From Rhodospirillaceae bacterium (lineage in GTDB: Bacteria; Pseudomonadota; Alphaproteobacteria; UBA6615): a DNA stretch of 64,000 bases. Made by a program: the position numbers and the translations under genes. The stretch spans positions 18,876 to 82,875 of the forward strand of contig JABJEK010000079.1 in NCBI GenBank assembly GCA_018702955.1, in the 5' to 3' direction. The notes below the pieces were generated by a model. The model ran no database searches, was not told the DNA's origin, and saw only the letters and a program-made list of their open reading frames with translations. Each line of letters opens with the position of its first letter. Position 1 is the stretch's first letter. Shown one piece after another: positions 1 through 64,000 of this stretch.

Positions 1-140
1 TGCAGATCGGCCACCAGTAGATCGCCTGTGTCCGGCAGCCAGGCGGCACCGGAATGGTCGAGGATGATCTGTTGCCCGGCGATATCAATCGCGACAGCCT
101 TGCGTTGATCAGCCGGTTGAGAATTTCCGTCAGGCGGCAT
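1..140 (-). CDS. pdeM: Metallophosphoesterase, ligase-associated PdeM-like (N-terminal fragment, runs off window)
   Basis: Reverse strand from CAT at 138-140 reads MPPDGNSQPADQRKAVAIDIAGQQIILDHSGAAWLPDTGDLLVADL, typical PdeM N-terminus; follows and overlaps the Lhr-like helicase stop. Confidence 0.7.
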   Translation of the reverse strand, partial: MPPDGNSQPADQRKAVAIDIAGQQIILDHSGAAWLPDTGDLLVADL

Positions 141-2586
141 CGAAACCGAGCTCCTTGGTGTCCACATTTTCCATGGCCTCAGAGATAAGATCTTCGGCCG
201 ATTCTCCAAGCAACTCGTCGATCGCCGCGCCGTAAACGCTCTCGCGGCCAATCTCGAGCAGGATCGGCACGGCCAGCGGCGAGACCCGGTCGAGATGACG
301 TTGGGTTATGCGGCCGCGCACCCGGGCCAGCATATCCGAAAGGCGGCGCACGTCCGTCAGGCCCGAGCCGGCGTCGGCCCGCGTGGCCCGCAGCAGGATG
401 TGATTGGGCTCGTGGGAGCGCAGCACGTCGTAGATCAGGTCCGAGTTGAACGTCACCTGGCGGCGGGTTTTTTCCTCGCCGGGATGGCGGCGCTGGATCA
501 GCCCGGCGATCACCGCGACGTTGCGGAACGTGCGTTTGAGCATGGATGATTCGGCCATCCACGCCTCGAGGTCGTCGCCCAGCATATCCTCATCGAACAG
601 CGCATCGAGGTCGGCCCCTTCGCAGGATTTGGTGCTCCACACGCCAATCACATAATCCGTCGCCACAAAGCCCAGCGGCCCCAGTCCCGCGCGCTCCATG
701 CGCCGGGTGAGCAGCATGCCCAGGGTCTGGTGGGCGTTGCGCCCCTCGAAGCAGTAGGCGACGAGGTAGTGTTTGTTTGCGCGGGGAAAAGTCTCGATCA
801 GCAGCCCGTCGCGCGACGGCAATACCGAGCGCCAGCGCTGGACATCGAGCCAGTTCGAGACCTGTTCGGGCAGGTCCGCCCAGGTCTTCGGATTCGACAG
901 GATCATGCGCACCCGGTCGGCGAGATGGGTCGATAGCGGGAACCGCCCGCCCACATAGGCGGGTACCGCCGGGGCGTCGCCCTTACCCGGGCGCGTGATC
1001 ACGCTGGTCTCGCGAACCTCGACGAATTCAAGCAGGCGGCCCGCGAAAACAAACGTGTCGCCGCCGGTCAGGTGGTTGACGAAGCTCTCCTCTACTTCGC
1101 CCAGCACCCGGCCGCGGCCCATCCTGACCTTGAGGGTCGGCGCCTCGACGATGGTGCCCACATTCATCCGGTAGTCGCGCACCGCCGCCTTGGTCGCGAT
1201 CTCGTAAGTCCCGTTGGAGGTCCGGAATAGTCGCTGAAACTTCTTGTAGCCGCCGAGTGCGTATCCGCCCGTGGCCACGAACTCGAACACGTCGTCGAAA
1301 TCCTCGCGCGACAGATCCATATACGGCCCGGCGGTCCGCACCTGCTCGAACAGCGTGTCGCGATCCACCGGCCCGGCACAGGCCGTGCCCAGGATGTGCT
1401 GCGCCAGCACGTCGAGCCCGCCCGGGCGTGCGGGCAGGCCGTCGAGTGTGCGCGCGCGCACCGCATCGACCGCCGCGCGGCATTCGAGCACCTCGAACCG
1501 GTTGGCCGGCACCAGCACTGCCCGGCTCGGGCTATCCAGCCGATGGTTTGAACGCCCGACCCGTTGCAGGAGCCGCGTCGAGCCCTTCGGGGCGCCGACC
1601 TGGAGCACCAGATCGACCGCGGCCCAGTCCACGCCCAGATCGAGCGACGACGTCGCGACCACGGCGTCCAGATCACCCCGCGCCATCGCCGCCTCGACCT
1701 TGCGGCGCTGCTCCGGCGCGAGGCTGCCATGGTGCAGTGCGATCCGCAGGTCGTCCTCGTTCATCCGCCAGAGTTCCTGGAAGATGATCTCGGCCTGGGC
1801 GCGGGTGTTCACGAACACGATCGTCGTCCCCGCATCGCGCAGCTGGTCGTAGATCTCGGGGATCGCATGGGTGCCCATATGGCCCGACCAGGGCATCTCC
1901 ACGGCCGTCTCCAGCACGTCGATGCGCGGTTCTGCCCCGCTTTCGCCGAGGACGAGAGACACGTCATTGGCGTCGCGTGTCGGCGACAGCCAACGCCGCA
2001 GCCGGTCGGGCTCGGCCACCGTCGCGCTCAGGCCGACCCGGCGCGCGCTGGGCGCGAGCGCCGTCAGACGGGACAGGCCGAGCGACAACAGATCGCCGCG
2101 CTTGTTGTCCTCCAGCGCGTGCAACTCATCGACGATCACGCAGCGCAGCCGGCCGAAGATCGCGGGCGCATCCTCATAGGACAGCAGCAGCGCCAGGCTC
2201 TCCGGCGTGGTCATCAGCATCTGTGGCGGGGAGCGCCGCTGGCGCTGGCGCTTCGATTGCGGCGTGTCGCCGGTCCGGGTCTCGGCGCGGATCGGCAGGC
2301 CCATCTCGGCGATCGGTATCTCGAGGTTGCGGTGGATATCCACCGCCAGCGCCTTCAGCGGCGAAATGTAGAGCGTGTGCAGACCTTCGGGCGGCGCGTC
2401 AGTCTTCGTCAGTTCCACCAGGCTCGGCAGGAACCCGGCGAGCGTCTTGCCGCCGCCCGTCGGTGCGATCAGGAGTGCGGAGCGCCCGGCCGCCGCAGCG
2501 TCCAGCATCTCCAGCTGGTGGGGGTGCGGTGCCCAGTTGCGGCCGGCAAACCAGCCGGACAGAGCGGCCGGCAAACGATTACGCAT
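130..2586 (-). CDS. Ligase-associated DNA repair DEXH-box helicase (Lhr family)
   Basis: 818 aa ORF; motifs APTGGGKT, VDELHAL, GLSAT, QRVGRSNHR. Confidence 0.92.
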   Translation of the reverse strand: MRNRLPAALSGWFAGRNWAPHPHQLEMLDAAAAGRSALLIAPTGGGKTLAGFLPSLVELTKTDAPPEGLHTLYISPLKALAVDIHRNLEIPIAEMGLPIRAETRTGDTPQSKRQRQRRSPPQMLMTTPESLALLLSYEDAPAIFGRLRCVIVDELHALEDNKRGDLLSLGLSRLTALAPSARRVGLSATVAEPDRLRRWLSPTRDANDVSLVLGESGAEPRIDVLETAVEMPWSGHMGTHAIPEIYDQLRDAGTTIVFVNTRAQAEIIFQELWRMNEDDLRIALHHGSLAPEQRRKVEAAMARGDLDAVVATSSLDLGVDWAAVDLVLQVGAPKGSTRLLQRVGRSNHRLDSPSRAVLVPANRFEVLECRAAVDAVRARTLDGLPARPGGLDVLAQHILGTACAGPVDRDTLFEQVRTAGPYMDLSREDFDDVFEFVATGGYALGGYKKFQRLFRTSNGTYEIATKAAVRDYRMNVGTIVEAPTLKVRMGRGRVLGEVEESFVNHLTGGDTFVFAGRLLEFVEVRETSVITRPGKGDAPAVPAYVGGRFPLSTHLADRVRMILSNPKTWADLPEQVSNWLDVQRWRSVLPSRDGLLIETFPRANKHYLVAYCFEGRNAHQTLGMLLTRRMERAGLGPLGFVATDYVIGVWSTKSCEGADLDALFDEDMLGDDLEAWMAESSMLKRTFRNVAVIAGLIQRRHPGEEKTRRQVTFNSDLIYDVLRSHEPNHILLRATRADAGSGLTDVRRLSDMLARVRGRITQRHLDRVSPLAVPILLEIGRESVYGAAIDELLGESAEDLISEAMENVDTKELGFDAA

Positions 2587-2619
2587 CGAACACCCGGTTT
2601 TCTGCGTGTCGCATTTGTC

Positions 2620-3027
2620 TCAGCCGAATGCCCGACGCAGATCCGTGAGCCGCGTGCCCAATGCGTCGGACGCGTAGGACAACGGCGGCGCCACGCCCCA
2701 GATCGGGTTCGGCCAGGCCGCATCATGGGTGTGGCGCGCGACGATGTGGATGTGAAGCTGGGGCACCATGTTGCCGAGTGCGGCGACGTTGATCTTGTCC
2801 GGCTCAAACAGTTCCATCAGCGCCTCACTCGCGCGACTGATTTCGCGGCCGGCGGTCACCATGTCGTCGGGCGAGAGGTCATGGAAGTCCCGCAAATCCG
2901 GGCGCGCCGGCACCAGCACCAACCAGGGATAGTTTGCGTCGGTGAGTAGGAGCACCTCGCACAGGGGCCAGGCGCAGACGGACACCGTGTCGGCGGCGAG
3001 CTGGGGGTGGAGTTCGTAATCGGTCAT
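2620..3027 (-). CDS. HIT family protein
   Basis: 135 aa ORF; histidine triad-like MVPQLHIHIVARH. Confidence 0.88.
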   Translation of the reverse strand: MTDYELHPQLAADTVSVCAWPLCEVLLLTDANYPWLVLVPARPDLRDFHDLSPDDMVTAGREISRASEALMELFEPDKINVAALGNMVPQLHIHIVARHTHDAAWPNPIWGVAPPLSYASDALGTRLTDLRRAFG

Positions 3028-3155
3028 GGCTGAGTGTGCATCCGTTGGGCCTGAGGCCGGGTAGTCTAGCGCGACGAGGCCGAGAGCTCACCCGGCTAGT
3101 GCAGACGGGCCGCCTGGTGCAAACTCGAACCACCAATACGAATGGAAGAAACGCC

Positions 3156-4139
3156 ATGAAAGCCGTCTGGTATGAAGAACTCGGACCCGCCCGTGCGGTC
3201 CTGACGTTTGGTGAAATGGATTCACCCGATCCCGGCCCCGGCGACGTCCGCGTGAAGCTGCATGCGTCCGGCGTGAACCCGGCCGACGTGAAACGCCGGG
3301 GGCTCGGTACCTACGGCATGGAATATCCGCGCATTATCCCCAACAGCGACGGCGCCGGGATCATCGACGCGGTCGGCGACGGGGTATCGGACATCGAGGA
3401 AGGCCAGCGGGTCTGGCTGTTCAACGGCCAGCGGCAAGGCCGCGCGTTCGGCACTGCGGCGGAATACATCACACTCGCTTCATGGCTCGTGGCACCCCTG
3501 CCCGACGCCCTCAGCTTCGACGAAGGGGCCTGCCTGGGCATCCCCTGCATGACCGGCCACCACAACGTGTTCTCCAGTGGCCCGGTCACCGGAAAGACCA
3601 TCCTGGTGACCGGCGGCGCGGGTGCGGTCGGCCACTACGCGGTGCAGTGGGCCCGCTGGGGTGGTGCCACGGTCATCGCAACAGTCAGTTCCGACGAGAA
3701 AGCCGCCCATGCGAAAGCCGCAGGCGCGCATCACACGGTCAACTACCGGGACACCGACGCCGCCGACCAGATCCTGGAACTGACCGGCGGCGAAGGTGTT
3801 GATCGCGTTGTTGAAGTCGACCTGGCCGCCAATCTCGACCTGACGGCCAGGGTTCTCGCCACGGGCGGCACGATCTCGGTCTACGCCACCACCGGCGACC
3901 CGGAAAACCTCATGCTGCGGATGGCGCTGCGGAACGCGATCGTGCGGTTCATGGTCCTGCACAGCGTGCCCCGCGCGGCGATCGACCATGCGCGCGCCGA
4001 CATCACAGCGTGGCTGACCGCAGGAAACGGGCTGCACACCGTCGCCGGGGCGTTTCCGCTGAGCCAATGCGTGGAAGCCCATGAATTCGTGGAATCGGGC
4101 GCCAAGCTGGGCACGGTGATTGTCAGGCCGACCGAATAG
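3156..4139 (+). CDS. NADPH:quinone reductase / zinc-type alcohol dehydrogenase-like protein (MDR family)
   Basis: MKAVWYEELGPARAVLTFGEM start, GGAGAVGHYAVQWARWGGATVIATVSS Rossmann motif; start chosen at ATG 3156. Confidence 0.9.
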   Translation: MKAVWYEELGPARAVLTFGEMDSPDPGPGDVRVKLHASGVNPADVKRRGLGTYGMEYPRIIPNSDGAGIIDAVGDGVSDIEEGQRVWLFNGQRQGRAFGTAAEYITLASWLVAPLPDALSFDEGACLGIPCMTGHHNVFSSGPVTGKTILVTGGAGAVGHYAVQWARWGGATVIATVSSDEKAAHAKAAGAHHTVNYRDTDAADQILELTGGEGVDRVVEVDLAANLDLTARVLATGGTISVYATTGDPENLMLRMALRNAIVRFMVLHSVPRAAIDHARADITAWLTAGNGLHTVAGAFPLSQCVEAHEFVESGAKLGTVIVRPTE

Positions 4140-4165
4140 CGCCAGATCTGAGCGGGGGACAGGAC

Positions 4166-4780
4166 ATGCCGAAGAAGATCACGCGTTCCGAATGGGCCGT
4201 ACTCGCGGCGACACTGGCCTATATCGCGGTGTTCGGCGCGGTATTCATGTCGACGGGAAACCGCGAATTCCTCTGGTACATCATCACGCTGCTGATCCTC
4301 GTCGCTCTTGTCGGTGTCGGCCAGCGCAAGGCGGTCTTCCCGCCCGCGATCCTCTGGTCACTTTCCCTATGGGGATTCGTGCACATGGTCGGCGGCGGCA
4401 TGCCGGTCGGCGAAACCGTGCTCTATGGCCACGTGATCCTGCCGGTCTTTCAATCCGGCGAGATTGTGTTCCTGCGCTATGACCAGCTGGTCCATTTCTA
4501 TGGTTTCGGCATCACCGCATGGTTGCTGTGGCATCTGCTGCGACGTCATTTCCCGGAGATGGAAGGCAGCATGAGCATCTATGTATTCGCCGTCCTTGGG
4601 AGCATGGGGCTCGGCGCCGTGAACGAGATGATCGAGTTCGCAGCGGTCGTCATGTTTCCGCAAACCAATGTGGGCGGCTACGTCAACACAGCACTCGACC
4701 TCGTGTTCAACGCCGGCGGCGCCATTACAGCCATGGTGATTGTGGCGATCGCCGCTCCGGCACCAGCAAAACCCAGATAG
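4166..4780 (+). CDS. Integral membrane protein, DUF2238 (YjdF)-like
   Basis: 204 aa, multiple hydrophobic segments, DQLVHFYGFG motif. Confidence 0.6.
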   Translation: MPKKITRSEWAVLAATLAYIAVFGAVFMSTGNREFLWYIITLLILVALVGVGQRKAVFPPAILWSLSLWGFVHMVGGGMPVGETVLYGHVILPVFQSGEIVFLRYDQLVHFYGFGITAWLLWHLLRRHFPEMEGSMSIYVFAVLGSMGLGAVNEMIEFAAVVMFPQTNVGGYVNTALDLVFNAGGAITAMVIVAIAAPAPAKPR

Positions 4781-4859
4781 GGGGCCCGGCGAACCGGAGA
4801 ATGCGTCTGATAGGTTGCCAAATCGTCACGGTTTTGTGACATAAGAAAGCAAGTGGGGA

Positions 4860-4906
4860 GGCACCGGAAACACGGGTGCCGAAGACACCCGCAGTCCTTG
4901 CGGAGG
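4860..4906 (+). promoter_or_regulatory. Putative structured leader with competing hairpins upstream of the sterol desaturase-like gene
   Basis: GGCACC(4860-4865)/GGTGCC(4875-4880); GGGTG(4874-4878)/CACCC(4886-4890); CCGCA(4889-4893)/TGCGG(4899-4903), the last overlapping the GGAGG ribosome-binding site (4902-4906). Confidence 0.35.
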
Positions 4907-4913
4907 TTGTGCG

Positions 4914-5855
4914 TTGAGTATCGTTTTAGACGGGGGCGCCGACGCCATCACGGGCGACGGCAAACAGCGAAATATCGTCGGCTACGCGCTGACTTTTCTA
5001 CTCTGGCCCGGAATCCTGGCGGCCTGCCTCTACGGCACCTGGCTCGGCTTCGAGGCCGGCCATTCCGCGATCTATTTCAACATCACCTACCTGTTGCTGG
5101 CGCTGAGCCTGTTCACGCTCGAACGCCTGTTGCCCCATGAGCGCAACTGGCTCGACAATGACGGCCAGATCGGCCCGGACCTCGCCCACACACTCCTGAA
5201 CAAGGGCTTCGCTCAGGTCCTCGTCGTGGTCGGCGTGACCATCGGTATCGCCGAGGTGGCAGCCAGCAAGGGCGGCGGGTTCTGGCCCGGCGACTGGCCG
5301 CTCGCGTTCCAGATTATCCTCGGCATGCTGATCGCCGAGGCCGGCCTGTACACCGCTCATCGGGTGGCCCATGAATGGTCGCTGCTCTGGCGCTTCCACG
5401 CCGTGCATCACAGCGCCCCGCGCCTCTGGTTCTTCAACACCGGGCGCTTCCACGTGGTCGACACGGTGACCAGCATCCTGCTCAGCCAGCCGCTGCTGTT
5501 TCTGGCCGGTGCGCCGTCCGAGGTCTTCATCTGGGTGAACTCGACTACCGCCTTCATCGGCATGCTGACCCATTGCAACATCGAGATGCGCTTCGGGCCG
5601 CTGAACTATGTGTTCAACACCCCCGCCGTGCATCGCTGGCACCATTCGCGAAAGCCGGCGGAGGGCAACAGCAACTATGGTGAAAACCTGATGCTCTACG
5701 ATGTCCTGCTTCGGACGTTCTACTGCCCGAACCGGCGCCCCCCGACCGACATCGGCATCGACGGGCCGATGCCCGCCAGCTTCGCGGGCCAGGTGGCCCA
5801 GCCTTTTCGGCGTATTCAGGCGGCCCTGCCGGTCACCCATGACGACGACCAGTAG
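4914..5855 (+). CDS. Sterol desaturase / fatty acid hydroxylase family protein
   Basis: 313 aa membrane ORF with His clusters HRVAH, HAVHH, HRWHH; TTG start 7 nt after GGAGG. Confidence 0.88.
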   Translation: MSIVLDGGADAITGDGKQRNIVGYALTFLLWPGILAACLYGTWLGFEAGHSAIYFNITYLLLALSLFTLERLLPHERNWLDNDGQIGPDLAHTLLNKGFAQVLVVVGVTIGIAEVAASKGGGFWPGDWPLAFQIILGMLIAEAGLYTAHRVAHEWSLLWRFHAVHHSAPRLWFFNTGRFHVVDTVTSILLSQPLLFLAGAPSEVFIWVNSTTAFIGMLTHCNIEMRFGPLNYVFNTPAVHRWHHSRKPAEGNSNYGENLMLYDVLLRTFYCPNRRPPTDIGIDGPMPASFAGQVAQPFRRIQAALPVTHDDDQ

Positions 5856-5861
5856 AACGCT

Positions 5862-6596
5862 CTACTTCGCATCATGAAAGATGATCCCCAGCGTCGTGCG
5901 CGCGCCGCTGTGCAGTCGGCTCACGCCATGACGCATGGTCGCTCGGTAGTATCCGCGTGATCCCTGAACAGGCCGGTGGCGCACCGGGAAGATCACCGCG
6001 TCCCCCCGTTTAAGGGGCACCACCTCGACCCGCGACTGCTGGCGCGGGCGCTGCTCGGTCACGACGAACTCCCCGCCGGTGAAGTCCTTGTCCGGATCGG
6101 ACAGGAGAATGGTCGCCTGCAGCGGGAACACCTCGTCGCCATAGAGATCCTGATGCAGACGGTTGTGGTCACCGGGCCCATAGCGCAGCAGCAGCGGCGT
6201 GGGCTTTGTCTGACCGTTTGTATGACAAATCGCGCGATAGCCAGCGTGGTCAGCGGGATAGCGTTCGTCCACACCAAGTACCCCATTCCAGCGGTTGGCG
6301 ATCGCCGCGAGCGGTGGGTAGAGAGCCTCGCGCAGCGCCTGCACCACATCGGGCAGGGGATCATCGAAATACTTGTATTCACCCTGGCCGAAACCATGCC
6401 GGGCCATGATCACGTGATTGCGGAAGCTCGATTTCCCGTCATAACACCTCGTCAGCGCCGCACAGTCCTTCGCGCCGAGGAGCGACGGGATGCAGGCATA
6501 GCCCCATTCGTCGAGCCGGGAGCGCAACACATCTGCGTCGAGCGCCGACAAACGCGTCTTCATTCCTGACATCGGAACGCCTCCGGTTCTTGGCAT
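5862..6596 (-). CDS. 2OG-Fe(II) oxygenase
   Basis: HQDLYGDEVFPLQATILL ... RHGVSRLHSG double-stranded beta-helix motif; start could be the internal Met (MSGMKTR). Confidence 0.85.
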   Translation of the reverse strand: MPRTGGVPMSGMKTRLSALDADVLRSRLDEWGYACIPSLLGAKDCAALTRCYDGKSSFRNHVIMARHGFGQGEYKYFDDPLPDVVQALREALYPPLAAIANRWNGVLGVDERYPADHAGYRAICHTNGQTKPTPLLLRYGPGDHNRLHQDLYGDEVFPLQATILLSDPDKDFTGGEFVVTEQRPRQQSRVEVVPLKRGDAVIFPVRHRPVQGSRGYYRATMRHGVSRLHSGARTTLGIIFHDAK

Positions 6597-6646
6597 CAGA
6601 GCTCAGTCTGTATGGCCGCAGCATCCGCTGCCACCCGCTTCTTGCG

Positions 6647-7897
6647 CTATAGAGCGCGCGGGCGGCGCAGCAACATCCAGATAAAGGCCACGACCTGCAG
6701 CGCCAGTGCCACGCCGAACGCCGCGCGGTAGCCCATCACCGAATACGCACCATCCGCAGCAACCGGCCAGAGGTTGATGACTTCGCCCATCCCCCATTGC
6801 AGGGCGAACGCGGCGGCGAAAATCAGCAGGTTCTGGGCCGTGCTGGCGCGCCCGGCCAGCTCGGGTGGAAAAGCCCGCGCGAGCACCGAGAAAATCACCA
6901 CGCCGGTGGTGCCCGTGGCCCCGAAGACGAACCACAGCAAGCCCGGCGCGGACGTCCATTCGAACAACACCAGGAGCTGGACCAGAATGAAGAGCCCCAT
7001 GCCGGTTGCCGCCGTGACCAGCGGCGGAATATTCCGCCGCGCCAGCCTTTCAGCGGCGAACCCGACCACGACATTGCCGATGACGAATCCTCCCGCGCCG
7101 GCCAGCAAGGTGAAGCTGACAGTGCGCGAATCCAGCCCCGCGATGTCGCGCAACCATGGCCCCGCCCACAGGGTCTGGATGGCGAGGAAGCTGCCTTGTG
7201 ACAGCGCCGCAAGCGGCGCCACGCTCCAGAAAACGCCGCTGCGATAGACCGAGAACATGCCGCGAATGCGCGCCGCCATGGGTTCGCCGGCACCGGCGCG
7301 GGTGCGTTCGGGTGCGACGAACCAGATCATCACGGCGACGGCGAAGGTGGCGATTGCCAGCGCGACGAAGCCGTAGCGCCAGCCAACCACGCTCACCAGC
7401 GCTTCGGTTGGCGCGGTGGCGACCATCGCACCGAGCCCGCCGAAGGCGACGACCAGGCCGTTCATCAGGGGCAGCTTGTCGCCCGGGTACCATTCGCTCA
7501 TCGCCTTGAAGGCGCCCATCAGACAGGCCGCCACGCCGAGCCCGATCAACGCCCTGCCCAGCACGAGGCTCCACAGCCCGTCGCCGATGGAAAACAGGAA
7601 TGCGCCGATGGCGGCGACCAGCAGCAGGCCGGTCACCACGCGGCGTGGCCCGTGACTGTCAAGATAGATGCCGACGGGAATCTGGGCAGAGGCAAACGCG
7701 ATGAAATAGGCGCTGGTCAGCATGCCGAGCTGGCCCGGGGACAGAGACATCTCCAGCGCCAGATCCGGCCCGATCACCGCGTTCACGGTGCGATACAGAT
7801 AGGAGAAGAAATAGCCGAGCGCGAACGGCAGGAAGATCAGCGCGAACAGACGTGCGGCGGGTGGCCGGTCTTCCGACCGATCGAGAACATCTGCCAT
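6647..7897 (-). CDS. MFS transporter
   Basis: 416 aa, ~12 hydrophobic segments, LDSHGPRRVV loop motif. Confidence 0.9.
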   Translation of the reverse strand: MADVLDRSEDRPPAARLFALIFLPFALGYFFSYLYRTVNAVIGPDLALEMSLSPGQLGMLTSAYFIAFASAQIPVGIYLDSHGPRRVVTGLLLVAAIGAFLFSIGDGLWSLVLGRALIGLGVAACLMGAFKAMSEWYPGDKLPLMNGLVVAFGGLGAMVATAPTEALVSVVGWRYGFVALAIATFAVAVMIWFVAPERTRAGAGEPMAARIRGMFSVYRSGVFWSVAPLAALSQGSFLAIQTLWAGPWLRDIAGLDSRTVSFTLLAGAGGFVIGNVVVGFAAERLARRNIPPLVTAATGMGLFILVQLLVLFEWTSAPGLLWFVFGATGTTGVVIFSVLARAFPPELAGRASTAQNLLIFAAAFALQWGMGEVINLWPVAADGAYSVMGYRAAFGVALALQVVAFIWMLLRRPRAL

Positions 7898-7912
7898 CTA
7901 GAGGATCATCTT

Positions 7913-8692
7913 CTAGCGGCCACGGAACTTTGGTTTTTCACGCGCCTTGAACGCGTTGTAACCAGCCATGTAATCCTCGCTGTCCGCATAATCGAACTGG
8001 GCCTCGAGCTCGGCCCGGCTGAGCGGACGCGGATCGGCCAGGCGCGCCAGCGCGGCGCGGTGATAGCGGTGCGACAGAGGGGCGCCGTCGGCGATCCACC
8101 GCGCGGCCTTCATCACGTCTTCTTCGAGCTCGGCGTCAGGCACGACCCGGGTCAGCAGGTTCTTGGCGACAGCTTCCTCGGCGGAAATCGCCCGGCCCTC
8201 GAGCAGGATTTCCGCCGCGACCGCCCGGCCACCCGCATCGACCAGATACTGGACCAGGTGATAACCGAGGAAGAGCCCGATATTCTTCGCCGGCACGCCG
8301 AAGCGCCCGGACTCGCCCGAAATGCGCAGATCCGCGGCCAGCGCCAGCTCGAAGCCGCCGCCGATGCAGAAACCGTGGATCATGGCGATCACCGGATGGC
8401 GCGAATTGCGCACGCCCAAAAACGCCCGGTCGGTGGCGCGCTCATAGGCCTTCACCTTTTTACGGTCGGACCGCTCGGCCTCGAAATTTGTGATGTCTGC
8501 GCCCGCGCAGAACGCCTCGTCGCCCGCACCCCGCAGGATGATGCAGCGCAGATCATCGTCCTCGCCCAGCGCGTCGATGGTGTCGCCGACGGCGATCCAG
8601 TCTTCCATGCGCAGCGCGTTGCGCTTCTCGGTGCGGTGCAGGGACACGATGGCGATGTCGTCGCGGCGCTCGACCTGAACGGTGTCGGACAT
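7913..8692 (-). CDS. Enoyl-CoA hydratase/isomerase family protein
   Basis: Crotonase motifs AGADITNFE, HGFCIGGGFELALAADLRIS; start taken at MSDTVQVERRDD. Confidence 0.92.
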   Translation of the reverse strand: MSDTVQVERRDDIAIVSLHRTEKRNALRMEDWIAVGDTIDALGEDDDLRCIILRGAGDEAFCAGADITNFEAERSDRKKVKAYERATDRAFLGVRNSRHPVIAMIHGFCIGGGFELALAADLRISGESGRFGVPAKNIGLFLGYHLVQYLVDAGGRAVAAEILLEGRAISAEEAVAKNLLTRVVPDAELEEDVMKAARWIADGAPLSHRYHRAALARLADPRPLSRAELEAQFDYADSEDYMAGYNAFKAREKPKFRGR

Positions 8693-8790
8693 GGGATTCT
8701 CGCTTTTTGGGATGCCTAACGATTGGGCGGGCAGTATCGCGCAATTCGGGTCAGGTGGCGAGACGGGATAAGCCTCCACGCACCCCAATC

Positions 8791-8910
8791 GTCATACGCG
8801 GACTTGATCCGCGTATCTCACATAGACCGAGACGAGATGCCCGGATCAAGTCCGGGCATGACGGGTGTGAGTTGAGAGACGAGATGCCCGCATCAAGTGC
8901 GGGCATGACG
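8791..8910. repeat. Intergenic palindromic repeat cluster (three hairpin units)
   Basis: GTCATACGCGGACTTGATCCGCGTATCTCA (8791-8820) and two inverted copies (8834-8862, 8881-8909). Confidence 0.9.
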
Positions 8911-8912
8911 AT

Positions 8913-10040
8913 CTATTTTGCTGAATCACCCATCAGCCCCGCACCCGGGTTCTTCTGGTCCCGGAGTTTCTCGTCAGAGAACCAGGTCAGGGTGTCCTCG
9001 ATCGTCTTGCGCTCCACGTCACGGGTGATGAACACGATCCGGGTGCGTCGGTCGTCCGACGGCCAGGCGTCGAGCACGGCGGGCGGGTGGAACACATGCT
9101 GGACCCCGTGGATGACCACCGGCCGGTCCATCTCCGCCACGTTGACGATGCCCTTGATACGCAGCAGGTCGGGGCCCTTGAGCATCATGATGGTATCGAA
9201 CCATTGCTCCAGCGCATCCAGGCGGAGCGGTTTGTCATAGGTCACGCAGAAGGAGCTGATGTGGTCGTCATGGCGGTTCACATCATGGCCGTGGTCGTGG
9301 TCGCCATGGCCATGTTCGTGATCATCACCATTCCCGGCGCCATCCGCATAAGCCTCGTCGCGCAACCAGCCCTCGACGTCCGGGGTCTTGGTCTTCGGAT
9401 CGTACAGCCCGGCGTTGAAGAGCATGGCCGGGTCCACATCGCCGTCGAGCACGGTGATGCGCGGGGCCGCGGGATTGGCCGCCGCGAGGCGTTCTTCCAG
9501 CGCTTCGAGGGTCGCGGCGTCGGCGATATCCGTCTTGGTCAGCAACAACCGGTCGGCGACCGCGACCTGCTTCACGGATTCGAACTGCTTATCCAGCGTG
9601 TCAGCGCCGTTGGCGGCATCGACGGTGGTGATCACCCCGTCCAGGCGGAAATAATTGGTCACCAGCTGATCGGACATCAGGGTGTGCAGGATGGGTGCGG
9701 GATCGGCCAGGCCGGTGGTCTCGATCAGCACCCGATCAAACGACGGTACATCCTCGCGCAGGCGCAGCATCATCATGTCGCGCAACGTGTTCACCAGATC
9801 GCCGCGCACGGTGCAGCACAGGCAACCGCTGTTGAGCAGCACCATGTCTTCGGCACCCGCGACCATGAGCTCGTGATCGAGCCCGACCTCGCCGAACTCG
9901 TTGACGATGACGGCGGCCTTGTCCATGCGCGGGTCGTGCAGCACATGGTTGAGGACCGTGGTCTTGCCGCTGCCGAGGAAGCCCGTCAGCAGGGACACAG
10001 GGATCAGTTCTGCCGCCATTTCCGGCTCTTTTTCGCTCAT
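8913..10040 (-). CDS. CobW/COG0523 GTP-binding putative metal chaperone
   Basis: GFLGSGKTT P-loop, GCLCC motif, histidine-rich DDHEHGHGDHDHGHDVNRHDDH insert. Confidence 0.93.
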   Translation of the reverse strand: MSEKEPEMAAELIPVSLLTGFLGSGKTTVLNHVLHDPRMDKAAVIVNEFGEVGLDHELMVAGAEDMVLLNSGCLCCTVRGDLVNTLRDMMMLRLREDVPSFDRVLIETTGLADPAPILHTLMSDQLVTNYFRLDGVITTVDAANGADTLDKQFESVKQVAVADRLLLTKTDIADAATLEALEERLAAANPAAPRITVLDGDVDPAMLFNAGLYDPKTKTPDVEGWLRDEAYADGAGNGDDHEHGHGDHDHGHDVNRHDDHISSFCVTYDKPLRLDALEQWFDTIMMLKGPDLLRIKGIVNVAEMDRPVVIHGVQHVFHPPAVLDAWPSDDRRTRIVFITRDVERKTIEDTLTWFSDEKLRDQKNPGAGLMGDSAK

Positions 10041-10067
10041 TCTCGTCTCTCGTCCCTCGCCACCGGC

Positions 10068-10098
10068 TTGACATTCGCCGGGCAGAAACCGTTATAAC
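10068..10098 (+). promoter_or_regulatory. Putative sigma70-type promoter for hisI, with palindromic GTTATAAC at the -10
   Basis: TTGACA at 10068-10073 and TTATAA/TATAAC at 10092-10098, ~18-19 nt spacing, upstream of hisI ATG 10149. Confidence 0.5.
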
Positions 10099-10148
10099 AC
10101 GCGCGAAACCGGGTACAGCAACGCGTGCCCCCAAATGAAAGTCGTGCG

Positions 10149-10628
10149 ATGTCAGAGAACCCCATGTTTGCCGAACGCCAGACCATCGAGCAGGTCGAGG
10201 AAGGCCATGAGCTGGCCCCGAAGTTCGATGCCGACGGCCTGATGCCTGTCGTCACCACCGACGCCGACAGCGGCGAGGTGCTGATGCACGGCTATATGAA
10301 CGCGGAAGCCCTGACCAAAACCATCGAGACCGGCGAGGCCCATTACTGGTCCCGTTCGCGCAAAGTTCTGTGGCACAAGGGCGCGACGTCCGGGCTGGTC
10401 CAGAAGGTGCAAGAGATCCGCATCGACGACGATCAGGACGCGGTCTGGCTGCGTGTCGACGTCCAGGGCGGTGCGAGCTGCCATGTGGGATACCGCTCCT
10501 GCTTCTTCCGCTCGGTGCCCGTGGGTGCCGACAAGGACGCACCGGTAGCGCTGGCCTTCGAGGAAACCGAAAAGGTCTTCGACCCGGTCGAGGTCTATGG
10601 CGACGCGCCGAACCCGACGAAGCTTTAG
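10149..10628 (+). CDS. hisI: Phosphoribosyl-AMP cyclohydrolase
   Basis: YWSRSRKVLWHKGATSG, QGGASCHVGYRSCFFR. Confidence 0.95.
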   Translation: MSENPMFAERQTIEQVEEGHELAPKFDADGLMPVVTTDADSGEVLMHGYMNAEALTKTIETGEAHYWSRSRKVLWHKGATSGLVQKVQEIRIDDDQDAVWLRVDVQGGASCHVGYRSCFFRSVPVGADKDAPVALAFEETEKVFDPVEVYGDAPNPTKL

Positions 10629-10645
10629 GAAAGACCGGGGAACCG

Positions 10646-10712
10646 GGCGGGTTTGAAACCCGCCCCTACACAACCACCAATCAGACGTAGGGGCGGGTCT
10701 ACGACCCGCCCT
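10646..10712. repeat. Pair of GC-rich hairpins between convergent genes (second repeat type)
   Basis: GGGCGGGTTTGAAACCCGCCC (10646-10666) and GGGCGGGTCTACGACCCGCCC (10692-10712); also GTAGGGGCGGGT / ACCCGCCCCTAC inverted across the pair. Confidence 0.85.
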
Positions 10713-10730
10713 CTCCGTTTTGGATAACGC

Positions 10731-12059
10731 CTACAGCGTCTCCAGGAAACGCACCGGCACGCCCACCGGGGCATCCGCCAGTTCGCCGTCACGCATCACA
10801 ACATTGCCGCGGATGATCGTGCCCATCGGCCAGCCGGTGATGTTCATGCCCTCATAGGGCGACCAGCCGCATTTATACGCCAGCCAGTCGGACGTGATTT
10901 CGCGCTTGGCTTTCAGATCGACGAGCGTGAAGTCCGCGTCATAGCCCTGGGCGATGCGGCCCTTGCCGGCGATATTGAAGATCCGCTGCGGCCCCGAACA
11001 TAGAAGATCGACGAGGCGCGCGAGGCTCAGGCGGCCGTTGGCGACATGATCGAGCATCACGGCCACCGTCGTCTGCGCACCAGGCATACCGGACGGGCTG
11101 GCGGGATAGGGTTGCGCCTTTTCCTCTTTGGTGTGGGGCGCGTGATCCGACCCGATCACGTCAAAGATGCCCTGCTCGATGCCGCGCCAGAGGCCGGCGC
11201 GGTGCGCCTCGCCGCGGATCGGCGGGTTCATCTGGGCATAGGTGCCGAGACGATCGTAGCAATCGGGTGCGGCCAGGGTCAGATGCTGGGGCGTGACCTC
11301 GCAGGTGGCGACATCCTTGTACTGGGCGAGAATCTCCACCTCTTCCGCGGTCGTGATGTGGAGCACATGCACGCGACGACCTGTCTCTCGGGCGATCGCC
11401 AGCAGGCGCTTGGTGGAGCGGATCGCGGTTTCCTCGTCGCGCCACACGGGATGGGAAGACGGATCGCCTTCGACCCTCTCCCCTTTTCTTTCATTCAGCC
11501 GGTACTCGTCTTCCGAATGGACCGACATCCGCCGCGTGCCGTTCGAGAGCACCCGGCGCACGGTCTCGTCGTCGGGCACCAGCAAATCACCGGTCGAGCT
11601 GCCCATGAACATCTTCACGCCGCAGCAGCCGGGTACGCGTTCGAGCTCGGCCAGATCATCGGCGTTGTCCGCCGCCGCCCCCATGAAGAACGCATGATCG
11701 GTCCACGAACGCCCCGCGGCACGGGAAATCTTGTCGGCCAGGGCGTCGGCGCTGGTGGTCAGCGGATTGGTGTTGGGCATCTCGAAGACGGCGGTGATGC
11801 CGCCGAGTGCGGCCGACCGCGTGCCGGATTCGAGGTCTTCCTTCTGCTCGTTGCCGGGCTCGCGGAAATGCACCTGGCTGTCGATCATGCCGGGCAGGAC
11901 GGTCAGCCCGGTCGCATCGACAACGGTCCCCGCGTCAGCACTGCCGGTGTCGCCGATATGGGCGATCTTCCCGTCGCGCACTGCGACATCGGTTTGGGCC
12001 AGCCCGCCGGTGGTCCAGACGTCGCCACCCCTGATGATCAGATCAAATGTTTCAGCCAT
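10731..12059 (-). CDS. Dihydroorotase-like amidohydrolase
   Basis: IDSQVHFREPG, CGVKMFMGSSTGDL, MSVHSEDE, VHVLHITTAE, GSDHAPHT. Confidence 0.9.
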   Translation of the reverse strand: MAETFDLIIRGGDVWTTGGLAQTDVAVRDGKIAHIGDTGSADAGTVVDATGLTVLPGMIDSQVHFREPGNEQKEDLESGTRSAALGGITAVFEMPNTNPLTTSADALADKISRAAGRSWTDHAFFMGAAADNADDLAELERVPGCCGVKMFMGSSTGDLLVPDDETVRRVLSNGTRRMSVHSEDEYRLNERKGERVEGDPSSHPVWRDEETAIRSTKRLLAIARETGRRVHVLHITTAEEVEILAQYKDVATCEVTPQHLTLAAPDCYDRLGTYAQMNPPIRGEAHRAGLWRGIEQGIFDVIGSDHAPHTKEEKAQPYPASPSGMPGAQTTVAVMLDHVANGRLSLARLVDLLCSGPQRIFNIAGKGRIAQGYDADFTLVDLKAKREITSDWLAYKCGWSPYEGMNITGWPMGTIIRGNVVMRDGELADAPVGVPVRFLETL

Positions 12060-12118
12060 GGGTTACTCGTATCATTTTGTGGTCTTCACTGAACAGATGA
12101 GGTCATCCACAGGCAACT

Positions 12119-12922
12119 TCAATCATCCGCTTCTGCCGTGAGCGCCACGGCGAAATCGGCCATCACCTCCAGCACACCCTCGGTCGCGTCGCGGTGCGGC
12201 GTGTGTCCGCAATCAGGCACCATCACCGCATCCACCGGACCGGACGACTGGCGACCGATGGCCGCGGGTTGTGCTTCGGTGCCGTATTCATCGTCGACGC
12301 CCTGGATCACCAGGGTCGGGCAGGTGATCGCCGGCAAATATTCCTCGATGTTCCAGTCGCGAAATTCCGGGCTGAGCCAGATGTCGTTCCAGCCCCGGAA
12401 TGTCTTGTCGCCATCGGTGTGGCGGCGCGCGATACGCGCCGGAAGATCGGTGGTCTCATACGCGGTCTTCGCGTCCTCGATCCCGGCGATGCTCGCATCC
12501 TCGACGAAGAAGTGCGGCGCTTCGAGGATCAGGCCACGCACGGACATATGTCCCGCGCCGGCATGTATGGCGGCGATAGAACCGCCATCGCTGTGTCCCA
12601 CCAGGATCACATCATCGAGATCGAGGGCGTCGCGGATCACCGGCAGCGTCTCCAACGCCTCTGTATGCATGTATTCGACGTCGCGCGGCCCCTCCAGCAC
12701 ATCCGACCCGCCATAGCCGTAACGGGAATAGACCAGAGCAGGCAGACCCGTCGCGTCCGTCAGCAACGCCGGGAAATCCCGCCACAACCCGGCCGACCCG
12801 AGGCCCTCGTGAAGGAAGATCAGCGCCGGACTTTCGCCGTCATGTTCGGCCGTCCAGTAATATTCGAGGCGGCGTCCCGCAGCGGTCAGATGCTGCATGT
12901 CCGGCGCGTTGGCAGATGACAT
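12119..12922 (-). CDS. Alpha/beta hydrolase
   Basis: LIFLHEGLGS, LVGHSDGGSIA nucleophile elbow; start taken at MSSANAPD. Confidence 0.88.
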   Translation of the reverse strand: MSSANAPDMQHLTAAGRRLEYYWTAEHDGESPALIFLHEGLGSAGLWRDFPALLTDATGLPALVYSRYGYGGSDVLEGPRDVEYMHTEALETLPVIRDALDLDDVILVGHSDGGSIAAIHAGAGHMSVRGLILEAPHFFVEDASIAGIEDAKTAYETTDLPARIARRHTDGDKTFRGWNDIWLSPEFRDWNIEEYLPAITCPTLVIQGVDDEYGTEAQPAAIGRQSSGPVDAVMVPDCGHTPHRDATEGVLEVMADFAVALTAEADD

Positions 12923-13035
12923 AGCCAATTTCCTTTCGGGTCTCGCCATTTGGTTGGAGACACCGACTATTGGGTCCACAATGTGTTGGGCTTGGACTAC
13001 TGTTCTAGCGGTAAACAGGAGGGGAAAGCGATCCC

Positions 13036-14685
13036 ATGATCGCCTTTGAAACACACCCGGAGCGCTACCGGCACTGGCAGCTTTCGATCGACGGACGGGT
13101 CGCCACGCTTACGCTGGATGTGGACGAGGCCGGCGGTCTCGCGCCGGGCTATGAGCTCAAGCTCAACTCCTATGATCTCGGTGTCGATATCGAGCTTTAT
13201 GACGCGATCCAGCGCCTTAGATTCGAGCACCCGGAGGTCGCGGCGGTGGTCATGACCTCGGCGATGGACCGGGTGTTCTGCGCCGGGGCGAACATCCCGA
13301 TGCTCAAGGGCTCGAGCCACGACCACAAGGTGAACTTCTGCAAATTCACCAACGAGACCCGCAACGCCATCGAGGATGCGAGCGCAAATTCGGGCCAGGC
13401 CTATATCTGCATGGTAAACGGCACGGCGGCCGGCGGCGGCTACGAACTCGCACTCGCCTGCGACGAGATATTGCTAATCGACGACGGGTCGAGTGCTGTG
13501 TCCCTGCCCGAGGTGCCCCTGCTCGCGGTACTGCCCGGCACGGGCGGGCTGACCCGGGTGGTGGACAAGCGCCATGTGCGCCGCGACCGGGCGGATTTTT
13601 TCTGCACCACCGGTGAGGGCCTGCGGGGCAAACGCGCACTCGAATGGAAGCTGGTGGACACGTTGGTGCCGCGCTCGAAGCTGGAGGAGACCGTAAGTGA
13701 GCGCACGGCGGCACGGGTCGCAGACAGCGAGCGACCAGCTAACGGACAAGGCATCACACTGACGCCAGTGGCGCGCGAGATCACCGACTCGGAAATCACC
13801 TATCCCAACGTCACAATCGCGCTCGACCGCGACGCGCGGACCGCGACGTTCACCGTGCGTGCGCCCGACACCGCCCCGCCCGCGGATGCCGCGGGCATTC
13901 AAGCGGCCGGCGTGGACTTCTGGCCGCTGGCGATCGCCCGGGAACTCGACGACGCGATCCTGCACCTGCGGTTCAACGAAACCGAGATCGGCACCTGGGT
14001 GTTCCGCACCGAGGGCGACGGCGAGATGGTCGCCGCATATGACGCGTTACTTCTGGCGCATTCAAACGACTGGCTGGTGCGCGAGATCACGCTGTATCTG
14101 CGACGCACGCTCAAACGCATCGACGTATCCGCGCGGTCCCTGCTGGCGCTGATCGAGCCCGGATCGTGCTTCACCGGCACCCTGCTGGAACTGGCGCTGG
14201 CCGCCGACCGTTCCTACATGCTCGACGGTGGTTTCGAGGGCAGCAACGTGGCGCCCGCGATGATCCGTCTGACCGGCATGAATTCAGGTCCCCTGGAGAT
14301 GTGTACCGGGCTGACCCGGCTGCAGACGCGCTTCTATGGTGACGACGACGCGCTGGCGGCAGTCGGGGCGAAACTCGGCAACGATCTGGAGGCGGTCGAC
14401 GCCGAAGAGCTCGGCCTCGTGACCTTCGCGCCGGACGATATCGACTGGGAGGACGAGGTGCGGCTGGCCATCGAGGCGCGCGCAGCGTTTTCCCCCGACG
14501 CGCTGACGGGCATGGAGGCGAGCCTTCGCTTCCCCGGCCCCGAGACCATCGAGAGCAAGATTTTCGCGCGGCTGAGCGCGTGGCAGAACTGGATATTCCA
14601 ACGCCCCAACGCCGTGGGTGACGGCGGCGCGCTGGAGCTTTTCGGCACCGGCAAACAACCCGAATTCGACCGCAGGCGGGTCTGA
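13036..14685 (+). CDS. boxC: 2,3-epoxybenzoyl-CoA dihydrolase (benzoyl-CoA-dihydrodiol lyase) BoxC
   Basis: 549 aa crotonase-fold protein (FCAGANIPML, NGTAAGGGYELALACDEI) directly followed by boxB and benzoate-CoA ligase. Confidence 0.93.
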   Translation: MIAFETHPERYRHWQLSIDGRVATLTLDVDEAGGLAPGYELKLNSYDLGVDIELYDAIQRLRFEHPEVAAVVMTSAMDRVFCAGANIPMLKGSSHDHKVNFCKFTNETRNAIEDASANSGQAYICMVNGTAAGGGYELALACDEILLIDDGSSAVSLPEVPLLAVLPGTGGLTRVVDKRHVRRDRADFFCTTGEGLRGKRALEWKLVDTLVPRSKLEETVSERTAARVADSERPANGQGITLTPVAREITDSEITYPNVTIALDRDARTATFTVRAPDTAPPADAAGIQAAGVDFWPLAIARELDDAILHLRFNETEIGTWVFRTEGDGEMVAAYDALLLAHSNDWLVREITLYLRRTLKRIDVSARSLLALIEPGSCFTGTLLELALAADRSYMLDGGFEGSNVAPAMIRLTGMNSGPLEMCTGLTRLQTRFYGDDDALAAVGAKLGNDLEAVDAEELGLVTFAPDDIDWEDEVRLAIEARAAFSPDALTGMEASLRFPGPETIESKIFARLSAWQNWIFQRPNAVGDGGALELFGTGKQPEFDRRRV

Positions 14686-14689
14686 GATC

Positions 14690-16108
<1,419 letters not shown>

Positions 16109-16126
16109 GCGAATGGCGGTGATCTG

Positions 16127-17695
16127 ATGAACCCGAATACCGTCACCGTTGATAGCAGCACCAGCCCCGCTACTCTTGCGTTCGCGGACCGGTTCAACGT
16201 GGCCGTTCCCTTCATCGACCGGCATCTCGACGAAGGCCGCGGCGACAAGATCGCGATCCGCGATGACGATGGCGACACGAGCTACGCGCAACTCGCCGAG
16301 AGCGTAAACCGCGCCGGCAACGCGCTGGCCGCACTGGGCCTCACACAAGGCGACCGGGTGATCCTCGCCATCAAGGACAGCCCGGCTTTCTTCTTCGTCT
16401 TCTGGGGTGCGATCAAGGCGGGCTTCGTGCCGGTGCCCGTGAACACCCTGCTGCGTGCGGGCGACCATCAATTCATCATCGAGGATTCGGGCGCGGTCTG
16501 CGTGATCTGGTCGCCGGAATTCGCCGAGACCATGGAACCAGCGATCGCCGGGGCGGGCCCGACGCATAATTTTCCTACAGAGGGTGACGACAGTCTGGCG
16601 GCACGGATGGCGGCTGCCTCACCCGAACTCGAAGCAACCCCCGCCACCGCCGACGACGACTGCTTCTGGCTCTACACGTCGGGTTCTACCGGCACCCCGA
16701 AGGGTGCTGTGCACGCCCACCGCGACATGGTGGTCACCAGCCAGTATTACGGGGTCGAGACCCTCGGCGTGACGCCCGACGACATCCACTTCTCCGCCGC
16801 CAAGTTGTTCTTCGCCTACGGGCTGGGCAACGCGATGACCATGCCGTTATGGACCGGCGGCCAGGCGGTGCTGTTCGCCGGGCGGCCGACGCCGGACATC
16901 ATGGCCGACCATATCGAGCGCTACCGCCCGAGCCTGTATTACGCCGTGCCGACCTTGTTCGCGGCCCAACTCCACGCGCTGGAGGGCGGCGATGCAGACC
17001 TCTCCAGCCTGCGGGCCTGTGTCTCGGCGGGCGAACCCCTGCCCGCCACCCTTTTTGAGCGCTGGCGCGCGCGCACGGGGCTGACCATTCTCGACGGAAT
17101 CGGCACGACTGAGATCCTGCACATCTTCATCGGCAACCGCCCGGATGACGCCAAGCCGGGCGCCAGCGGCAAGCTGGTGCCGGGCTACGAGGCACGGATC
17201 GTCGACGACAATGACCAGCCGGTCGCGACGGGCGAGATCGGCAATCTCCTGATCAAGGGCGATTCCGTCACCTCGCGCTACTGGAACCAGCCCGAACGCA
17301 CGGCCGCGGCCATCACCGACGGCTGGATCCGCACCGGCGATTCCTACGCGATCGACGCCGAGGGCTACTTCACCTGCCAGGGTCGCAGCGACGACATGCT
17401 CAAGGTCGGCGGCATCTGGGTCTCACCGGTGGAGATCGAGGCGCGGCTGGTGGCACATGACGCCGTACTCGAGGCGGCAGTCATCGGCCGGCCCGACGAC
17501 GAAGAACTGATCAAGCCCGAGGCGTTTGTCATCCTGAAAGACAGCGGCGACGCATCCGACACGCTGGCCGAGGACCTCAAAACCTTCTGCCAGGCCGAGC
17601 TCGCCCGCTACAAATACCCCCGCTGGGTACATTTCGTGGACGAACTCCCCAAGACCGCGACGGGGAAGATTCAGCGGTTCAAGTTGCGGGGCTAA
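16127..17695 (+). CDS. Benzoate-CoA ligase family protein
   Basis: AMP-binding motif LYTSGSTGTPKGAVHAH, GIGTTEILHIFIGN, C-terminal PKTATGKIQRFKLR. Confidence 0.93.
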   Translation: MNPNTVTVDSSTSPATLAFADRFNVAVPFIDRHLDEGRGDKIAIRDDDGDTSYAQLAESVNRAGNALAALGLTQGDRVILAIKDSPAFFFVFWGAIKAGFVPVPVNTLLRAGDHQFIIEDSGAVCVIWSPEFAETMEPAIAGAGPTHNFPTEGDDSLAARMAAASPELEATPATADDDCFWLYTSGSTGTPKGAVHAHRDMVVTSQYYGVETLGVTPDDIHFSAAKLFFAYGLGNAMTMPLWTGGQAVLFAGRPTPDIMADHIERYRPSLYYAVPTLFAAQLHALEGGDADLSSLRACVSAGEPLPATLFERWRARTGLTILDGIGTTEILHIFIGNRPDDAKPGASGKLVPGYEARIVDDNDQPVATGEIGNLLIKGDSVTSRYWNQPERTAAAITDGWIRTGDSYAIDAEGYFTCQGRSDDMLKVGGIWVSPVEIEARLVAHDAVLEAAVIGRPDDEELIKPEAFVILKDSGDASDTLAEDLKTFCQAELARYKYPRWVHFVDELPKTATGKIQRFKLRG

Positions 17696-18393
17696 ACCCC
17701 CAGATACCGCGCCTGTAGCTCCGCATCCGCGCGGAGCTCGTCGGATGTGCCGGTCCAGACGACGCGGCCCTTTTCGACGATGTGGTGGCGGTCGGCGATT
17801 TTTGTGAGTGCGGCGACATTCTTGTCGATCACCAGGATCGACTGGCGGGCGGTCTTGAGGTCGGCGAGGCAGTTCCAGATTTCGGTGCGGACCAGCGGTG
17901 CCAGGCCCTCGGTAGCCTCGTCCAATATCAACAATTGAGGGTTGGTCATCAGCGCCCGGCCGACGGCCAGCATCTGCTGCTCGCCGCCCGAAAGCTGGTT
18001 GCCGGCGGACTCCAGCCGCGGCGCGAGCCCCGGGAACAGGTCGATGACCTTGTCAAAATTCCAGTTCTCGCCGTCGCCATTTCGTTTGCGGGCCGTGGCG
18101 ATGAGGTTCTCGCGGACGGACAGGTTCGGGAATATCTGCCGCCCCTCGGGCACCAGTCCAATACCCGCCTGGGCGACCTTGTGGGATGGCTGGCCCTGGA
18201 TACCCGCGCCATCGAACATGATCCTGCCACCATGGGGCTGAATGATGCCCATGATCGCGCGCACGGTCGTGGTCTTGCCCATGCCGTTTCGCCCCAGCAG
18301 GGTTGCGACTTCGCCGGCACCGACCGTGAGGTCCATGCCGAAAAGCACCTGGCTGGCGCCGTACGACGCCTCGATGCCGCGCACCTCGAGCAT
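17692..18393 (-). CDS. Branched-chain amino acid-type ABC transporter ATP-binding protein (LivF-like)
   Basis: GRNGMGKTTTVR, LSGGEQQMLAVGRALM. Confidence 0.93.
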   Translation of the reverse strand: MLEVRGIEASYGASQVLFGMDLTVGAGEVATLLGRNGMGKTTTVRAIMGIIQPHGGRIMFDGAGIQGQPSHKVAQAGIGLVPEGRQIFPNLSVRENLIATARKRNGDGENWNFDKVIDLFPGLAPRLESAGNQLSGGEQQMLAVGRALMTNPQLLILDEATEGLAPLVRTEIWNCLADLKTARQSILVIDKNVAALTKIADRHHIVEKGRVVWTGTSDELRADAELQARYLGV

Positions 18394-19169
18394 CAGGCCG
18401 TCTCCTCGCCAAGATAAGCTGCACGCACGGTCGCGTCGTTGCGTATCTCTTCAGGTGTGCCGGTGGCGATCGCCTTGCCGTAGACCAGCACGGTGATCCG
18501 ATCGGCGAGCGCGAAGACCGCGTCCATGTCGTGCTCGATCAGCAGCATTGTGTAATCGCCCTTGAGCGCCTTGAGGAAGTCGATCATCCCCTGGCTTTCC
18601 TCGGGCCCCATACCGGCCATGGGCTCGTCGAGGAGCAAAAACGACGGGTTCGTCGCCAGCGAGATCGCGATCTCGAGCTGGCGCTGCTCGCCATGGGCCA
18701 GATTGCCAGCCACGACGTCGGTGCGTTCGCCGAGCCCGACTTTCTCGAGCAGTTCACGCGCAGGGGTCCGCAGGCTCTCGTCTTTCGCCGCAGGCTTCCA
18801 GAAACGGAAGCTGTGCCCCTGCCCGGCCTGGACCGAGAGCATGACGTTTTCCAGCACCGTGAAATCCCGGAAGATGCTGGTGATCTGGAACGAGCGCGCC
18901 AGGCCCTGATTAACCCGGGCGGGCGCCGACAGGCGGGTGATATCGCGGCCCTCGAAGAGGATTTCGCCGCCGTCGGGCTTGAGCAGTCCCGACAGGAGAT
19001 GGACGAACGTGGTCTTGCCGGCACCGTTGGGGCCGATGACCGCGTGAATCTCGCCGCGTGTGGCTTCGAGGGACAGATTATCCGTCGCCGTCAGGCCGCC
19101 GAAGCTCTTCTGGAGCCCGCGGGCCTCCAATGAGATTTCCGGCGCGTTATTTGGGGCCGGGCTATTCAC
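18393..19169 (-). CDS. Branched-chain amino acid-type ABC transporter ATP-binding protein (LivG-like)
   Basis: GPNGAGKTTFVHLLSG, LAHGEQRQLEIAISLA. Confidence 0.93.
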   Translation of the reverse strand: MNSPAPNNAPEISLEARGLQKSFGGLTATDNLSLEATRGEIHAVIGPNGAGKTTFVHLLSGLLKPDGGEILFEGRDITRLSAPARVNQGLARSFQITSIFRDFTVLENVMLSVQAGQGHSFRFWKPAAKDESLRTPARELLEKVGLGERTDVVAGNLAHGEQRQLEIAISLATNPSFLLLDEPMAGMGPEESQGMIDFLKALKGDYTMLLIEHDMDAVFALADRITVLVYGKAIATGTPEEIRNDATVRAAYLGEETA

Positions 19170-20115
19170 GGTCCGACCCCCGTGTCAGGAGCCCGTGGAT
19201 GCCGCCGCGCGCGAAGATCACGACCAGCACCAGGAACGGCCCGAAGATGATGTGCCAGTGGATCGTCCAGGTGGACAGGATCTCCGACAGCATCAGGAAG
19301 ACGAAGGCGCCCGTGACCGGGCCGAACAGGGTGGACATGCCGCCGAGCACGACCATGAAGATCAGCTCGCCCGAACGCGGCCAGTTCATCATGTCGGGCG
19401 AGACGAACCGCTCGAAATTGGCCTGCAGCAGCCCGGCGATGCCGCACATCACACCCGCTATGACGAAGGCGGTCAGCCGGTAGCGATACGTCGAGACACC
19501 TACCGCCTCGACGCGCGTCTCGTTGGATTTCGTCGCCCGCATCACCACGCCGAAGCGGGAATGGACGAGCTTCCAGCTGATAAACACGCTCGCCAGCAGG
19601 AAGGCGAAAATCGTGTAGTACATGGTCGTGTTGTCTTCGAGTGAGAAGAAGCTCACCCCGAAGTCGCTGCGCGAGAGGATGTTCAGCCCGTCATCGCTGC
19701 CGTAGCGTTCCGCACTGACGCTGAGGAAGAACAGCATCTGGGCCAGCGCCAGCGTGATCATGATGAAGTACACACCGCGGGTACGCAGGCTGATCGCGCC
19801 GAAGATCAGTGAGATGACCGCGCACGCGCCGATCGCCGCCGGCCACTGTATCCACGCGCTGTTGATGCCGTGGAACGAAAGAATACCGATCGCGTAGCCG
19901 CCGATACCCAGATAGACCGCATGGCCGAAGCTGATCATGCCGCCATAGCCCATGATCAGGTTGAGGCTCACGGCCGCAATCGCCCAGATCATGATCCGCG
20001 CGAAAACGAGCACATAGAAGGGCTCGCCCAGCGCGGGTGCGAGGAACGGTACAACCGCGAACAGGCCGATCACGATCACGGTCAGGATGTTCGCCGGGCT
20101 CTTCAGGTCGGCCAT
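19162..20115 (-). CDS. Branched-chain amino acid-type ABC transporter permease (LivM-like)
   Basis: LIMGYGGMISFGHAVYLGIGGYA, in liv operon. Confidence 0.92.
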   Translation of the reverse strand: MADLKSPANILTVIVIGLFAVVPFLAPALGEPFYVLVFARIMIWAIAAVSLNLIMGYGGMISFGHAVYLGIGGYAIGILSFHGINSAWIQWPAAIGACAVISLIFGAISLRTRGVYFIMITLALAQMLFFLSVSAERYGSDDGLNILSRSDFGVSFFSLEDNTTMYYTIFAFLLASVFISWKLVHSRFGVVMRATKSNETRVEAVGVSTYRYRLTAFVIAGVMCGIAGLLQANFERFVSPDMMNWPRSGELIFMVVLGGMSTLFGPVTGAFVFLMLSEILSTWTIHWHIIFGPFLVLVVIFARGGIHGLLTRGSDRE

Positions 20116-20117
20116 GG

Positions 20118-21041
20118 CTATCGGGCTCCCTTGGGCGGGAACAGGCCCTGGGGCCGGAAGAACAGGATCGCGGCCATAAGGATGTAGATCATCATCGACG
20201 ACAAAGCGGGCCCGGCGGACTCGGCCGCGTTTTCCGGCAGGAACAGCAGCAGGAACACATCGAGGAACGAACGCCCCATCGTGTCGATCACGCCGGTCAC
20301 GATGGAGGCGATGAAGGCGCCCCTGATCGAGCCGATGCCGCCGATCACGATCACCACGAAGGCCAGGATGAGCACGTCTTCACCCATACCGATCTGCGCT
20401 GCGGTGATGGGCGTGATTATAAGGCCCGCGAGCCCGGCCAGCACGGCGCCAATCCCGAAGACGACCGAGAACAGCAGCGGGATGTTGACGCCCAGCGCCC
20501 CGGCCATGGTGCGGTTCGAGGCCCCGGCACGGATCAGCATGCCGATGCGGGTCTTGGCGACCAGCACATAGAGGCCCAGCGCCACCAGCAGCCCGACCAC
20601 GATGATCACGATCCGGTACACCGGGTAGGTGATGGCGCCCAGTGCCACGGAACCCTCGAGGAAGTCCGGCAGCGGCACGACGAGCCCCTCGGGACCCCAG
20701 ATCAGGCGCGTTGCCTCGTTGAAAAACAGAATCAGGCCGAAGGTGGCCAGCACATGGTCGAGATGGTCGCGCGGATACAAGGTCCGCAGGGTCGTCATCT
20801 CCACGACAATGCCGATGATCAGCATGGCCGGGATCATCAGGATCACGCCGATCACGAAAGACCCGGTCACGACCGCGATGGTGCCGCCGACGAACGCGCC
20901 GATCATGAACATCGACCCGTGGGCCAGGTTCACCAGATCCATGATGCCGAAGACCAGGGTCAGGCCCGCCGCCATCAGGAACAGGATGATCCCGAGCTGG
21001 AACCCGTTCAGAAATTGTTCGGTGAGGAGGACGTAGTCCAT
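20118..21041 (-). CDS. Branched-chain amino acid-type ABC transporter permease (LivH-like)
   Basis: GLTLVFGIMDLVNLAHGSMFMIGAF. Confidence 0.92.
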   Translation of the reverse strand: MDYVLLTEQFLNGFQLGIILFLMAAGLTLVFGIMDLVNLAHGSMFMIGAFVGGTIAVVTGSFVIGVILMIPAMLIIGIVVEMTTLRTLYPRDHLDHVLATFGLILFFNEATRLIWGPEGLVVPLPDFLEGSVALGAITYPVYRIVIIVVGLLVALGLYVLVAKTRIGMLIRAGASNRTMAGALGVNIPLLFSVVFGIGAVLAGLAGLIITPITAAQIGMGEDVLILAFVVIVIGGIGSIRGAFIASIVTGVIDTMGRSFLDVFLLLFLPENAAESAGPALSSMMIYILMAAILFFRPQGLFPPKGAR

Positions 21042-21088
21042 CGCGCGCTAACGGCCATCCGGCGTCAAGTCGAAGGGTAGATATGCAA

Positions 21089-21112
21089 GCGGGGATGCCT
21101 GCGCATCCCCGC
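21089..21112 (-). terminator. Strong stem-loop between substrate-binding protein gene and permease genes (attenuator / mRNA stabiliser candidate)
   Basis: GCGGGGATGC-CTGC-GCATCCCCGC, 10-bp perfect stem, no T-run. Confidence 0.7.
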
Positions 21113-21136
21113 TCACAAAATCGAATTCAAGATGAC

Positions 21137-22315
21137 TTACATCTTGCACTGGCTGGCATACGGGTCCTGATGGTTGGTCAGGACCGTCTTGCCCACCGCC
21201 GTCGTCCAGTTGCCGTCGGCATCCTTGACCACGGTGCGCTCGTAGAAGTTCTGGATGGGGAAATGGTTGTTGCCCATCGTGAAGTCACCGCGGATGGAAT
21301 CGAAGTCCGCCTTCTCCATGGCCGCGCGCATGCCGTCGATATTGTCCACGTCACCGCTCACGGCCTCGACCGCCGACTTGATGAACATGATCGAGTCATA
21401 GCTCTGTGCGGCATAGAAGGACGGGTAACGGCCGTACTTCTTGCGGAAGTCGCCAACGAACTTCTTGTTCGCCGCGTTGTCCAGATCAGGTGCCCAGAAC
21501 TGGGTCATCTTGGTGCCGAGCACGGTCTCCATGCCCGCCTTCTGGAACAGCGGCAGGCTGATCGAATCCAGCGTGTAGACCGAATAGAGCGGCACGACGC
21601 CTTCGAGGCCAGCCTGCTGATACTGCTTGATGAAGGCCGGTCCGGCCGGTCCCGGGTAGAAGGTGAAGACCCCGTCCGGCTTGGCCGCCTTGACCTTGGA
21701 CAGCTCGGCCGACCAGTCCCGCTGGGACGGCCAGACGGTCATGTCCTTGCCAACGACCTTACCCTTGAAGGTACGTTCCACGCCCGCGACCATGTTCTGG
21801 CCGGCGGCATAGTTCGGTGCGACCAGATAGAGAGATTTGACACCCTGCTGGTTGAGCAGTTCGCCCAGGGCCATCGGGGTCTGGTCATTCTGCCAGGCGA
21901 TGTTGAAGAAGTTCGCGTTGCACTGCGCACCGGCGAGCGGCGACGGGCCGGCGTTGGCGCTGACCAGGATCTTGTTGGCGTTGAGCACGACCGGCGCGGA
22001 GGCCAGCAGCACATTCGACCAGATGTAACCGGCCACGATGTCCACATCGTCGCGCAGCACCAGGCGTTCGGTCGCCTGCTTGCCCTTCTGCGAGTTGAAC
22101 TCGTCGTCGGCGTAGACGATCTCGACATCCTCGCCGCTCATCTTGCCGCCGATGTGCTCCATCGCCAGTTCGACAGCGTCGCGCATGTCCTTGCCGATGA
22201 CGGCCACGGGGGTCGTCAGGGTGGTCACGAAACCGATCTTGATGTCGGCGGCAGCCGGCGACGCCAGAAGCGTCAGGGCCGCAGCCGTTCCCAGTAATTT
22301 CTTGAGCATTTTCAA
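21137..22315 (-). CDS. ABC transporter substrate-binding protein (LivK-like)
   Basis: Signal peptide MKMLKKLLGTAAALTLLASPAAA; periplasmic binding protein type 1 fold features; upstream of livH-M-G-F. Confidence 0.92.
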   Translation of the reverse strand: MKMLKKLLGTAAALTLLASPAAADIKIGFVTTLTTPVAVIGKDMRDAVELAMEHIGGKMSGEDVEIVYADDEFNSQKGKQATERLVLRDDVDIVAGYIWSNVLLASAPVVLNANKILVSANAGPSPLAGAQCNANFFNIAWQNDQTPMALGELLNQQGVKSLYLVAPNYAAGQNMVAGVERTFKGKVVGKDMTVWPSQRDWSAELSKVKAAKPDGVFTFYPGPAGPAFIKQYQQAGLEGVVPLYSVYTLDSISLPLFQKAGMETVLGTKMTQFWAPDLDNAANKKFVGDFRKKYGRYPSFYAAQSYDSIMFIKSAVEAVSGDVDNIDGMRAAMEKADFDSIRGDFTMGNNHFPIQNFYERTVVKDADGNWTTAVGKTVLTNHQDPYASQCKM

Positions 22316-22403
22316 CTCCTCCCTAGAGATTTTCCCTATGGGACCATATCGCCCGACCGATGGAAAGCGCCGAACGCGTCAACCTTTCGGGGGAGCCGCG
22401 TTT

Positions 22404-22799
22404 TTACGGTAGAACCGCCGTCGCCTCGATCTCGACCCGCGCCCGATCCTCGACCAGCGCCGAGACCTCGACCACCGACATCGCGGGGAAATGAGATCCC
22501 ATGACGGACCGGTAGAAACCACCAACCCCCTTCGGGTTTTCCAGGTAGGCCTTCTTGTCTGTAACGAACCACGTCAGCCGGGTGATGTGCTCGGGCAGAC
22601 CACCCGCCTCCGCCAGTACCGCACGGACGTTCTCCAGCGCCTGGCCGACCTGGGGGGCAAAATCATCGGTCTCGAACACGCCGGTCTCCGGGTTCCAGCC
22701 GATCTGGCCGCCGACAAACACGAGGCGCCCCGACGCCGCCATGCCGTTGGAATATCCCCGGGGACGCGCCCAGCCTTCAGGTTGCAGAATCTCGATCAT
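22404..22799 (-). CDS. RidA family protein
   Basis: MIEILQPEGWARPRGYSNGMAASGRLVFVGGQIGWN ... RVEIEATAVL; real start ATG at 22799, longer ORF is antisense to SDR. Confidence 0.9.
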   Translation of the reverse strand: MIEILQPEGWARPRGYSNGMAASGRLVFVGGQIGWNPETGVFETDDFAPQVGQALENVRAVLAEAGGLPEHITRLTWFVTDKKAYLENPKGVGGFYRSVMGSHFPAMSVVEVSALVEDRARVEIEATAVLP

Positions 22800-22821
22800 C
22801 GCTTGATATTTTACCTCTATA

Positions 22822-22839
22822 TATTTTAACCTTAAAATA
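22822..22839. promoter_or_regulatory. Perfect AT-rich palindrome in divergent promoter, candidate MarR operator
   Basis: TATTTTAA-CC-TTAAAATA centred in the 66-bp RidA/SDR intergenic region; MarR gene lies just downstream of the SDR gene. Confidence 0.5.
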
Positions 22840-22865
22840 ATAAAGGCTGCCAATACAAGAACGAG

Positions 22866-23654
22866 ATGAGCAAACCTGCCCCCTTGAGCGAGAAACTGGC
22901 AATCGTCACCGGCGGCGGGCGCGGGATCGGTCGCGCCGTTGCGATGGCGCTGGCGGCGCGCGGCGCCGATCTCATTCTGCTGGGACGCACGGAACGCAGC
23001 CTCAAGACGACCGCTGTAGATATCCGCAACCAATCCGATGCGACGGTTCGCGTCCGCACCCTCGATGTCACGGACGGGGATGCTGTGGACGCCGTGTTTT
23101 CCGATCTGATTGCCGAAATCGGGCCGCCGTCGATCCTGATCAACAATGCCGGCGGCGCGGAGAGCGTGCCCTTCACCATCCTGGACCGCGACAACTGGGA
23201 CACCACGATCGCCCTGAACCTGACAAGCGTCTACGCCTGCACCCACGCGGTCCTGCCCGCGATGATCGAGGCCGGCCACGGGCGGATCGTCAACATCGCG
23301 TCGACCGCGGGGCTGGAAGGGTTTCCCTATGTGGCCGCCTACTGCGCGGCCAAGCACGGCGTGGTCGGCCTGACCCGGTCGCTTGCGCTTGAGGTCGCCA
23401 CGAAAGGCATCAACGTCAACGCGGTCTGCCCCGGCTACACCGACACGGAGATGCTGCAGGAAGCCATCCGCAATATCGCCGCGAAGACAGATCGGTCGGA
23501 GGCCGAGGCGCGCGATGATCTGGCGGCCGCCAACGCCGGGGGTCGTTTGGTTAAGCCAGAAGAGGTCGCGGAGATGGTCGCCGCGCTGTGCGGCCCCGCC
23601 GCGAATAGCATGACCGGCGAGGTGATCGAGATCACCGGCGCGGAGGACGGCTGA
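22866..23654 (+). CDS. SDR family NAD(P)-dependent oxidoreductase
   Basis: VTGGGRGIGRAVA, NNAGG, YCAAKHG. Confidence 0.92.
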   Translation: MSKPAPLSEKLAIVTGGGRGIGRAVAMALAARGADLILLGRTERSLKTTAVDIRNQSDATVRVRTLDVTDGDAVDAVFSDLIAEIGPPSILINNAGGAESVPFTILDRDNWDTTIALNLTSVYACTHAVLPAMIEAGHGRIVNIASTAGLEGFPYVAAYCAAKHGVVGLTRSLALEVATKGINVNAVCPGYTDTEMLQEAIRNIAAKTDRSEAEARDDLAAANAGGRLVKPEEVAEMVAALCGPAANSMTGEVIEITGAEDG

Positions 23655-24154
23655 TGCCCGAGGGAACAACCACACCTCGCGGTGATTTCGAAACCGGTCT
23701 GTCACCGGACGACCAACTCGACCTGCGAACGTGGCTGCGGCTCCTGACCTGCACGAACATGATCGAGGGTGAGGTCCGCGAGAGATTACGTACGGAGTTC
23801 GACATCACCATCGCGCGCTTCGACCTGCTGGCCCAGCTCGACCGGGCGAGTGAGGCTCTCACCATGGGTGAGCTATCGCGGCGCCTGATGGTCACCAACG
23901 GCAACGTCACGTCATTGATCGACCGGCTGGTCGATGAGGATATGGTCAGCAGACGCCCCGCCCCCGACGACCGACGCGCCCAGATCATCGAGCTCACGCC
24001 CGGCGGCAGGCGTGCCTTTGAGAAGATGTCTGCTGCCCACGCAAATTGGATCGGCGAACTTTTCGACGGCATCGACCGCAAGAACCTCGCGGCGCTTTAC
24101 GGAAACCTCGCCCGACTGAAGACGTCCCTGTCCACCGACAGCGGAGCCAGTTGA
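23654..24154 (+). CDS. MarR family transcriptional regulator
   Basis: winged-helix segment LTMGELSRRLMVTNGNVTSLIDRLVDEDMVSRRPAPDDRRAQIIELTPGG. Confidence 0.93.
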   Translation: MPEGTTTPRGDFETGLSPDDQLDLRTWLRLLTCTNMIEGEVRERLRTEFDITIARFDLLAQLDRASEALTMGELSRRLMVTNGNVTSLIDRLVDEDMVSRRPAPDDRRAQIIELTPGGRRAFEKMSAAHANWIGELFDGIDRKNLAALYGNLARLKTSLSTDSGAS

Positions 24155-24155
24155 G

Positions 24156-25616
24156 ATGTGGCGACCGCGCGAACGCATTCGATGGCAGCCCGACCCCGGC
24201 ATCTGGCCGGGCGCGGACGAGGCCGCCGGCGCGAAGCTGTTCCAGCCGATCGATATCGGCCCGACTCAACTCGAGGCCTGCACCTGGGTGCCCGCCATGG
24301 TGCCCTGGCGGGCCACCGGCGACGGTGAAGTTACCGACAATGTGCTGGACTGGTATGGACGCTTCGCACGCGGGCGGCCCGGGGCCATCGTCGTCGAAGC
24401 GACCGGCATCCGCGATGTTCCGTCGGGTCCGCTGCTGCGGATCGGCGATGACCGCTTCATCCCCGGCCTGAAAAAGCTCACCGAGACCGTGCGCCGGGAG
24501 AGCGACGGCCACACCAAGCTGTTCATCCAGCTAATCGATTTCCTCGCCGTCCGGCGGCGGCCCGACCCGGCGAAATATTTCGAACGGTTCCTGAAGATCA
24601 CCGAGCGTCATCGCGACGCTCTCGACGCGCAGGAGTGGACCGAAGACAAGGTTCGTTCGCAGATGGCGGGCCTGCCCGAAGACGAACTCGCGGACGTGCT
24701 GACACCGCGCGAATTGGAATCATTGCATCAGGGCTACCGCGAGCGCGTCACTGACACGGACCTGCCCCAGATCGCGGAACTGCCCGCCGCGCTGCCGGGC
24801 CTGTTCGCCGATGCCGCACGACGCGCGCGTGACGCCGGGTTCGACGGGGTCGAGCTTCACTATGCCCATGCCTACACGATGGCCTCGTTCCTCTCGGCCC
24901 TGAACACGCGTGGGGATGGCTATGGCGGGAGCCGGGAAAACCGCGCGCGGCTGCCGCTGGAGGTCTATGACGCGGTCCGCGCTGCCGTGGGCGACGATTA
25001 TGTGGTCGGTACGCGGTTCCTGTCGGAGGACTGCATCGACGGCGGCAACACGGTCGAGGATGCGGCCTATTTCGGGGCGGCGTTCGCCAAGGCGGGCTTC
25101 GACGTGCTGTCCCTGTCACGCGGCGGCAAGTTCGAGGATGCCAAGCGCCCGGCGGTCGGCCAGGCGGCCTACCCCTATACCGGACCGAGCGGCTACGAGT
25201 GCATGCCGCAGTTCATTTCAGACGCGCGCGGGCCGTTTGGCCGGAATGTGGAGCCGGTCGCGGCGATCCGTGACGCGGTGCGCAAGGCCGGGTGCGAGAC
25301 GCCGGTAGTCCTGACCGGCGGCATTCACGGGTTCCGCCAGGCCGAGGACATATTGCAGGCCGACCAGGCCGACATCATCGGCTTCGCCCGCCAGAGCCTC
25401 GCGGACCCGGACTGGTTCCGGAAGGTGCGCGGTGGCCATGGCGACGCAGTGCGGGTCTGCGAATACACGAATTACTGCGAGGCGCTGGACCAGAAGCATG
25501 TGCCCGTGACCTGCCAGCTGTGGGACCGGAAGGGTCTGGATGAACCCGGTATCGCCAAGACCCAAGACGGCAAACGACGCCTGACCGCGCCGGAATGGGA
25601 ACCGGATAAAAGCTAG
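24156..25616 (+). CDS. NADH:flavin oxidoreductase / OYE-like protein
   Basis: GFDGVELHYAHAYTMASFLSALNTRGDGYGGSRENRARLPLEVYDAVRAAVGDDYVVGTR. Confidence 0.9.
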   Translation: MWRPRERIRWQPDPGIWPGADEAAGAKLFQPIDIGPTQLEACTWVPAMVPWRATGDGEVTDNVLDWYGRFARGRPGAIVVEATGIRDVPSGPLLRIGDDRFIPGLKKLTETVRRESDGHTKLFIQLIDFLAVRRRPDPAKYFERFLKITERHRDALDAQEWTEDKVRSQMAGLPEDELADVLTPRELESLHQGYRERVTDTDLPQIAELPAALPGLFADAARRARDAGFDGVELHYAHAYTMASFLSALNTRGDGYGGSRENRARLPLEVYDAVRAAVGDDYVVGTRFLSEDCIDGGNTVEDAAYFGAAFAKAGFDVLSLSRGGKFEDAKRPAVGQAAYPYTGPSGYECMPQFISDARGPFGRNVEPVAAIRDAVRKAGCETPVVLTGGIHGFRQAEDILQADQADIIGFARQSLADPDWFRKVRGGHGDAVRVCEYTNYCEALDQKHVPVTCQLWDRKGLDEPGIAKTQDGKRRLTAPEWEPDKS

Positions 25617-27706
25617 CGCGTGAAGCTGCCGCCTTCGGCGACCAGCCGCTCCAGCAAGGGCGACGGTGCCCAGAGCTTGCCGTGGATACCCTCGAAGGCC
25701 TTGATCTGATCGAGGATCTCGCCCAACCCGATCTCGTCGGCCATGAACATGATGCCGCCGCGCCAACGCGGAAACGCGAAGCCATAGAGCCACATAACGT
25801 CGATGTCCGACGCGCGGCTGGCGATGCCTTCGTCGAGAATCTTGGCCCCTTCGTTGATGGCTGCGTAAAGGCAACGCGCGCGGATCTCGTCGTCGGAGAT
25901 ATCGCGCCGGGTGATGCCTTGTTCCTTCGCCACGGCCGCCGCGATCCCCTCGACTTCGGGGTCGAGCTGCGGCCGCCGGCCGCCGTCTTCGTATGCGTAC
26001 CAGCCCTGCCCGGCCTTGATACCGAAGCGGCCGAGTTCGCACATCCGGTCGGCCAGATGCATGTAGCGCGCATCCGGGTCGCGTTCATGGGCGAGCGACT
26101 GGCGCATACGCCAGCTCACATCGAGGCCCGACAGATCGCTCACCGCGAGCGGCCCCATGGGCATGCCCAGATCGGTCAGCACCTTGTCCACCTGCGCCGG
26201 TGAGGCCCCTTCCTCGACCACGAAAGTGGCTTCCCGCACCAGCGGCAGGCGCGATCGGTTGGCGACGAAGCCGTGACACACGCCCGCCAGCACGCCGACC
26301 TTGCCCGTGCGCTTGGCGAGCGCCATGCCCGTGGCGATGGCGTCGGGCGCGCATTTCGCGGGCCGCACCACTTCGAGCATCCGCATCACGTTGGCGGGGG
26401 CGAAATAATGCAGGCCGATGATGTCTTGCGGCCGCGACGTGGCCGCCGCGATGGCGTCGATGTCCATGTAGGACGTGTTGGTGGCGAGGATCGCGCCCGG
26501 CTTGGCGACGGCCTCCAGCGCACCGAAGATCTGCTTTTTGACGTCCATATCCTCGAACGCGACCTCGATCACCAGATCCGCGTCCGACAGAGCGGCGTAG
26601 TCGACCGCCCCGGTGATCCGCCCCATCCGCTCAGCTTTCGCCGCCTCATCGATGCGCCCGCGCGTGACCATGGCCGCGTAGAGCTTCTCGATCTCGGCCA
26701 GGGCCGTATCGAGGGCCTCCTGGCCGGTCTCGACGATGGTCACGGGCAGGCCTGAATCCGCCAGGCTGATGGCGATGCCGCGCCCCATGGTGCCCGCGCC
26801 GATCACGCCGGCACTGTTTATCTCCCGGGGTGCGACGTCCTTGCCGATGTCGGGAATCTTCCCCGCCTCGCGCTCGGCGAAGAACGCGTAGCGCAGCGCG
26901 GCAGACTGCCCGCTGTTCTTGCAGGCCTCGAAGCGCACCCGGTCCGCCATCACAGCCTCTTCGTAGGGCAGGCGCAGACCGTCGATGACGCTCTCGATCG
27001 CCTGATGGGGCGAGTCCTGGCCGCGAAAGCGGCTGTTTGCCAGATCGCGATACTTCTCAATTGTCGCGGCGTGTTCATTGGGCGTGCCGATCCCGTCACG
27101 CGGCTCGCTGGAGATCCGGCGCGGGGTGCCGTCGGCGAGAATCTTCTCGGCGAAGGCGATAGCACCGTCGCGCAAGTCACCCTCGAAGATTTCGTCCACG
27201 ATCCCGTATTCAAGCGCGGTGGCGGCATCGATAGGCTTGCCCAGGACAATCAGCTCCAGTGCATGGTCGAGACCGGCCACACGCGGCAATCGCTGGGTAC
27301 CGGCCGCACCGGGGAAGATACCGAGATTGACCTCCGGCGTGCCCACGCGCGCGCTAAGTGACGCGACACGGAAATGGCAGCCCAGCGTGAGCTCCAACCC
27401 GCCACCCAGCGCGGTGCCGTGGATGGCGGCCACGATGGGCTTCTCGATATCGTCGAGCCGGTCGATCACGGCCATCAGATGGGGGGCGCGGGCGGGCTGG
27501 TCGAACTCGCGGATGTCGGCACCCGCCGGAAATGTACGCCCTGCGCCGATCAGCACGATCGCATCGGCATTGTCGTCGGCTACGGCGCGGTCCATCCCGG
27601 TGACGATGCCCTCGCGTACCGCGAGCCCCAGCGCGTTGACCGGCGGGTTGTCGATGGTCAGGACGGCGATCCGCCCCGCGATTTCATAGCCAACGACGTC
27701 ACTCAT
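25613..27706 (-). CDS. Bifunctional enoyl-CoA hydratase/3-hydroxyacyl-CoA dehydrogenase (FadB-type fusion)
   Basis: N-terminal crotonase (AGADIREFD, HGTALGGGLELTLGCHFRVA) and C-terminal HAD (GAGTMGRGIAISLADSGL); start taken at MSDVVGYEIAG. Confidence 0.93.
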   Translation of the reverse strand: MSDVVGYEIAGRIAVLTIDNPPVNALGLAVREGIVTGMDRAVADDNADAIVLIGAGRTFPAGADIREFDQPARAPHLMAVIDRLDDIEKPIVAAIHGTALGGGLELTLGCHFRVASLSARVGTPEVNLGIFPGAAGTQRLPRVAGLDHALELIVLGKPIDAATALEYGIVDEIFEGDLRDGAIAFAEKILADGTPRRISSEPRDGIGTPNEHAATIEKYRDLANSRFRGQDSPHQAIESVIDGLRLPYEEAVMADRVRFEACKNSGQSAALRYAFFAEREAGKIPDIGKDVAPREINSAGVIGAGTMGRGIAISLADSGLPVTIVETGQEALDTALAEIEKLYAAMVTRGRIDEAAKAERMGRITGAVDYAALSDADLVIEVAFEDMDVKKQIFGALEAVAKPGAILATNTSYMDIDAIAAATSRPQDIIGLHYFAPANVMRMLEVVRPAKCAPDAIATGMALAKRTGKVGVLAGVCHGFVANRSRLPLVREATFVVEEGASPAQVDKVLTDLGMPMGPLAVSDLSGLDVSWRMRQSLAHERDPDARYMHLADRMCELGRFGIKAGQGWYAYEDGGRRPQLDPEVEGIAAAVAKEQGITRRDISDDEIRARCLYAAINEGAKILDEGIASRASDIDVMWLYGFAFPRWRGGIMFMADEIGLGEILDQIKAFEGIHGKLWAPSPLLERLVAEGGSFTR

Positions 27707-27822
27707 GTTCAACTCCCGGTTCCCACGCATGTCTGTGCAAAATTCATCGCGTGGCTCTAGAATACGCGCCACGCGCGGCATGATGCGCAAGCCCACATGG
27801 CTGGTCAAACGGAGCAGGAAAA

Positions 27823-28296
27823 TTGTCTCATTACGCGCACCCCGATGAATTCCTCGACAAGGTCGGCCAGGAGCTCGGCCTCAGCGACTGGGTCACGATC
27901 GACCAGGCGCAGATCGACGCCTTCGCCGAGGTCACCAACGATCACCAATGGCTGCATGTGGACCCGGTTCGTGCTGCCGAGGAGATGCCGACCGGCACGA
28001 CCATCGCCCACGGCTTCCTCGTGCTCTCACTGATCCCGGGGCTGAGCTATCCGTTTTTCCAGGTCGACAACCTCGCCCACACGATCAACTACGGGCTGAA
28101 CAAAGTGCGGTTCACGGCCATGGTGCCGGTGAATTCGCGGGTCCGGTTGCGCCAGTCACTGGCGAGCGCGGAGAAACGCCCTGACGGCAGCGTGCATCTG
28201 GTACTCGACGGCATCATTGAGCTGGAAGGCAGCGAACGGCCCGCCGTGGTCACCCAGACCGTCCGGCTGCTGTTTCCCGAAGCGATCGGGTCCTGA
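27823..28296 (+). CDS. MaoC family dehydratase
   Basis: QIDAFAEVTNDHQWLHVDP ... TTIAHGFLVLSLIPGL; TTG start after GGAGCAGGA. Confidence 0.92.
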   Translation: MSHYAHPDEFLDKVGQELGLSDWVTIDQAQIDAFAEVTNDHQWLHVDPVRAAEEMPTGTTIAHGFLVLSLIPGLSYPFFQVDNLAHTINYGLNKVRFTAMVPVNSRVRLRQSLASAEKRPDGSVHLVLDGIIELEGSERPAVVTQTVRLLFPEAIGS

Positions 28297-28303
28297 GAAC
28301 ATC

Positions 28304-29377
28304 ATGAGCCCCGCCGACCGCACATTTTCGCGCACCGACCAGGTGGTGCCGGTGCTGGACCAGCATCGGTTCGACGATACGGCGCTCATCGCCTGGATGA
28401 CCGCCAACATCGACGGCTTCGAAGGCCCAATCGAACTCGCCCAGTTCCAGGGCGGCATGTCTAACCCGACCTTCCTGCTGACCGACGCGAACAAGCGGCG
28501 CTACGTCTTGCGCAAGAAACCGCCGGGCGAGCTGCTGCCGTCTGCCCACGCCGTGGACCGGGAACATCGCATCACGTCGGCTTTGGCCGACACACCGGTA
28601 CCCGTCGTGCGGACGTTGGCCCTGTGTGAAGACACCTCGATTGTCGGCACCGAGTTCTTCCTGATGGACCATGCCGACGGGCGGGTGTTCCACGATCCAT
28701 CGCTGCCGGATCTGTTGCCCGACGAACGCGCCGCAGTCTCGGCATCGATGATCGAGACGCTTGCGGCCCTGCATCAGGTGGACTTCGACGCGGTGGGCCT
28801 CGGTGACTACGGCCGGGTCGGCGGCTATATGGGCCGCCAGGTCGCGCGCTGGTCGAAGCAGTATGAGGCGTCCAAGACCGATGACCTGCCCGAGATGGAC
28901 AATCTCATGGCCTGGCTGCCGGACAACATGCCCGACGACAGTGAGACCACCATCGTGCATGGGGATTTCAGGCTGGAGAACCTGATCATCGCCCATGACG
29001 AACCCAGGGTGATCGCGGTGCTGGACTGGGAGCTCTCGACTTTGGGACATCCCCTTTCGGACCTCGCCTACAACTGCCTGCCGTACCACTGGCCGGAGGA
29101 ATCCTTCGGTGATATGCGCGGGCTCGACGCGTCGACGCCGGGCATTCCAAGCGAGGCGGATTACGTGGCCGCCTATTGCAAACACACCGGCCGCGACACG
29201 ATCGAGGACTGGAACTTCTATCTGGTGCTGTCCCTGTTTCGCCTCGCGGCGATTATCCAGGGCGTCTACTACCGCGGGCTCCAGGGCAACGCCTCGTCGC
29301 CCGAAGCTCTGTTGCGGCGCGACCTGACGCGGCAATTGTCGATCCGGGCATGGGGTTTGGTCGAGGGCGGCGACTGA
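28304..29377 (+). CDS. Phosphotransferase family protein (APH-like, ACAD10/11-type)
   Basis: RYVLRKKPPGELLPSAHAVDREH, TIVHGDFRLENLI, VLDWELSTLGHPLSDLAY. Confidence 0.92.
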   Translation: MSPADRTFSRTDQVVPVLDQHRFDDTALIAWMTANIDGFEGPIELAQFQGGMSNPTFLLTDANKRRYVLRKKPPGELLPSAHAVDREHRITSALADTPVPVVRTLALCEDTSIVGTEFFLMDHADGRVFHDPSLPDLLPDERAAVSASMIETLAALHQVDFDAVGLGDYGRVGGYMGRQVARWSKQYEASKTDDLPEMDNLMAWLPDNMPDDSETTIVHGDFRLENLIIAHDEPRVIAVLDWELSTLGHPLSDLAYNCLPYHWPEESFGDMRGLDASTPGIPSEADYVAAYCKHTGRDTIEDWNFYLVLSLFRLAAIIQGVYYRGLQGNASSPEALLRRDLTRQLSIRAWGLVEGGD

Positions 29378-29389
29378 ATCCAGAAAAAC

Positions 29390-29461
29390 GTCATACGCGG
29401 ACTTGATCCACGTATCTCACAAAGACCGAGACGAGATACCCGCATCAAGTGCGGGTATGAC
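29390..29461. repeat. Composite intergenic palindromic element (two inverted hairpins plus linker)
   Basis: GTCATACGCGGACTTGATCCACGTATCTCA...GACCGAGACGAGATACCCGCATCAAGTGCGGGTATGAC. Confidence 0.9.
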
Positions 29462-29481
29462 GAATGTTAGAAAATCTGAGG

Positions 29482-30729
29482 TCAGGAACCGCCGCCTGCC
29501 AACTCGAGCATCGCGCCCAGCAGAACCTGGCCACCGGCGCTCACCCATTCGGGCTTGGCGTCCTCGACCTCGTTGTGGCTGATTCCGTCGACGCACGGGA
29601 TGAAAATCATCGACGTCGGCGCGACCGCCGCCACGTTGCACGCATCATGGCCCGCACCCGAGATAATCTCGCGGGCGGACAATTCGCGGCTCTCAGCGGC
29701 GTTGCGCACGGCGGCGACACAACGCGCATCGAACACGATCGGTGCGATATAGAAAATTTCCTCGAAGCTGCTCTCGAGCCCGATCTCCGAGACGATCTTA
29801 TCCATGCCTTCGCGCAGCTTGGCATCCATGTCGCGCAGGATGTCGTCGTCGGGGTGGCGGAACTCCGCGGTCATGAAGACCTGGCCCGGGATCACGTTGC
29901 GCGAGTTGGGATAGGATTCGATCATCCCGACGGTCGAACGGCCGTCGGGCGCGTTGTCCATGCCGACCCGGTGGACCAGCTCGACGATCCGCGCCGCGCC
30001 GACCAGCGCGTCCTTGCGGCGCTCCATGGGCGTGGTGCCGGCGTGGGATTCCTGACCCGTCAGCGTGATCTCGTACCAGCGCTGGCCCTGGGCGCCGGTG
30101 ACCACGCCGATGGTGATCTCCTCGTCTTCCAGAATAGGGCCCTGCTCGATATGGGCTTCCACATAGGCGTGCAGATCACGCCCGCCGACGGGCAGATCGC
30201 CCGCATAACCGATCCGTTCCAGTTCCTGGCCGATGGTCAGCCCGTCCGTGTCGGCCCGGGACAGGCCATGTTCGAGCGAGAACTGGCCGCCGAAGACACC
30301 CGACGAGATCATCGCCGGGGCGAAACGGCTGCCTTCTTCGTTGGTCCAGACCACCACCTCGATCGGGTGTTCGGTCTCATAGTCGAGATCGTTGAGGCTG
30401 CGGATGACCTCAAGGCCTGCGAGGACACCGTAAATTCCGTCGAAGCGCCCGCCGGTCGGCTGGGTGTCGAGATGGCTGCCGGTGACCACCGGCGGCAGGG
30501 AATCGTCCCGCCCGGCGCGGCGGGCGAAGATGTTGCCCATCTGATCGACGGTGACGGTACAGCCGGCGGCCTCGCACCAGGCGACGAACAGGTCGCGCGC
30601 CTCACGGTCGAGATCGGTCAGCGCGAGGCGGCGGCTGCCGCCTTTCTCCGTCGGACCGATTTCAGCGATGTCCATGATCGACTGCCACAGGCGGTCGCCG
30701 TCTATCGAGAGATTACGCGGTTCGTTCAT
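29482..30729 (-). CDS. Zn-dependent hydrolase, hydantoinase/carbamoylase family (M20-type amidase)
   Basis: GSHLDTQPTGGRFDGIYGVLAGLEV, WTNEEGSRFAPAM, SGAGHDACNVA. Confidence 0.92.
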   Translation of the reverse strand: MNEPRNLSIDGDRLWQSIMDIAEIGPTEKGGSRRLALTDLDREARDLFVAWCEAAGCTVTVDQMGNIFARRAGRDDSLPPVVTGSHLDTQPTGGRFDGIYGVLAGLEVIRSLNDLDYETEHPIEVVVWTNEEGSRFAPAMISSGVFGGQFSLEHGLSRADTDGLTIGQELERIGYAGDLPVGGRDLHAYVEAHIEQGPILEDEEITIGVVTGAQGQRWYEITLTGQESHAGTTPMERRKDALVGAARIVELVHRVGMDNAPDGRSTVGMIESYPNSRNVIPGQVFMTAEFRHPDDDILRDMDAKLREGMDKIVSEIGLESSFEEIFYIAPIVFDARCVAAVRNAAESRELSAREIISGAGHDACNVAAVAPTSMIFIPCVDGISHNEVEDAKPEWVSAGGQVLLGAMLELAGGGS

Positions 30730-30830
30730 GGCGGGCATTCCGGGATGGGGTGGGAGAAGCGGTTTCGCCCATGATAGCTTGTCCGGCCCCATCCTCACAG
30801 ATCACCTTCGCACTGACTGGGTTGCAAAAC

Positions 30831-32453
30831 ATGGACACGCAAACCGGACGGCCGGTCACACTGGCGCCCAACGGGCTCGTCACCTCCCCCCATTCGCTCG
30901 CCTCGGCTGCGGGGGTCGACGTGCTGCGCGCCGGCGGTTCCGCCGTGGATGCGGCGATGGCCACAAGCGCGGCGCTGGCGGTGCTGTACCCGCACATGAC
31001 GAGCCTCGGCGGCGACGCCTTCTGGCTGATCCATGACGCCAAGACCGGCGCGGTCAAATATCTGAACGGCGGCGGCCGCGCGGCGGCGGGCGGCACGCTG
31101 GAGGCCATGGCAGATCGCGGCCTGACCGACATTCCCTTCCGTGGCGTGGTCCCCGCGACCCTGACGGTGCCCGGCGCGCTGGCGAGCTGGGACGAAGCCC
31201 ACAAGGCCTATGGCCGCCTGCCCCTGGTCCGCATCCTCGAATCAGCCATCGGCTATGCCCGCGACGGATTCCCGGTCACCGAGCGGCTGGCAGGGCACAT
31301 CGTTGAGCGCCATGACGACCTCGTGGATCATGAGCATTCCGCACGTATTTTTCTCCCCGACGGGACGCCACCAGCGGCCGGCACGAAACTGGTCAATCCC
31401 GATCTCGCCCGCAGCCTCGAACGCTTTGCCGCAGATGGCTGGGCGGGCTTCTATGAGGGTGAGACCGCCACCGAGATGGCGCGCTTCGCGGCCGAACGAG
31501 GTGGTGTTTTCACGGCAGAGGATTTCGCCAATCAGAAAGCCCGATGGGGCGAGCCGCTGGTCGGCGAGTATCGCGGCGTCACCGTCTACAACACCCCGCC
31601 ACCGACCCAGGGCTTCACGGTGCTGGAGATGCTCAACCTGATCGAGCCGTTCGATCTGCACAAGATGGAATTCCTGAGCGCCGATCACATCCACCTGCTG
31701 GTGCAGGCCAAGCAGATCGCGTTTCATGACCGCGACCTTTTGTTGGCCGACCCCGATTTCGTGGATGTCCCGATCGACCAGCTGATCTCCAAGGCCTATG
31801 CCGACGAGCGACGCGCGCTGATCGACATGCAGAAGGCCCTGCCCTGGAACAAGGTGCCGTCCCATGGCAGCCTCGCGGGCGACACGGTCTACATGGCCGC
31901 CATCGATAGCGAGGGCAACGCGGTATCCCTGATCCAGAGCCTGTTCGCGGCCTTCGGATCGGGCGTGGTCGCGGGAAACACCGGGGTCATGCTGCAGAAC
32001 CGGGCGAGTTACTTCTCGCTCGACCCTGCACATCCGAACCGGCTCGAACCGGGCAAGATCCCGCTGCACACGTTGATGGCGTCGATGTCCAAGCGCGGCG
32101 GCGATCTCTGGTCCGTGCTCGGCACCCAGGGGGCCGATGGGCAACCGCAGATCCAGTTGCAACTGCTGACGGACATGATCGATTTCGGTTTGAATATTCA
32201 AGAGGCGCTGGAACTGCCGCGCTTCCTGTCCGGGCGCATCTCGCTCGGCGAGGCGCGCGACATGCTGCACCTGGAGGGGCGCATGCCGGAGGCGACCTTC
32301 GACGGACTGGCGGCCCGTGGCCACAAGATGAATCGCTGGGCCGACTGGAACAACCGCGCGGGCCACGCCCACGGCATCGTCATCGAGCCCGGGTCGGGCC
32401 TCTACACGGGCGGGTCCGACCCACGCTCCGACGGCGCGGCGGTTGGGTATTAG
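30831..32453 (+). CDS. Gamma-glutamyltransferase family protein
   Basis: GDTVYMAAIDSEGNAVSLIQS, GTQGADGQPQIQLQ, GGSDPRSDGAAVGY. Confidence 0.92.
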   Translation: MDTQTGRPVTLAPNGLVTSPHSLASAAGVDVLRAGGSAVDAAMATSAALAVLYPHMTSLGGDAFWLIHDAKTGAVKYLNGGGRAAAGGTLEAMADRGLTDIPFRGVVPATLTVPGALASWDEAHKAYGRLPLVRILESAIGYARDGFPVTERLAGHIVERHDDLVDHEHSARIFLPDGTPPAAGTKLVNPDLARSLERFAADGWAGFYEGETATEMARFAAERGGVFTAEDFANQKARWGEPLVGEYRGVTVYNTPPPTQGFTVLEMLNLIEPFDLHKMEFLSADHIHLLVQAKQIAFHDRDLLLADPDFVDVPIDQLISKAYADERRALIDMQKALPWNKVPSHGSLAGDTVYMAAIDSEGNAVSLIQSLFAAFGSGVVAGNTGVMLQNRASYFSLDPAHPNRLEPGKIPLHTLMASMSKRGGDLWSVLGTQGADGQPQIQLQLLTDMIDFGLNIQEALELPRFLSGRISLGEARDMLHLEGRMPEATFDGLAARGHKMNRWADWNNRAGHAHGIVIEPGSGLYTGGSDPRSDGAAVGY

Positions 32454-32468
32454 CGGAAAACCCTCATC

Positions 32469-32603
32469 GTCATGCCCGGACTTGATCCGGGCATCTCACT
32501 TGGACCGAGACAAGATACGCGGATCAAGTCCGCGTATGACGGTATTGGTATAGCGTCTACTACGACACCTTCACGTCATACCCGCACTTGATGCGGATAT
32601 CTC
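32469..32603. repeat. Composite intergenic palindromic element plus an extra hairpin unit
   Basis: Units at 32469-32498, ~32512-32540 (inverted) and 32575-32603. Confidence 0.9.
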
Positions 32604-32609
32604 CCACAA

Positions 32610-32673
32610 CCTCATGCTGAGCCTGTCGAAGTCTGAGGTTGCCGCCCTCTCCTTCGACAAGCTCAGGATGAAG
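32610..32673. repeat. Imperfect inverted repeat of CCTCATGCTGAGCCTGTCGAAG type
   Basis: CCTCATGCTGAGCCTGTCGAAG (32610-32631) and CTTCGACAAGCTCAGGATGAAG (~32652-32673). Confidence 0.8.
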
Positions 32674-32696
32674 GCTTTATTCGAGACACAGAATTG

Positions 32697-33932
32697 TTAC
32701 GGCCGGTGCAGTTCGACCGCCGAACGGGTGAAGGTCCGCCGGCCAGCCTTGAAGCCGAAGCGCGCCTCGGCGTTGATCGCCACCGCGTCGGCCGCCGTCT
32801 CCGCATCCCAAACCACGAGGTCCGCAGCGTTGCCGACGGCGACGCCATAATCCTCACGCCCGAGGAACTTCGCTGGCCGATCGGTCATCATGGCGAAGCA
32901 TTCGGTCAGCTCGTCGCGCGTGCCGCGCTGGGCGACATTGGCGTACATGTTGGCGATCCGCATCAGCGAGCCGTCGCCGAAGGGCGTGAACGGGTTGAGG
33001 ATGTTGTTGGTCGACAGGCAGCAATTCACGCCGTGGGCCGCAAGCGCATTGCCGTCGGCCACGCCGCGCATCACGGAATGGTCCTGGTGCCGCCCGACGG
33101 TGAACAGGTCGGTCGCCGGCAGCACGGTCAGGGTCACACCGCTGTCGGACATCAGCTTGCCCAGATCGGCCAGTTTTTCCGGCGGCATGGATGAATATTT
33201 CGAGCCATGGCCGACGGCGACCCGGCCGCCCCAGCCGAGTTTGTCGGCGAGTTCGCAGACCTGATAGATGTCGAGATGATCATGGTTGGGGCCGACATCC
33301 AGATGGATGTCCACGTCCACATCATATTCCTTGGCGAGCTCGAAGATGCGGGCGATCTGCCCCGGGCCGTCATCGTCATAGCTCGGCGCACCGCCGATGG
33401 CGGTCGCACCGCGTTCCAGCGTGGCGACCAGATTGGCGTCGCCTTCGGGCACCCCGGTCCAGCCTTCCTGAAGGAAGACACAGAGCTGCAGATCGATCGC
33501 CCAGGCATAGTCCTTGGCCAGCTGTTCCAGCGCATCGACGCTCTTCAGGCCCACATTGGGATCGACCTCCACATGGGTGCGCATATGGGTGCAGCCATGG
33601 GCGATCGCGGTCTCGAGCGACGCGCCGGCGCGCTTGTAGACGTCTTCCACCGTGAAGCCCGGCTTTACCGCCGAGACGCGGCGCATATGGTCCACGCCGC
33701 GATCCGGTGCGGGTTCGGAGCGGTCGAGAAGGCGCGACTTGTCGAGATGGATATGGGTCTCGATCAGCCCGCCGGAGACGAGCCCGCCTGCGACATCGAG
33801 GCTCTCGCCCCCTTCGGGGAGCCCCGCCTCGACAGCCACGATGCGGCCGTCGGCAATCCCGATATCCTGCAGCGGCGCACCTGCGTCACCACCGACAACC
33901 CGCGCATTGCGCAGTACCAGATCCAAAGTCAT
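32697..33932 (-). CDS. Amidohydrolase family protein (cytosine deaminase-like)
   Basis: GLIETHIHLDKSRLLDR, HMRTHVEVDPNVGLK, VAVGHGSKYSSMP, LSTNNILNPFTPFGDGS. Confidence 0.88.
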   Translation of the reverse strand: MTLDLVLRNARVVGGDAGAPLQDIGIADGRIVAVEAGLPEGGESLDVAGGLVSGGLIETHIHLDKSRLLDRSEPAPDRGVDHMRRVSAVKPGFTVEDVYKRAGASLETAIAHGCTHMRTHVEVDPNVGLKSVDALEQLAKDYAWAIDLQLCVFLQEGWTGVPEGDANLVATLERGATAIGGAPSYDDDGPGQIARIFELAKEYDVDVDIHLDVGPNHDHLDIYQVCELADKLGWGGRVAVGHGSKYSSMPPEKLADLGKLMSDSGVTLTVLPATDLFTVGRHQDHSVMRGVADGNALAAHGVNCCLSTNNILNPFTPFGDGSLMRIANMYANVAQRGTRDELTECFAMMTDRPAKFLGREDYGVAVGNAADLVVWDAETAADAVAINAEARFGFKAGRRTFTRSAVELHRP

Positions 33933-33997
33933 ATCTCACTCCCCCGTATGTTCCGGACTTCAGCGCGGCCCGGAGACCCAACCCGCGCCATGTATCG

Positions 33998-34327
33998 CTA
34001 TTCCTTCGCCGGCGCCTCGGCGCGTTCGTCGGGTCCATAGTCGCGCAGCACCTCGGCCACCCGCAGGCGGTAATTCTCGAAGATACCGCCGCGCCCCTTC
34101 GCTTGTGCGATCCGGTGTTCGGCGTGGGTGCGCCAGGCCTTGACCGCCTCCTCGTCGCGAAAGAACGACAGGGCCAGATACTTGCCCGGGTTGTAGAGGC
34201 TCTCGAACCGCTCGACCGAGAGGAACCCGTCGATCTTTTCAAGCTCGCTCGCCAGGTCGTGGGCAACCCCGAGATAGTCGTCGAGGCGTCCCTCGGCCGG
34301 CCAGACCTCGAAGATAACGGCGATCAT
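33998..34327 (-). CDS. Antibiotic biosynthesis monooxygenase family protein
   Basis: [66 protein letters not shown]. Confidence 0.85.
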
Positions 34328-35559
34328 GCCACGCCACGATTGCGCGGCCAGCCGTCGACCTGACGGCGCAGCTCCATCCGCGCGATCTGGCGCCGGTGGA
34401 CCTCGTCGGGCCCGTCGAACAGGCGCATCGCCCGGGTCCGGGCATACATGGACGCCAACGGGAAATCATCGGCCATGCCGCCGCCGCTATGCAGCTGCAG
34501 CGCGCGGTCGATCACGCCGAGCGCCATGTTGGGCGCGGCGACCTTGATCATGGCGATCTCCTGGCGCGCCTCCTTGTTACCCACCGTATCCATCATCCAG
34601 GCCGCCTTCATCACCAGCAGCCGGCACATCTCGATCTCGATCCGCGACTGGGCGATCCGCTCCTCGGTGATGCCGCGTTCGGCCAGTAACTTGCCCCATG
34701 TTTCGCGCTCGGTAGCGCGTTTACACATCGCCTCCAGCGCCCGCTCGGCCACGCCGATAACCCGCATGCAATGATGGATGCGCCCCGGTCCCAGCCGTCC
34801 CTGGGCGATCTCGAAGCCGCGCCCCTCACCCAGCAACAGGTTCGCCAAAGGCACCCGCACATTGTCGAACGACACCTCGGCATGACCATGGGGGGCATCG
34901 TCATAGCCCATCACATTCAGGGACCGTTCGATGGTCACGCCGGGCGTGTCGCGCGGCACCAATATCTGCGATTGCTGTTGATGGCGATCCGCCGTCGGGT
35001 CGGTCTTGCCCATCACGATCATGATCTGGCAGCGCGGGTTGGGGGCATTCGACGTCCACCACTTGGTGCCGTTGATCACATATTCATCGCCGTCGCGGGT
35101 GATCGAACATTCGATATTCGTCGCGTCAGACGACGCCACGTCGGGTTCGGTCATCGCGAAGGCGGAGCGAATCTCACCATTCAGCAACGGCGTCAGCCAC
35201 TCTTCCTGCTGCGCCGGGGTGCCGTACATGTGCAGCACCTCCATATTGCCCGTGTCCGGTGCGCTGCAGTTGAACACCTCCGGTGCCCAATCGACCCGGC
35301 CCATGATCTCGCACAGCGGCGCGTATTCGACATTGGTCAGCCCCGCCCCGTGATGGTCGTCGGGCAAAAACAGGTTCCACAGGCCGCGCTTCTTCGCCTC
35401 GGCCTTCAGATCATCGACGATCTGCGGCGTCTGCCAGCGCGTGTCCTGCGTGTCGAGTTGCGTCTCGAAAGTTTCCTCGTTCGGATAGATAAATTCGTCC
35501 ATGAACGATTCGAGCTGGGACTTCAGGTCCAGGCAACGCTGTGAGAGTTCGAAGTCCAT
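34324..35559 (-). CDS. Acyl-CoA dehydrogenase family protein
   Basis: [73 protein letters not shown]. Confidence 0.94.
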
Positions 35560-35658
35560 TTTCTGCTTCCCCGGTTCTTATTGGCCAACGCCCGGATGGA
35601 TGCCGAACGCCATGACTTGCCCTAGGATACCGCCAACACGTCTGTTGGGGGAGTCGCC

Positions 35659-36426
35659 ATGACCACGCCGTTCGATCTTTCGGGCAAAATCGCCATCATC
35701 ACCGGATCGACAAAGGGTATCGGCCGCGCCATCGCCACAGCCCTGGCCGAGGCCGGGGCGCATGTCACCGTGTCGAGCCGGGACACGGACCGGGTCGCCG
35801 AGACGGCAAAAGCGCTGACGGACGCCGGCCATCAGGCTTTGGGCGTACCCTGCAATGTCGGGCGTAAGGAAGAGCTCCAGACACTCGTGGACAGCTCCCG
35901 GGCGCATTGGGGGCCGGCGGATATCCTGGTCTGCAATGCGGCCATCAACCCCTATTACGGCCCGGCGATGGACATCCCCGACGACGTTTTCGCCAAGATT
36001 ATGCAAACCAACATCCAGTCCCAACTCTGGCTGACCCAAATGGCGGTGCCGGACATGCGCAACAAAAACGGCGGTGCGATCGTCCTGGTCTCGTCGATCG
36101 GGGGCCTGCGTGGCTCTGACGTGATCGGCGCCTACAACATCTCCAAGGCCGCCGACATGCAACTCGCGCGCAATCTCGCGGTCGAGCTTGGGCCCGACAA
36201 CATCCGGGTCAACGCGATCGCGCCCGGTCTGGTGAAGACCGATTTCGCGCGTGCGTTGTGGGAAGACCCCGAATTCGCCGATCCCCGGGTTGCGGCGACC
36301 CCGCTGCGCCGCCTCGGCGAGCCCGAGGACATCGCGGGTGCGGCTGTGTATCTGGCATCGGACGCGGCGACCTGGATGACCGGCCAGACCCTGGTGGTCG
36401 ACGGCGGGGCAACGGTGCCGGTCTAG
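35659..36426 (+). CDS. SDR family oxidoreductase
   Basis: ITGSTKGIGRAIATALAEAGA, YNISKAADM, TGQTLVVDGGATV. Confidence 0.93.
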   Translation: MTTPFDLSGKIAIITGSTKGIGRAIATALAEAGAHVTVSSRDTDRVAETAKALTDAGHQALGVPCNVGRKEELQTLVDSSRAHWGPADILVCNAAINPYYGPAMDIPDDVFAKIMQTNIQSQLWLTQMAVPDMRNKNGGAIVLVSSIGGLRGSDVIGAYNISKAADMQLARNLAVELGPDNIRVNAIAPGLVKTDFARALWEDPEFADPRVAATPLRRLGEPEDIAGAAVYLASDAATWMTGQTLVVDGGATVPV

Positions 36427-36434
36427 AAAACCAC

Positions 36435-36506
36435 GTCATGCCCGCACTTGATGCGGGCATCTCGTCTCAGTCCAAGTGAGATGCGCGGATCAAGTCCGCG
36501 CATGAC
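36435..36506. repeat. Composite intergenic palindromic element, inverted relative to the copy at 32469
   Basis: GTCATGCCCGCACTTGATGCGGGCATCTCGTCTCAGTCCAAGTGAGATGCGCGGATCAAGTCCGCGCATGAC. Confidence 0.92.
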
Positions 36507-36545
36507 GGATATAATTTACAGGCGACAGTGCGGGTCTAGCAGGCG

Positions 36546-38675
<2,130 letters not shown>

Positions 38676-38724
38676 GCGCTCTCTGACACGGTCGGTGTGG
38701 ATTCAAGGGCTACACTTTAGGAGA

Positions 38725-38736
38725 ATTGTTCACAAT
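38725..38736. promoter_or_regulatory. Perfect inverted repeat ATTGT-TC-ACAAT in divergent promoter region
   Basis: 12-bp palindrome 50 bp upstream of the second HAD fusion, between divergent HAD and DASS transporter genes. Confidence 0.35.
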
Positions 38737-38879
38737 CCTACAAAGATCGAGATTGCACTCAGCGAATGGCAGCCGCGCTATACGACGATACCGGTTGCCT
38801 CGCACATCAGTCTGCCGATTGCTAAAATGCCCTCCCGCCCCTATTCGTTTGGCCGCACCGGCCAGACAAACGGACCACC

Positions 38880-40274
38880 ATGAGCGAATCTGTCAAAGCG
38901 CGGCTTAGCACCGCCCAGTTATTCGGACTGCTGACGACGATCGTCGCAGCGATCCTGCTTGCCGCGCCGCTGTGGACCGAGACGCCCGGCGTGCTGCCGG
39001 CTGCGGGCGTGGTTCTGTTCGCCATCAGCTTCTGGGCCACGGGAGCCATTCCGCCGCACATCACGGCATTGCTGCTGTTCCTGTTCACGGTGGTGTTCTC
39101 GATCGCGCCACCGGAAGTCGCGTTTTCGGGATTCCACGCGAGCGCGACATGGCTGGTCTTCGGCGGGTTCGTGATTTCGATCGCGGTCCACAAATCCGGC
39201 CTGGCCGCGCGCATGGTGCAGGCTTTGATGATCCATCTGCCCGCCCGTTACCTGACCATGGCGGGAGGGTTGGCCATCGCCGGCATGGCGCTCAGTTTCA
39301 TCATGCCATCCGCTTCCGGTCGCGCCGTCATGATGGCGCCGCTGGCCGTCGCGCTGGCCACGGAGCTTGGGTTTGCGGAAAACACCCGTGCGCGCCACGG
39401 CCTCGTGTTGGCCGCCGGTTGGGGTACGACGATCCCGGCGTTCGGAATTCTCCCGTCAAACGTCGTGAATATGGCCTTCGTCGGCGCCTCCGAGGGCATC
39501 TTCAACATCAGCTTCACCTATTTCGGCTACACCTTCCTGAACTTCCCCATCGTCGGTTTCCTGGGCGCGCTGATCGTGATCGTCTTGATTACCATTCTGT
39601 TTGGCGCGAAACCGCAGCCTCAGGGCAAAACCTCGATGCAGACCGGCTGGAGCAGCGCCGAGCGCCGCCTGATGGGAATCATGCTCGTCGCGCTGGCCCT
39701 CTGGATGACGGATTCGCTGCACGGGATTTCACCCGCCTGGATCGCGCTCGCAGCAGCACTGGTCTGTGTGACTCCGGGGATCGGGATGCTGCCGGCATCC
39801 GTGATCACGAACGAAGTCAATTACGGTGCCTGGCTGTTCGTCGCCGGGGTTATCGGCGTCGGCGCGATTGCCAATCATTCCGGGCTCGGCGGCGCAATGG
39901 GCGAGTTGCTGCTGGCCAACATTCCTCTGACCAAGGATGGCGGGATCGTCACCTTCTATGAGATTTTTGCGATCAGCGCGGCCGTCGGGGTGGTTACGAC
40001 ATTCCCGGCAGCCCCACCCATCGTGACGTCATTTTCTGATGCCATCGCCCAGGCCACCGGCTGGCCGCTGGAATCCGTCCTGCTGGTTCAGGTGCCGAGC
40101 TGGATGATCTACCCGTTCCCGCATGAGGCCCCACCCGTCGCGATGGCCATGGCGGTCGGCGGCGTGCCCATGCGTGAGGCCTTTCGGCTGACGTCGGTCT
40201 ATTTCGTGATCGGCATACTGATCATCCTGCCGCTGCAATATCTGTGGGGCAGCATGCTCGGGATCTATCTGTAA
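38880..40274 (+). CDS. SLC13/DASS family anion:Na+ symporter-like permease
   Basis: 464 aa multi-TM; MPSASGRAVMMAPLAVALA, FPAAPPIVTSFSDAIAQATG. Confidence 0.88.
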   Translation: MSESVKARLSTAQLFGLLTTIVAAILLAAPLWTETPGVLPAAGVVLFAISFWATGAIPPHITALLLFLFTVVFSIAPPEVAFSGFHASATWLVFGGFVISIAVHKSGLAARMVQALMIHLPARYLTMAGGLAIAGMALSFIMPSASGRAVMMAPLAVALATELGFAENTRARHGLVLAAGWGTTIPAFGILPSNVVNMAFVGASEGIFNISFTYFGYTFLNFPIVGFLGALIVIVLITILFGAKPQPQGKTSMQTGWSSAERRLMGIMLVALALWMTDSLHGISPAWIALAAALVCVTPGIGMLPASVITNEVNYGAWLFVAGVIGVGAIANHSGLGGAMGELLLANIPLTKDGGIVTFYEIFAISAAVGVVTTFPAAPPIVTSFSDAIAQATGWPLESVLLVQVPSWMIYPFPHEAPPVAMAMAVGGVPMREAFRLTSVYFVIGILIILPLQYLWGSMLGIYL

Positions 40275-40314
40275 GGTCCTGGATCAAAAACATTTACCGA
40301 ATGGGGAGAATCCA

Positions 40315-40626
40315 ATGCTGTTCATGGTGCGAATCAAAGTTGAACTGCCGGGCGAAATGGACCCGGCGAAGGTCAAGGCGCTGGGTGATGCCGAGGCAGA
40401 CCGTGCCATCGAACTGATTCAGGCTGGCCGCATGCGCAAGGTCTGGCGGATCGTCGGCGAACGGGCGAACTTCTCGATCTGGGAGGCCGACAGTCTGGAA
40501 GACTTCCACGCCGACATCTCATCACTGCCGCTTCATCCCTGGATGAGTGTCGACGTCACGCCGATGATCGAGCACCCGGCCACTCAGGCCTATGAAGACC
40601 GAGTCGGGCCGTTTCCGACGATCTGA
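40315..40626 (+). CDS. Muconolactone delta-isomerase-like protein
   Basis: MLFMVRIKVELPGEMDPAKVKALGDAEADRAIELIQAGRMRKVWRIVGERANFSIWEADSLEDFHADISSLPLHPWM. Confidence 0.88.
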   Translation: MLFMVRIKVELPGEMDPAKVKALGDAEADRAIELIQAGRMRKVWRIVGERANFSIWEADSLEDFHADISSLPLHPWMSVDVTPMIEHPATQAYEDRVGPFPTI

Positions 40627-40659
40627 GCGGCATTCACCGCGCTTTACAACGACCGAGAC

Positions 40660-40800
40660 AAGATATCCGGGTCAAGCCCGGGTATGACGGTGGGGTGATA
40701 TCAAGCTGGCGACAGCCAAACCCAAAACGTCATACGCGGACTTGATCCGCGTATCTCAAAAACACCGAGACGAGATGCCCGCATCAAGTGCGGGCATGAC
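40660..40800. repeat. Composite intergenic palindromic element plus an additional half element
   Basis: Units at ~40660-40687 (inverted), 40729-40758, 40772-40800 (inverted). Confidence 0.9.
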
Positions 40801-40826
40801 GCCGATGGGTAAGTGTATCGGCACGC

Positions 40827-41630
40827 CTAGTAGCCGCGCTCGGCTTTCAACTCCAGAACGGGCCGGTAATACTCCGGATAACGCGCCGAAATGCGTGCGC
40901 CGGGGTAGAAGGCTGCCGCGTAGGATGGGCGCGCCTGGATGCGCGCGAGCCACGCCGTCATCTCCGGCAGATCGTCTTCCCACAGGAAGGCGTAGCCGAG
41001 GTCGTCCATCCGGTCGATCAGAGGTGTGACCTGCGCGTCCACCATCGTGTATTGGGTTCCCATGATCCACGGGCCGCCATGTTCGAGCATGGCCGCATCG
41101 ATCCGCTCGCAGGTCTGCCTGATCTGGAACTCGGCATATTCGAGCTCGTCCTTGCCGAAGCCCGTCTGGGACATGCGCTGGTAGAATTGCTTGCGCAGCG
41201 GCAACCGATCGGCATGGGCGGCGAACTCGTCATTGCTCGCCTTGGCGAACCGCATGGGTGCGAGCATGTTAGCGAAAGTCGGGACCCGCACGGCCACCGT
41301 GGGCACCTCATCGATGTAGCGCATCCAGGCCCGCATCCGCGCGCGACCGACCGCATCACCCGGCGCCAACGCGGGATCGGGGATGATCTCCTCTAGATAT
41401 TCGAGAATGGCGGAGGATTCGATCAGGATCGTCCCGTCATGCACGAAGGTCGGGACCACGCCGTTCGGGTTGATCTTCAGATAATCCGGCTCGAGCTGCT
41501 CGAACTTTCCCAGATCGACGTCATGCTCAATCCAGTCCTTGTTCATCTCCGGCAGCCCCTTCTCGGCCAGGGTAATCCGCACTTTCTGGCTGCAGGTTGA
41601 CTGGGGCGCCTGATACATCTCGATCTTCAT
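40827..41630 (-). CDS. Glutathione S-transferase family protein
   Basis: MKIEMYQAPQSTCSQKVRITLAEKGL, GVVPTFVHDGTILIESSAILEYL. Confidence 0.92.
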   Translation of the reverse strand: MKIEMYQAPQSTCSQKVRITLAEKGLPEMNKDWIEHDVDLGKFEQLEPDYLKINPNGVVPTFVHDGTILIESSAILEYLEEIIPDPALAPGDAVGRARMRAWMRYIDEVPTVAVRVPTFANMLAPMRFAKASNDEFAAHADRLPLRKQFYQRMSQTGFGKDELEYAEFQIRQTCERIDAAMLEHGGPWIMGTQYTMVDAQVTPLIDRMDDLGYAFLWEDDLPEMTAWLARIQARPSYAAAFYPGARISARYPEYYRPVLELKAERGY

Positions 41631-42409
41631 TCTGACTCTCCGTCGGTAAAAAACTGCGCGTACTTCTCGCTCACATTCGTATTGGCATAGAACGCCGTGG
41701 CGAAGGAAGGCCGTGCCTTGATCCTTTCAAACCATGCCGTCATCTCCGGCAGGTCCGGCTCCCAGATCGGGCCATAGCCCATGTCAGCCATACGCTGAAT
41801 CAGCGGCGTCAGGGTGACATCGATCAGCGTGTATTGCTTGCCCAGGACCCAGGGCCCGCCATGCGCCACAATGCCCGCATCGATCCGCTCGCAGGTCTGG
41901 CGGATCTGCGCGATCGCGTTGTCGACCTCGTCTTCGGAGAACCCTTCCACCTGGCCCATACGCCGGTAGAAGGCCTTGCGGAGCGGCATCTTCTCGATCC
42001 GGGCCTGGAAGTCCTCTTCGGACGCGTTCTCGTAGCGCAGCGGCCGGAACACCTTGTTGAACGACGGCACCCGCACGGCCGGGGTCGGCACTTCCTCCAT
42101 GTAACGCATCCAGATACGTAAACGCGCGCGGTCCAGTACATCGGCCGGAACCAGGGACGGCTCGGGATGAATTTCATCGAGGTATTCGACGATCACGGAG
42201 GATTCGATCACCGGTTCGCCATCATGAATGAGGGTCGGCACCACGCCGTTGGGGTTGAGCTTCATATACTCAGCCGTCAGGTGATCGCCCGACGCGAAAT
42301 GCATCACATGGCTCTCCCAATCGAGGCCTTTCTCGGCCAGGCAAATCCGCACCTTCTGACTGCATGTGGAATGGTCTGAATGATAAAGCTCTAGCGCCAT
42401 GGCCAGCAT
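41627..42409 (-). CDS. Glutathione S-transferase family protein (tandem paralogue)
   Basis: LELYHSDHSTCSQKVRICLAEKGL, GVVPTLIHDGEPVIESSVIVEYL; 4-nt overlap with next GST. Confidence 0.92.
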   Translation of the reverse strand: MLAMALELYHSDHSTCSQKVRICLAEKGLDWESHVMHFASGDHLTAEYMKLNPNGVVPTLIHDGEPVIESSVIVEYLDEIHPEPSLVPADVLDRARLRIWMRYMEEVPTPAVRVPSFNKVFRPLRYENASEEDFQARIEKMPLRKAFYRRMGQVEGFSEDEVDNAIAQIRQTCERIDAGIVAHGGPWVLGKQYTLIDVTLTPLIQRMADMGYGPIWEPDLPEMTAWFERIKARPSFATAFYANTNVSEKYAQFFTDGESE

Positions 42410-42506
42410 CTCCCGAAATCTTGAAGCGTCGGCGTCTGGACGCGCCCACTTGAGCCTTTATACCAAGAGCTTAGATAAACTTCTCGGGCCGCAAGCAGCA
42501 ACCGTC

Positions 42507-43553
42507 ATGCACATTCCACATAGCATTCCGGGCATACTGGTCCTGACCTTTGTTGCGCTGGTCAGGCCCGCCAGTGCGGACGTTGTCGACCTGACGGTCT
42601 GGCCCGACCGGGAGACGCTGAACGGGCGCAGCGGTGAGGTCGTAACCTATCCGAGCCACAGCCCCTTCACCTTGTGGGAGGTCGGCAAGAGCGACGCGCT
42701 CGACCCGCCGACCGACGCGCGCGCGGCCCTGTTCCTGCCCGACGATGCCAGCGCCGAGAACCCCGTCCCGGCCGTCGTGCTGCTGCATGGCGCGGCCGGC
42801 ATTCTGGGTGCGCGCGAGCTGACCTACGGCGCGCAGTTCGCCGAGATGGGGGTGGCGGCACTGGTCATCGATGCCTTCGGCGCGCGTCGTGACAGGGCAT
42901 CGGGCTTCATCAACCGGCTGCTCAATGTTACCGAGACCATGGTGCTGGCCGATGCCTATGCAGGGCTTCGCTTCCTGGACAGGATGCCGGAAGTAGACGG
43001 GGACCGGGTCGCGCTGATGGGATTCTCCTATGGCGGGATATCCACCATGCTCGGCGCATTCGCCCAAACAGCCGAGGCGTTGAATCCGGACGGCAAGCGG
43101 TTCGCCGCGCATGTGTCCTTCTACGGCCCTTGTATCGCCCGTTTCGACGACACCCGCGCAACCGGGGCGCCCGTGCTGCTGCTCGCCGGATCGGAGGACG
43201 GCATCGTCGACCCCCAACGCTGCGGCGAGATCGTCGAGGATCTGCGCGACGGCGGCGCGGAGGCCGAGTTCGTGCTTTACGAAGGCGCGTATCACCAGTG
43301 GGACGGCAGCTTCCCCGGACCGCGCACCATCGGCCGGAACCTCGCCGATTGTGATCTCAACGTGAACGCGAACGGTGTCGTGCGCGATACCCTCACCCTG
43401 TTGCCTATGTCCGGGCCATTCCTGCGCAAGGTGATCCTGGGCGTGTGTTCCGATAGCGACGGCTACCTGATCGGCCGCGACGACACGATCCGCGACCGCT
43501 CCAACCACGATGTGGGGGCTTTCCTGATGCGCGCTTTCAACGGCGACAGCTAA
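42507..43553 (+). CDS. Dienelactone hydrolase family protein, predicted exported
   Basis: MHIPHSIPGILVLTFVALVRPASA signal-like N-terminus; VVLLHGAAGI, MGFSYGGIS, YEGAYHQWDGSF. Confidence 0.83.
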   Translation: MHIPHSIPGILVLTFVALVRPASADVVDLTVWPDRETLNGRSGEVVTYPSHSPFTLWEVGKSDALDPPTDARAALFLPDDASAENPVPAVVLLHGAAGILGARELTYGAQFAEMGVAALVIDAFGARRDRASGFINRLLNVTETMVLADAYAGLRFLDRMPEVDGDRVALMGFSYGGISTMLGAFAQTAEALNPDGKRFAAHVSFYGPCIARFDDTRATGAPVLLLAGSEDGIVDPQRCGEIVEDLRDGGAEAEFVLYEGAYHQWDGSFPGPRTIGRNLADCDLNVNANGVVRDTLTLLPMSGPFLRKVILGVCSDSDGYLIGRDDTIRDRSNHDVGAFLMRAFNGDS

Positions 43554-43554
43554 C

Positions 43555-44136
43555 TCAATCCTTCAGCGGCTCCGCCCAGCCTGACGGCACCTTCACCCGA
43601 AACGTGTTGAGCACGGCCGCCACATGATTGTAGTGACCGAAGATGGCAATCAGTTCGACCAGTTTGGCCTCACCGTACATCTCGATCGCCCGGTCATAGA
43701 CCCCATCGCTGACCTGTTTCGTGTCGAGCAGTTCGGTAAACAGGTCGTAGACCAGTTCCTCGTCAGCCCGGTCAAAGGTGGGGCGCGTGCGGGCCTCGAT
43801 GGCATCGACGACCGCGGGGTCGAGGCCTGCTTTCAGTGCTTCCACCTTGTGGACACACCATTCGAGCTGCGCCACCCAATGGCGCGCCGTCATCACGATA
43901 ACAAGCTCGGAGATGCGCTTCTCGTGGCTCGATCCGTGGCGCGCATAGTCGCCGAGCGCGAAGGCACGCTCCGCCAGGGGTGGACTGCGCAGCCAGGCGT
44001 TCATTGGCCCAATAATGCGTCCCGTCTTGCTGGCGACCATACGCTCGGCCATCGCGCGCTGCGCATCATCCATATCGTCGTCTGTCAGCCGTTTGAGCCG
44101 ACCGTCCATGCCGTCATCGGCCAATTCTTCAGTCAT
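43555..44136 (-). CDS. Carboxymuconolactone decarboxylase family protein
   Basis: RHGSSHEKRISELVIVMTARHWVAQLEWCVHKVEALKAGL. Confidence 0.87.
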   Translation of the reverse strand: MTEELADDGMDGRLKRLTDDDMDDAQRAMAERMVASKTGRIIGPMNAWLRSPPLAERAFALGDYARHGSSHEKRISELVIVMTARHWVAQLEWCVHKVEALKAGLDPAVVDAIEARTRPTFDRADEELVYDLFTELLDTKQVSDGVYDRAIEMYGEAKLVELIAIFGHYNHVAAVLNTFRVKVPSGWAEPLKD

Positions 44137-44161
44137 CTCGATAGTTTCCCCATGCTCATGG

Positions 44162-44818
44162 TCAGTTTCGTTTTGCCGTCACGACGAACAGCGGATCCCC
44201 CGATACACCGGACGACGACAGATCGAGCCCAACTGGTTCTTCGAACCCGCCTGCCTCTCGGAAATAGACGCCCACAAGGCCGGCATGGTCGCTGTCGCCC
44301 AGGGCCTGCCAGATCGCTACGGCCTTGGTCGGAAAGCAACGGTTGGAGAACGACACCACACACAGCCCGCTGGGCGTGAGCACCCGCGCGATCTCCGCAA
44401 ACACATCGAGCGGGCGGGTCAGATACTGGACCGAGAGTGCGATCACGCAGGCGTCGAACGCGCCATCATCGAAGGGCAATCCCGGTTCGGCGTTGAGGTT
44501 CTGCACATGGTGGTCTGTGAGACGAGGATTGGCGTCCAGCTCGGCCCGGTTCATACCCAGTCCGACCACGTTCGCGTAGTCGATCTCTGCGGGGAGATGC
44601 GACACCCAGCTCGACATCAGGTCAAGGATACGGCCACCGGCGGGCAAGTTCTCTCGATAGAAGACCGTCAACGCCGCGCGACCGACCTCGTCGAGATGCT
44701 GGACCATCCGCTCGGGCACATAGAAAGCCGCGTCATCGGCAGTGTCCTGTCGCTCGAAATGCTCGGGCTTGAACGGTGATTCCTGTGCCGTCACATCAAT
44801 ATCCGACGGCCGCACCAT
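44162..44818 (-). CDS. Class I SAM-dependent methyltransferase
   Basis: ILDLMSSWVSHLP, FDACVIALSVQYLTRPLDVFAEIARVLTPSGLCVVSFSNRCFPTKAV; start at MVRPSD limits overlap with upstream ORF. Confidence 0.85.
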   Translation of the reverse strand: MVRPSDIDVTAQESPFKPEHFERQDTADDAAFYVPERMVQHLDEVGRAALTVFYRENLPAGGRILDLMSSWVSHLPAEIDYANVVGLGMNRAELDANPRLTDHHVQNLNAEPGLPFDDGAFDACVIALSVQYLTRPLDVFAEIARVLTPSGLCVVSFSNRCFPTKAVAIWQALGDSDHAGLVGVYFREAGGFEEPVGLDLSSSGVSGDPLFVVTAKRN

Positions 44819-46385
44819 CGCTGCGCGGATCGGATCCGGCTTCGATGATGCCGTCGGGTCGGCGCACCAGCGCACCCGCATGGCCCATCAGGTCACTGAA
44901 CGGGCCGACCACCTCGACATCATGGCCTGCTGCACGCAGCGCCTCGATCACCTGCTCGGGGAAACGTGATTCGATCTTGAGGTTGGTGCTGTCGCTGCCC
45001 CAGGTGCGGCCGAGCAACCAGCGCGGCGCAGTGATCGCGGCCTGCACCGGCATGCCGAAACGCACATGGCGTGAGAAGACCGCCGCCTGGGTCTGGGGCT
45101 GCCCCTCGCCGCCCATGGTGCCGTAGGACATGACCCGCCCATCGTCGAAACGCGCCATCGCCGGATTGAGCGTGTGGAACGGCTTGCGACCCGGCTGCAG
45201 CGGGTTCAGAGCCGCGGGATCGAGTGCAAAGCTGGCCCCGCGATTCTGCCAGGTGATCCCGGTCTCGGGCAAAACCACGCCGGAACCAAACTCCCAGTAG
45301 ATACTCTGGATGAAACTCACGGCATTGCCGTGCCGATCGATCGCACCCAGCCAGACCGTGTCACTATCAGTACCGCCGCGAGCCCAGTCGCCGGCACGTG
45401 TGGGATCAACCGCGCCTGCGAGCCCGGCAATCACGTCAGGTTTCAGGAAGGTCTCGGGCGCGGGATCCATATGGGCCGGGTCGGTAATGTGCCGGTCGCG
45501 AATGGCAAACGCCTGCTTGCTTGCCTCGACCAGTAGATGGACGAACTCGAAGCCGTCGGCATCCACGCAGTCGAGCCGGTCGAAGGCGCCGAGGATCAGT
45601 AACGACGCCAAGCCTTGCGTCGGCGGCGGCATGTTGTAGAGCGTCGTGTCGCCGAGCCGGAGCGACAGCGGCGACTTGGTCATGGCCTGGTGCGCCGCCA
45701 GATCCTGCGCCTCGACCGGGCTGCCCACGGCGGCGAGGTCGGCGGCAATCGCTTGGGCCAGGTCGCCGCGATAGAAATCTTCCGTGCCCGCGTCGGCGAT
45801 CTGCTGCAGCGTCGCGGCCAGACGCGACTGGCGAAAGATATCGCCGCGCGACGGCACCGCGCCACCGGGGGTGTAGACGTCGGTAAAGCCTGTCGCCGGA
45901 CCCATCTCGGGCAGCTTCTCGGTGGTGTTGCGCACCTGGCCTTCGGTCACGGCCACACCGTCGCGCGCATAACCGATCGCATCACTCAAAAGACGAGACA
46001 GCGGCAGTTTGCCGCCCATATTCCTGGAAAGGTCCTGTGCGGCCCCCCAGCCCGAGACGGTCCCCGCCACGGTCACCGCCGCAAGGGGCCCGCGCGACGG
46101 TACGGCGTCCAGGCCTTCCTCGGTATATCGCTCGATCGTGGCACCGGCACCCGCAGCGCCGCACGCATCGATGGCAATCGGATCACCATTCGCGGGAGAA
46201 ATCACCCAGAAGCCATCGCCACCGATGGAGTTCATGTGCGGATAGACGACGGCGATGGCGGCCGCCGCAGCAATCATCGCCTCAAGCGCGTTGCCGCCCT
46301 CGCGGAGCACAGACAGTCCGGCCTCTGCCGCAAGATGATGGGGCGCCACGACCATTCCGTGGGGGGCAAATTTCGAGTTCAGCAT
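44796..46385 (-). CDS. Gamma-glutamyltransferase family protein (second copy)
   Basis: DTVWLGAIDRHGNAVSFIQS, GTMGGEGQPQTQAAVFSRH, GSDPRSDGAAVGY; start at MLNSKFAPHG. Confidence 0.92.
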   Translation of the reverse strand: MLNSKFAPHGMVVAPHHLAAEAGLSVLREGGNALEAMIAAAAAIAVVYPHMNSIGGDGFWVISPANGDPIAIDACGAAGAGATIERYTEEGLDAVPSRGPLAAVTVAGTVSGWGAAQDLSRNMGGKLPLSRLLSDAIGYARDGVAVTEGQVRNTTEKLPEMGPATGFTDVYTPGGAVPSRGDIFRQSRLAATLQQIADAGTEDFYRGDLAQAIAADLAAVGSPVEAQDLAAHQAMTKSPLSLRLGDTTLYNMPPPTQGLASLLILGAFDRLDCVDADGFEFVHLLVEASKQAFAIRDRHITDPAHMDPAPETFLKPDVIAGLAGAVDPTRAGDWARGGTDSDTVWLGAIDRHGNAVSFIQSIYWEFGSGVVLPETGITWQNRGASFALDPAALNPLQPGRKPFHTLNPAMARFDDGRVMSYGTMGGEGQPQTQAAVFSRHVRFGMPVQAAITAPRWLLGRTWGSDSTNLKIESRFPEQVIEALRAAGHDVEVVGPFSDLMGHAGALVRRPDGIIEAGSDPRSDGAAVGY

Positions 46386-46402
46386 GGGTAACAATCGTCC
46401 CT

Positions 46403-46437
46403 GTAAAAACACGGGCGGCACCAGCTGGTGCCGCCCG
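46403..46437 (-). terminator. Rho-independent terminator of the LLM oxidoreductase gene
   Basis: 26-bp perfect palindrome CGGGCGGCACCAGCTGGTGCCGCCCG (46412-46437) followed on the minus strand by TGTTTTTAC. Confidence 0.85.
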
Positions 46438-46460
46438 CGTAACTTAAAACATTTCTGCGT

Positions 46461-47702
46461 CTATTCGGCAGCTTCAGCGTCCGGGAAATCGGCAATTTCG
46501 TCGAGGGCCGGCTTGATCTCCTGCATGAAGATTCGCAGTTGGTCGATCATGTCGTCCTTCGGGCACTGGGCGTAATGGTAAATGAGCGTGATGTATTCCG
46601 CCGGCAACTGTTTCCACTGTTCGATATAGGAATCACGCACCTCCGATACCGTGCCGTACTGGAACAGCCCGGTCTCATCCATCAACTCAATCAATCTTGC
46701 ATCATCGGCACCTTCGGCCTTGCTGGTCCAATCGGGAAACAGCGGGCCGTAGAAATTCTGGAAGATGTCGCCCGACCAATCGAGCATCTTCTGCGCCCCA
46801 TCGTCATGGCTCTCGCCCACATGGGGCCAGCGCACGATCGCCTGGTTCTGGCCGTGAGCGATGTTGAAGCCGTGCTGGTTCGCGACCTCGGTGTAGCGCG
46901 GACCGAAGTCTGCGCAGCGTCCGATGCTCGAAAAATATGACGGGATGAATCCCCGCGCGCCGGCGTATTCGACAGTCTCGATCGAGGCGTTGGACGCGAT
47001 AAACACCTTGGGATGGGGCCGTGTGTAAGGAGCGGGCACGACGGAAATCTTCCGCAGTTTGCCGTCTTCGTCCATCTCACCCGGCGCACCCATCTGGCGG
47101 GTCACGTCGCCCATGAACCAGCCTTCGAGCCCCTCGTCATGGGGATAGGGGTATTCCCACAGGTCGCTCTTGTAGTCGAAAGCGTCCTCGGTCCAGGCCT
47201 TCATGACGATGTCGACCTGCTCCTCGAAAATCTTGCGGTTGTGCTCATCCGACGCGCTCTTGTCCGACAGGGTCGCGACAGATCCGAGCTTCTGACCCAG
47301 CACGTTCGCCCAGCGGGACTGATAGCCGCGCGCGAAGCCAACGAAACAGCGGCCCTTGGTCATATGATCGAGGGTGGCGGTTTCCTCGGCGACCCGGATC
47401 GGATCATCCACGCTCATCACGTAGCCGAGGCTGCCGATGTTGAGACGCTTCGACAGGCCCGCCCAGTAGCCGGTGTTGATTCCGATGCTCGGCCCGACCT
47501 CATAGCCTTCCGAATGAAAGTGATGCTCGATCGAGGACACGCCCCAGACCCCGAGATCGTCCATGGCCCGGATCAAATCCGGCATGCCGTCCATGGCCTC
47601 CTGGTAACGCTCGCGATTGCGACCGATCGGGCGCATTTCCTTACGCTCCTGCGGACTGTCCGCACGGAGCATCGGGTACATCTGAACGACAACCTTCACC
47701 AT
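46461..47702 (-). CDS. LLM class flavin-dependent oxidoreductase
   Basis: GVWGVSSIEHHFHSEGY, IGSLGYVMSVDDPIRVAEETATLDHMTKGRCFVGFARGY. Confidence 0.92.
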   Translation of the reverse strand: MVKVVVQMYPMLRADSPQERKEMRPIGRNRERYQEAMDGMPDLIRAMDDLGVWGVSSIEHHFHSEGYEVGPSIGINTGYWAGLSKRLNIGSLGYVMSVDDPIRVAEETATLDHMTKGRCFVGFARGYQSRWANVLGQKLGSVATLSDKSASDEHNRKIFEEQVDIVMKAWTEDAFDYKSDLWEYPYPHDEGLEGWFMGDVTRQMGAPGEMDEDGKLRKISVVPAPYTRPHPKVFIASNASIETVEYAGARGFIPSYFSSIGRCADFGPRYTEVANQHGFNIAHGQNQAIVRWPHVGESHDDGAQKMLDWSGDIFQNFYGPLFPDWTSKAEGADDARLIELMDETGLFQYGTVSEVRDSYIEQWKQLPAEYITLIYHYAQCPKDDMIDQLRIFMQEIKPALDEIADFPDAEAAE

Positions 47703-47750
47703 GGCGATTCCTCCCTCGCATTCCGGTGTCCGCAGTGGCGCGGATCCGGT

Positions 47751-48323
47751 TTAGACGTTGAACGGCGGTGCCGTGCTGCCCTCCTCGAGCTGCAGGCGCA
47801 TCGTGTTGATGAACCGCGCCAGCATGCCGTAGTAGCCAATCATGATCGTGAGATCGACGAAGCCGTCATTGCCGAGCTCCGCCTTCAACGCATCGATCAT
47901 GTCGTCGGCGACCTCTTCGTTGCGGGTCACCAGGCGGGCATATTTGGTGGCCATGCCGACCATGCCGGGCTCGGCCTCGATATCGGGCGTGCCGACCTTC
48001 TTGAGCATCTCTTCAGGCGCGTTGACCTTGAGTGCGAATTCCCAATGGTGGCCCCATTCGTAGGAGCAGCGCAGCTCCTGGGCGACCGTCAGGATGACGT
48101 ATTCGCGCAGCGCGTCGTCGAACTTGGTGCCATAACGCACATGCGCTCCGACGGGGGTGACCGCCGCCAGCGCGCCGGGGCTGTTGGCCAGCAGTGCAAA
48201 CACGTTCGGCATGCTGGTGCGGCCGCGCGAGCGGATCACCTCATCATAGGCCTCCAGAAACTCTGCCGGACAGTCCTCGCGCTCAACGCGCGACAAGCGG
48301 GCATTTTCCAATCCATCGGACAC
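47751..48323 (-). CDS. Carboxymuconolactone decarboxylase / AhpD-like family protein
   Basis: LREYVILTVAQELRCSYEWGHHWEFALK; probable GTG start (VSDGLENARLS) after GGGGGAGAG. Confidence 0.82.
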   Translation of the reverse strand: MSDGLENARLSRVEREDCPAEFLEAYDEVIRSRGRTSMPNVFALLANSPGALAAVTPVGAHVRYGTKFDDALREYVILTVAQELRCSYEWGHHWEFALKVNAPEEMLKKVGTPDIEAEPGMVGMATKYARLVTRNEEVADDMIDALKAELGNDGFVDLTIMIGYYGMLARFINTMRLQLEEGSTAPPFNV

Positions 48324-48544
48324 GTGCTCTCTCCCCCGTAAACAAGTCGGTAAATGATCAGGTGAATTATTATCGGCGCGGCGCAGGTCAGCAACCGGGC
48401 CATTTGGTTCGTCCGAAGCAAACCACCATCGGATCACCGGCGTCAACGCCACCCATCAACCAATGGGCCGACCGGGGGGCCAAATCACCCCCAAATGTGC
48501 TAAATGCGCACGAGAAAACCGGGACAAACGCGGGACAAACGCAC

Positions 48545-49600
48545 ATGACCGAAACGGCTCCAGCGCGCATCGGCGCCTTCGCAGGCGCGGTGTTGATCGC
48601 GGCGGTGACGATCTTTTTCCTGATCGAGGGGCGAGAGCTGCTGATCCCGATCGCGGTCGCCATCGTCATCTGGTACCTGCTCAACGCTCTCGCGCGCTTC
48701 TTGCACCGCATCCCGCTGGGCAGCTGGCGCCTGCCGAACTGGCTGGCACTGACCGGCGCGGTCATCATCATGGCACTGGCCATCGCACTGGTCGCGGAAT
48801 TGATCAGCGACAATCTGGGTGACGTGGCCGCCGCCGCGCCCGCCTACCAGGCCAACTTCGAGCACCTCGTCGCCCAGGCCTCGCGCCTGGCCGGCTTCGA
48901 GCAACCGCCGGACATCGCCCATGTGATCGACGAGATCGACATAAAGACCCTGATCACCTCGTTCGCCTCGACCGCCGCGGGCATCGCCGGGTCCTTCGGT
49001 ATTGTCATGGTCTATGTCGTATTCCTACTGATCGAGCAGGGTTGCTTCGAGAGCAAATTTTCCGCCCTGTTTCCCGATTCCGAACGCCGCCAGGATGTCC
49101 GGGACCTCCTGCACCGCATGCAGGTTCAGATCCAGACCTATGTAGCGATCAAGACATTGATGAGCGTTCTCACAGGCGGCATCAGCTATGCAATCTTGCT
49201 GTTCGTGGGAGTCGATTTCGCCGGATTCTGGGGCTTCATCATCTTCCTGCTGAACTACATCCCGACCATCGGTTCGCTGCTGGGCATCCTGCTGCCGACG
49301 CTGCTGGCGGTGGTGCAGTTCGCGACGATCGGTCCCGTACTGACGGTACTGATCGCCGGCGGTGCGACGCAATTTGTCATCGGCAATCTCGTCGAGCCGC
49401 GCCTGATGGGCACATCCCTCAATATCTCGCCCCTGGTTGTGCTGATCTCACTTGCTGCTTGGGGCAGCATCTGGGGGCTCGCCGGCATGTTCCTGTCGGT
49501 GCCCCTGACGATGATCGTGTTGATCGTGTGCTCTTACTTCAAGCCGACCCGCCCGATCGCGATCATGCTGTCGGGCAACGGTAAGATCGAGACTCGCTAA
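48545..49600 (+). CDS. AI-2E family transporter (YdiK/PerM-like)
   Basis: multi-TM, DFAGFWGFIIFLLNYIPTIGSLLGILLPTLLA, NLVEPRLMGTSLNISPLVVLISLAAWGSIWGLAGMFLSVPLT. Confidence 0.92.
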   Translation: MTETAPARIGAFAGAVLIAAVTIFFLIEGRELLIPIAVAIVIWYLLNALARFLHRIPLGSWRLPNWLALTGAVIIMALAIALVAELISDNLGDVAAAAPAYQANFEHLVAQASRLAGFEQPPDIAHVIDEIDIKTLITSFASTAAGIAGSFGIVMVYVVFLLIEQGCFESKFSALFPDSERRQDVRDLLHRMQVQIQTYVAIKTLMSVLTGGISYAILLFVGVDFAGFWGFIIFLLNYIPTIGSLLGILLPTLLAVVQFATIGPVLTVLIAGGATQFVIGNLVEPRLMGTSLNISPLVVLISLAAWGSIWGLAGMFLSVPLTMIVLIVCSYFKPTRPIAIMLSGNGKIETR

Positions 49601-49628
49601 CCTAGTCAGCCATAGCGCGGAGGCCGGA

Positions 49629-49922
49629 ATGTCGAAACAGGGCGATGAGGATGCGGTTGACCGCGCGGTGCGCGAGCTGCAGCAATTCCTCGACAAGGCT
49701 CAGGGCCTCGATACGGCCACGGTGCGTGCCATCGCCGACCAGTTCCGTGCCGACGCGGCCCTGGCCCGCACCATGCGGCACCACCGGCATGTTTATGACG
49801 CGATCTCGGGATATTTCGAGCACGCGGCGATCGTCCGGGACAAGGATGACGACCATACGGGCAGCCCGATTGGCGACGCCGTTCGTGCCCTGGTCGAGAA
49901 TCTCGACGATCACGAAGATTGA
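49629..49922 (+). CDS. Hypothetical protein (97 aa)
   Basis: Short ORF downstream of AI-2E transporter gene, followed by a hairpin; no recognised domain. Confidence 0.6.
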   Translation: MSKQGDEDAVDRAVRELQQFLDKAQGLDTATVRAIADQFRADAALARTMRHHRHVYDAISGYFEHAAIVRDKDDDHTGSPIGDAVRALVENLDDHED

Positions 49923-49944
49923 GGGCGGAACTAGGATTCCGCCC
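49923..49944. terminator. Hairpin at convergent junction
   Basis: GGGCGGAA-CTAGGA-TTCCGCCC immediately after stop of 49629..49922. Confidence 0.75.
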
Positions 49945-49972
49945 CGTTTACTCTGCTGCCTGCGCCGCCTGT

Positions 49973-52312
49973 CTATTCTGCGGCTTGCGCCGAACCGGCG
50001 TCGATCAGCTCGGTCAGATACTGCGGGTCGACCGGGTAGTAGTCGATCTCGACACCGAACTCCGTCAGCGCATTCTCAATTGCCGCCACGACGGCCGCGG
50101 CCGCCGGGATCGTGCCGCCCTCGCCCGCGCCCTTCACACCAAGGGAGTTGAGGGGTGAAGGCGTTTCCATATGGGTGACATCGACGCGCGGCATCTCACT
50201 GGCCAACGGCAGCAGGTATTCGCCGTAGTTCATCGTCAGCGGCTGACCCTGATCGTCATAGATCATGCGTTCGAACAACGCGTTGCCGATCCCGTGAACC
50301 ACGCCGCCGACGATCTGGCCGTGCACGACCATCGGGTTGATCATCACGCCGCAGTCATGGGCGACCGAATAACGCAGCACCTTCACTTCGCCGGTGCCCG
50401 GGTCGACCTCGACCTCGGCCACATTCGAGCCACAGGCAATCGGGGATCCGCTGGAGCCATCGAAAGAGGTGGCTTCAAGCACCGGATCGAAGCCCGTCGG
50501 AACACGCATCGCGGACATCGGCGTCAGTTGAACGGCCAATTCGCCCAACGTGATGGACAGATCGGGCGCCCCGTTCACGCGGACCACACCGTCTTCGATA
50601 TCCAGATCGGCTTCCGAGGCTTCCAGAACTTCGGCGGCCAGCTTCAATGCCTTTTCGCGAACCTGAGACGCCGCATCGTGGGCCGACGGGCCGACATTTG
50701 CTGCCACGCGGCTGCCGATGGTGCCGATGCCATGGGAAAACTTCGCCGTGTCGGCGGACTCGAACAGAATATCTTCCGGCTTCACACCGAGATTTTCCGC
50801 AACAAGCATTGAGATCATCGTTTGATGCCCCTGGCCCTGGCTCGCGGCCCCGGTGCGAACGGCAACCTTGCCCGAAGACTCGACCCGAACGGTCGTGCCC
50901 TCATACGGGCCCATGCCGGTATCCTCGATACATGAGGAAACACCAATGCCCAGATAGCGGCCTTCCGCACGGGCGGCGGCCTGCCGTTCCTTGAAACTGT
51001 GGTAGTCGGAAAGATCCAGGACCTTTTCGAGCAGGGCCTCGTAGTCACCGCTGTCGTAGATGCACGGGGCGCCGCCGCGAAGCTTGGCGCCGGTTTCATA
51101 GGGCATCTGGTCCGCGCGCACATAATTGCGACGGCGCACTTCGGCCGGATCGATCCCCAACTCGCGCGAGACCACCTGGACCATGCGTTCGACGGCATAA
51201 ATCCCGCACGGACGTCCCGCACCGCGCACCGGTGAATTCGGCACCGTGTTGGTGAAGATGATATCCACACCCACATCGATGGCCGGGATGGAATAGGCAC
51301 CCGGCAGCGGCGTGAGGGAACTGTTCGGCAACAGAATGCCGTAGGGAATGTAGGCACCATTTTCATGGGTCACCGTCCCGCGCAGTCCGAGGATTTTCCC
51401 CTCGGCCGTGCAGGCGACTTCCAGGTCCCAATGCTGATCACGCTGGGTGGTCGTGGAGATGAAATGCTCCCGGCGATCCTCGATCCACTTGACCGGGCGC
51501 TTCATGATGCGCGCCGCCAGCGATATGGCGACCTCTTCGGGGTAGAATCCGGCCTTCGGGCCGAAACCGCCGCCGACATCCGGGGCGATAACGCGAACCC
51601 GCTCTTCGGATTCATCCAGCCAGGTCGCCAGGGCGCGGCGGATGAGATAGGGCGATTGGGCCGATGTCCAGAGGGTCAACCCATCACCCCAGGGGTCGTC
51701 CCGGGCGATGACGCCGCGCGTCTCCATCGAATGGCAACCACCACGATGTTGCATGAATGCCGCCGAGAACACGTGGTCGGCCTTCGCGAATGAATCCTCG
51801 ATGTCACCGAAGCTCGAACGCATCTTGCCCATCAGGTTCGATGTCGTATCGGCATGGGCCAGCGGTGCGTCGTCCTCCAGCGCGGTCATGATGTTCACGA
51901 CCGCCGGAAGCGCCTCGTAATCCACGTCAATGAGCGCAAGCGCATCCTCGGCGATGGCGCGGCTATCCGCCACGACAACGGCCACGGCCTCGCCCACATA
52001 GCAGACTTCATCCTTGGCCAGCGGATACTGGGTCTTGTTCTGCTCGATCACCGGTGCGGGATAGAGCTGGTTCATCCTGTGGCTGTATTTCGCGCCCAGG
52101 TCGGCATGGGTAATCACCCGATGCACACCCGGCAGCGCCAACGCGCGGGAGGGGTCGATCGAGCGGATCTTCGCATGGGCCATCGGCGCACGCAGGAAGG
52201 CCGCATGCAGCATGCCTTCCATCGTGATGTCATCGACATAGCGACCGTGACCCGTCAGCAGCCGGGGGTCTTCCATACGCTGGACTTCTGCGCCCAAGTA
52301 ACGAACAGCCAT
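49973..52312 (-). CDS. Xanthine dehydrogenase family molybdopterin-binding subunit (CoxL-like, form II type)
   Basis: VAPDVGGGFGPKAGFYPEEVAIS, NSPVRGAGRPCGIYAVE, GVKGAGEGGTIPAAAAVV; start at MAVRYLGAEVQRMEDPRLLTG. Confidence 0.92.
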   Translation of the reverse strand: MAVRYLGAEVQRMEDPRLLTGHGRYVDDITMEGMLHAAFLRAPMAHAKIRSIDPSRALALPGVHRVITHADLGAKYSHRMNQLYPAPVIEQNKTQYPLAKDEVCYVGEAVAVVVADSRAIAEDALALIDVDYEALPAVVNIMTALEDDAPLAHADTTSNLMGKMRSSFGDIEDSFAKADHVFSAAFMQHRGGCHSMETRGVIARDDPWGDGLTLWTSAQSPYLIRRALATWLDESEERVRVIAPDVGGGFGPKAGFYPEEVAISLAARIMKRPVKWIEDRREHFISTTTQRDQHWDLEVACTAEGKILGLRGTVTHENGAYIPYGILLPNSSLTPLPGAYSIPAIDVGVDIIFTNTVPNSPVRGAGRPCGIYAVERMVQVVSRELGIDPAEVRRRNYVRADQMPYETGAKLRGGAPCIYDSGDYEALLEKVLDLSDYHSFKERQAAARAEGRYLGIGVSSCIEDTGMGPYEGTTVRVESSGKVAVRTGAASQGQGHQTMISMLVAENLGVKPEDILFESADTAKFSHGIGTIGSRVAANVGPSAHDAASQVREKALKLAAEVLEASEADLDIEDGVVRVNGAPDLSITLGELAVQLTPMSAMRVPTGFDPVLEATSFDGSSGSPIACGSNVAEVEVDPGTGEVKVLRYSVAHDCGVMINPMVVHGQIVGGVVHGIGNALFERMIYDDQGQPLTMNYGEYLLPLASEMPRVDVTHMETPSPLNSLGVKGAGEGGTIPAAAAVVAAIENALTEFGVEIDYYPVDPQYLTELIDAGSAQAAE

Positions 52313-52316
52313 GGTT

Positions 52317-52802
52317 CTAGCTCCCCTTCTGCATGGTCTTGGCGACATCCAGTGCCGCATCGACGATGCCCTGATAGCCGGTGCACCGGCAGATATTTCC
52401 CGAGATGGCTTCACGGACATCCCGTTCGCTCGGATCGGGATTGTCGCGCAGGAAGGCCGTCAACGAGGTCAGCATTCCAGGGGTGCAAAAGCCGCACTGC
52501 AGGCCATGATGTTTCCAGAAGGCCTCCTGCAATGCGCTCATGGTCCCGTCATCTTCGGCCAACCCTTCAACGGTGGTGACCTCATGCCCGTTGGCCTGAA
52601 CGGCCAGCATCAGGCACGACCGCACCGCCTCACCATCGACCATCACCGTGCACGCACCACACACGCCGTGTTCACAGCCCATATGCGTGCCGGTCAGACC
52701 CAGGCCATGGCGCAGGAAATCACCCAGGCTGGTGCGGGTTTCAACATTCGCAGCGTGGCTTTCGCCGTTCACTGTCATTTCGATATCGCGGGTATCGGCC
52801 AT
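52317..52802 (-). CDS. (2Fe-2S)-binding protein (CoxS-like)
   Basis: GTHMGCEHGVCGACTVMVDG, CGFCTPGML, ISGNICRCTGYQGIV. Confidence 0.95.
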   Translation of the reverse strand: MADTRDIEMTVNGESHAANVETRTSLGDFLRHGLGLTGTHMGCEHGVCGACTVMVDGEAVRSCLMLAVQANGHEVTTVEGLAEDDGTMSALQEAFWKHHGLQCGFCTPGMLTSLTAFLRDNPDPSERDVREAISGNICRCTGYQGIVDAALDVAKTMQKGS

Positions 52803-52804
52803 GA

Positions 52805-53671
52805 TCAGGCGCTCCCGTTAAGGTTGGACGCCGCGGCTGCAAGAGCCCGCTCGACGAGGGTCGCGGCAAGGCGCTGGCGATAGGCGGACGACACATAGGC
52901 GTCCGACATGGCCTCGATGCCGCGGGCGATTTCCGCCGCAGCCTTGAAAGTGCCGGCGTCGGGGGTCGCACCCACCAGCGCCGTCTCGGCCTCGGTCAGG
53001 CGGATCGGGCGCACGTCCGCGCCACCGATGGAGATCGCGGCGCGGGTGATCTTGCCGGCATCGACCGTCAGCAGGGCGGCCGCGGCGACAATCGCGAAGT
53101 CACCGTGTCGGCGGGAAAACTCGACGAAACCGTGGCCAGTGTTGCCGCCCCAATGGGGCACCGACACGCCGGTCAGGAGTTCGTCCGGCCCGATCGACGG
53201 AATCATGTAGGCGAGCGGCCATTCGGCGAAGGGGATCTTGCGCGCGCCATCCGGGCCCTGGACCGTCAGCTCCGCGTCATACAAGGCCATGAGGCAGGGT
53301 AGCTCGGCGGCGGGATCGAGGTGACACAGGCTGCCGCCGATGGTGCCCCGGTTGCGGGTCTGGAAATGACCGACCCAGTGCAGTGCCGCGGGGATGATCG
53401 GCGCCTTTGTGGCAATCACATCGTCGCGCATCAGGTCGCGCTGGCGGGTCATCGCGCCGATTTCGATGCTTTCGCCCGCGTCACGGATGCCGGCGATGCC
53501 ATCGATCCGGTTCAGGTCGATCACGTCATCGGGCACGACGAAACGCATGTTCAGCATCGGCATCAGCGACTGGCCGCCGGCGAGAATCTTCGCGTCCTCA
53601 TGGGTGGCGAGCAGGGCCACGGCCTCATCGGCTGTGGTCGGGTCGTGATAGGTAAATGGCGCCGGTTTCAT
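52805..53671 (-). CDS. Xanthine dehydrogenase family FAD-binding subunit (CoxM-like)
   Basis: MKPAPFTYHDPTTADEAVALLATHEDAKILAGGQSLMPMLNMR, GTIGGSLCHLDPAAELP. Confidence 0.94.
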   Translation of the reverse strand: MKPAPFTYHDPTTADEAVALLATHEDAKILAGGQSLMPMLNMRFVVPDDVIDLNRIDGIAGIRDAGESIEIGAMTRQRDLMRDDVIATKAPIIPAALHWVGHFQTRNRGTIGGSLCHLDPAAELPCLMALYDAELTVQGPDGARKIPFAEWPLAYMIPSIGPDELLTGVSVPHWGGNTGHGFVEFSRRHGDFAIVAAAALLTVDAGKITRAAISIGGADVRPIRLTEAETALVGATPDAGTFKAAAEIARGIEAMSDAYVSSAYRQRLAATLVERALAAAASNLNGSA

Positions 53672-53714
53672 CGGGCCGTCTCCGTATAGATGTTCATGGC
53701 TATTCTCATACTCT

Positions 53715-54317
53715 TCAGGACTTTCCGCCAAACACGCCGCGGATCATCGATCCGAGGGCGCGGAAGAACAGGCTGATGCCAGAAATGGCATTGTCGGAAG
53801 CCGGAGCGGATGCCGCCTCGGTTGATTCTGCAGAGGTCCCGGCGCTGTCGGTTGCCGCATCGCCCGCGGCACCGATCTCGGCCTCAAGGTTTTTCGCGAA
53901 GTCGGAGATAATCTGCCCGGCGATCGCATCGATCAAGCCGGACGCACGCCCGTACTGGGCGATCGAGCCGGTCAGGTCGATCTCGCTGGAGATATCGACC
54001 CGGCTTGCGTCGCCGTCGGCGACCAGCGTGAACACCACGCTCGCCTCAGCCGCACCGCGTCCCTTGGTGTCGTTACCCTTGGCCTTCACGGTCGCTGTCC
54101 GCGCCGCCTCATCGATCTCGGTGATTTCGGCTTCGCCCGAGAACGTCAGCGACACCGGCCCGACCCGCAGTTTGGCGTTGCCCTTATACGTGCGCTCGCC
54201 GACGGTCTCCGTCAGTTCCGCACCCGGCATGCACGGCGCGATCCGCGGCACATCCAGCAGGATCGCCCATGCGACGTCCGGCGGCGCGGGCACCGTAAAA
54301 CTATTCTTAAGCTGCAT
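53715..54317 (-). CDS. CoxG-like SRPBCC family protein
   Basis: MQLKNSFTVPAPPDVAWAILLDVPRIAPCMPGAELTETVGERTYKGNAKLRVGPVSLTFSGEAEI. Confidence 0.92.
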   Translation of the reverse strand: MQLKNSFTVPAPPDVAWAILLDVPRIAPCMPGAELTETVGERTYKGNAKLRVGPVSLTFSGEAEITEIDEAARTATVKAKGNDTKGRGAAEASVVFTLVADGDASRVDISSEIDLTGSIAQYGRASGLIDAIAGQIISDFAKNLEAEIGAAGDAATDSAGTSAESTEAASAPASDNAISGISLFFRALGSMIRGVFGGKS

Positions 54318-54429
54318 CGGACTCCCCGTCCCACATCGTCAAAGCACAGGCGTTCTTGGCGCGCCCTTATCCTAGGCCCGCACAATAATTTTCTTATTGT
54401 GGAATCGCAACCGGCAGTCAGCGGTATCG

Positions 54430-55248
54430 CTAGATGCCACCGTCCTGCCCGTGAACGTGATAGCCGATGTCGCGGGCCGGCTTGCGGCCGTCGCTGTCGA
54501 CCCCGGTCGGCAGCCACGCGCACAGGTTCGCGCCCGGCGACCAAACGGTCTCGCACGGGCCCGGCACGAAGAACTCGACGAACACAAAGTCGCCGTCGCT
54601 CTCGTTGATGAAGGCGTGGGGCTCGTGCTGGTAGTTGTAGAGGACGTCACCGGCGTTCAACCGATGCGCCACGCCGTCGAGCATGGCCGTGCCCTGGCCC
54701 GCCACTACATACTGGAAATGCTCGGCACCCACATGGTGGTGCTCGGGTGCCGCCGTGCCCGGCGGGTAGGAAATCATCTCGCCCTTGAAGGCCTTGGTGC
54801 CCGCCAGCCCCGGCGTGGCCATGTAGATCCGGTTGCGCGCATCATGCTCGGACTGGAGTACCGGCTCGCGGGTCCAGTCCACATGGCGTAGCTCAGTCGG
54901 CATGTCGGCGATGTTCTCGTCGAAACGGGCGGCATCCGGCACCCGGGCGAACAGGATGCGGGTGTCCGCGCTCCCGGCCACAAACGCGCCCGAAAAACCG
55001 AACGGCAGATAGGCAATGTGCTTGGTGTCGAGTGCGGTGTCGCCGAGCGAACCCGCGCCCTCGAGGATCTGCAGCCAACCAACCATCTTTTTGTCGAGCG
55101 CAACGGAAAGAGTCTCGCCAGCCGGGACCGCGACATGATCCAGCTCGATCTGATCACTACCGATGACATCGGCAGTCAGCAGATGGGTAATTTGACTTCT
55201 GTCTTGCTCGACGGCGGCGATTTCATCTTCTCGTACGATGACAGGCAT
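54430..55248 (-). CDS. Bicupin-domain protein
   Basis: PPGTAAPEHHHVGAEHFQYVVAGQGTAMLDGVAHRLNAGDVLYNYQHEPHAF. Confidence 0.85.
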   Translation of the reverse strand: MPVIVREDEIAAVEQDRSQITHLLTADVIGSDQIELDHVAVPAGETLSVALDKKMVGWLQILEGAGSLGDTALDTKHIAYLPFGFSGAFVAGSADTRILFARVPDAARFDENIADMPTELRHVDWTREPVLQSEHDARNRIYMATPGLAGTKAFKGEMISYPPGTAAPEHHHVGAEHFQYVVAGQGTAMLDGVAHRLNAGDVLYNYQHEPHAFINESDGDFVFVEFFVPGPCETVWSPGANLCAWLPTGVDSDGRKPARDIGYHVHGQDGGI

Positions 55249-55278
55249 ATCGTCCTCCCCAGGCGATTAGCGTCGAAT

Positions 55279-55364
55279 GGTGCCCCCGGGGAGACTTGAA
55301 CTCCCACTCCCTTGCGAGAACTGGATTTTGAATCCAGCGCGTCTACCAATTCCGCCACAGGGGC
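55279..55364 (-). tRNA. tRNA-Leu (anticodon CAA)
   Basis: Reverse complement GCCCCTGTGGCGGAATTGGTAGACGCGCTGGATTCAAAATCCAGTTCTCGCAAGGGAGTGGGAGTTCAAGTCTCCCCGGGGGCACCA; CTGGA-TTCAAAA-TCCAG anticodon arm; encoded CCA. Confidence 0.95.
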
Positions 55365-55445
55365 CCCCACGACGTGTGCCCTCTCCATAAGTCCACCGAC
55401 CACGGCGGGTCAACCACCTGCGCCCGAAAACGGATATCGCGAACC

Positions 55446-55461
55446 TGTGACCTGCGTCACT
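55446..55461 (+). promoter_or_regulatory. CRP/FNR-family-like binding site
   Basis: TGTGA-CCTGCG-TCACT, upstream of a small predicted exported protein. Confidence 0.4.
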
Positions 55462-55519
55462 TCCATGACCCAGACAACCCCCTACCTATGGGTCTGACGC
55501 AAACAACGTGAGACAGACG

Positions 55520-55762
55520 ATGCTGAATTACTGCCGCAAAGCATCCGGGCTAATCGCTGTCTGGGCTGTGTTTCTGGGAATTCTGATGATCTGGCCGAAT
55601 GCGCCGGACGCACGGGCAACAAGTCCAGCCTATGAGTTTGTCGAAGCTGGTGCTTCGTCTCCTTCGGTTCAGGCTGCGAACTATACCCACACCGGGCTGT
55701 GGGTCGCCGACGTGCAAACCGACGGCACGGTCGTCTATCTGCGCCAAATCAAGCGCCGGTAA
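55520..55762 (+). CDS. Small predicted secreted or membrane-anchored protein
   Basis: MLNYCRKASGLIAVWAVFLGILMIWPNAPDARATS hydrophobic N-terminus; ~80 aa; no recognised domain. Confidence 0.5.
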   Translation: MLNYCRKASGLIAVWAVFLGILMIWPNAPDARATSPAYEFVEAGASSPSVQAANYTHTGLWVADVQTDGTVVYLRQIKRR

Positions 55763-55868
55763 TCAATTTTTTGATGGCACGATCCACGCAATATGGACAC
55801 ACGCGCGTCCGCCTGTTACGAGGCCGAACGTGACCGGGGCATACGCGCACCGGCGGTTGGGAGACGGC

Positions 55869-56450
55869 ATGCTGCAAGGCCTCTATGACTGGACCATGCG
55901 CCTGGGCGCATCGCGCCACGCCGTCTGGGCGCTGGCAGTGGTCGCATTCGTCGAGAGCTCGTTCTTTCCGGTCCCGCCGGACATTCTGTTGATCCCGATG
56001 ATCCTCGCAGCCCGCAACATGGCGTGGCGACTGGCGGCGGTCTGCACTGTCGCCTCGGTGGTCGGCGGCTATTTCGGATACTTCATCGGCTTCGCTCTGT
56101 TCGAGACAATCGGCGAGCCGGTCATCGCCTTCTATGGCATGGAGCATGCGTTCACGGCCTTCACCGAAAAGTACAACGAGTTCGGCGCCTGGATCGTCTT
56201 CACCTTCGGCGTCACCCCCTTCCCCTACAAGGTCGTGACGATCGCCAGCGGCGTGACCCAGCTTGACCCGGTCGTTTTCGGCATCACCTCGGCGGCCGCA
56301 CGGGGACTGCGTTTCTTCCTGGTCGCCGCGCTCATCTGGTATTTCGGGCCACCGATCCGCGCCTTCGTCGAACGCTATCTGGGGTGGGTCGCACTCGCCT
56401 TCGTGGTTCTGCTGATCGGTGGGTTTGTACTGATCAAGTTCGTCTTCTAG
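55869..56450 (+). CDS. YqaA/DedA (SNARE-associated) family membrane protein
   Basis: FVESSFFPVPPDILLIPMILAARNMAWR ... FGVTPFPYKVVTIASGVTQLDPVVFGITSAAARGLRFF. Confidence 0.9.
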   Translation: MLQGLYDWTMRLGASRHAVWALAVVAFVESSFFPVPPDILLIPMILAARNMAWRLAAVCTVASVVGGYFGYFIGFALFETIGEPVIAFYGMEHAFTAFTEKYNEFGAWIVFTFGVTPFPYKVVTIASGVTQLDPVVFGITSAAARGLRFFLVAALIWYFGPPIRAFVERYLGWVALAFVVLLIGGFVLIKFVF

Positions 56451-56473
56451 CAACGGCACCCCATATTCCGCTC

Positions 56474-57007
56474 ATGGCCGCATCCGACATTCATACAACC
56501 CTCGCCCGACGCCCCCACATCTGGCCGGCGCTTACCCTGGCGGCGAGTGTCGCCATGCTCGGCGGTGCCTGGAGCTTCCAGATTTTCGGCGGCCTGCAAC
56601 CCTGCACGCTGTGCCTGTATCAGCGTTGGCCCTACTGGTTCGCAATTATCTTCGCGGGCCTGGCGGTTCTCGCCGGACGGCGGCTGGCGCCGGGCGCACT
56701 GGCTTTCTTTGCCGCGATCAGCGGACTGGTGTTCCTGGCGGGTGCGGGCGTCGCCACGTTCCATGTCGGGGTGGAACAGCATTGGTGGGAGGGGCTTTCC
56801 ACTTGCGGCAGCGGCGGGCTCGACGACCCCAACATGTCGATCGCCGAGCTGAAGGCAAAGCTCTTCGCCACACCGCTGGTGCGCTGCGACGACGTGGCAT
56901 GGTCCCTCTTCGGAATTTCGATGGCAGGGTATAATCTCATCATCTCCGTGATACTCGCGGCGGCATCCGCATGGGCGGCACAGGGTTTCTGGCGAAAGAC
57001 GGCATGA
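56474..57007 (+). CDS. dsbB: Disulfide bond formation protein B
   Basis: GGLQPCTLCLYQRWPYWFAI; CxxC motif, 4 TM. Confidence 0.9.
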   Translation: MAASDIHTTLARRPHIWPALTLAASVAMLGGAWSFQIFGGLQPCTLCLYQRWPYWFAIIFAGLAVLAGRRLAPGALAFFAAISGLVFLAGAGVATFHVGVEQHWWEGLSTCGSGGLDDPNMSIAELKAKLFATPLVRCDDVAWSLFGISMAGYNLIISVILAAASAWAAQGFWRKTA

Positions 57008-57594
57008 GCAGTACAGACCCCAAACAGCCGAAACAGACCGGCCCCAAGACCACGGGTGACGACCGCCTGCCGGGCGATCCCGACCGCGAGACCCTTGTCG
57101 AACGGATGATCCGGGTCGACCATGCCGGTGAGTTCGGCGCGGCGCGTATTTACGAAGGCCAGCTCGCGGTGCTGGGCCGACATCCCGTCGGTGACACCAT
57201 CCGGCACATGGCCGAACAGGAAAAGAAACATCTCGCCGCCTTCGACGAATTGATCGTCGAGCGCCACGTTCGCCCGACGCTCCTGTCGCCGGTCTGGCAT
57301 GCGGCGGGATTCGCGCTGGGCGCCGCCACGGCGGCCATGGGCGAGCGCGCCGCCATGGCCTGCACCGTCGCGGTCGAGGACGTCATCCAGGAGCATTACG
57401 CCCACCAGTCCGAGCAACTCGGAGACGACGAGGTGGAGCTGCGCGAGCTGATCGACGAGTTTCGCGCCGAGGAAATCGAGCACAAGGAAACCGGGCTCGC
57501 CCATAACGCCGAAGCTACGCCGGGCTATCGGGTGATGTCGGAATTCATCAAGACCGGCACGCGCGCCGCCATCTGGCTGTCGACGCGGATCTAA
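57004..57594 (+). CDS. coq7: Demethoxyubiquinone hydroxylase family protein
   Basis: RVDHAGEFGAARIYEGQLAVLG, MAEQEKKHLAAFDELI, EEIEHKETGL; ATGA overlap with dsbB. Confidence 0.93.
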   Translation: MSSTDPKQPKQTGPKTTGDDRLPGDPDRETLVERMIRVDHAGEFGAARIYEGQLAVLGRHPVGDTIRHMAEQEKKHLAAFDELIVERHVRPTLLSPVWHAAGFALGAATAAMGERAAMACTVAVEDVIQEHYAHQSEQLGDDEVELRELIDEFRAEEIEHKETGLAHNAEATPGYRVMSEFIKTGTRAAIWLSTRI

Positions 57595-57612
57595 AGGGCG
57601 GACCCCGAACCG

Positions 57613-58173
57613 CTACTCGTCCAGTTCGCTATCCCAGTAGAGATAATCCCCCCAGCTTTCGTGCAGGAAATTCGGCGGAAAGGCGCGGCCGTTCTCGATC
57701 AATTCCCAGGTGTCGGGCTGGCGCGGTTTGGTCAGCAGGTGCATCCCCGCCTCTTCCGGCGTCCGGTTGGCCTTCGCCAGATTATAGGCGCCCGAGGCGG
57801 TCACGACATTCTCCCAGGATGTGCGCCCGCCGCGTGAACGCGGGATCACATGATCGAAGGTCAGCTCATGAGCCGGCAGACGCTGGCCGGAATACTGGCA
57901 GGTGAAGCGATCACGCAGGAACACGTTGAAACGGGTGAAGGCCGGGCGCTCGGCCGGGCGGATATATTCCTTGAGCGAGACGACGCTGGGCAGAGGCATC
58001 TCGAGATTGGGGGAGCGGACCACCCGGTCGTATTCCGCGACCGTGTTGACACGGCCCATCAGCGTGGCCTTCACGGCGTCCTGCCAGGGCCAGACCGACA
58101 GCGGGAAATAGCTCAGCGGGCGGAAATCCGCGTTGAGTACGAGGGCCGGACAATTTTCCAGCGCGACGTCCAT
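57613..58173 (-). CDS. HNH endonuclease family protein
   Basis: LTFDHVIPRSRGGRTSWENVVTASGAYNLAK. Confidence 0.9.
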   Translation of the reverse strand: MDVALENCPALVLNADFRPLSYFPLSVWPWQDAVKATLMGRVNTVAEYDRVVRSPNLEMPLPSVVSLKEYIRPAERPAFTRFNVFLRDRFTCQYSGQRLPAHELTFDHVIPRSRGGRTSWENVVTASGAYNLAKANRTPEEAGMHLLTKPRQPDTWELIENGRAFPPNFLHESWGDYLYWDSELDE

Positions 58174-58287
58174 TTTCCCCTCCGGATAAATCCTCAGCGG
58201 GTCAATTCAAAGACAAGTACGCAATCACCAGCTAAGCAACAAACTCCGATTCACCTCAAAAACACACGACCCAACTGTCACACCAAC

Positions 58288-58950
58288 TCATGCGCTCGTA
58301 AAGACCCGGTCCAGGAGTGTGATCGCGCGCCGCACCCCGTCATCGTCGATGCCGTGCCCGAGACCCGGCCGGGATATCGCCTCGACGGTCACACCCGCAT
58401 CTCGGAGTGTCGTCTCCGCTGCGGCCAATGCCGCGTGGGGCACGATTTCGTCGGCCTCGCCATGCACCAGCAGGACCGGCGGGCGCACGGTGATCTCGTC
58501 GGCGAGGCTGTCCGCCGCCGCGAGCAAACCCGAATAGCCGAGCACCGCCGCCGGGGCCGTCGTGCGGCGCATGCCGATATGCAGCGCCATCATGCTGCCC
58601 TGGCTGAAGCCAAATAGTGCGAGGTCACCGTCGCTCAGACCGTGCTGGGCCAGATGATGATCCAGAAACGCGTCGATGGCCGGCGCCACGCCACGCACCC
58701 CCGCCGCGATATTCTCCGGCGAGCGGTCGGTCAGGCTGAACCATTGCAAGCCGAACGGCGCGCCTTCGCACGGGTCGGGTGCATCGGGCGCCAGGAACAA
58801 TGCGTCGGGCAGATGCTCGGCCAACATCGGCGCCAGGCCGATCAGATCATTGCCGTTGGCACCACGCCCATGCAGCAACACGACAAGCTGTTTGGGTGGG
58901 TTGCCCGTGGCGGGGCCAAAGCTCGGCCCGGTCAGTTGCGGTTCGCTCAT
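58288..58950 (-). CDS. Alpha/beta hydrolase, phospholipase/carboxylesterase family
   Basis: VVLLHGRGANGNDLIGLAP, LFGFSQGSMMALHIGMR, VHGEADEIVP. Confidence 0.9.
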   Translation of the reverse strand: MSEPQLTGPSFGPATGNPPKQLVVLLHGRGANGNDLIGLAPMLAEHLPDALFLAPDAPDPCEGAPFGLQWFSLTDRSPENIAAGVRGVAPAIDAFLDHHLAQHGLSDGDLALFGFSQGSMMALHIGMRRTTAPAAVLGYSGLLAAADSLADEITVRPPVLLVHGEADEIVPHAALAAAETTLRDAGVTVEAISRPGLGHGIDDDGVRRAITLLDRVFTSA

Positions 58951-58993
58951 GGTCTGCTTTTCCCGGTTATCGTCTGGTCCATCATATCGCCCG

Positions 58994-59608
58994 TTATATC
59001 GCCTCGATGTGATAGGCGTGCCAAAGAAGTCGCGCCGCCGCACTGCGCCAGGGGCGCCAGATCTCGGCCTCGTCGCGCAGCTGTCCCGGCGTCCAGCGCG
59101 TGCCGTCGCCCAGATGCGTACCCGCCGACGCCACCAGCGCCAGATCGTCCGCCGGCATGATGTCGGTGCGCCCGAGTGCAAACAGGAGATAGCATTCCGC
59201 ACTCCACCGGCCGATGCCCTTGAGCTCGACCAGTGCGGCGATTGCCGTCTCATCATCCTTTTTGCGCAGCGCGTCCAGTTTAAGCCCGCCGGAGACCACC
59301 GCCTCGGCCAGGCCGCGACCGTAGACCACCTTCTGGCGGCTGAGGCCGTGGGCGCGCAGATCATCGTCGTCCTGGACGATAAACGCGGCCGGGTCTTTCG
59401 TAATGCCGGCGACTTCCATGCGCTTCCAGATGGCCGCGGCCGCGTGGGTCGATAATTGCTGCCCGACGATCACCCGCAACAGGGTCGTGAAACCCGGTGG
59501 CCGGGTGCGCGGCCCCGGCGTGCCGGCGCGCGCCCACAGCTCACCCATGCGCGGATCGAGTGCCGCCAACTCTTCCAGTCCGGCCTCTAGCCGTTTGCGT
59601 GTTTTCAT
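58994..59608 (-). CDS. DNA-3-methyladenine glycosylase II family protein (HhH-GPD)
   Basis: LLRVIVGQQLSTHAAAAIWKRM, ELKGIGRWSAECYLLFALGRTDIMPADDLAL. Confidence 0.93.
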   Translation of the reverse strand: MKTRKRLEAGLEELAALDPRMGELWARAGTPGPRTRPPGFTTLLRVIVGQQLSTHAAAAIWKRMEVAGITKDPAAFIVQDDDDLRAHGLSRQKVVYGRGLAEAVVSGGLKLDALRKKDDETAIAALVELKGIGRWSAECYLLFALGRTDIMPADDLALVASAGTHLGDGTRWTPGQLRDEAEIWRPWRSAAARLLWHAYHIEAI

Positions 59609-59690
59609 CGCATCATCACCGTATAACCTTCGCGCATTGACCCCGATTGTGCGACCAAGATCAACCCGGACCCAAGATGAACGCCGTCAG

Positions 59691-60596
59691 ATGAGCGACC
59701 CCGCGCCCACTCAGAAACTCGTCACCCGATTCGCCCCGTCGCCGACCGGGTTGTTACATCTGGGCCACGCCTATTCCGCATTGTTCGCCGGGCGCCTCGC
59801 GCACGCCGCCGAGGGCCGGTTCATTCTGCGCATCGAAGATATCGACCCGGGCCGCTGCCGCCCGGAATTCGAGGATGCGATCATCGAGGACATGGCATGG
59901 CTGGGCCTGGAATGGACCCAGCCGGTGTGGCGTCAGTCGGAGCGCATGGACGAGTATGCCGCCGCGCTCGAAACGCTGAAGGCGATGGACCTGCTCTATC
60001 CGTGTTTTTGCACGCGCAAGGATATCGCCGCCGAGATCAGCCAGGCCGGTGCCGCACCGCACCTCGCCCATGACGGCCCCGACGGGCCGGTTTATCCGGG
60101 AATCTGCAAATCACTCGATGCAGCGACACGTGTGTCACGGATCGCCGACGGCGAGCCCCACGCGCTGCGCCTCGACATGGATGCGGCAATCGCCCGGGCC
60201 GGCACGCTCACCTGGCACGATCGCTCACGCGGCGAACAAACCGCGGAACCGGAAATCTTCGGCGACGTCGTGCTTGCCCGCAAGGACGTGGCGACCAGCT
60301 ACCATCTGGCGGTCACAGTGGACGACGCGGCCCAGGGGATCACGCTGGTGACCCGGGGTACGGATCTCTTTGCGGCAACGCACATTCACCGCCTGCTCCA
60401 GGCCTTGCTCGATCTCGATGTGCCCGAGTGGCACCACACGCCGCTGCTGACGAACAGCGACGGTGAGCGGCTGGCCAAGCGGGACCGCGCATTCACCCTG
60501 CGCGCCATGCGGGAAGCCGGTACGGACCCCGATGAAATCTGGGCAATGGCCATCCGGCAGATCGCGCGCGGCGCGGCGAGTGCCAACGAGCTTTAA
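59691..60596 (+). CDS. gluQ: Glutamyl-Q tRNA(Asp) synthetase
   Basis: TRFAPSPTGLLHLGHAYSALFA; RIEDIDPGRCRPEFEDAIIEDMAWLGLEW; GERLAKRDRA; short, lacks anticodon-binding domain. Confidence 0.93.
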   Translation: MSDPAPTQKLVTRFAPSPTGLLHLGHAYSALFAGRLAHAAEGRFILRIEDIDPGRCRPEFEDAIIEDMAWLGLEWTQPVWRQSERMDEYAAALETLKAMDLLYPCFCTRKDIAAEISQAGAAPHLAHDGPDGPVYPGICKSLDAATRVSRIADGEPHALRLDMDAAIARAGTLTWHDRSRGEQTAEPEIFGDVVLARKDVATSYHLAVTVDDAAQGITLVTRGTDLFAATHIHRLLQALLDLDVPEWHHTPLLTNSDGERLAKRDRAFTLRAMREAGTDPDEIWAMAIRQIARGAASANEL

Positions 60597-60608
60597 GTCG
60601 GCGCCCTT

Positions 60609-61460
60609 CTAGGCCCAGGCGCGCAGGCCGCGGATCAGCCGCGCATAGTCGGGATGCTCGGGCGCAATCAGGCCGTGACGGATCGCGAAATCGATGATCA
60701 CCAGATTGACGTTGAACTTGAACTCGTCGGTCTCGTCGATCACCCGCAGCGCCTGCTGCGCGGGCCACTTCACGAAACCGCTGACCTCGCCATCGGTGTT
60801 CACGGGCTCGAAATCCGCCGGCAACTTCAGGTCGTAGACGAACAGCAAGTCGCGCCGCATGCCTCTCTTGGTATCGAGCGTGTAGGAGATCACCCCGGCG
60901 GGCCGGGCCGTCAGCGCCAGGTCTTCCGGCACCGAGGCTTCCTCGGCCGCTTCCTTGACGACGTTCTCCGCCAGACTCGTGCTGACTGGCAAGCCGCCCG
61001 CGACCATATTGTCGAGCTTGCCGGGCGCGACCTCGCGGTTCTTGGATCGAACACCAATCCAAAGTTCGGGTCCGTTCGGGGTCTCGACATAACCATTCAC
61101 ATGAATTCCGTAGGAGACGATTCCATAGGATTCGAGCCATGCACGGTCGATGCGCATCAAAACCTCACCGCCAAAACGCGCCATCACCGGACAGAGCTCC
61201 TTGCGGTTGCGCGGCAGCGCCTGTTTGACGACCAGCGCCGCGCCGGCCTCGGCCAACGCCCGCGAACGCTCCTCTACATCCTTGAGGTTTTCGAGGATCG
61301 ACACTTCGCTATCGGTGATCTTGAAATAATGGCCCCAGCGGGTCATCAGCTCGGCGAGCTCACGGCGCACCCAGCCGACCTGAACGCCGCCCACGTTGAA
61401 GGGCAGCTTGCCGTCGAAGCTGTGGTTGTTGCACGCCACGATATGGTCGTAGAAGCCCAT
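60609..61460 (-). CDS. NUDIX hydrolase (DUF4743-containing type)
   Basis: VAGGLPVSTSLAENVVKEAAEEASVPEDLA Nudix box-like segment. Confidence 0.88.
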   Translation of the reverse strand: MGFYDHIVACNNHSFDGKLPFNVGGVQVGWVRRELAELMTRWGHYFKITDSEVSILENLKDVEERSRALAEAGAALVVKQALPRNRKELCPVMARFGGEVLMRIDRAWLESYGIVSYGIHVNGYVETPNGPELWIGVRSKNREVAPGKLDNMVAGGLPVSTSLAENVVKEAAEEASVPEDLALTARPAGVISYTLDTKRGMRRDLLFVYDLKLPADFEPVNTDGEVSGFVKWPAQQALRVIDETDEFKFNVNLVIIDFAIRHGLIAPEHPDYARLIRGLRAWA

Positions 61461-61497
61461 CGCCCGCTACCCGCACCGACCGAATGAACGACGAGGT

Positions 61498-61806
61498 TCA
61501 GGTGCAGGCCGCGCGGCGTTTCTCGGAGACCAGCACCTGAGAGACACCGAACATAGCGCGCATGGCCGCAGCCATCTGCGTGGCGAGGGCGTGATCGATC
61601 TCGCCCGATTCGATGTCGATATCGACATAGGTCCCGCCTACCTCATCGCGCACGCCATGCCACCGGTCGGGCAGCAGGCCGCGCTTGGCCCAGAGTTCCA
61701 TCAGACGCGGCATCATACCCGGATCGGCGACGGCCCGGACCGAGAAACAGTGAACCGCGTTGGATTGTTGTTCAGATTGAGTATGCGAGTGATTGTGTAA
61801 GGACAT
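61498..61806 (-). CDS. Hypothetical protein with possible ACT-like fold
   Basis: NAVHCFSVRAVADPGMMPRLMELWAKRGLLPDRWHGVRDEVGGTYVDIDI; start at MSLHNHSHTQ. Confidence 0.6.
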   Translation of the reverse strand: MSLHNHSHTQSEQQSNAVHCFSVRAVADPGMMPRLMELWAKRGLLPDRWHGVRDEVGGTYVDIDIESGEIDHALATQMAAAMRAMFGVSQVLVSEKRRAACT

Positions 61807-62019
61807 CGTGAACGGACTCCATTTGAATTGACGTAGCGTAGACATGCGATCCCGGCCGCCGCCCCGTAAGTCGGGCGTACGCCGGGCCGTCAATAAGAAT
61901 GGTCCGCATTCCGTTCATGGGCCGGAACCTACAAATCCTCACCGGATCGGTCAAGAATTGCGCGACCCTCACACCCATGGCGCTCGTCACGCGTGATCAG
62001 TGTCGATATGATCGCGACT

Positions 62020-62220
62020 ATGAAAACCTTGTCCATTCTTCTCGCCATAGCACTGGGATGCGTCCTGCTGGTGCTGTTTGCCGGCCTGATCGCCATGGCG
62101 CGCGGCGGCGAATTCAACCGCAAATACGGCAACAAGCTGATGCGCGCGCGCGTCGCCGTGCAGGGCGTCGCGATCGTGCTGTTCCTGCTCTTCGTCTTCG
62201 TGGCGAGCACCGGCGAGTAA
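62020..62220 (+). CDS. Small twin-transmembrane protein, HIG1-like
   Basis: MKTLSILLAIALGCVLLVLFAGLIAMARGGEFNRKYGNKLMRARVAVQGVAIVLFLLFVFVASTGE. Confidence 0.8.
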   Translation: MKTLSILLAIALGCVLLVLFAGLIAMARGGEFNRKYGNKLMRARVAVQGVAIVLFLLFVFVASTGE

Positions 62221-62228
62221 GGCGGGTC

Positions 62229-62813
62229 ATGGTCCAACTGACGAAAATCTATACGCGCGGCGGCGACGGTGGAGACACGTCGCTGGGTTCAGGCGACCGG
62301 GTCGCCAAGCATGATTTGCGCGTGGCCGCCTATGGCACCGTGGACGAAGCCAACGCGGTCATCGGCCTCGTCCGGCTGCATACCGGCGACGATCCGGAGA
62401 CCGACGCCATGCTCCGGCGCATCCAGAATGATCTGTTCGATCTCGGCGCCGACCTTTGCACACCCGAGGGCGACGCCCGCGCGGCCGGCAAGTCCGAAGG
62501 CGCGCTGCGCATCGTCGCCGAACAGGTGGACCGCCTGGAGCGGGAGATCGACGCGATTAACGAAAACCTCGCACCGCTGACCTCATTCATTCTGCCCGGC
62601 GGCACCCCCGCCGCCGCACATTTGCATGTGGCCCGCACCGTCGTGCGCCGCGCCGAGCGCCTGATGACCGAGCTCGCGACGAGCGAGGCCGTCAATGCCC
62701 ACGCGCTGAAATACGCCAACCGCCTGTCGGATCATCTGTTCGTGCTGGCGCGCGCGCTAAACGACGGCGGCAAGGCCGACATCCTCTGGGAGCCCGGCGA
62801 AAACCGCAGTTAA
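62229..62813 (+). CDS. Cob(I)yrinic acid a,c-diamide adenosyltransferase (PduO type)
   Basis: MVQLTKIYTRGGDGGDTSLGSGDRVAKHDLRVAAYGTVDEANAVIG; FILPGGTPAAAHLHVARTVVRRAER. Confidence 0.95.
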   Translation: MVQLTKIYTRGGDGGDTSLGSGDRVAKHDLRVAAYGTVDEANAVIGLVRLHTGDDPETDAMLRRIQNDLFDLGADLCTPEGDARAAGKSEGALRIVAEQVDRLEREIDAINENLAPLTSFILPGGTPAAAHLHVARTVVRRAERLMTELATSEAVNAHALKYANRLSDHLFVLARALNDGGKADILWEPGENRS

Positions 62814-62845
62814 TCGCGGATTTCGACAAATTTACCAAACGCGGA

Positions 62846-64000
62846 TCAGAGGATGAAGTCATCCTCGTGCAACTCGGCCATCTGCACGCCGATCAGAGTC
62901 AGGCTGTCGTTGCCGTCGAGGGTGATCACCGTATCCGCGCCAACGTCGTTCGTCGCCGTGAGTAAGTCGGCCAGGTCGGTAAACCCGAAGTCACTGACGT
63001 CAATCCTGTCGTCAGTACCGGCGCCGGCCTCGAAACCGGTTATCGAGCTATCGCTACCGCCCGTATTCGCGAAGTCGAACAGATCATCATCATCGCCGCC
63101 GTCAATAAGAAGGCCGCTGCCCCCGGAAACGAAGATTGAATCTTCACCTCCGCCACCCTGAACGGACACATTGTCGGAGTTCAGCGTGTGAATTTCGTCG
63201 TCTCCAATTCCACCGATGAGAGTCGCATTATCGGAACTGTCGGCAATTAGCAGGTCGTCACCACCCTTACCATCCAACGTCTTCCCATCGTTGGATTCGA
63301 TGGCCATCACGTCGTCGCCGTCCTGTGCAATGCCGAAGTTGGTGTTGTTGGCGTAAACATTGAGACGGACGGTACCAACAACGGACTCGGTTCCGTCGCT
63401 AACCTCGTAGTCGAACCGTCCTGCGCCGGAAGAATTCTGGATATCGAGCATCAGATTCGGGATGTCGGAAGCGGTCAGCGTATCGCCAGCGTTCAAAAGT
63501 ACACCGTTCAGGGTGACGGCTTCATCCGATAGCAACACCGTGATGGACAACGGATCATTGTCCACGTCGGTCGGCGTGCTGAGCCCCAGGTTGATCTCGG
63601 TCCCATAGACCGGACTCACGTATGCGGGAACAAGGATGAACTTGCTGGCATCAACCACCGGCGCATCGTTTACAGAATTAACCGTAATATCAATGGCTTG
63701 ACTATCCGTCTGTGCACCACCGGAGCCGGTGTTACCAAGATCGTCGACCGTCAACGTCACAGCATCCGCACCGTTGTATTCAGCATCGGGATCGTAGGCG
63801 ATCGAGGCGATTGCCGCATTCACGTCGCCCAACTGCCCCGTCACCGTCACCGAAGAGGTGCCATCCGCGCCGGCATCGATGGTCAGTCCCGTCAGCTGCG
63901 CCAGCGTGATCACGCCATGGTCCACAGACAAGGTCGCCTGAACGGCACCCGAACCCTCGGCCGCATCCACATCCGCAACCGACAGGCCGGTGATATCGAG
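62846..64000 (-). CDS. Large cadherin-like/RTX-type secreted protein, C-terminal part (5' end beyond window)
   Basis: Frame stays open to position 64000; repeats with VNSVNDAPV; RTX-like GKGGDDLLIADSSDNATLIGGIGDDEIH; type I secretion-like C-terminus. Confidence 0.85.
   Translation of the reverse strand, partial: LDITGLSVADVDAAEGSGAVQATLSVDHGVITLAQLTGLTIDAGADGTSSVTVTGQLGDVNAAIASIAYDPDAEYNGADAVTLTVDDLGNTGSGGAQTDSQAIDITVNSVNDAPVVDASKFILVPAYVSPVYGTEINLGLSTPTDVDNDPLSITVLLSDEAVTLNGVLLNAGDTLTASDIPNLMLDIQNSSGAGRFDYEVSDGTESVVGTVRLNVYANNTNFGIAQDGDDVMAIESNDGKTLDGKGGDDLLIADSSDNATLIGGIGDDEIHTLNSDNVSVQGGGGEDSIFVSGGSGLLIDGGDDDDLFDFANTGGSDSSITGFEAGAGTDDRIDVSDFGFTDLADLLTATNDVGADTVITLDGNDSLTLIGVQMAELHEDDFIL

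Follow-up and report, generated by a model that had tools for sequence, protein, structure and literature searches.

The intergenic hairpin repeat found in the window (the whole 64,000-nucleotide stretch of DNA analysed here) is a new member of the CGTC-tagged REPs, and both arms of its stem change together, including after insertion. The repeat is a 9-bp hairpin with a fixed tag and loop that lies preferentially at gene 3′ ends; the stems of paired copies almost never match, and no transposase gene is flanked by it. The initial annotation had called the repeat REP-like and left the family unnamed; it can now be assigned to the CGTC REPs, closest to CGTC-3 (PMC3733652). The best overall explanation, to which we give a probability of about 0.6, is that CGTC REPs spread, mostly as pairs, through an enzyme acting in trans, and that resident copies are kept folded, probably as RNA.

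Copies of the repeat in the window and in its genome

At least 13 copies at five loci had been claimed for the window, and this count holds: the consensus has 13 matches, one of which carries one mismatch while the other 12 are exact, compared with none in 100 dinucleotide shuffles of the window (Table 1). Each hairpin consists of a C-GTC tag, a stem of 9 bp whose first pairs are A-T and T-A, a 5-nt loop CTTGA and a tail CT(C). At the gathering thresholds of Rfam, a search of the window found nothing but a tRNA, and the best sub-threshold match at the repeat locus scored 22 bits against a cut-off of 83.

Table 1. Positions of the REP copies in the window, with the seven free stem pairs given as left arm/right arm.
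Feature	Stem	Positions	Strand	Remarks
REP copy	ACGCGGA/TCCGCGT	8791..8818	+	left member of tag-out pair
Spacer of 8.8-kb pair		8819..8834	n/a	16 nt, CACATAGACCGAGACG
REP copy	GCCCGGA/TCCGGGC	8835..8862	-	right member of 8.8-kb pair
REP copy	GCCCGCA/TGCGGGC	8882..8909	-	third copy at 8.8 kb
REP copy	ACGCGGA/TCCACGT	29390..29417	+	left member; one C.A mismatch
REP copy	ACCCGCA/TGCGGGT	29434..29461	-	right member
REP copy	GCCCGGA/TCCGGGC	32469..32496	+	left member
REP copy	ACGCGGA/TCCGCGT	32513..32540	-	right member
REP copy	ACCCGCA/TGCGGAT	32575..32602	+	single copy; one C.A mismatch
REP copy	GCCCGCA/TGCGGGC	36435..36462	+	left member
REP copy	GCGCGGA/TCCGCGC	36479..36506	-	right member
REP copy	ACCCGGG/CCCGGAT	40661..40688	-	single copy; one C.A mismatch
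REP copy	ACGCGGA/TCCGCGT	40729..40756	+	left member
REP copy	GCCCGCA/TGCGGGC	40773..40800	-	right member

Because the consensus of the initial annotation restricts the letters of the stem, the search was repeated with the stem left free, using the pattern GTCAT N7 CTTGA N7 ATCT, in which tag, loop and tail are fixed; the first two stem pairs (A-T, T-A) thus belong to the search anchor. The genome from which the window comes (G000) contains 76 exact stem-free matches, with none in the reversed control, and 128 when up to two mismatches are allowed, with eight in the reversed control. Comparisons at the genome level were made on the stretches around such matches. The loop, described earlier as fixed, is nearly but not fully so: among 102 copies it is CTTGA in 87, CTCGA in eight and something else in seven. 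The tail of the same copies is CTC in 73, CCA in 15 and CTT in 10, and the C before GTC is present in 93/102, 94/99 and 109/117 copies of three genomes.

Two local features of the window deserve mention. At 32610-32675, a second palindromic repeat, CCTCATGCTGAGCCTGTCGAAG...CCTTCGACAAGCTCAGGATGA, adjoins a REP copy; it recurs many times in another genome, G004, where similar units fill the orthologous gaps. Separately, stems that have C-G at pair 11 (GCCCGCA/ACCCGCA) cluster, as does the spacer motif GACCGAGACG, at 8.8-40.8 kb of the window and in the syntenic region of the sister species G006, a clustering that suggests local spread of one subtype.

Covariation of the stem arms

With the stem unconstrained in the search, all seven free pairs are Watson-Crick in 64 of the 76 copies of the genome and in 59 of the 69 copies of the sister species G002. 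Pairs 6-24, 8-22 and 12-18 are strongly variable in G000, and pairs 7-23 and 11-19 are less so. For 88 distinct stems collected across the class, 91.4% of cells are paired, compared with 20-42% (maximum 41.5%) when the register is slid, and 117 cells carry changes on both sides, where shuffles give 31.9; double changes are present in all seven free pairs. Covariation, the absence of which the initial annotation had named as a refuting outcome, is strong: its score is 0.438, whereas shuffles give 0.135 +/- 0.013 and slid registers no more than 0.091. The initial annotation had considered that the variants might simply be two or three fixed sequence lineages. This is not the case, because the three strongly variable pairs reassort: each of three genomes has seven of their eight possible combinations, and together the genomes have all eight.

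Compensated changes at orthologous copies

Loci were taken from the stretches around copies in G000, G002 and G006 and matched by their repeat-masked flanks, which are about 85% identical. Two-sided Watson-Crick changes at orthologous copies number 12, 11 and 5 in the three species pairs, where a per-site rate predicts approximately 0.4, 0.7 and 0.2, and one-sided changes number 13, 11 and 9 against 35, 31 and 18 expected; as the three species pairs are non-independent, the figures are not to be added up as events. At 29.4 kb, for instance, the stem of the right copy is ACCCGCA/TGCGGGT here and GCCCGGA/TCCGGGC in G006, with two pairs swapped. Such compensated double changes indicate that the fold is kept at resident copies. 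Spacer identity within orthologous pairs is only 60-72%. G000 and G002 also share stretches of about 4 kb without a single difference (L090 and L113, L092 and L126; 100% identity, against about 85% at the other loci compared), which reflects either recent transfer or contig mixing between the MAGs.

Selection on folding, proposed from the window alone, is thus supported by the covariation, by the reassortment of stem pairs and by the orthologous double changes, with the caution that compensation can also be produced by hairpin-templated repair or by paralogue copying. We consider that selection on folding most likely keeps the stems paired. The alternative, that one arm corrects the other during repair or that a paralogue overwrites the copy, would match the arms with no selection on folding at all, and we regard it as unlikely, though likelier than the other rivals. 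It would fit the predominance of perfect palindromes and the rarity of one-sided states, as well as the decayed stems of the copy-poor genome G001, which are expected if arm matching needs donors. The kinds of change observed point both ways: 9 of the 28 two-sided changes fall at pairs 7, 8 or 11, at which the variants are largely G-C to C-G swaps that have no wobble intermediate, whereas the other 19 fall at pairs 6 and 12, where A-T and G-C can be exchanged by way of a G.T wobble. The free reassortment of stem pairs argues against this alternative, as does the C-G at pair 11 (GCCCGCA), which is common to particular loci and has not been homogenised across the genome.

Genomic position

In the window, four of the five loci are flanked by convergent genes. 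When all gaps in the window are counted, copies are held by 4/13 convergent, 1/25 codirectional and 0/13 divergent gaps. Across the sampled stretches, with genes called by codon usage, repeat clusters occupy 65 convergent, 60 codirectional and 8 divergent gaps, the background of these counts being biased because the stretches were chosen for containing repeats. The median distance of clusters to gene 3′ ends is 26 nt.

Copies are strongly enriched in convergent gaps and close to 3′ ends, as would be expected of transcription terminators or attenuators that mainly end convergent transcripts. We nevertheless find this function doubtful, because most stems are not followed by a T-run and so are not ordinary terminators, the tail being CTC. 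Moreover, in the stretch at 29.3-40.9 kb no more than two copies reach a terminator-like score, the number of terminator-like sites there (10) is near the 6.8 +/- 2.8 found in shuffles, and the repeat is missing from many genomes of the family. Mismatches read on the transcribed strand, which bear on whether selection acts on RNA or on DNA, comprise eight G.U against four A.C, low counts that give a weak indication.

Tag-out pairs and unlike partners

Most copies (78/102) belong to pairs that face in opposite directions with their tags outward, separated by spacers that are mostly 16-17 or 23-30 nt long and largely unrelated in sequence. Three genomes provide 74 short-spaced pairs, defined as tag-out pairs with a spacer of 10-22 nt. 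The partners differ at stem pair 7 or 8 in 73 of these, where about 40 are expected, and none has identical stems, where about 11 are expected. When a G-type unit is paired with a C-type unit, the other variable pairs of the stem differ beyond expectation as well (P = 0.014, <0.0002 and <0.0002). A chimeric-partner control for partner co-evolution gave 41 versus 35 differences, from as few as eight comparisons. Shared ancestry of two unit types may explain part of the partner difference.

Folding with DNA energies gives two hairpins in 50 of the 74 real pairs and in none of 148 artificial homodimers, all of which form one long hairpin. When RNA energies are used, one long hairpin is still the fold of 62 of the 74 real pairs. 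We tentatively raise the possibility, which we would not yet bet on, that partners are under selection to fold separately, their stems being kept unlike by compensated changes within each, so that a pair forms two small single-stranded DNA hairpins rather than one long cruciform, and that whole pairs can flip in place.

Regarding inversion, the whole 36.4-kb pair (36435-36506) has the opposite orientation in G006 (L163). Its spacer is reversed as well, with 81% identity against 56%, and the left flank is conserved up to the junction. From this alignment, the pair was probably inverted in place between the sister species; the competing account is an independent insertion into the same gap. The 40.7-kb pair (40729-40800) differs in orientation from both G002 and G006, and other candidates for inversion are weaker than the 36.4-kb pair.

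Finally, it is highly improbable that the stem variants are old master-copy lineages, paired before they spread, with nothing acting on resident copies. Such lineages would fit the depth of the pair-8 types (G or C), for which orthologues show few changes (3 double changes), and the frequency of recurring partner combinations in dimers. Against them, three pairs occur in all eight combinations, stem divergence is several-fold lower than that of the spacers in the same pairs, and the same-locus double changes between species contradict such lineages unless the loci are independent insertions.

Distribution and mobilising enzyme

Within the genus, four species carry CGTC copies in abundance, whereas G001 and G003 have few and G005 has none; they are also found in a second genus of the family. 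Of 289 genomes sampled from the class, 20 contain exact-anchor matches, some of them single and chance-like, and exact copies are present in Ferrovibrio MAGs. G001, which belongs to the same genus, has about nine copies, of which two of nine have intact stems, and pairing is therefore not kept everywhere. The mostly broken stems of G001, with tag and loop remaining, look as if the CGTC family were decaying there.

To our knowledge, no enzyme is known to mobilise CGTC REPs, and no function is accepted for them. We searched for two Pfam families, the Y1 and the IS110-type transposases. G000, G002 and G004 each encode one Y1 transposase, and these genes are flanked by GTAG repeats of the GTAGGGGCGGGTTTCAAACCCGCCC type, not by CGTC units; the RAYT-like gene at L009 1245-1850 (G000:C99), and likewise those at L206 and L207, lies between GTAGGGGCGGGTTTCAAACCCGCCC repeats. 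These repeats form a GTAG REP family that is distinct from the CGTC units of the same genomes and has a transposase of its own. No CGTC unit stands beside a Y1 gene at any of the five Y1 loci of the family. The genome of G006, which is 98% complete and has 120 CGTC copies at up to one mismatch, gave neither a Y1 nor an IS110-type match; GTAG repeats are present there, yet no Y1 gene was found.

An IS110-type partner was considered because dRS3 of Neisseria belongs to the CGTC superfamily. It was rejected, since the CGTC-rich genomes G000, G004 and G006 yielded no match; the search in G002 gave only a marginal match with internal stops. The filled and empty sites available for comparison were too diverged to provide a clean empty site from which target duplications could be read.

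A possible life history of the repeat

CGTC REPs would have spread, mostly as tag-out pairs, into gene 3′ ends and convergent gaps, and past spread may have been driven by an enzyme that acted in trans on single-stranded, folded DNA. Unlike partner stems would favour two separate small hairpins in that single-stranded DNA over one long cruciform. Resident copies would then stay folded, either because the hairpin is used or because it is tolerated only when folded; the fold would most plausibly serve as a structured RNA element at mRNA 3′ ends. The same-locus compensated changes at resident copies argue that folding still matters once a copy is in place. Points against this history are the RNA-energy folds, in which most real pairs form one long hairpin, the weak transcribed-strand indication, the broken stems of G001, the lack of a T-run after most stems and the failure of the searches to find a mobilising enzyme. 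With roughly 100 copies or more in each of four species, at approximately 85% identity, the genus offers a good natural experiment for separating selection from repair, and the partner-difference rule is a testable idea for why REP pairs so often have unlike units.

Comparison with known repeat families

Di Nocera, De Gregorio and Rocco (2013) described four families of CGTC-tagged REPs, mostly from Alphaproteobacteria; they have stems of 8-9 bp starting with A-T/T-A and loops of 4-5 nt, sit beside 3′ ends and are without a dedicated transposase (PMC3733652). The superfamily includes dRS3 of Neisseria and RPE-4/RPE-6 of Rickettsia, which, unlike our repeat, are CGTC-1 and CGTC-4 and have other stems or loops. 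Our repeat shares with CGTC-3, as there described, the unpaired CGTC at one end, the 9-bp stem with A-T/T-A first, the 5-nt loop, the arrangement in paired units that are mostly heterodimers, the placement next to 3′ ends and in convergent gaps, and the lack of a dedicated transposase. It differs in its loop (CTTGA/CTCGA), in its host, an uncultured Rhodospirillaceae-like genus, and in its tail, which here is mostly CTC with a minority of CCA, whereas most, although not all, CGTC-3 tails are CCA.

REPINs and GTAG REPs with RAYT (TnpAREP) are likewise short, tagged, intergenic hairpins that occur in high copy and in opposite-facing pairs. They differ in that the tag here is CGTC and not GTAG, and in that no Y1 transposase gene is flanked by the CGTC repeat.

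Heterodimers predominate in CGTC-2 and CGTC-3, for which the 2013 paper offers ‘no obvious explanation’ (PMC3733652); selection for separate folding, if true, would explain that preference. Compensation at the level of orthologues, a strict partner-difference rule and in-place inversion were not found in the open-access literature available on such REPs. On that basis, we suggest that the present repeat adds to a known family orthologous compensation, a quantified partner-difference rule and a probable in-place inversion.
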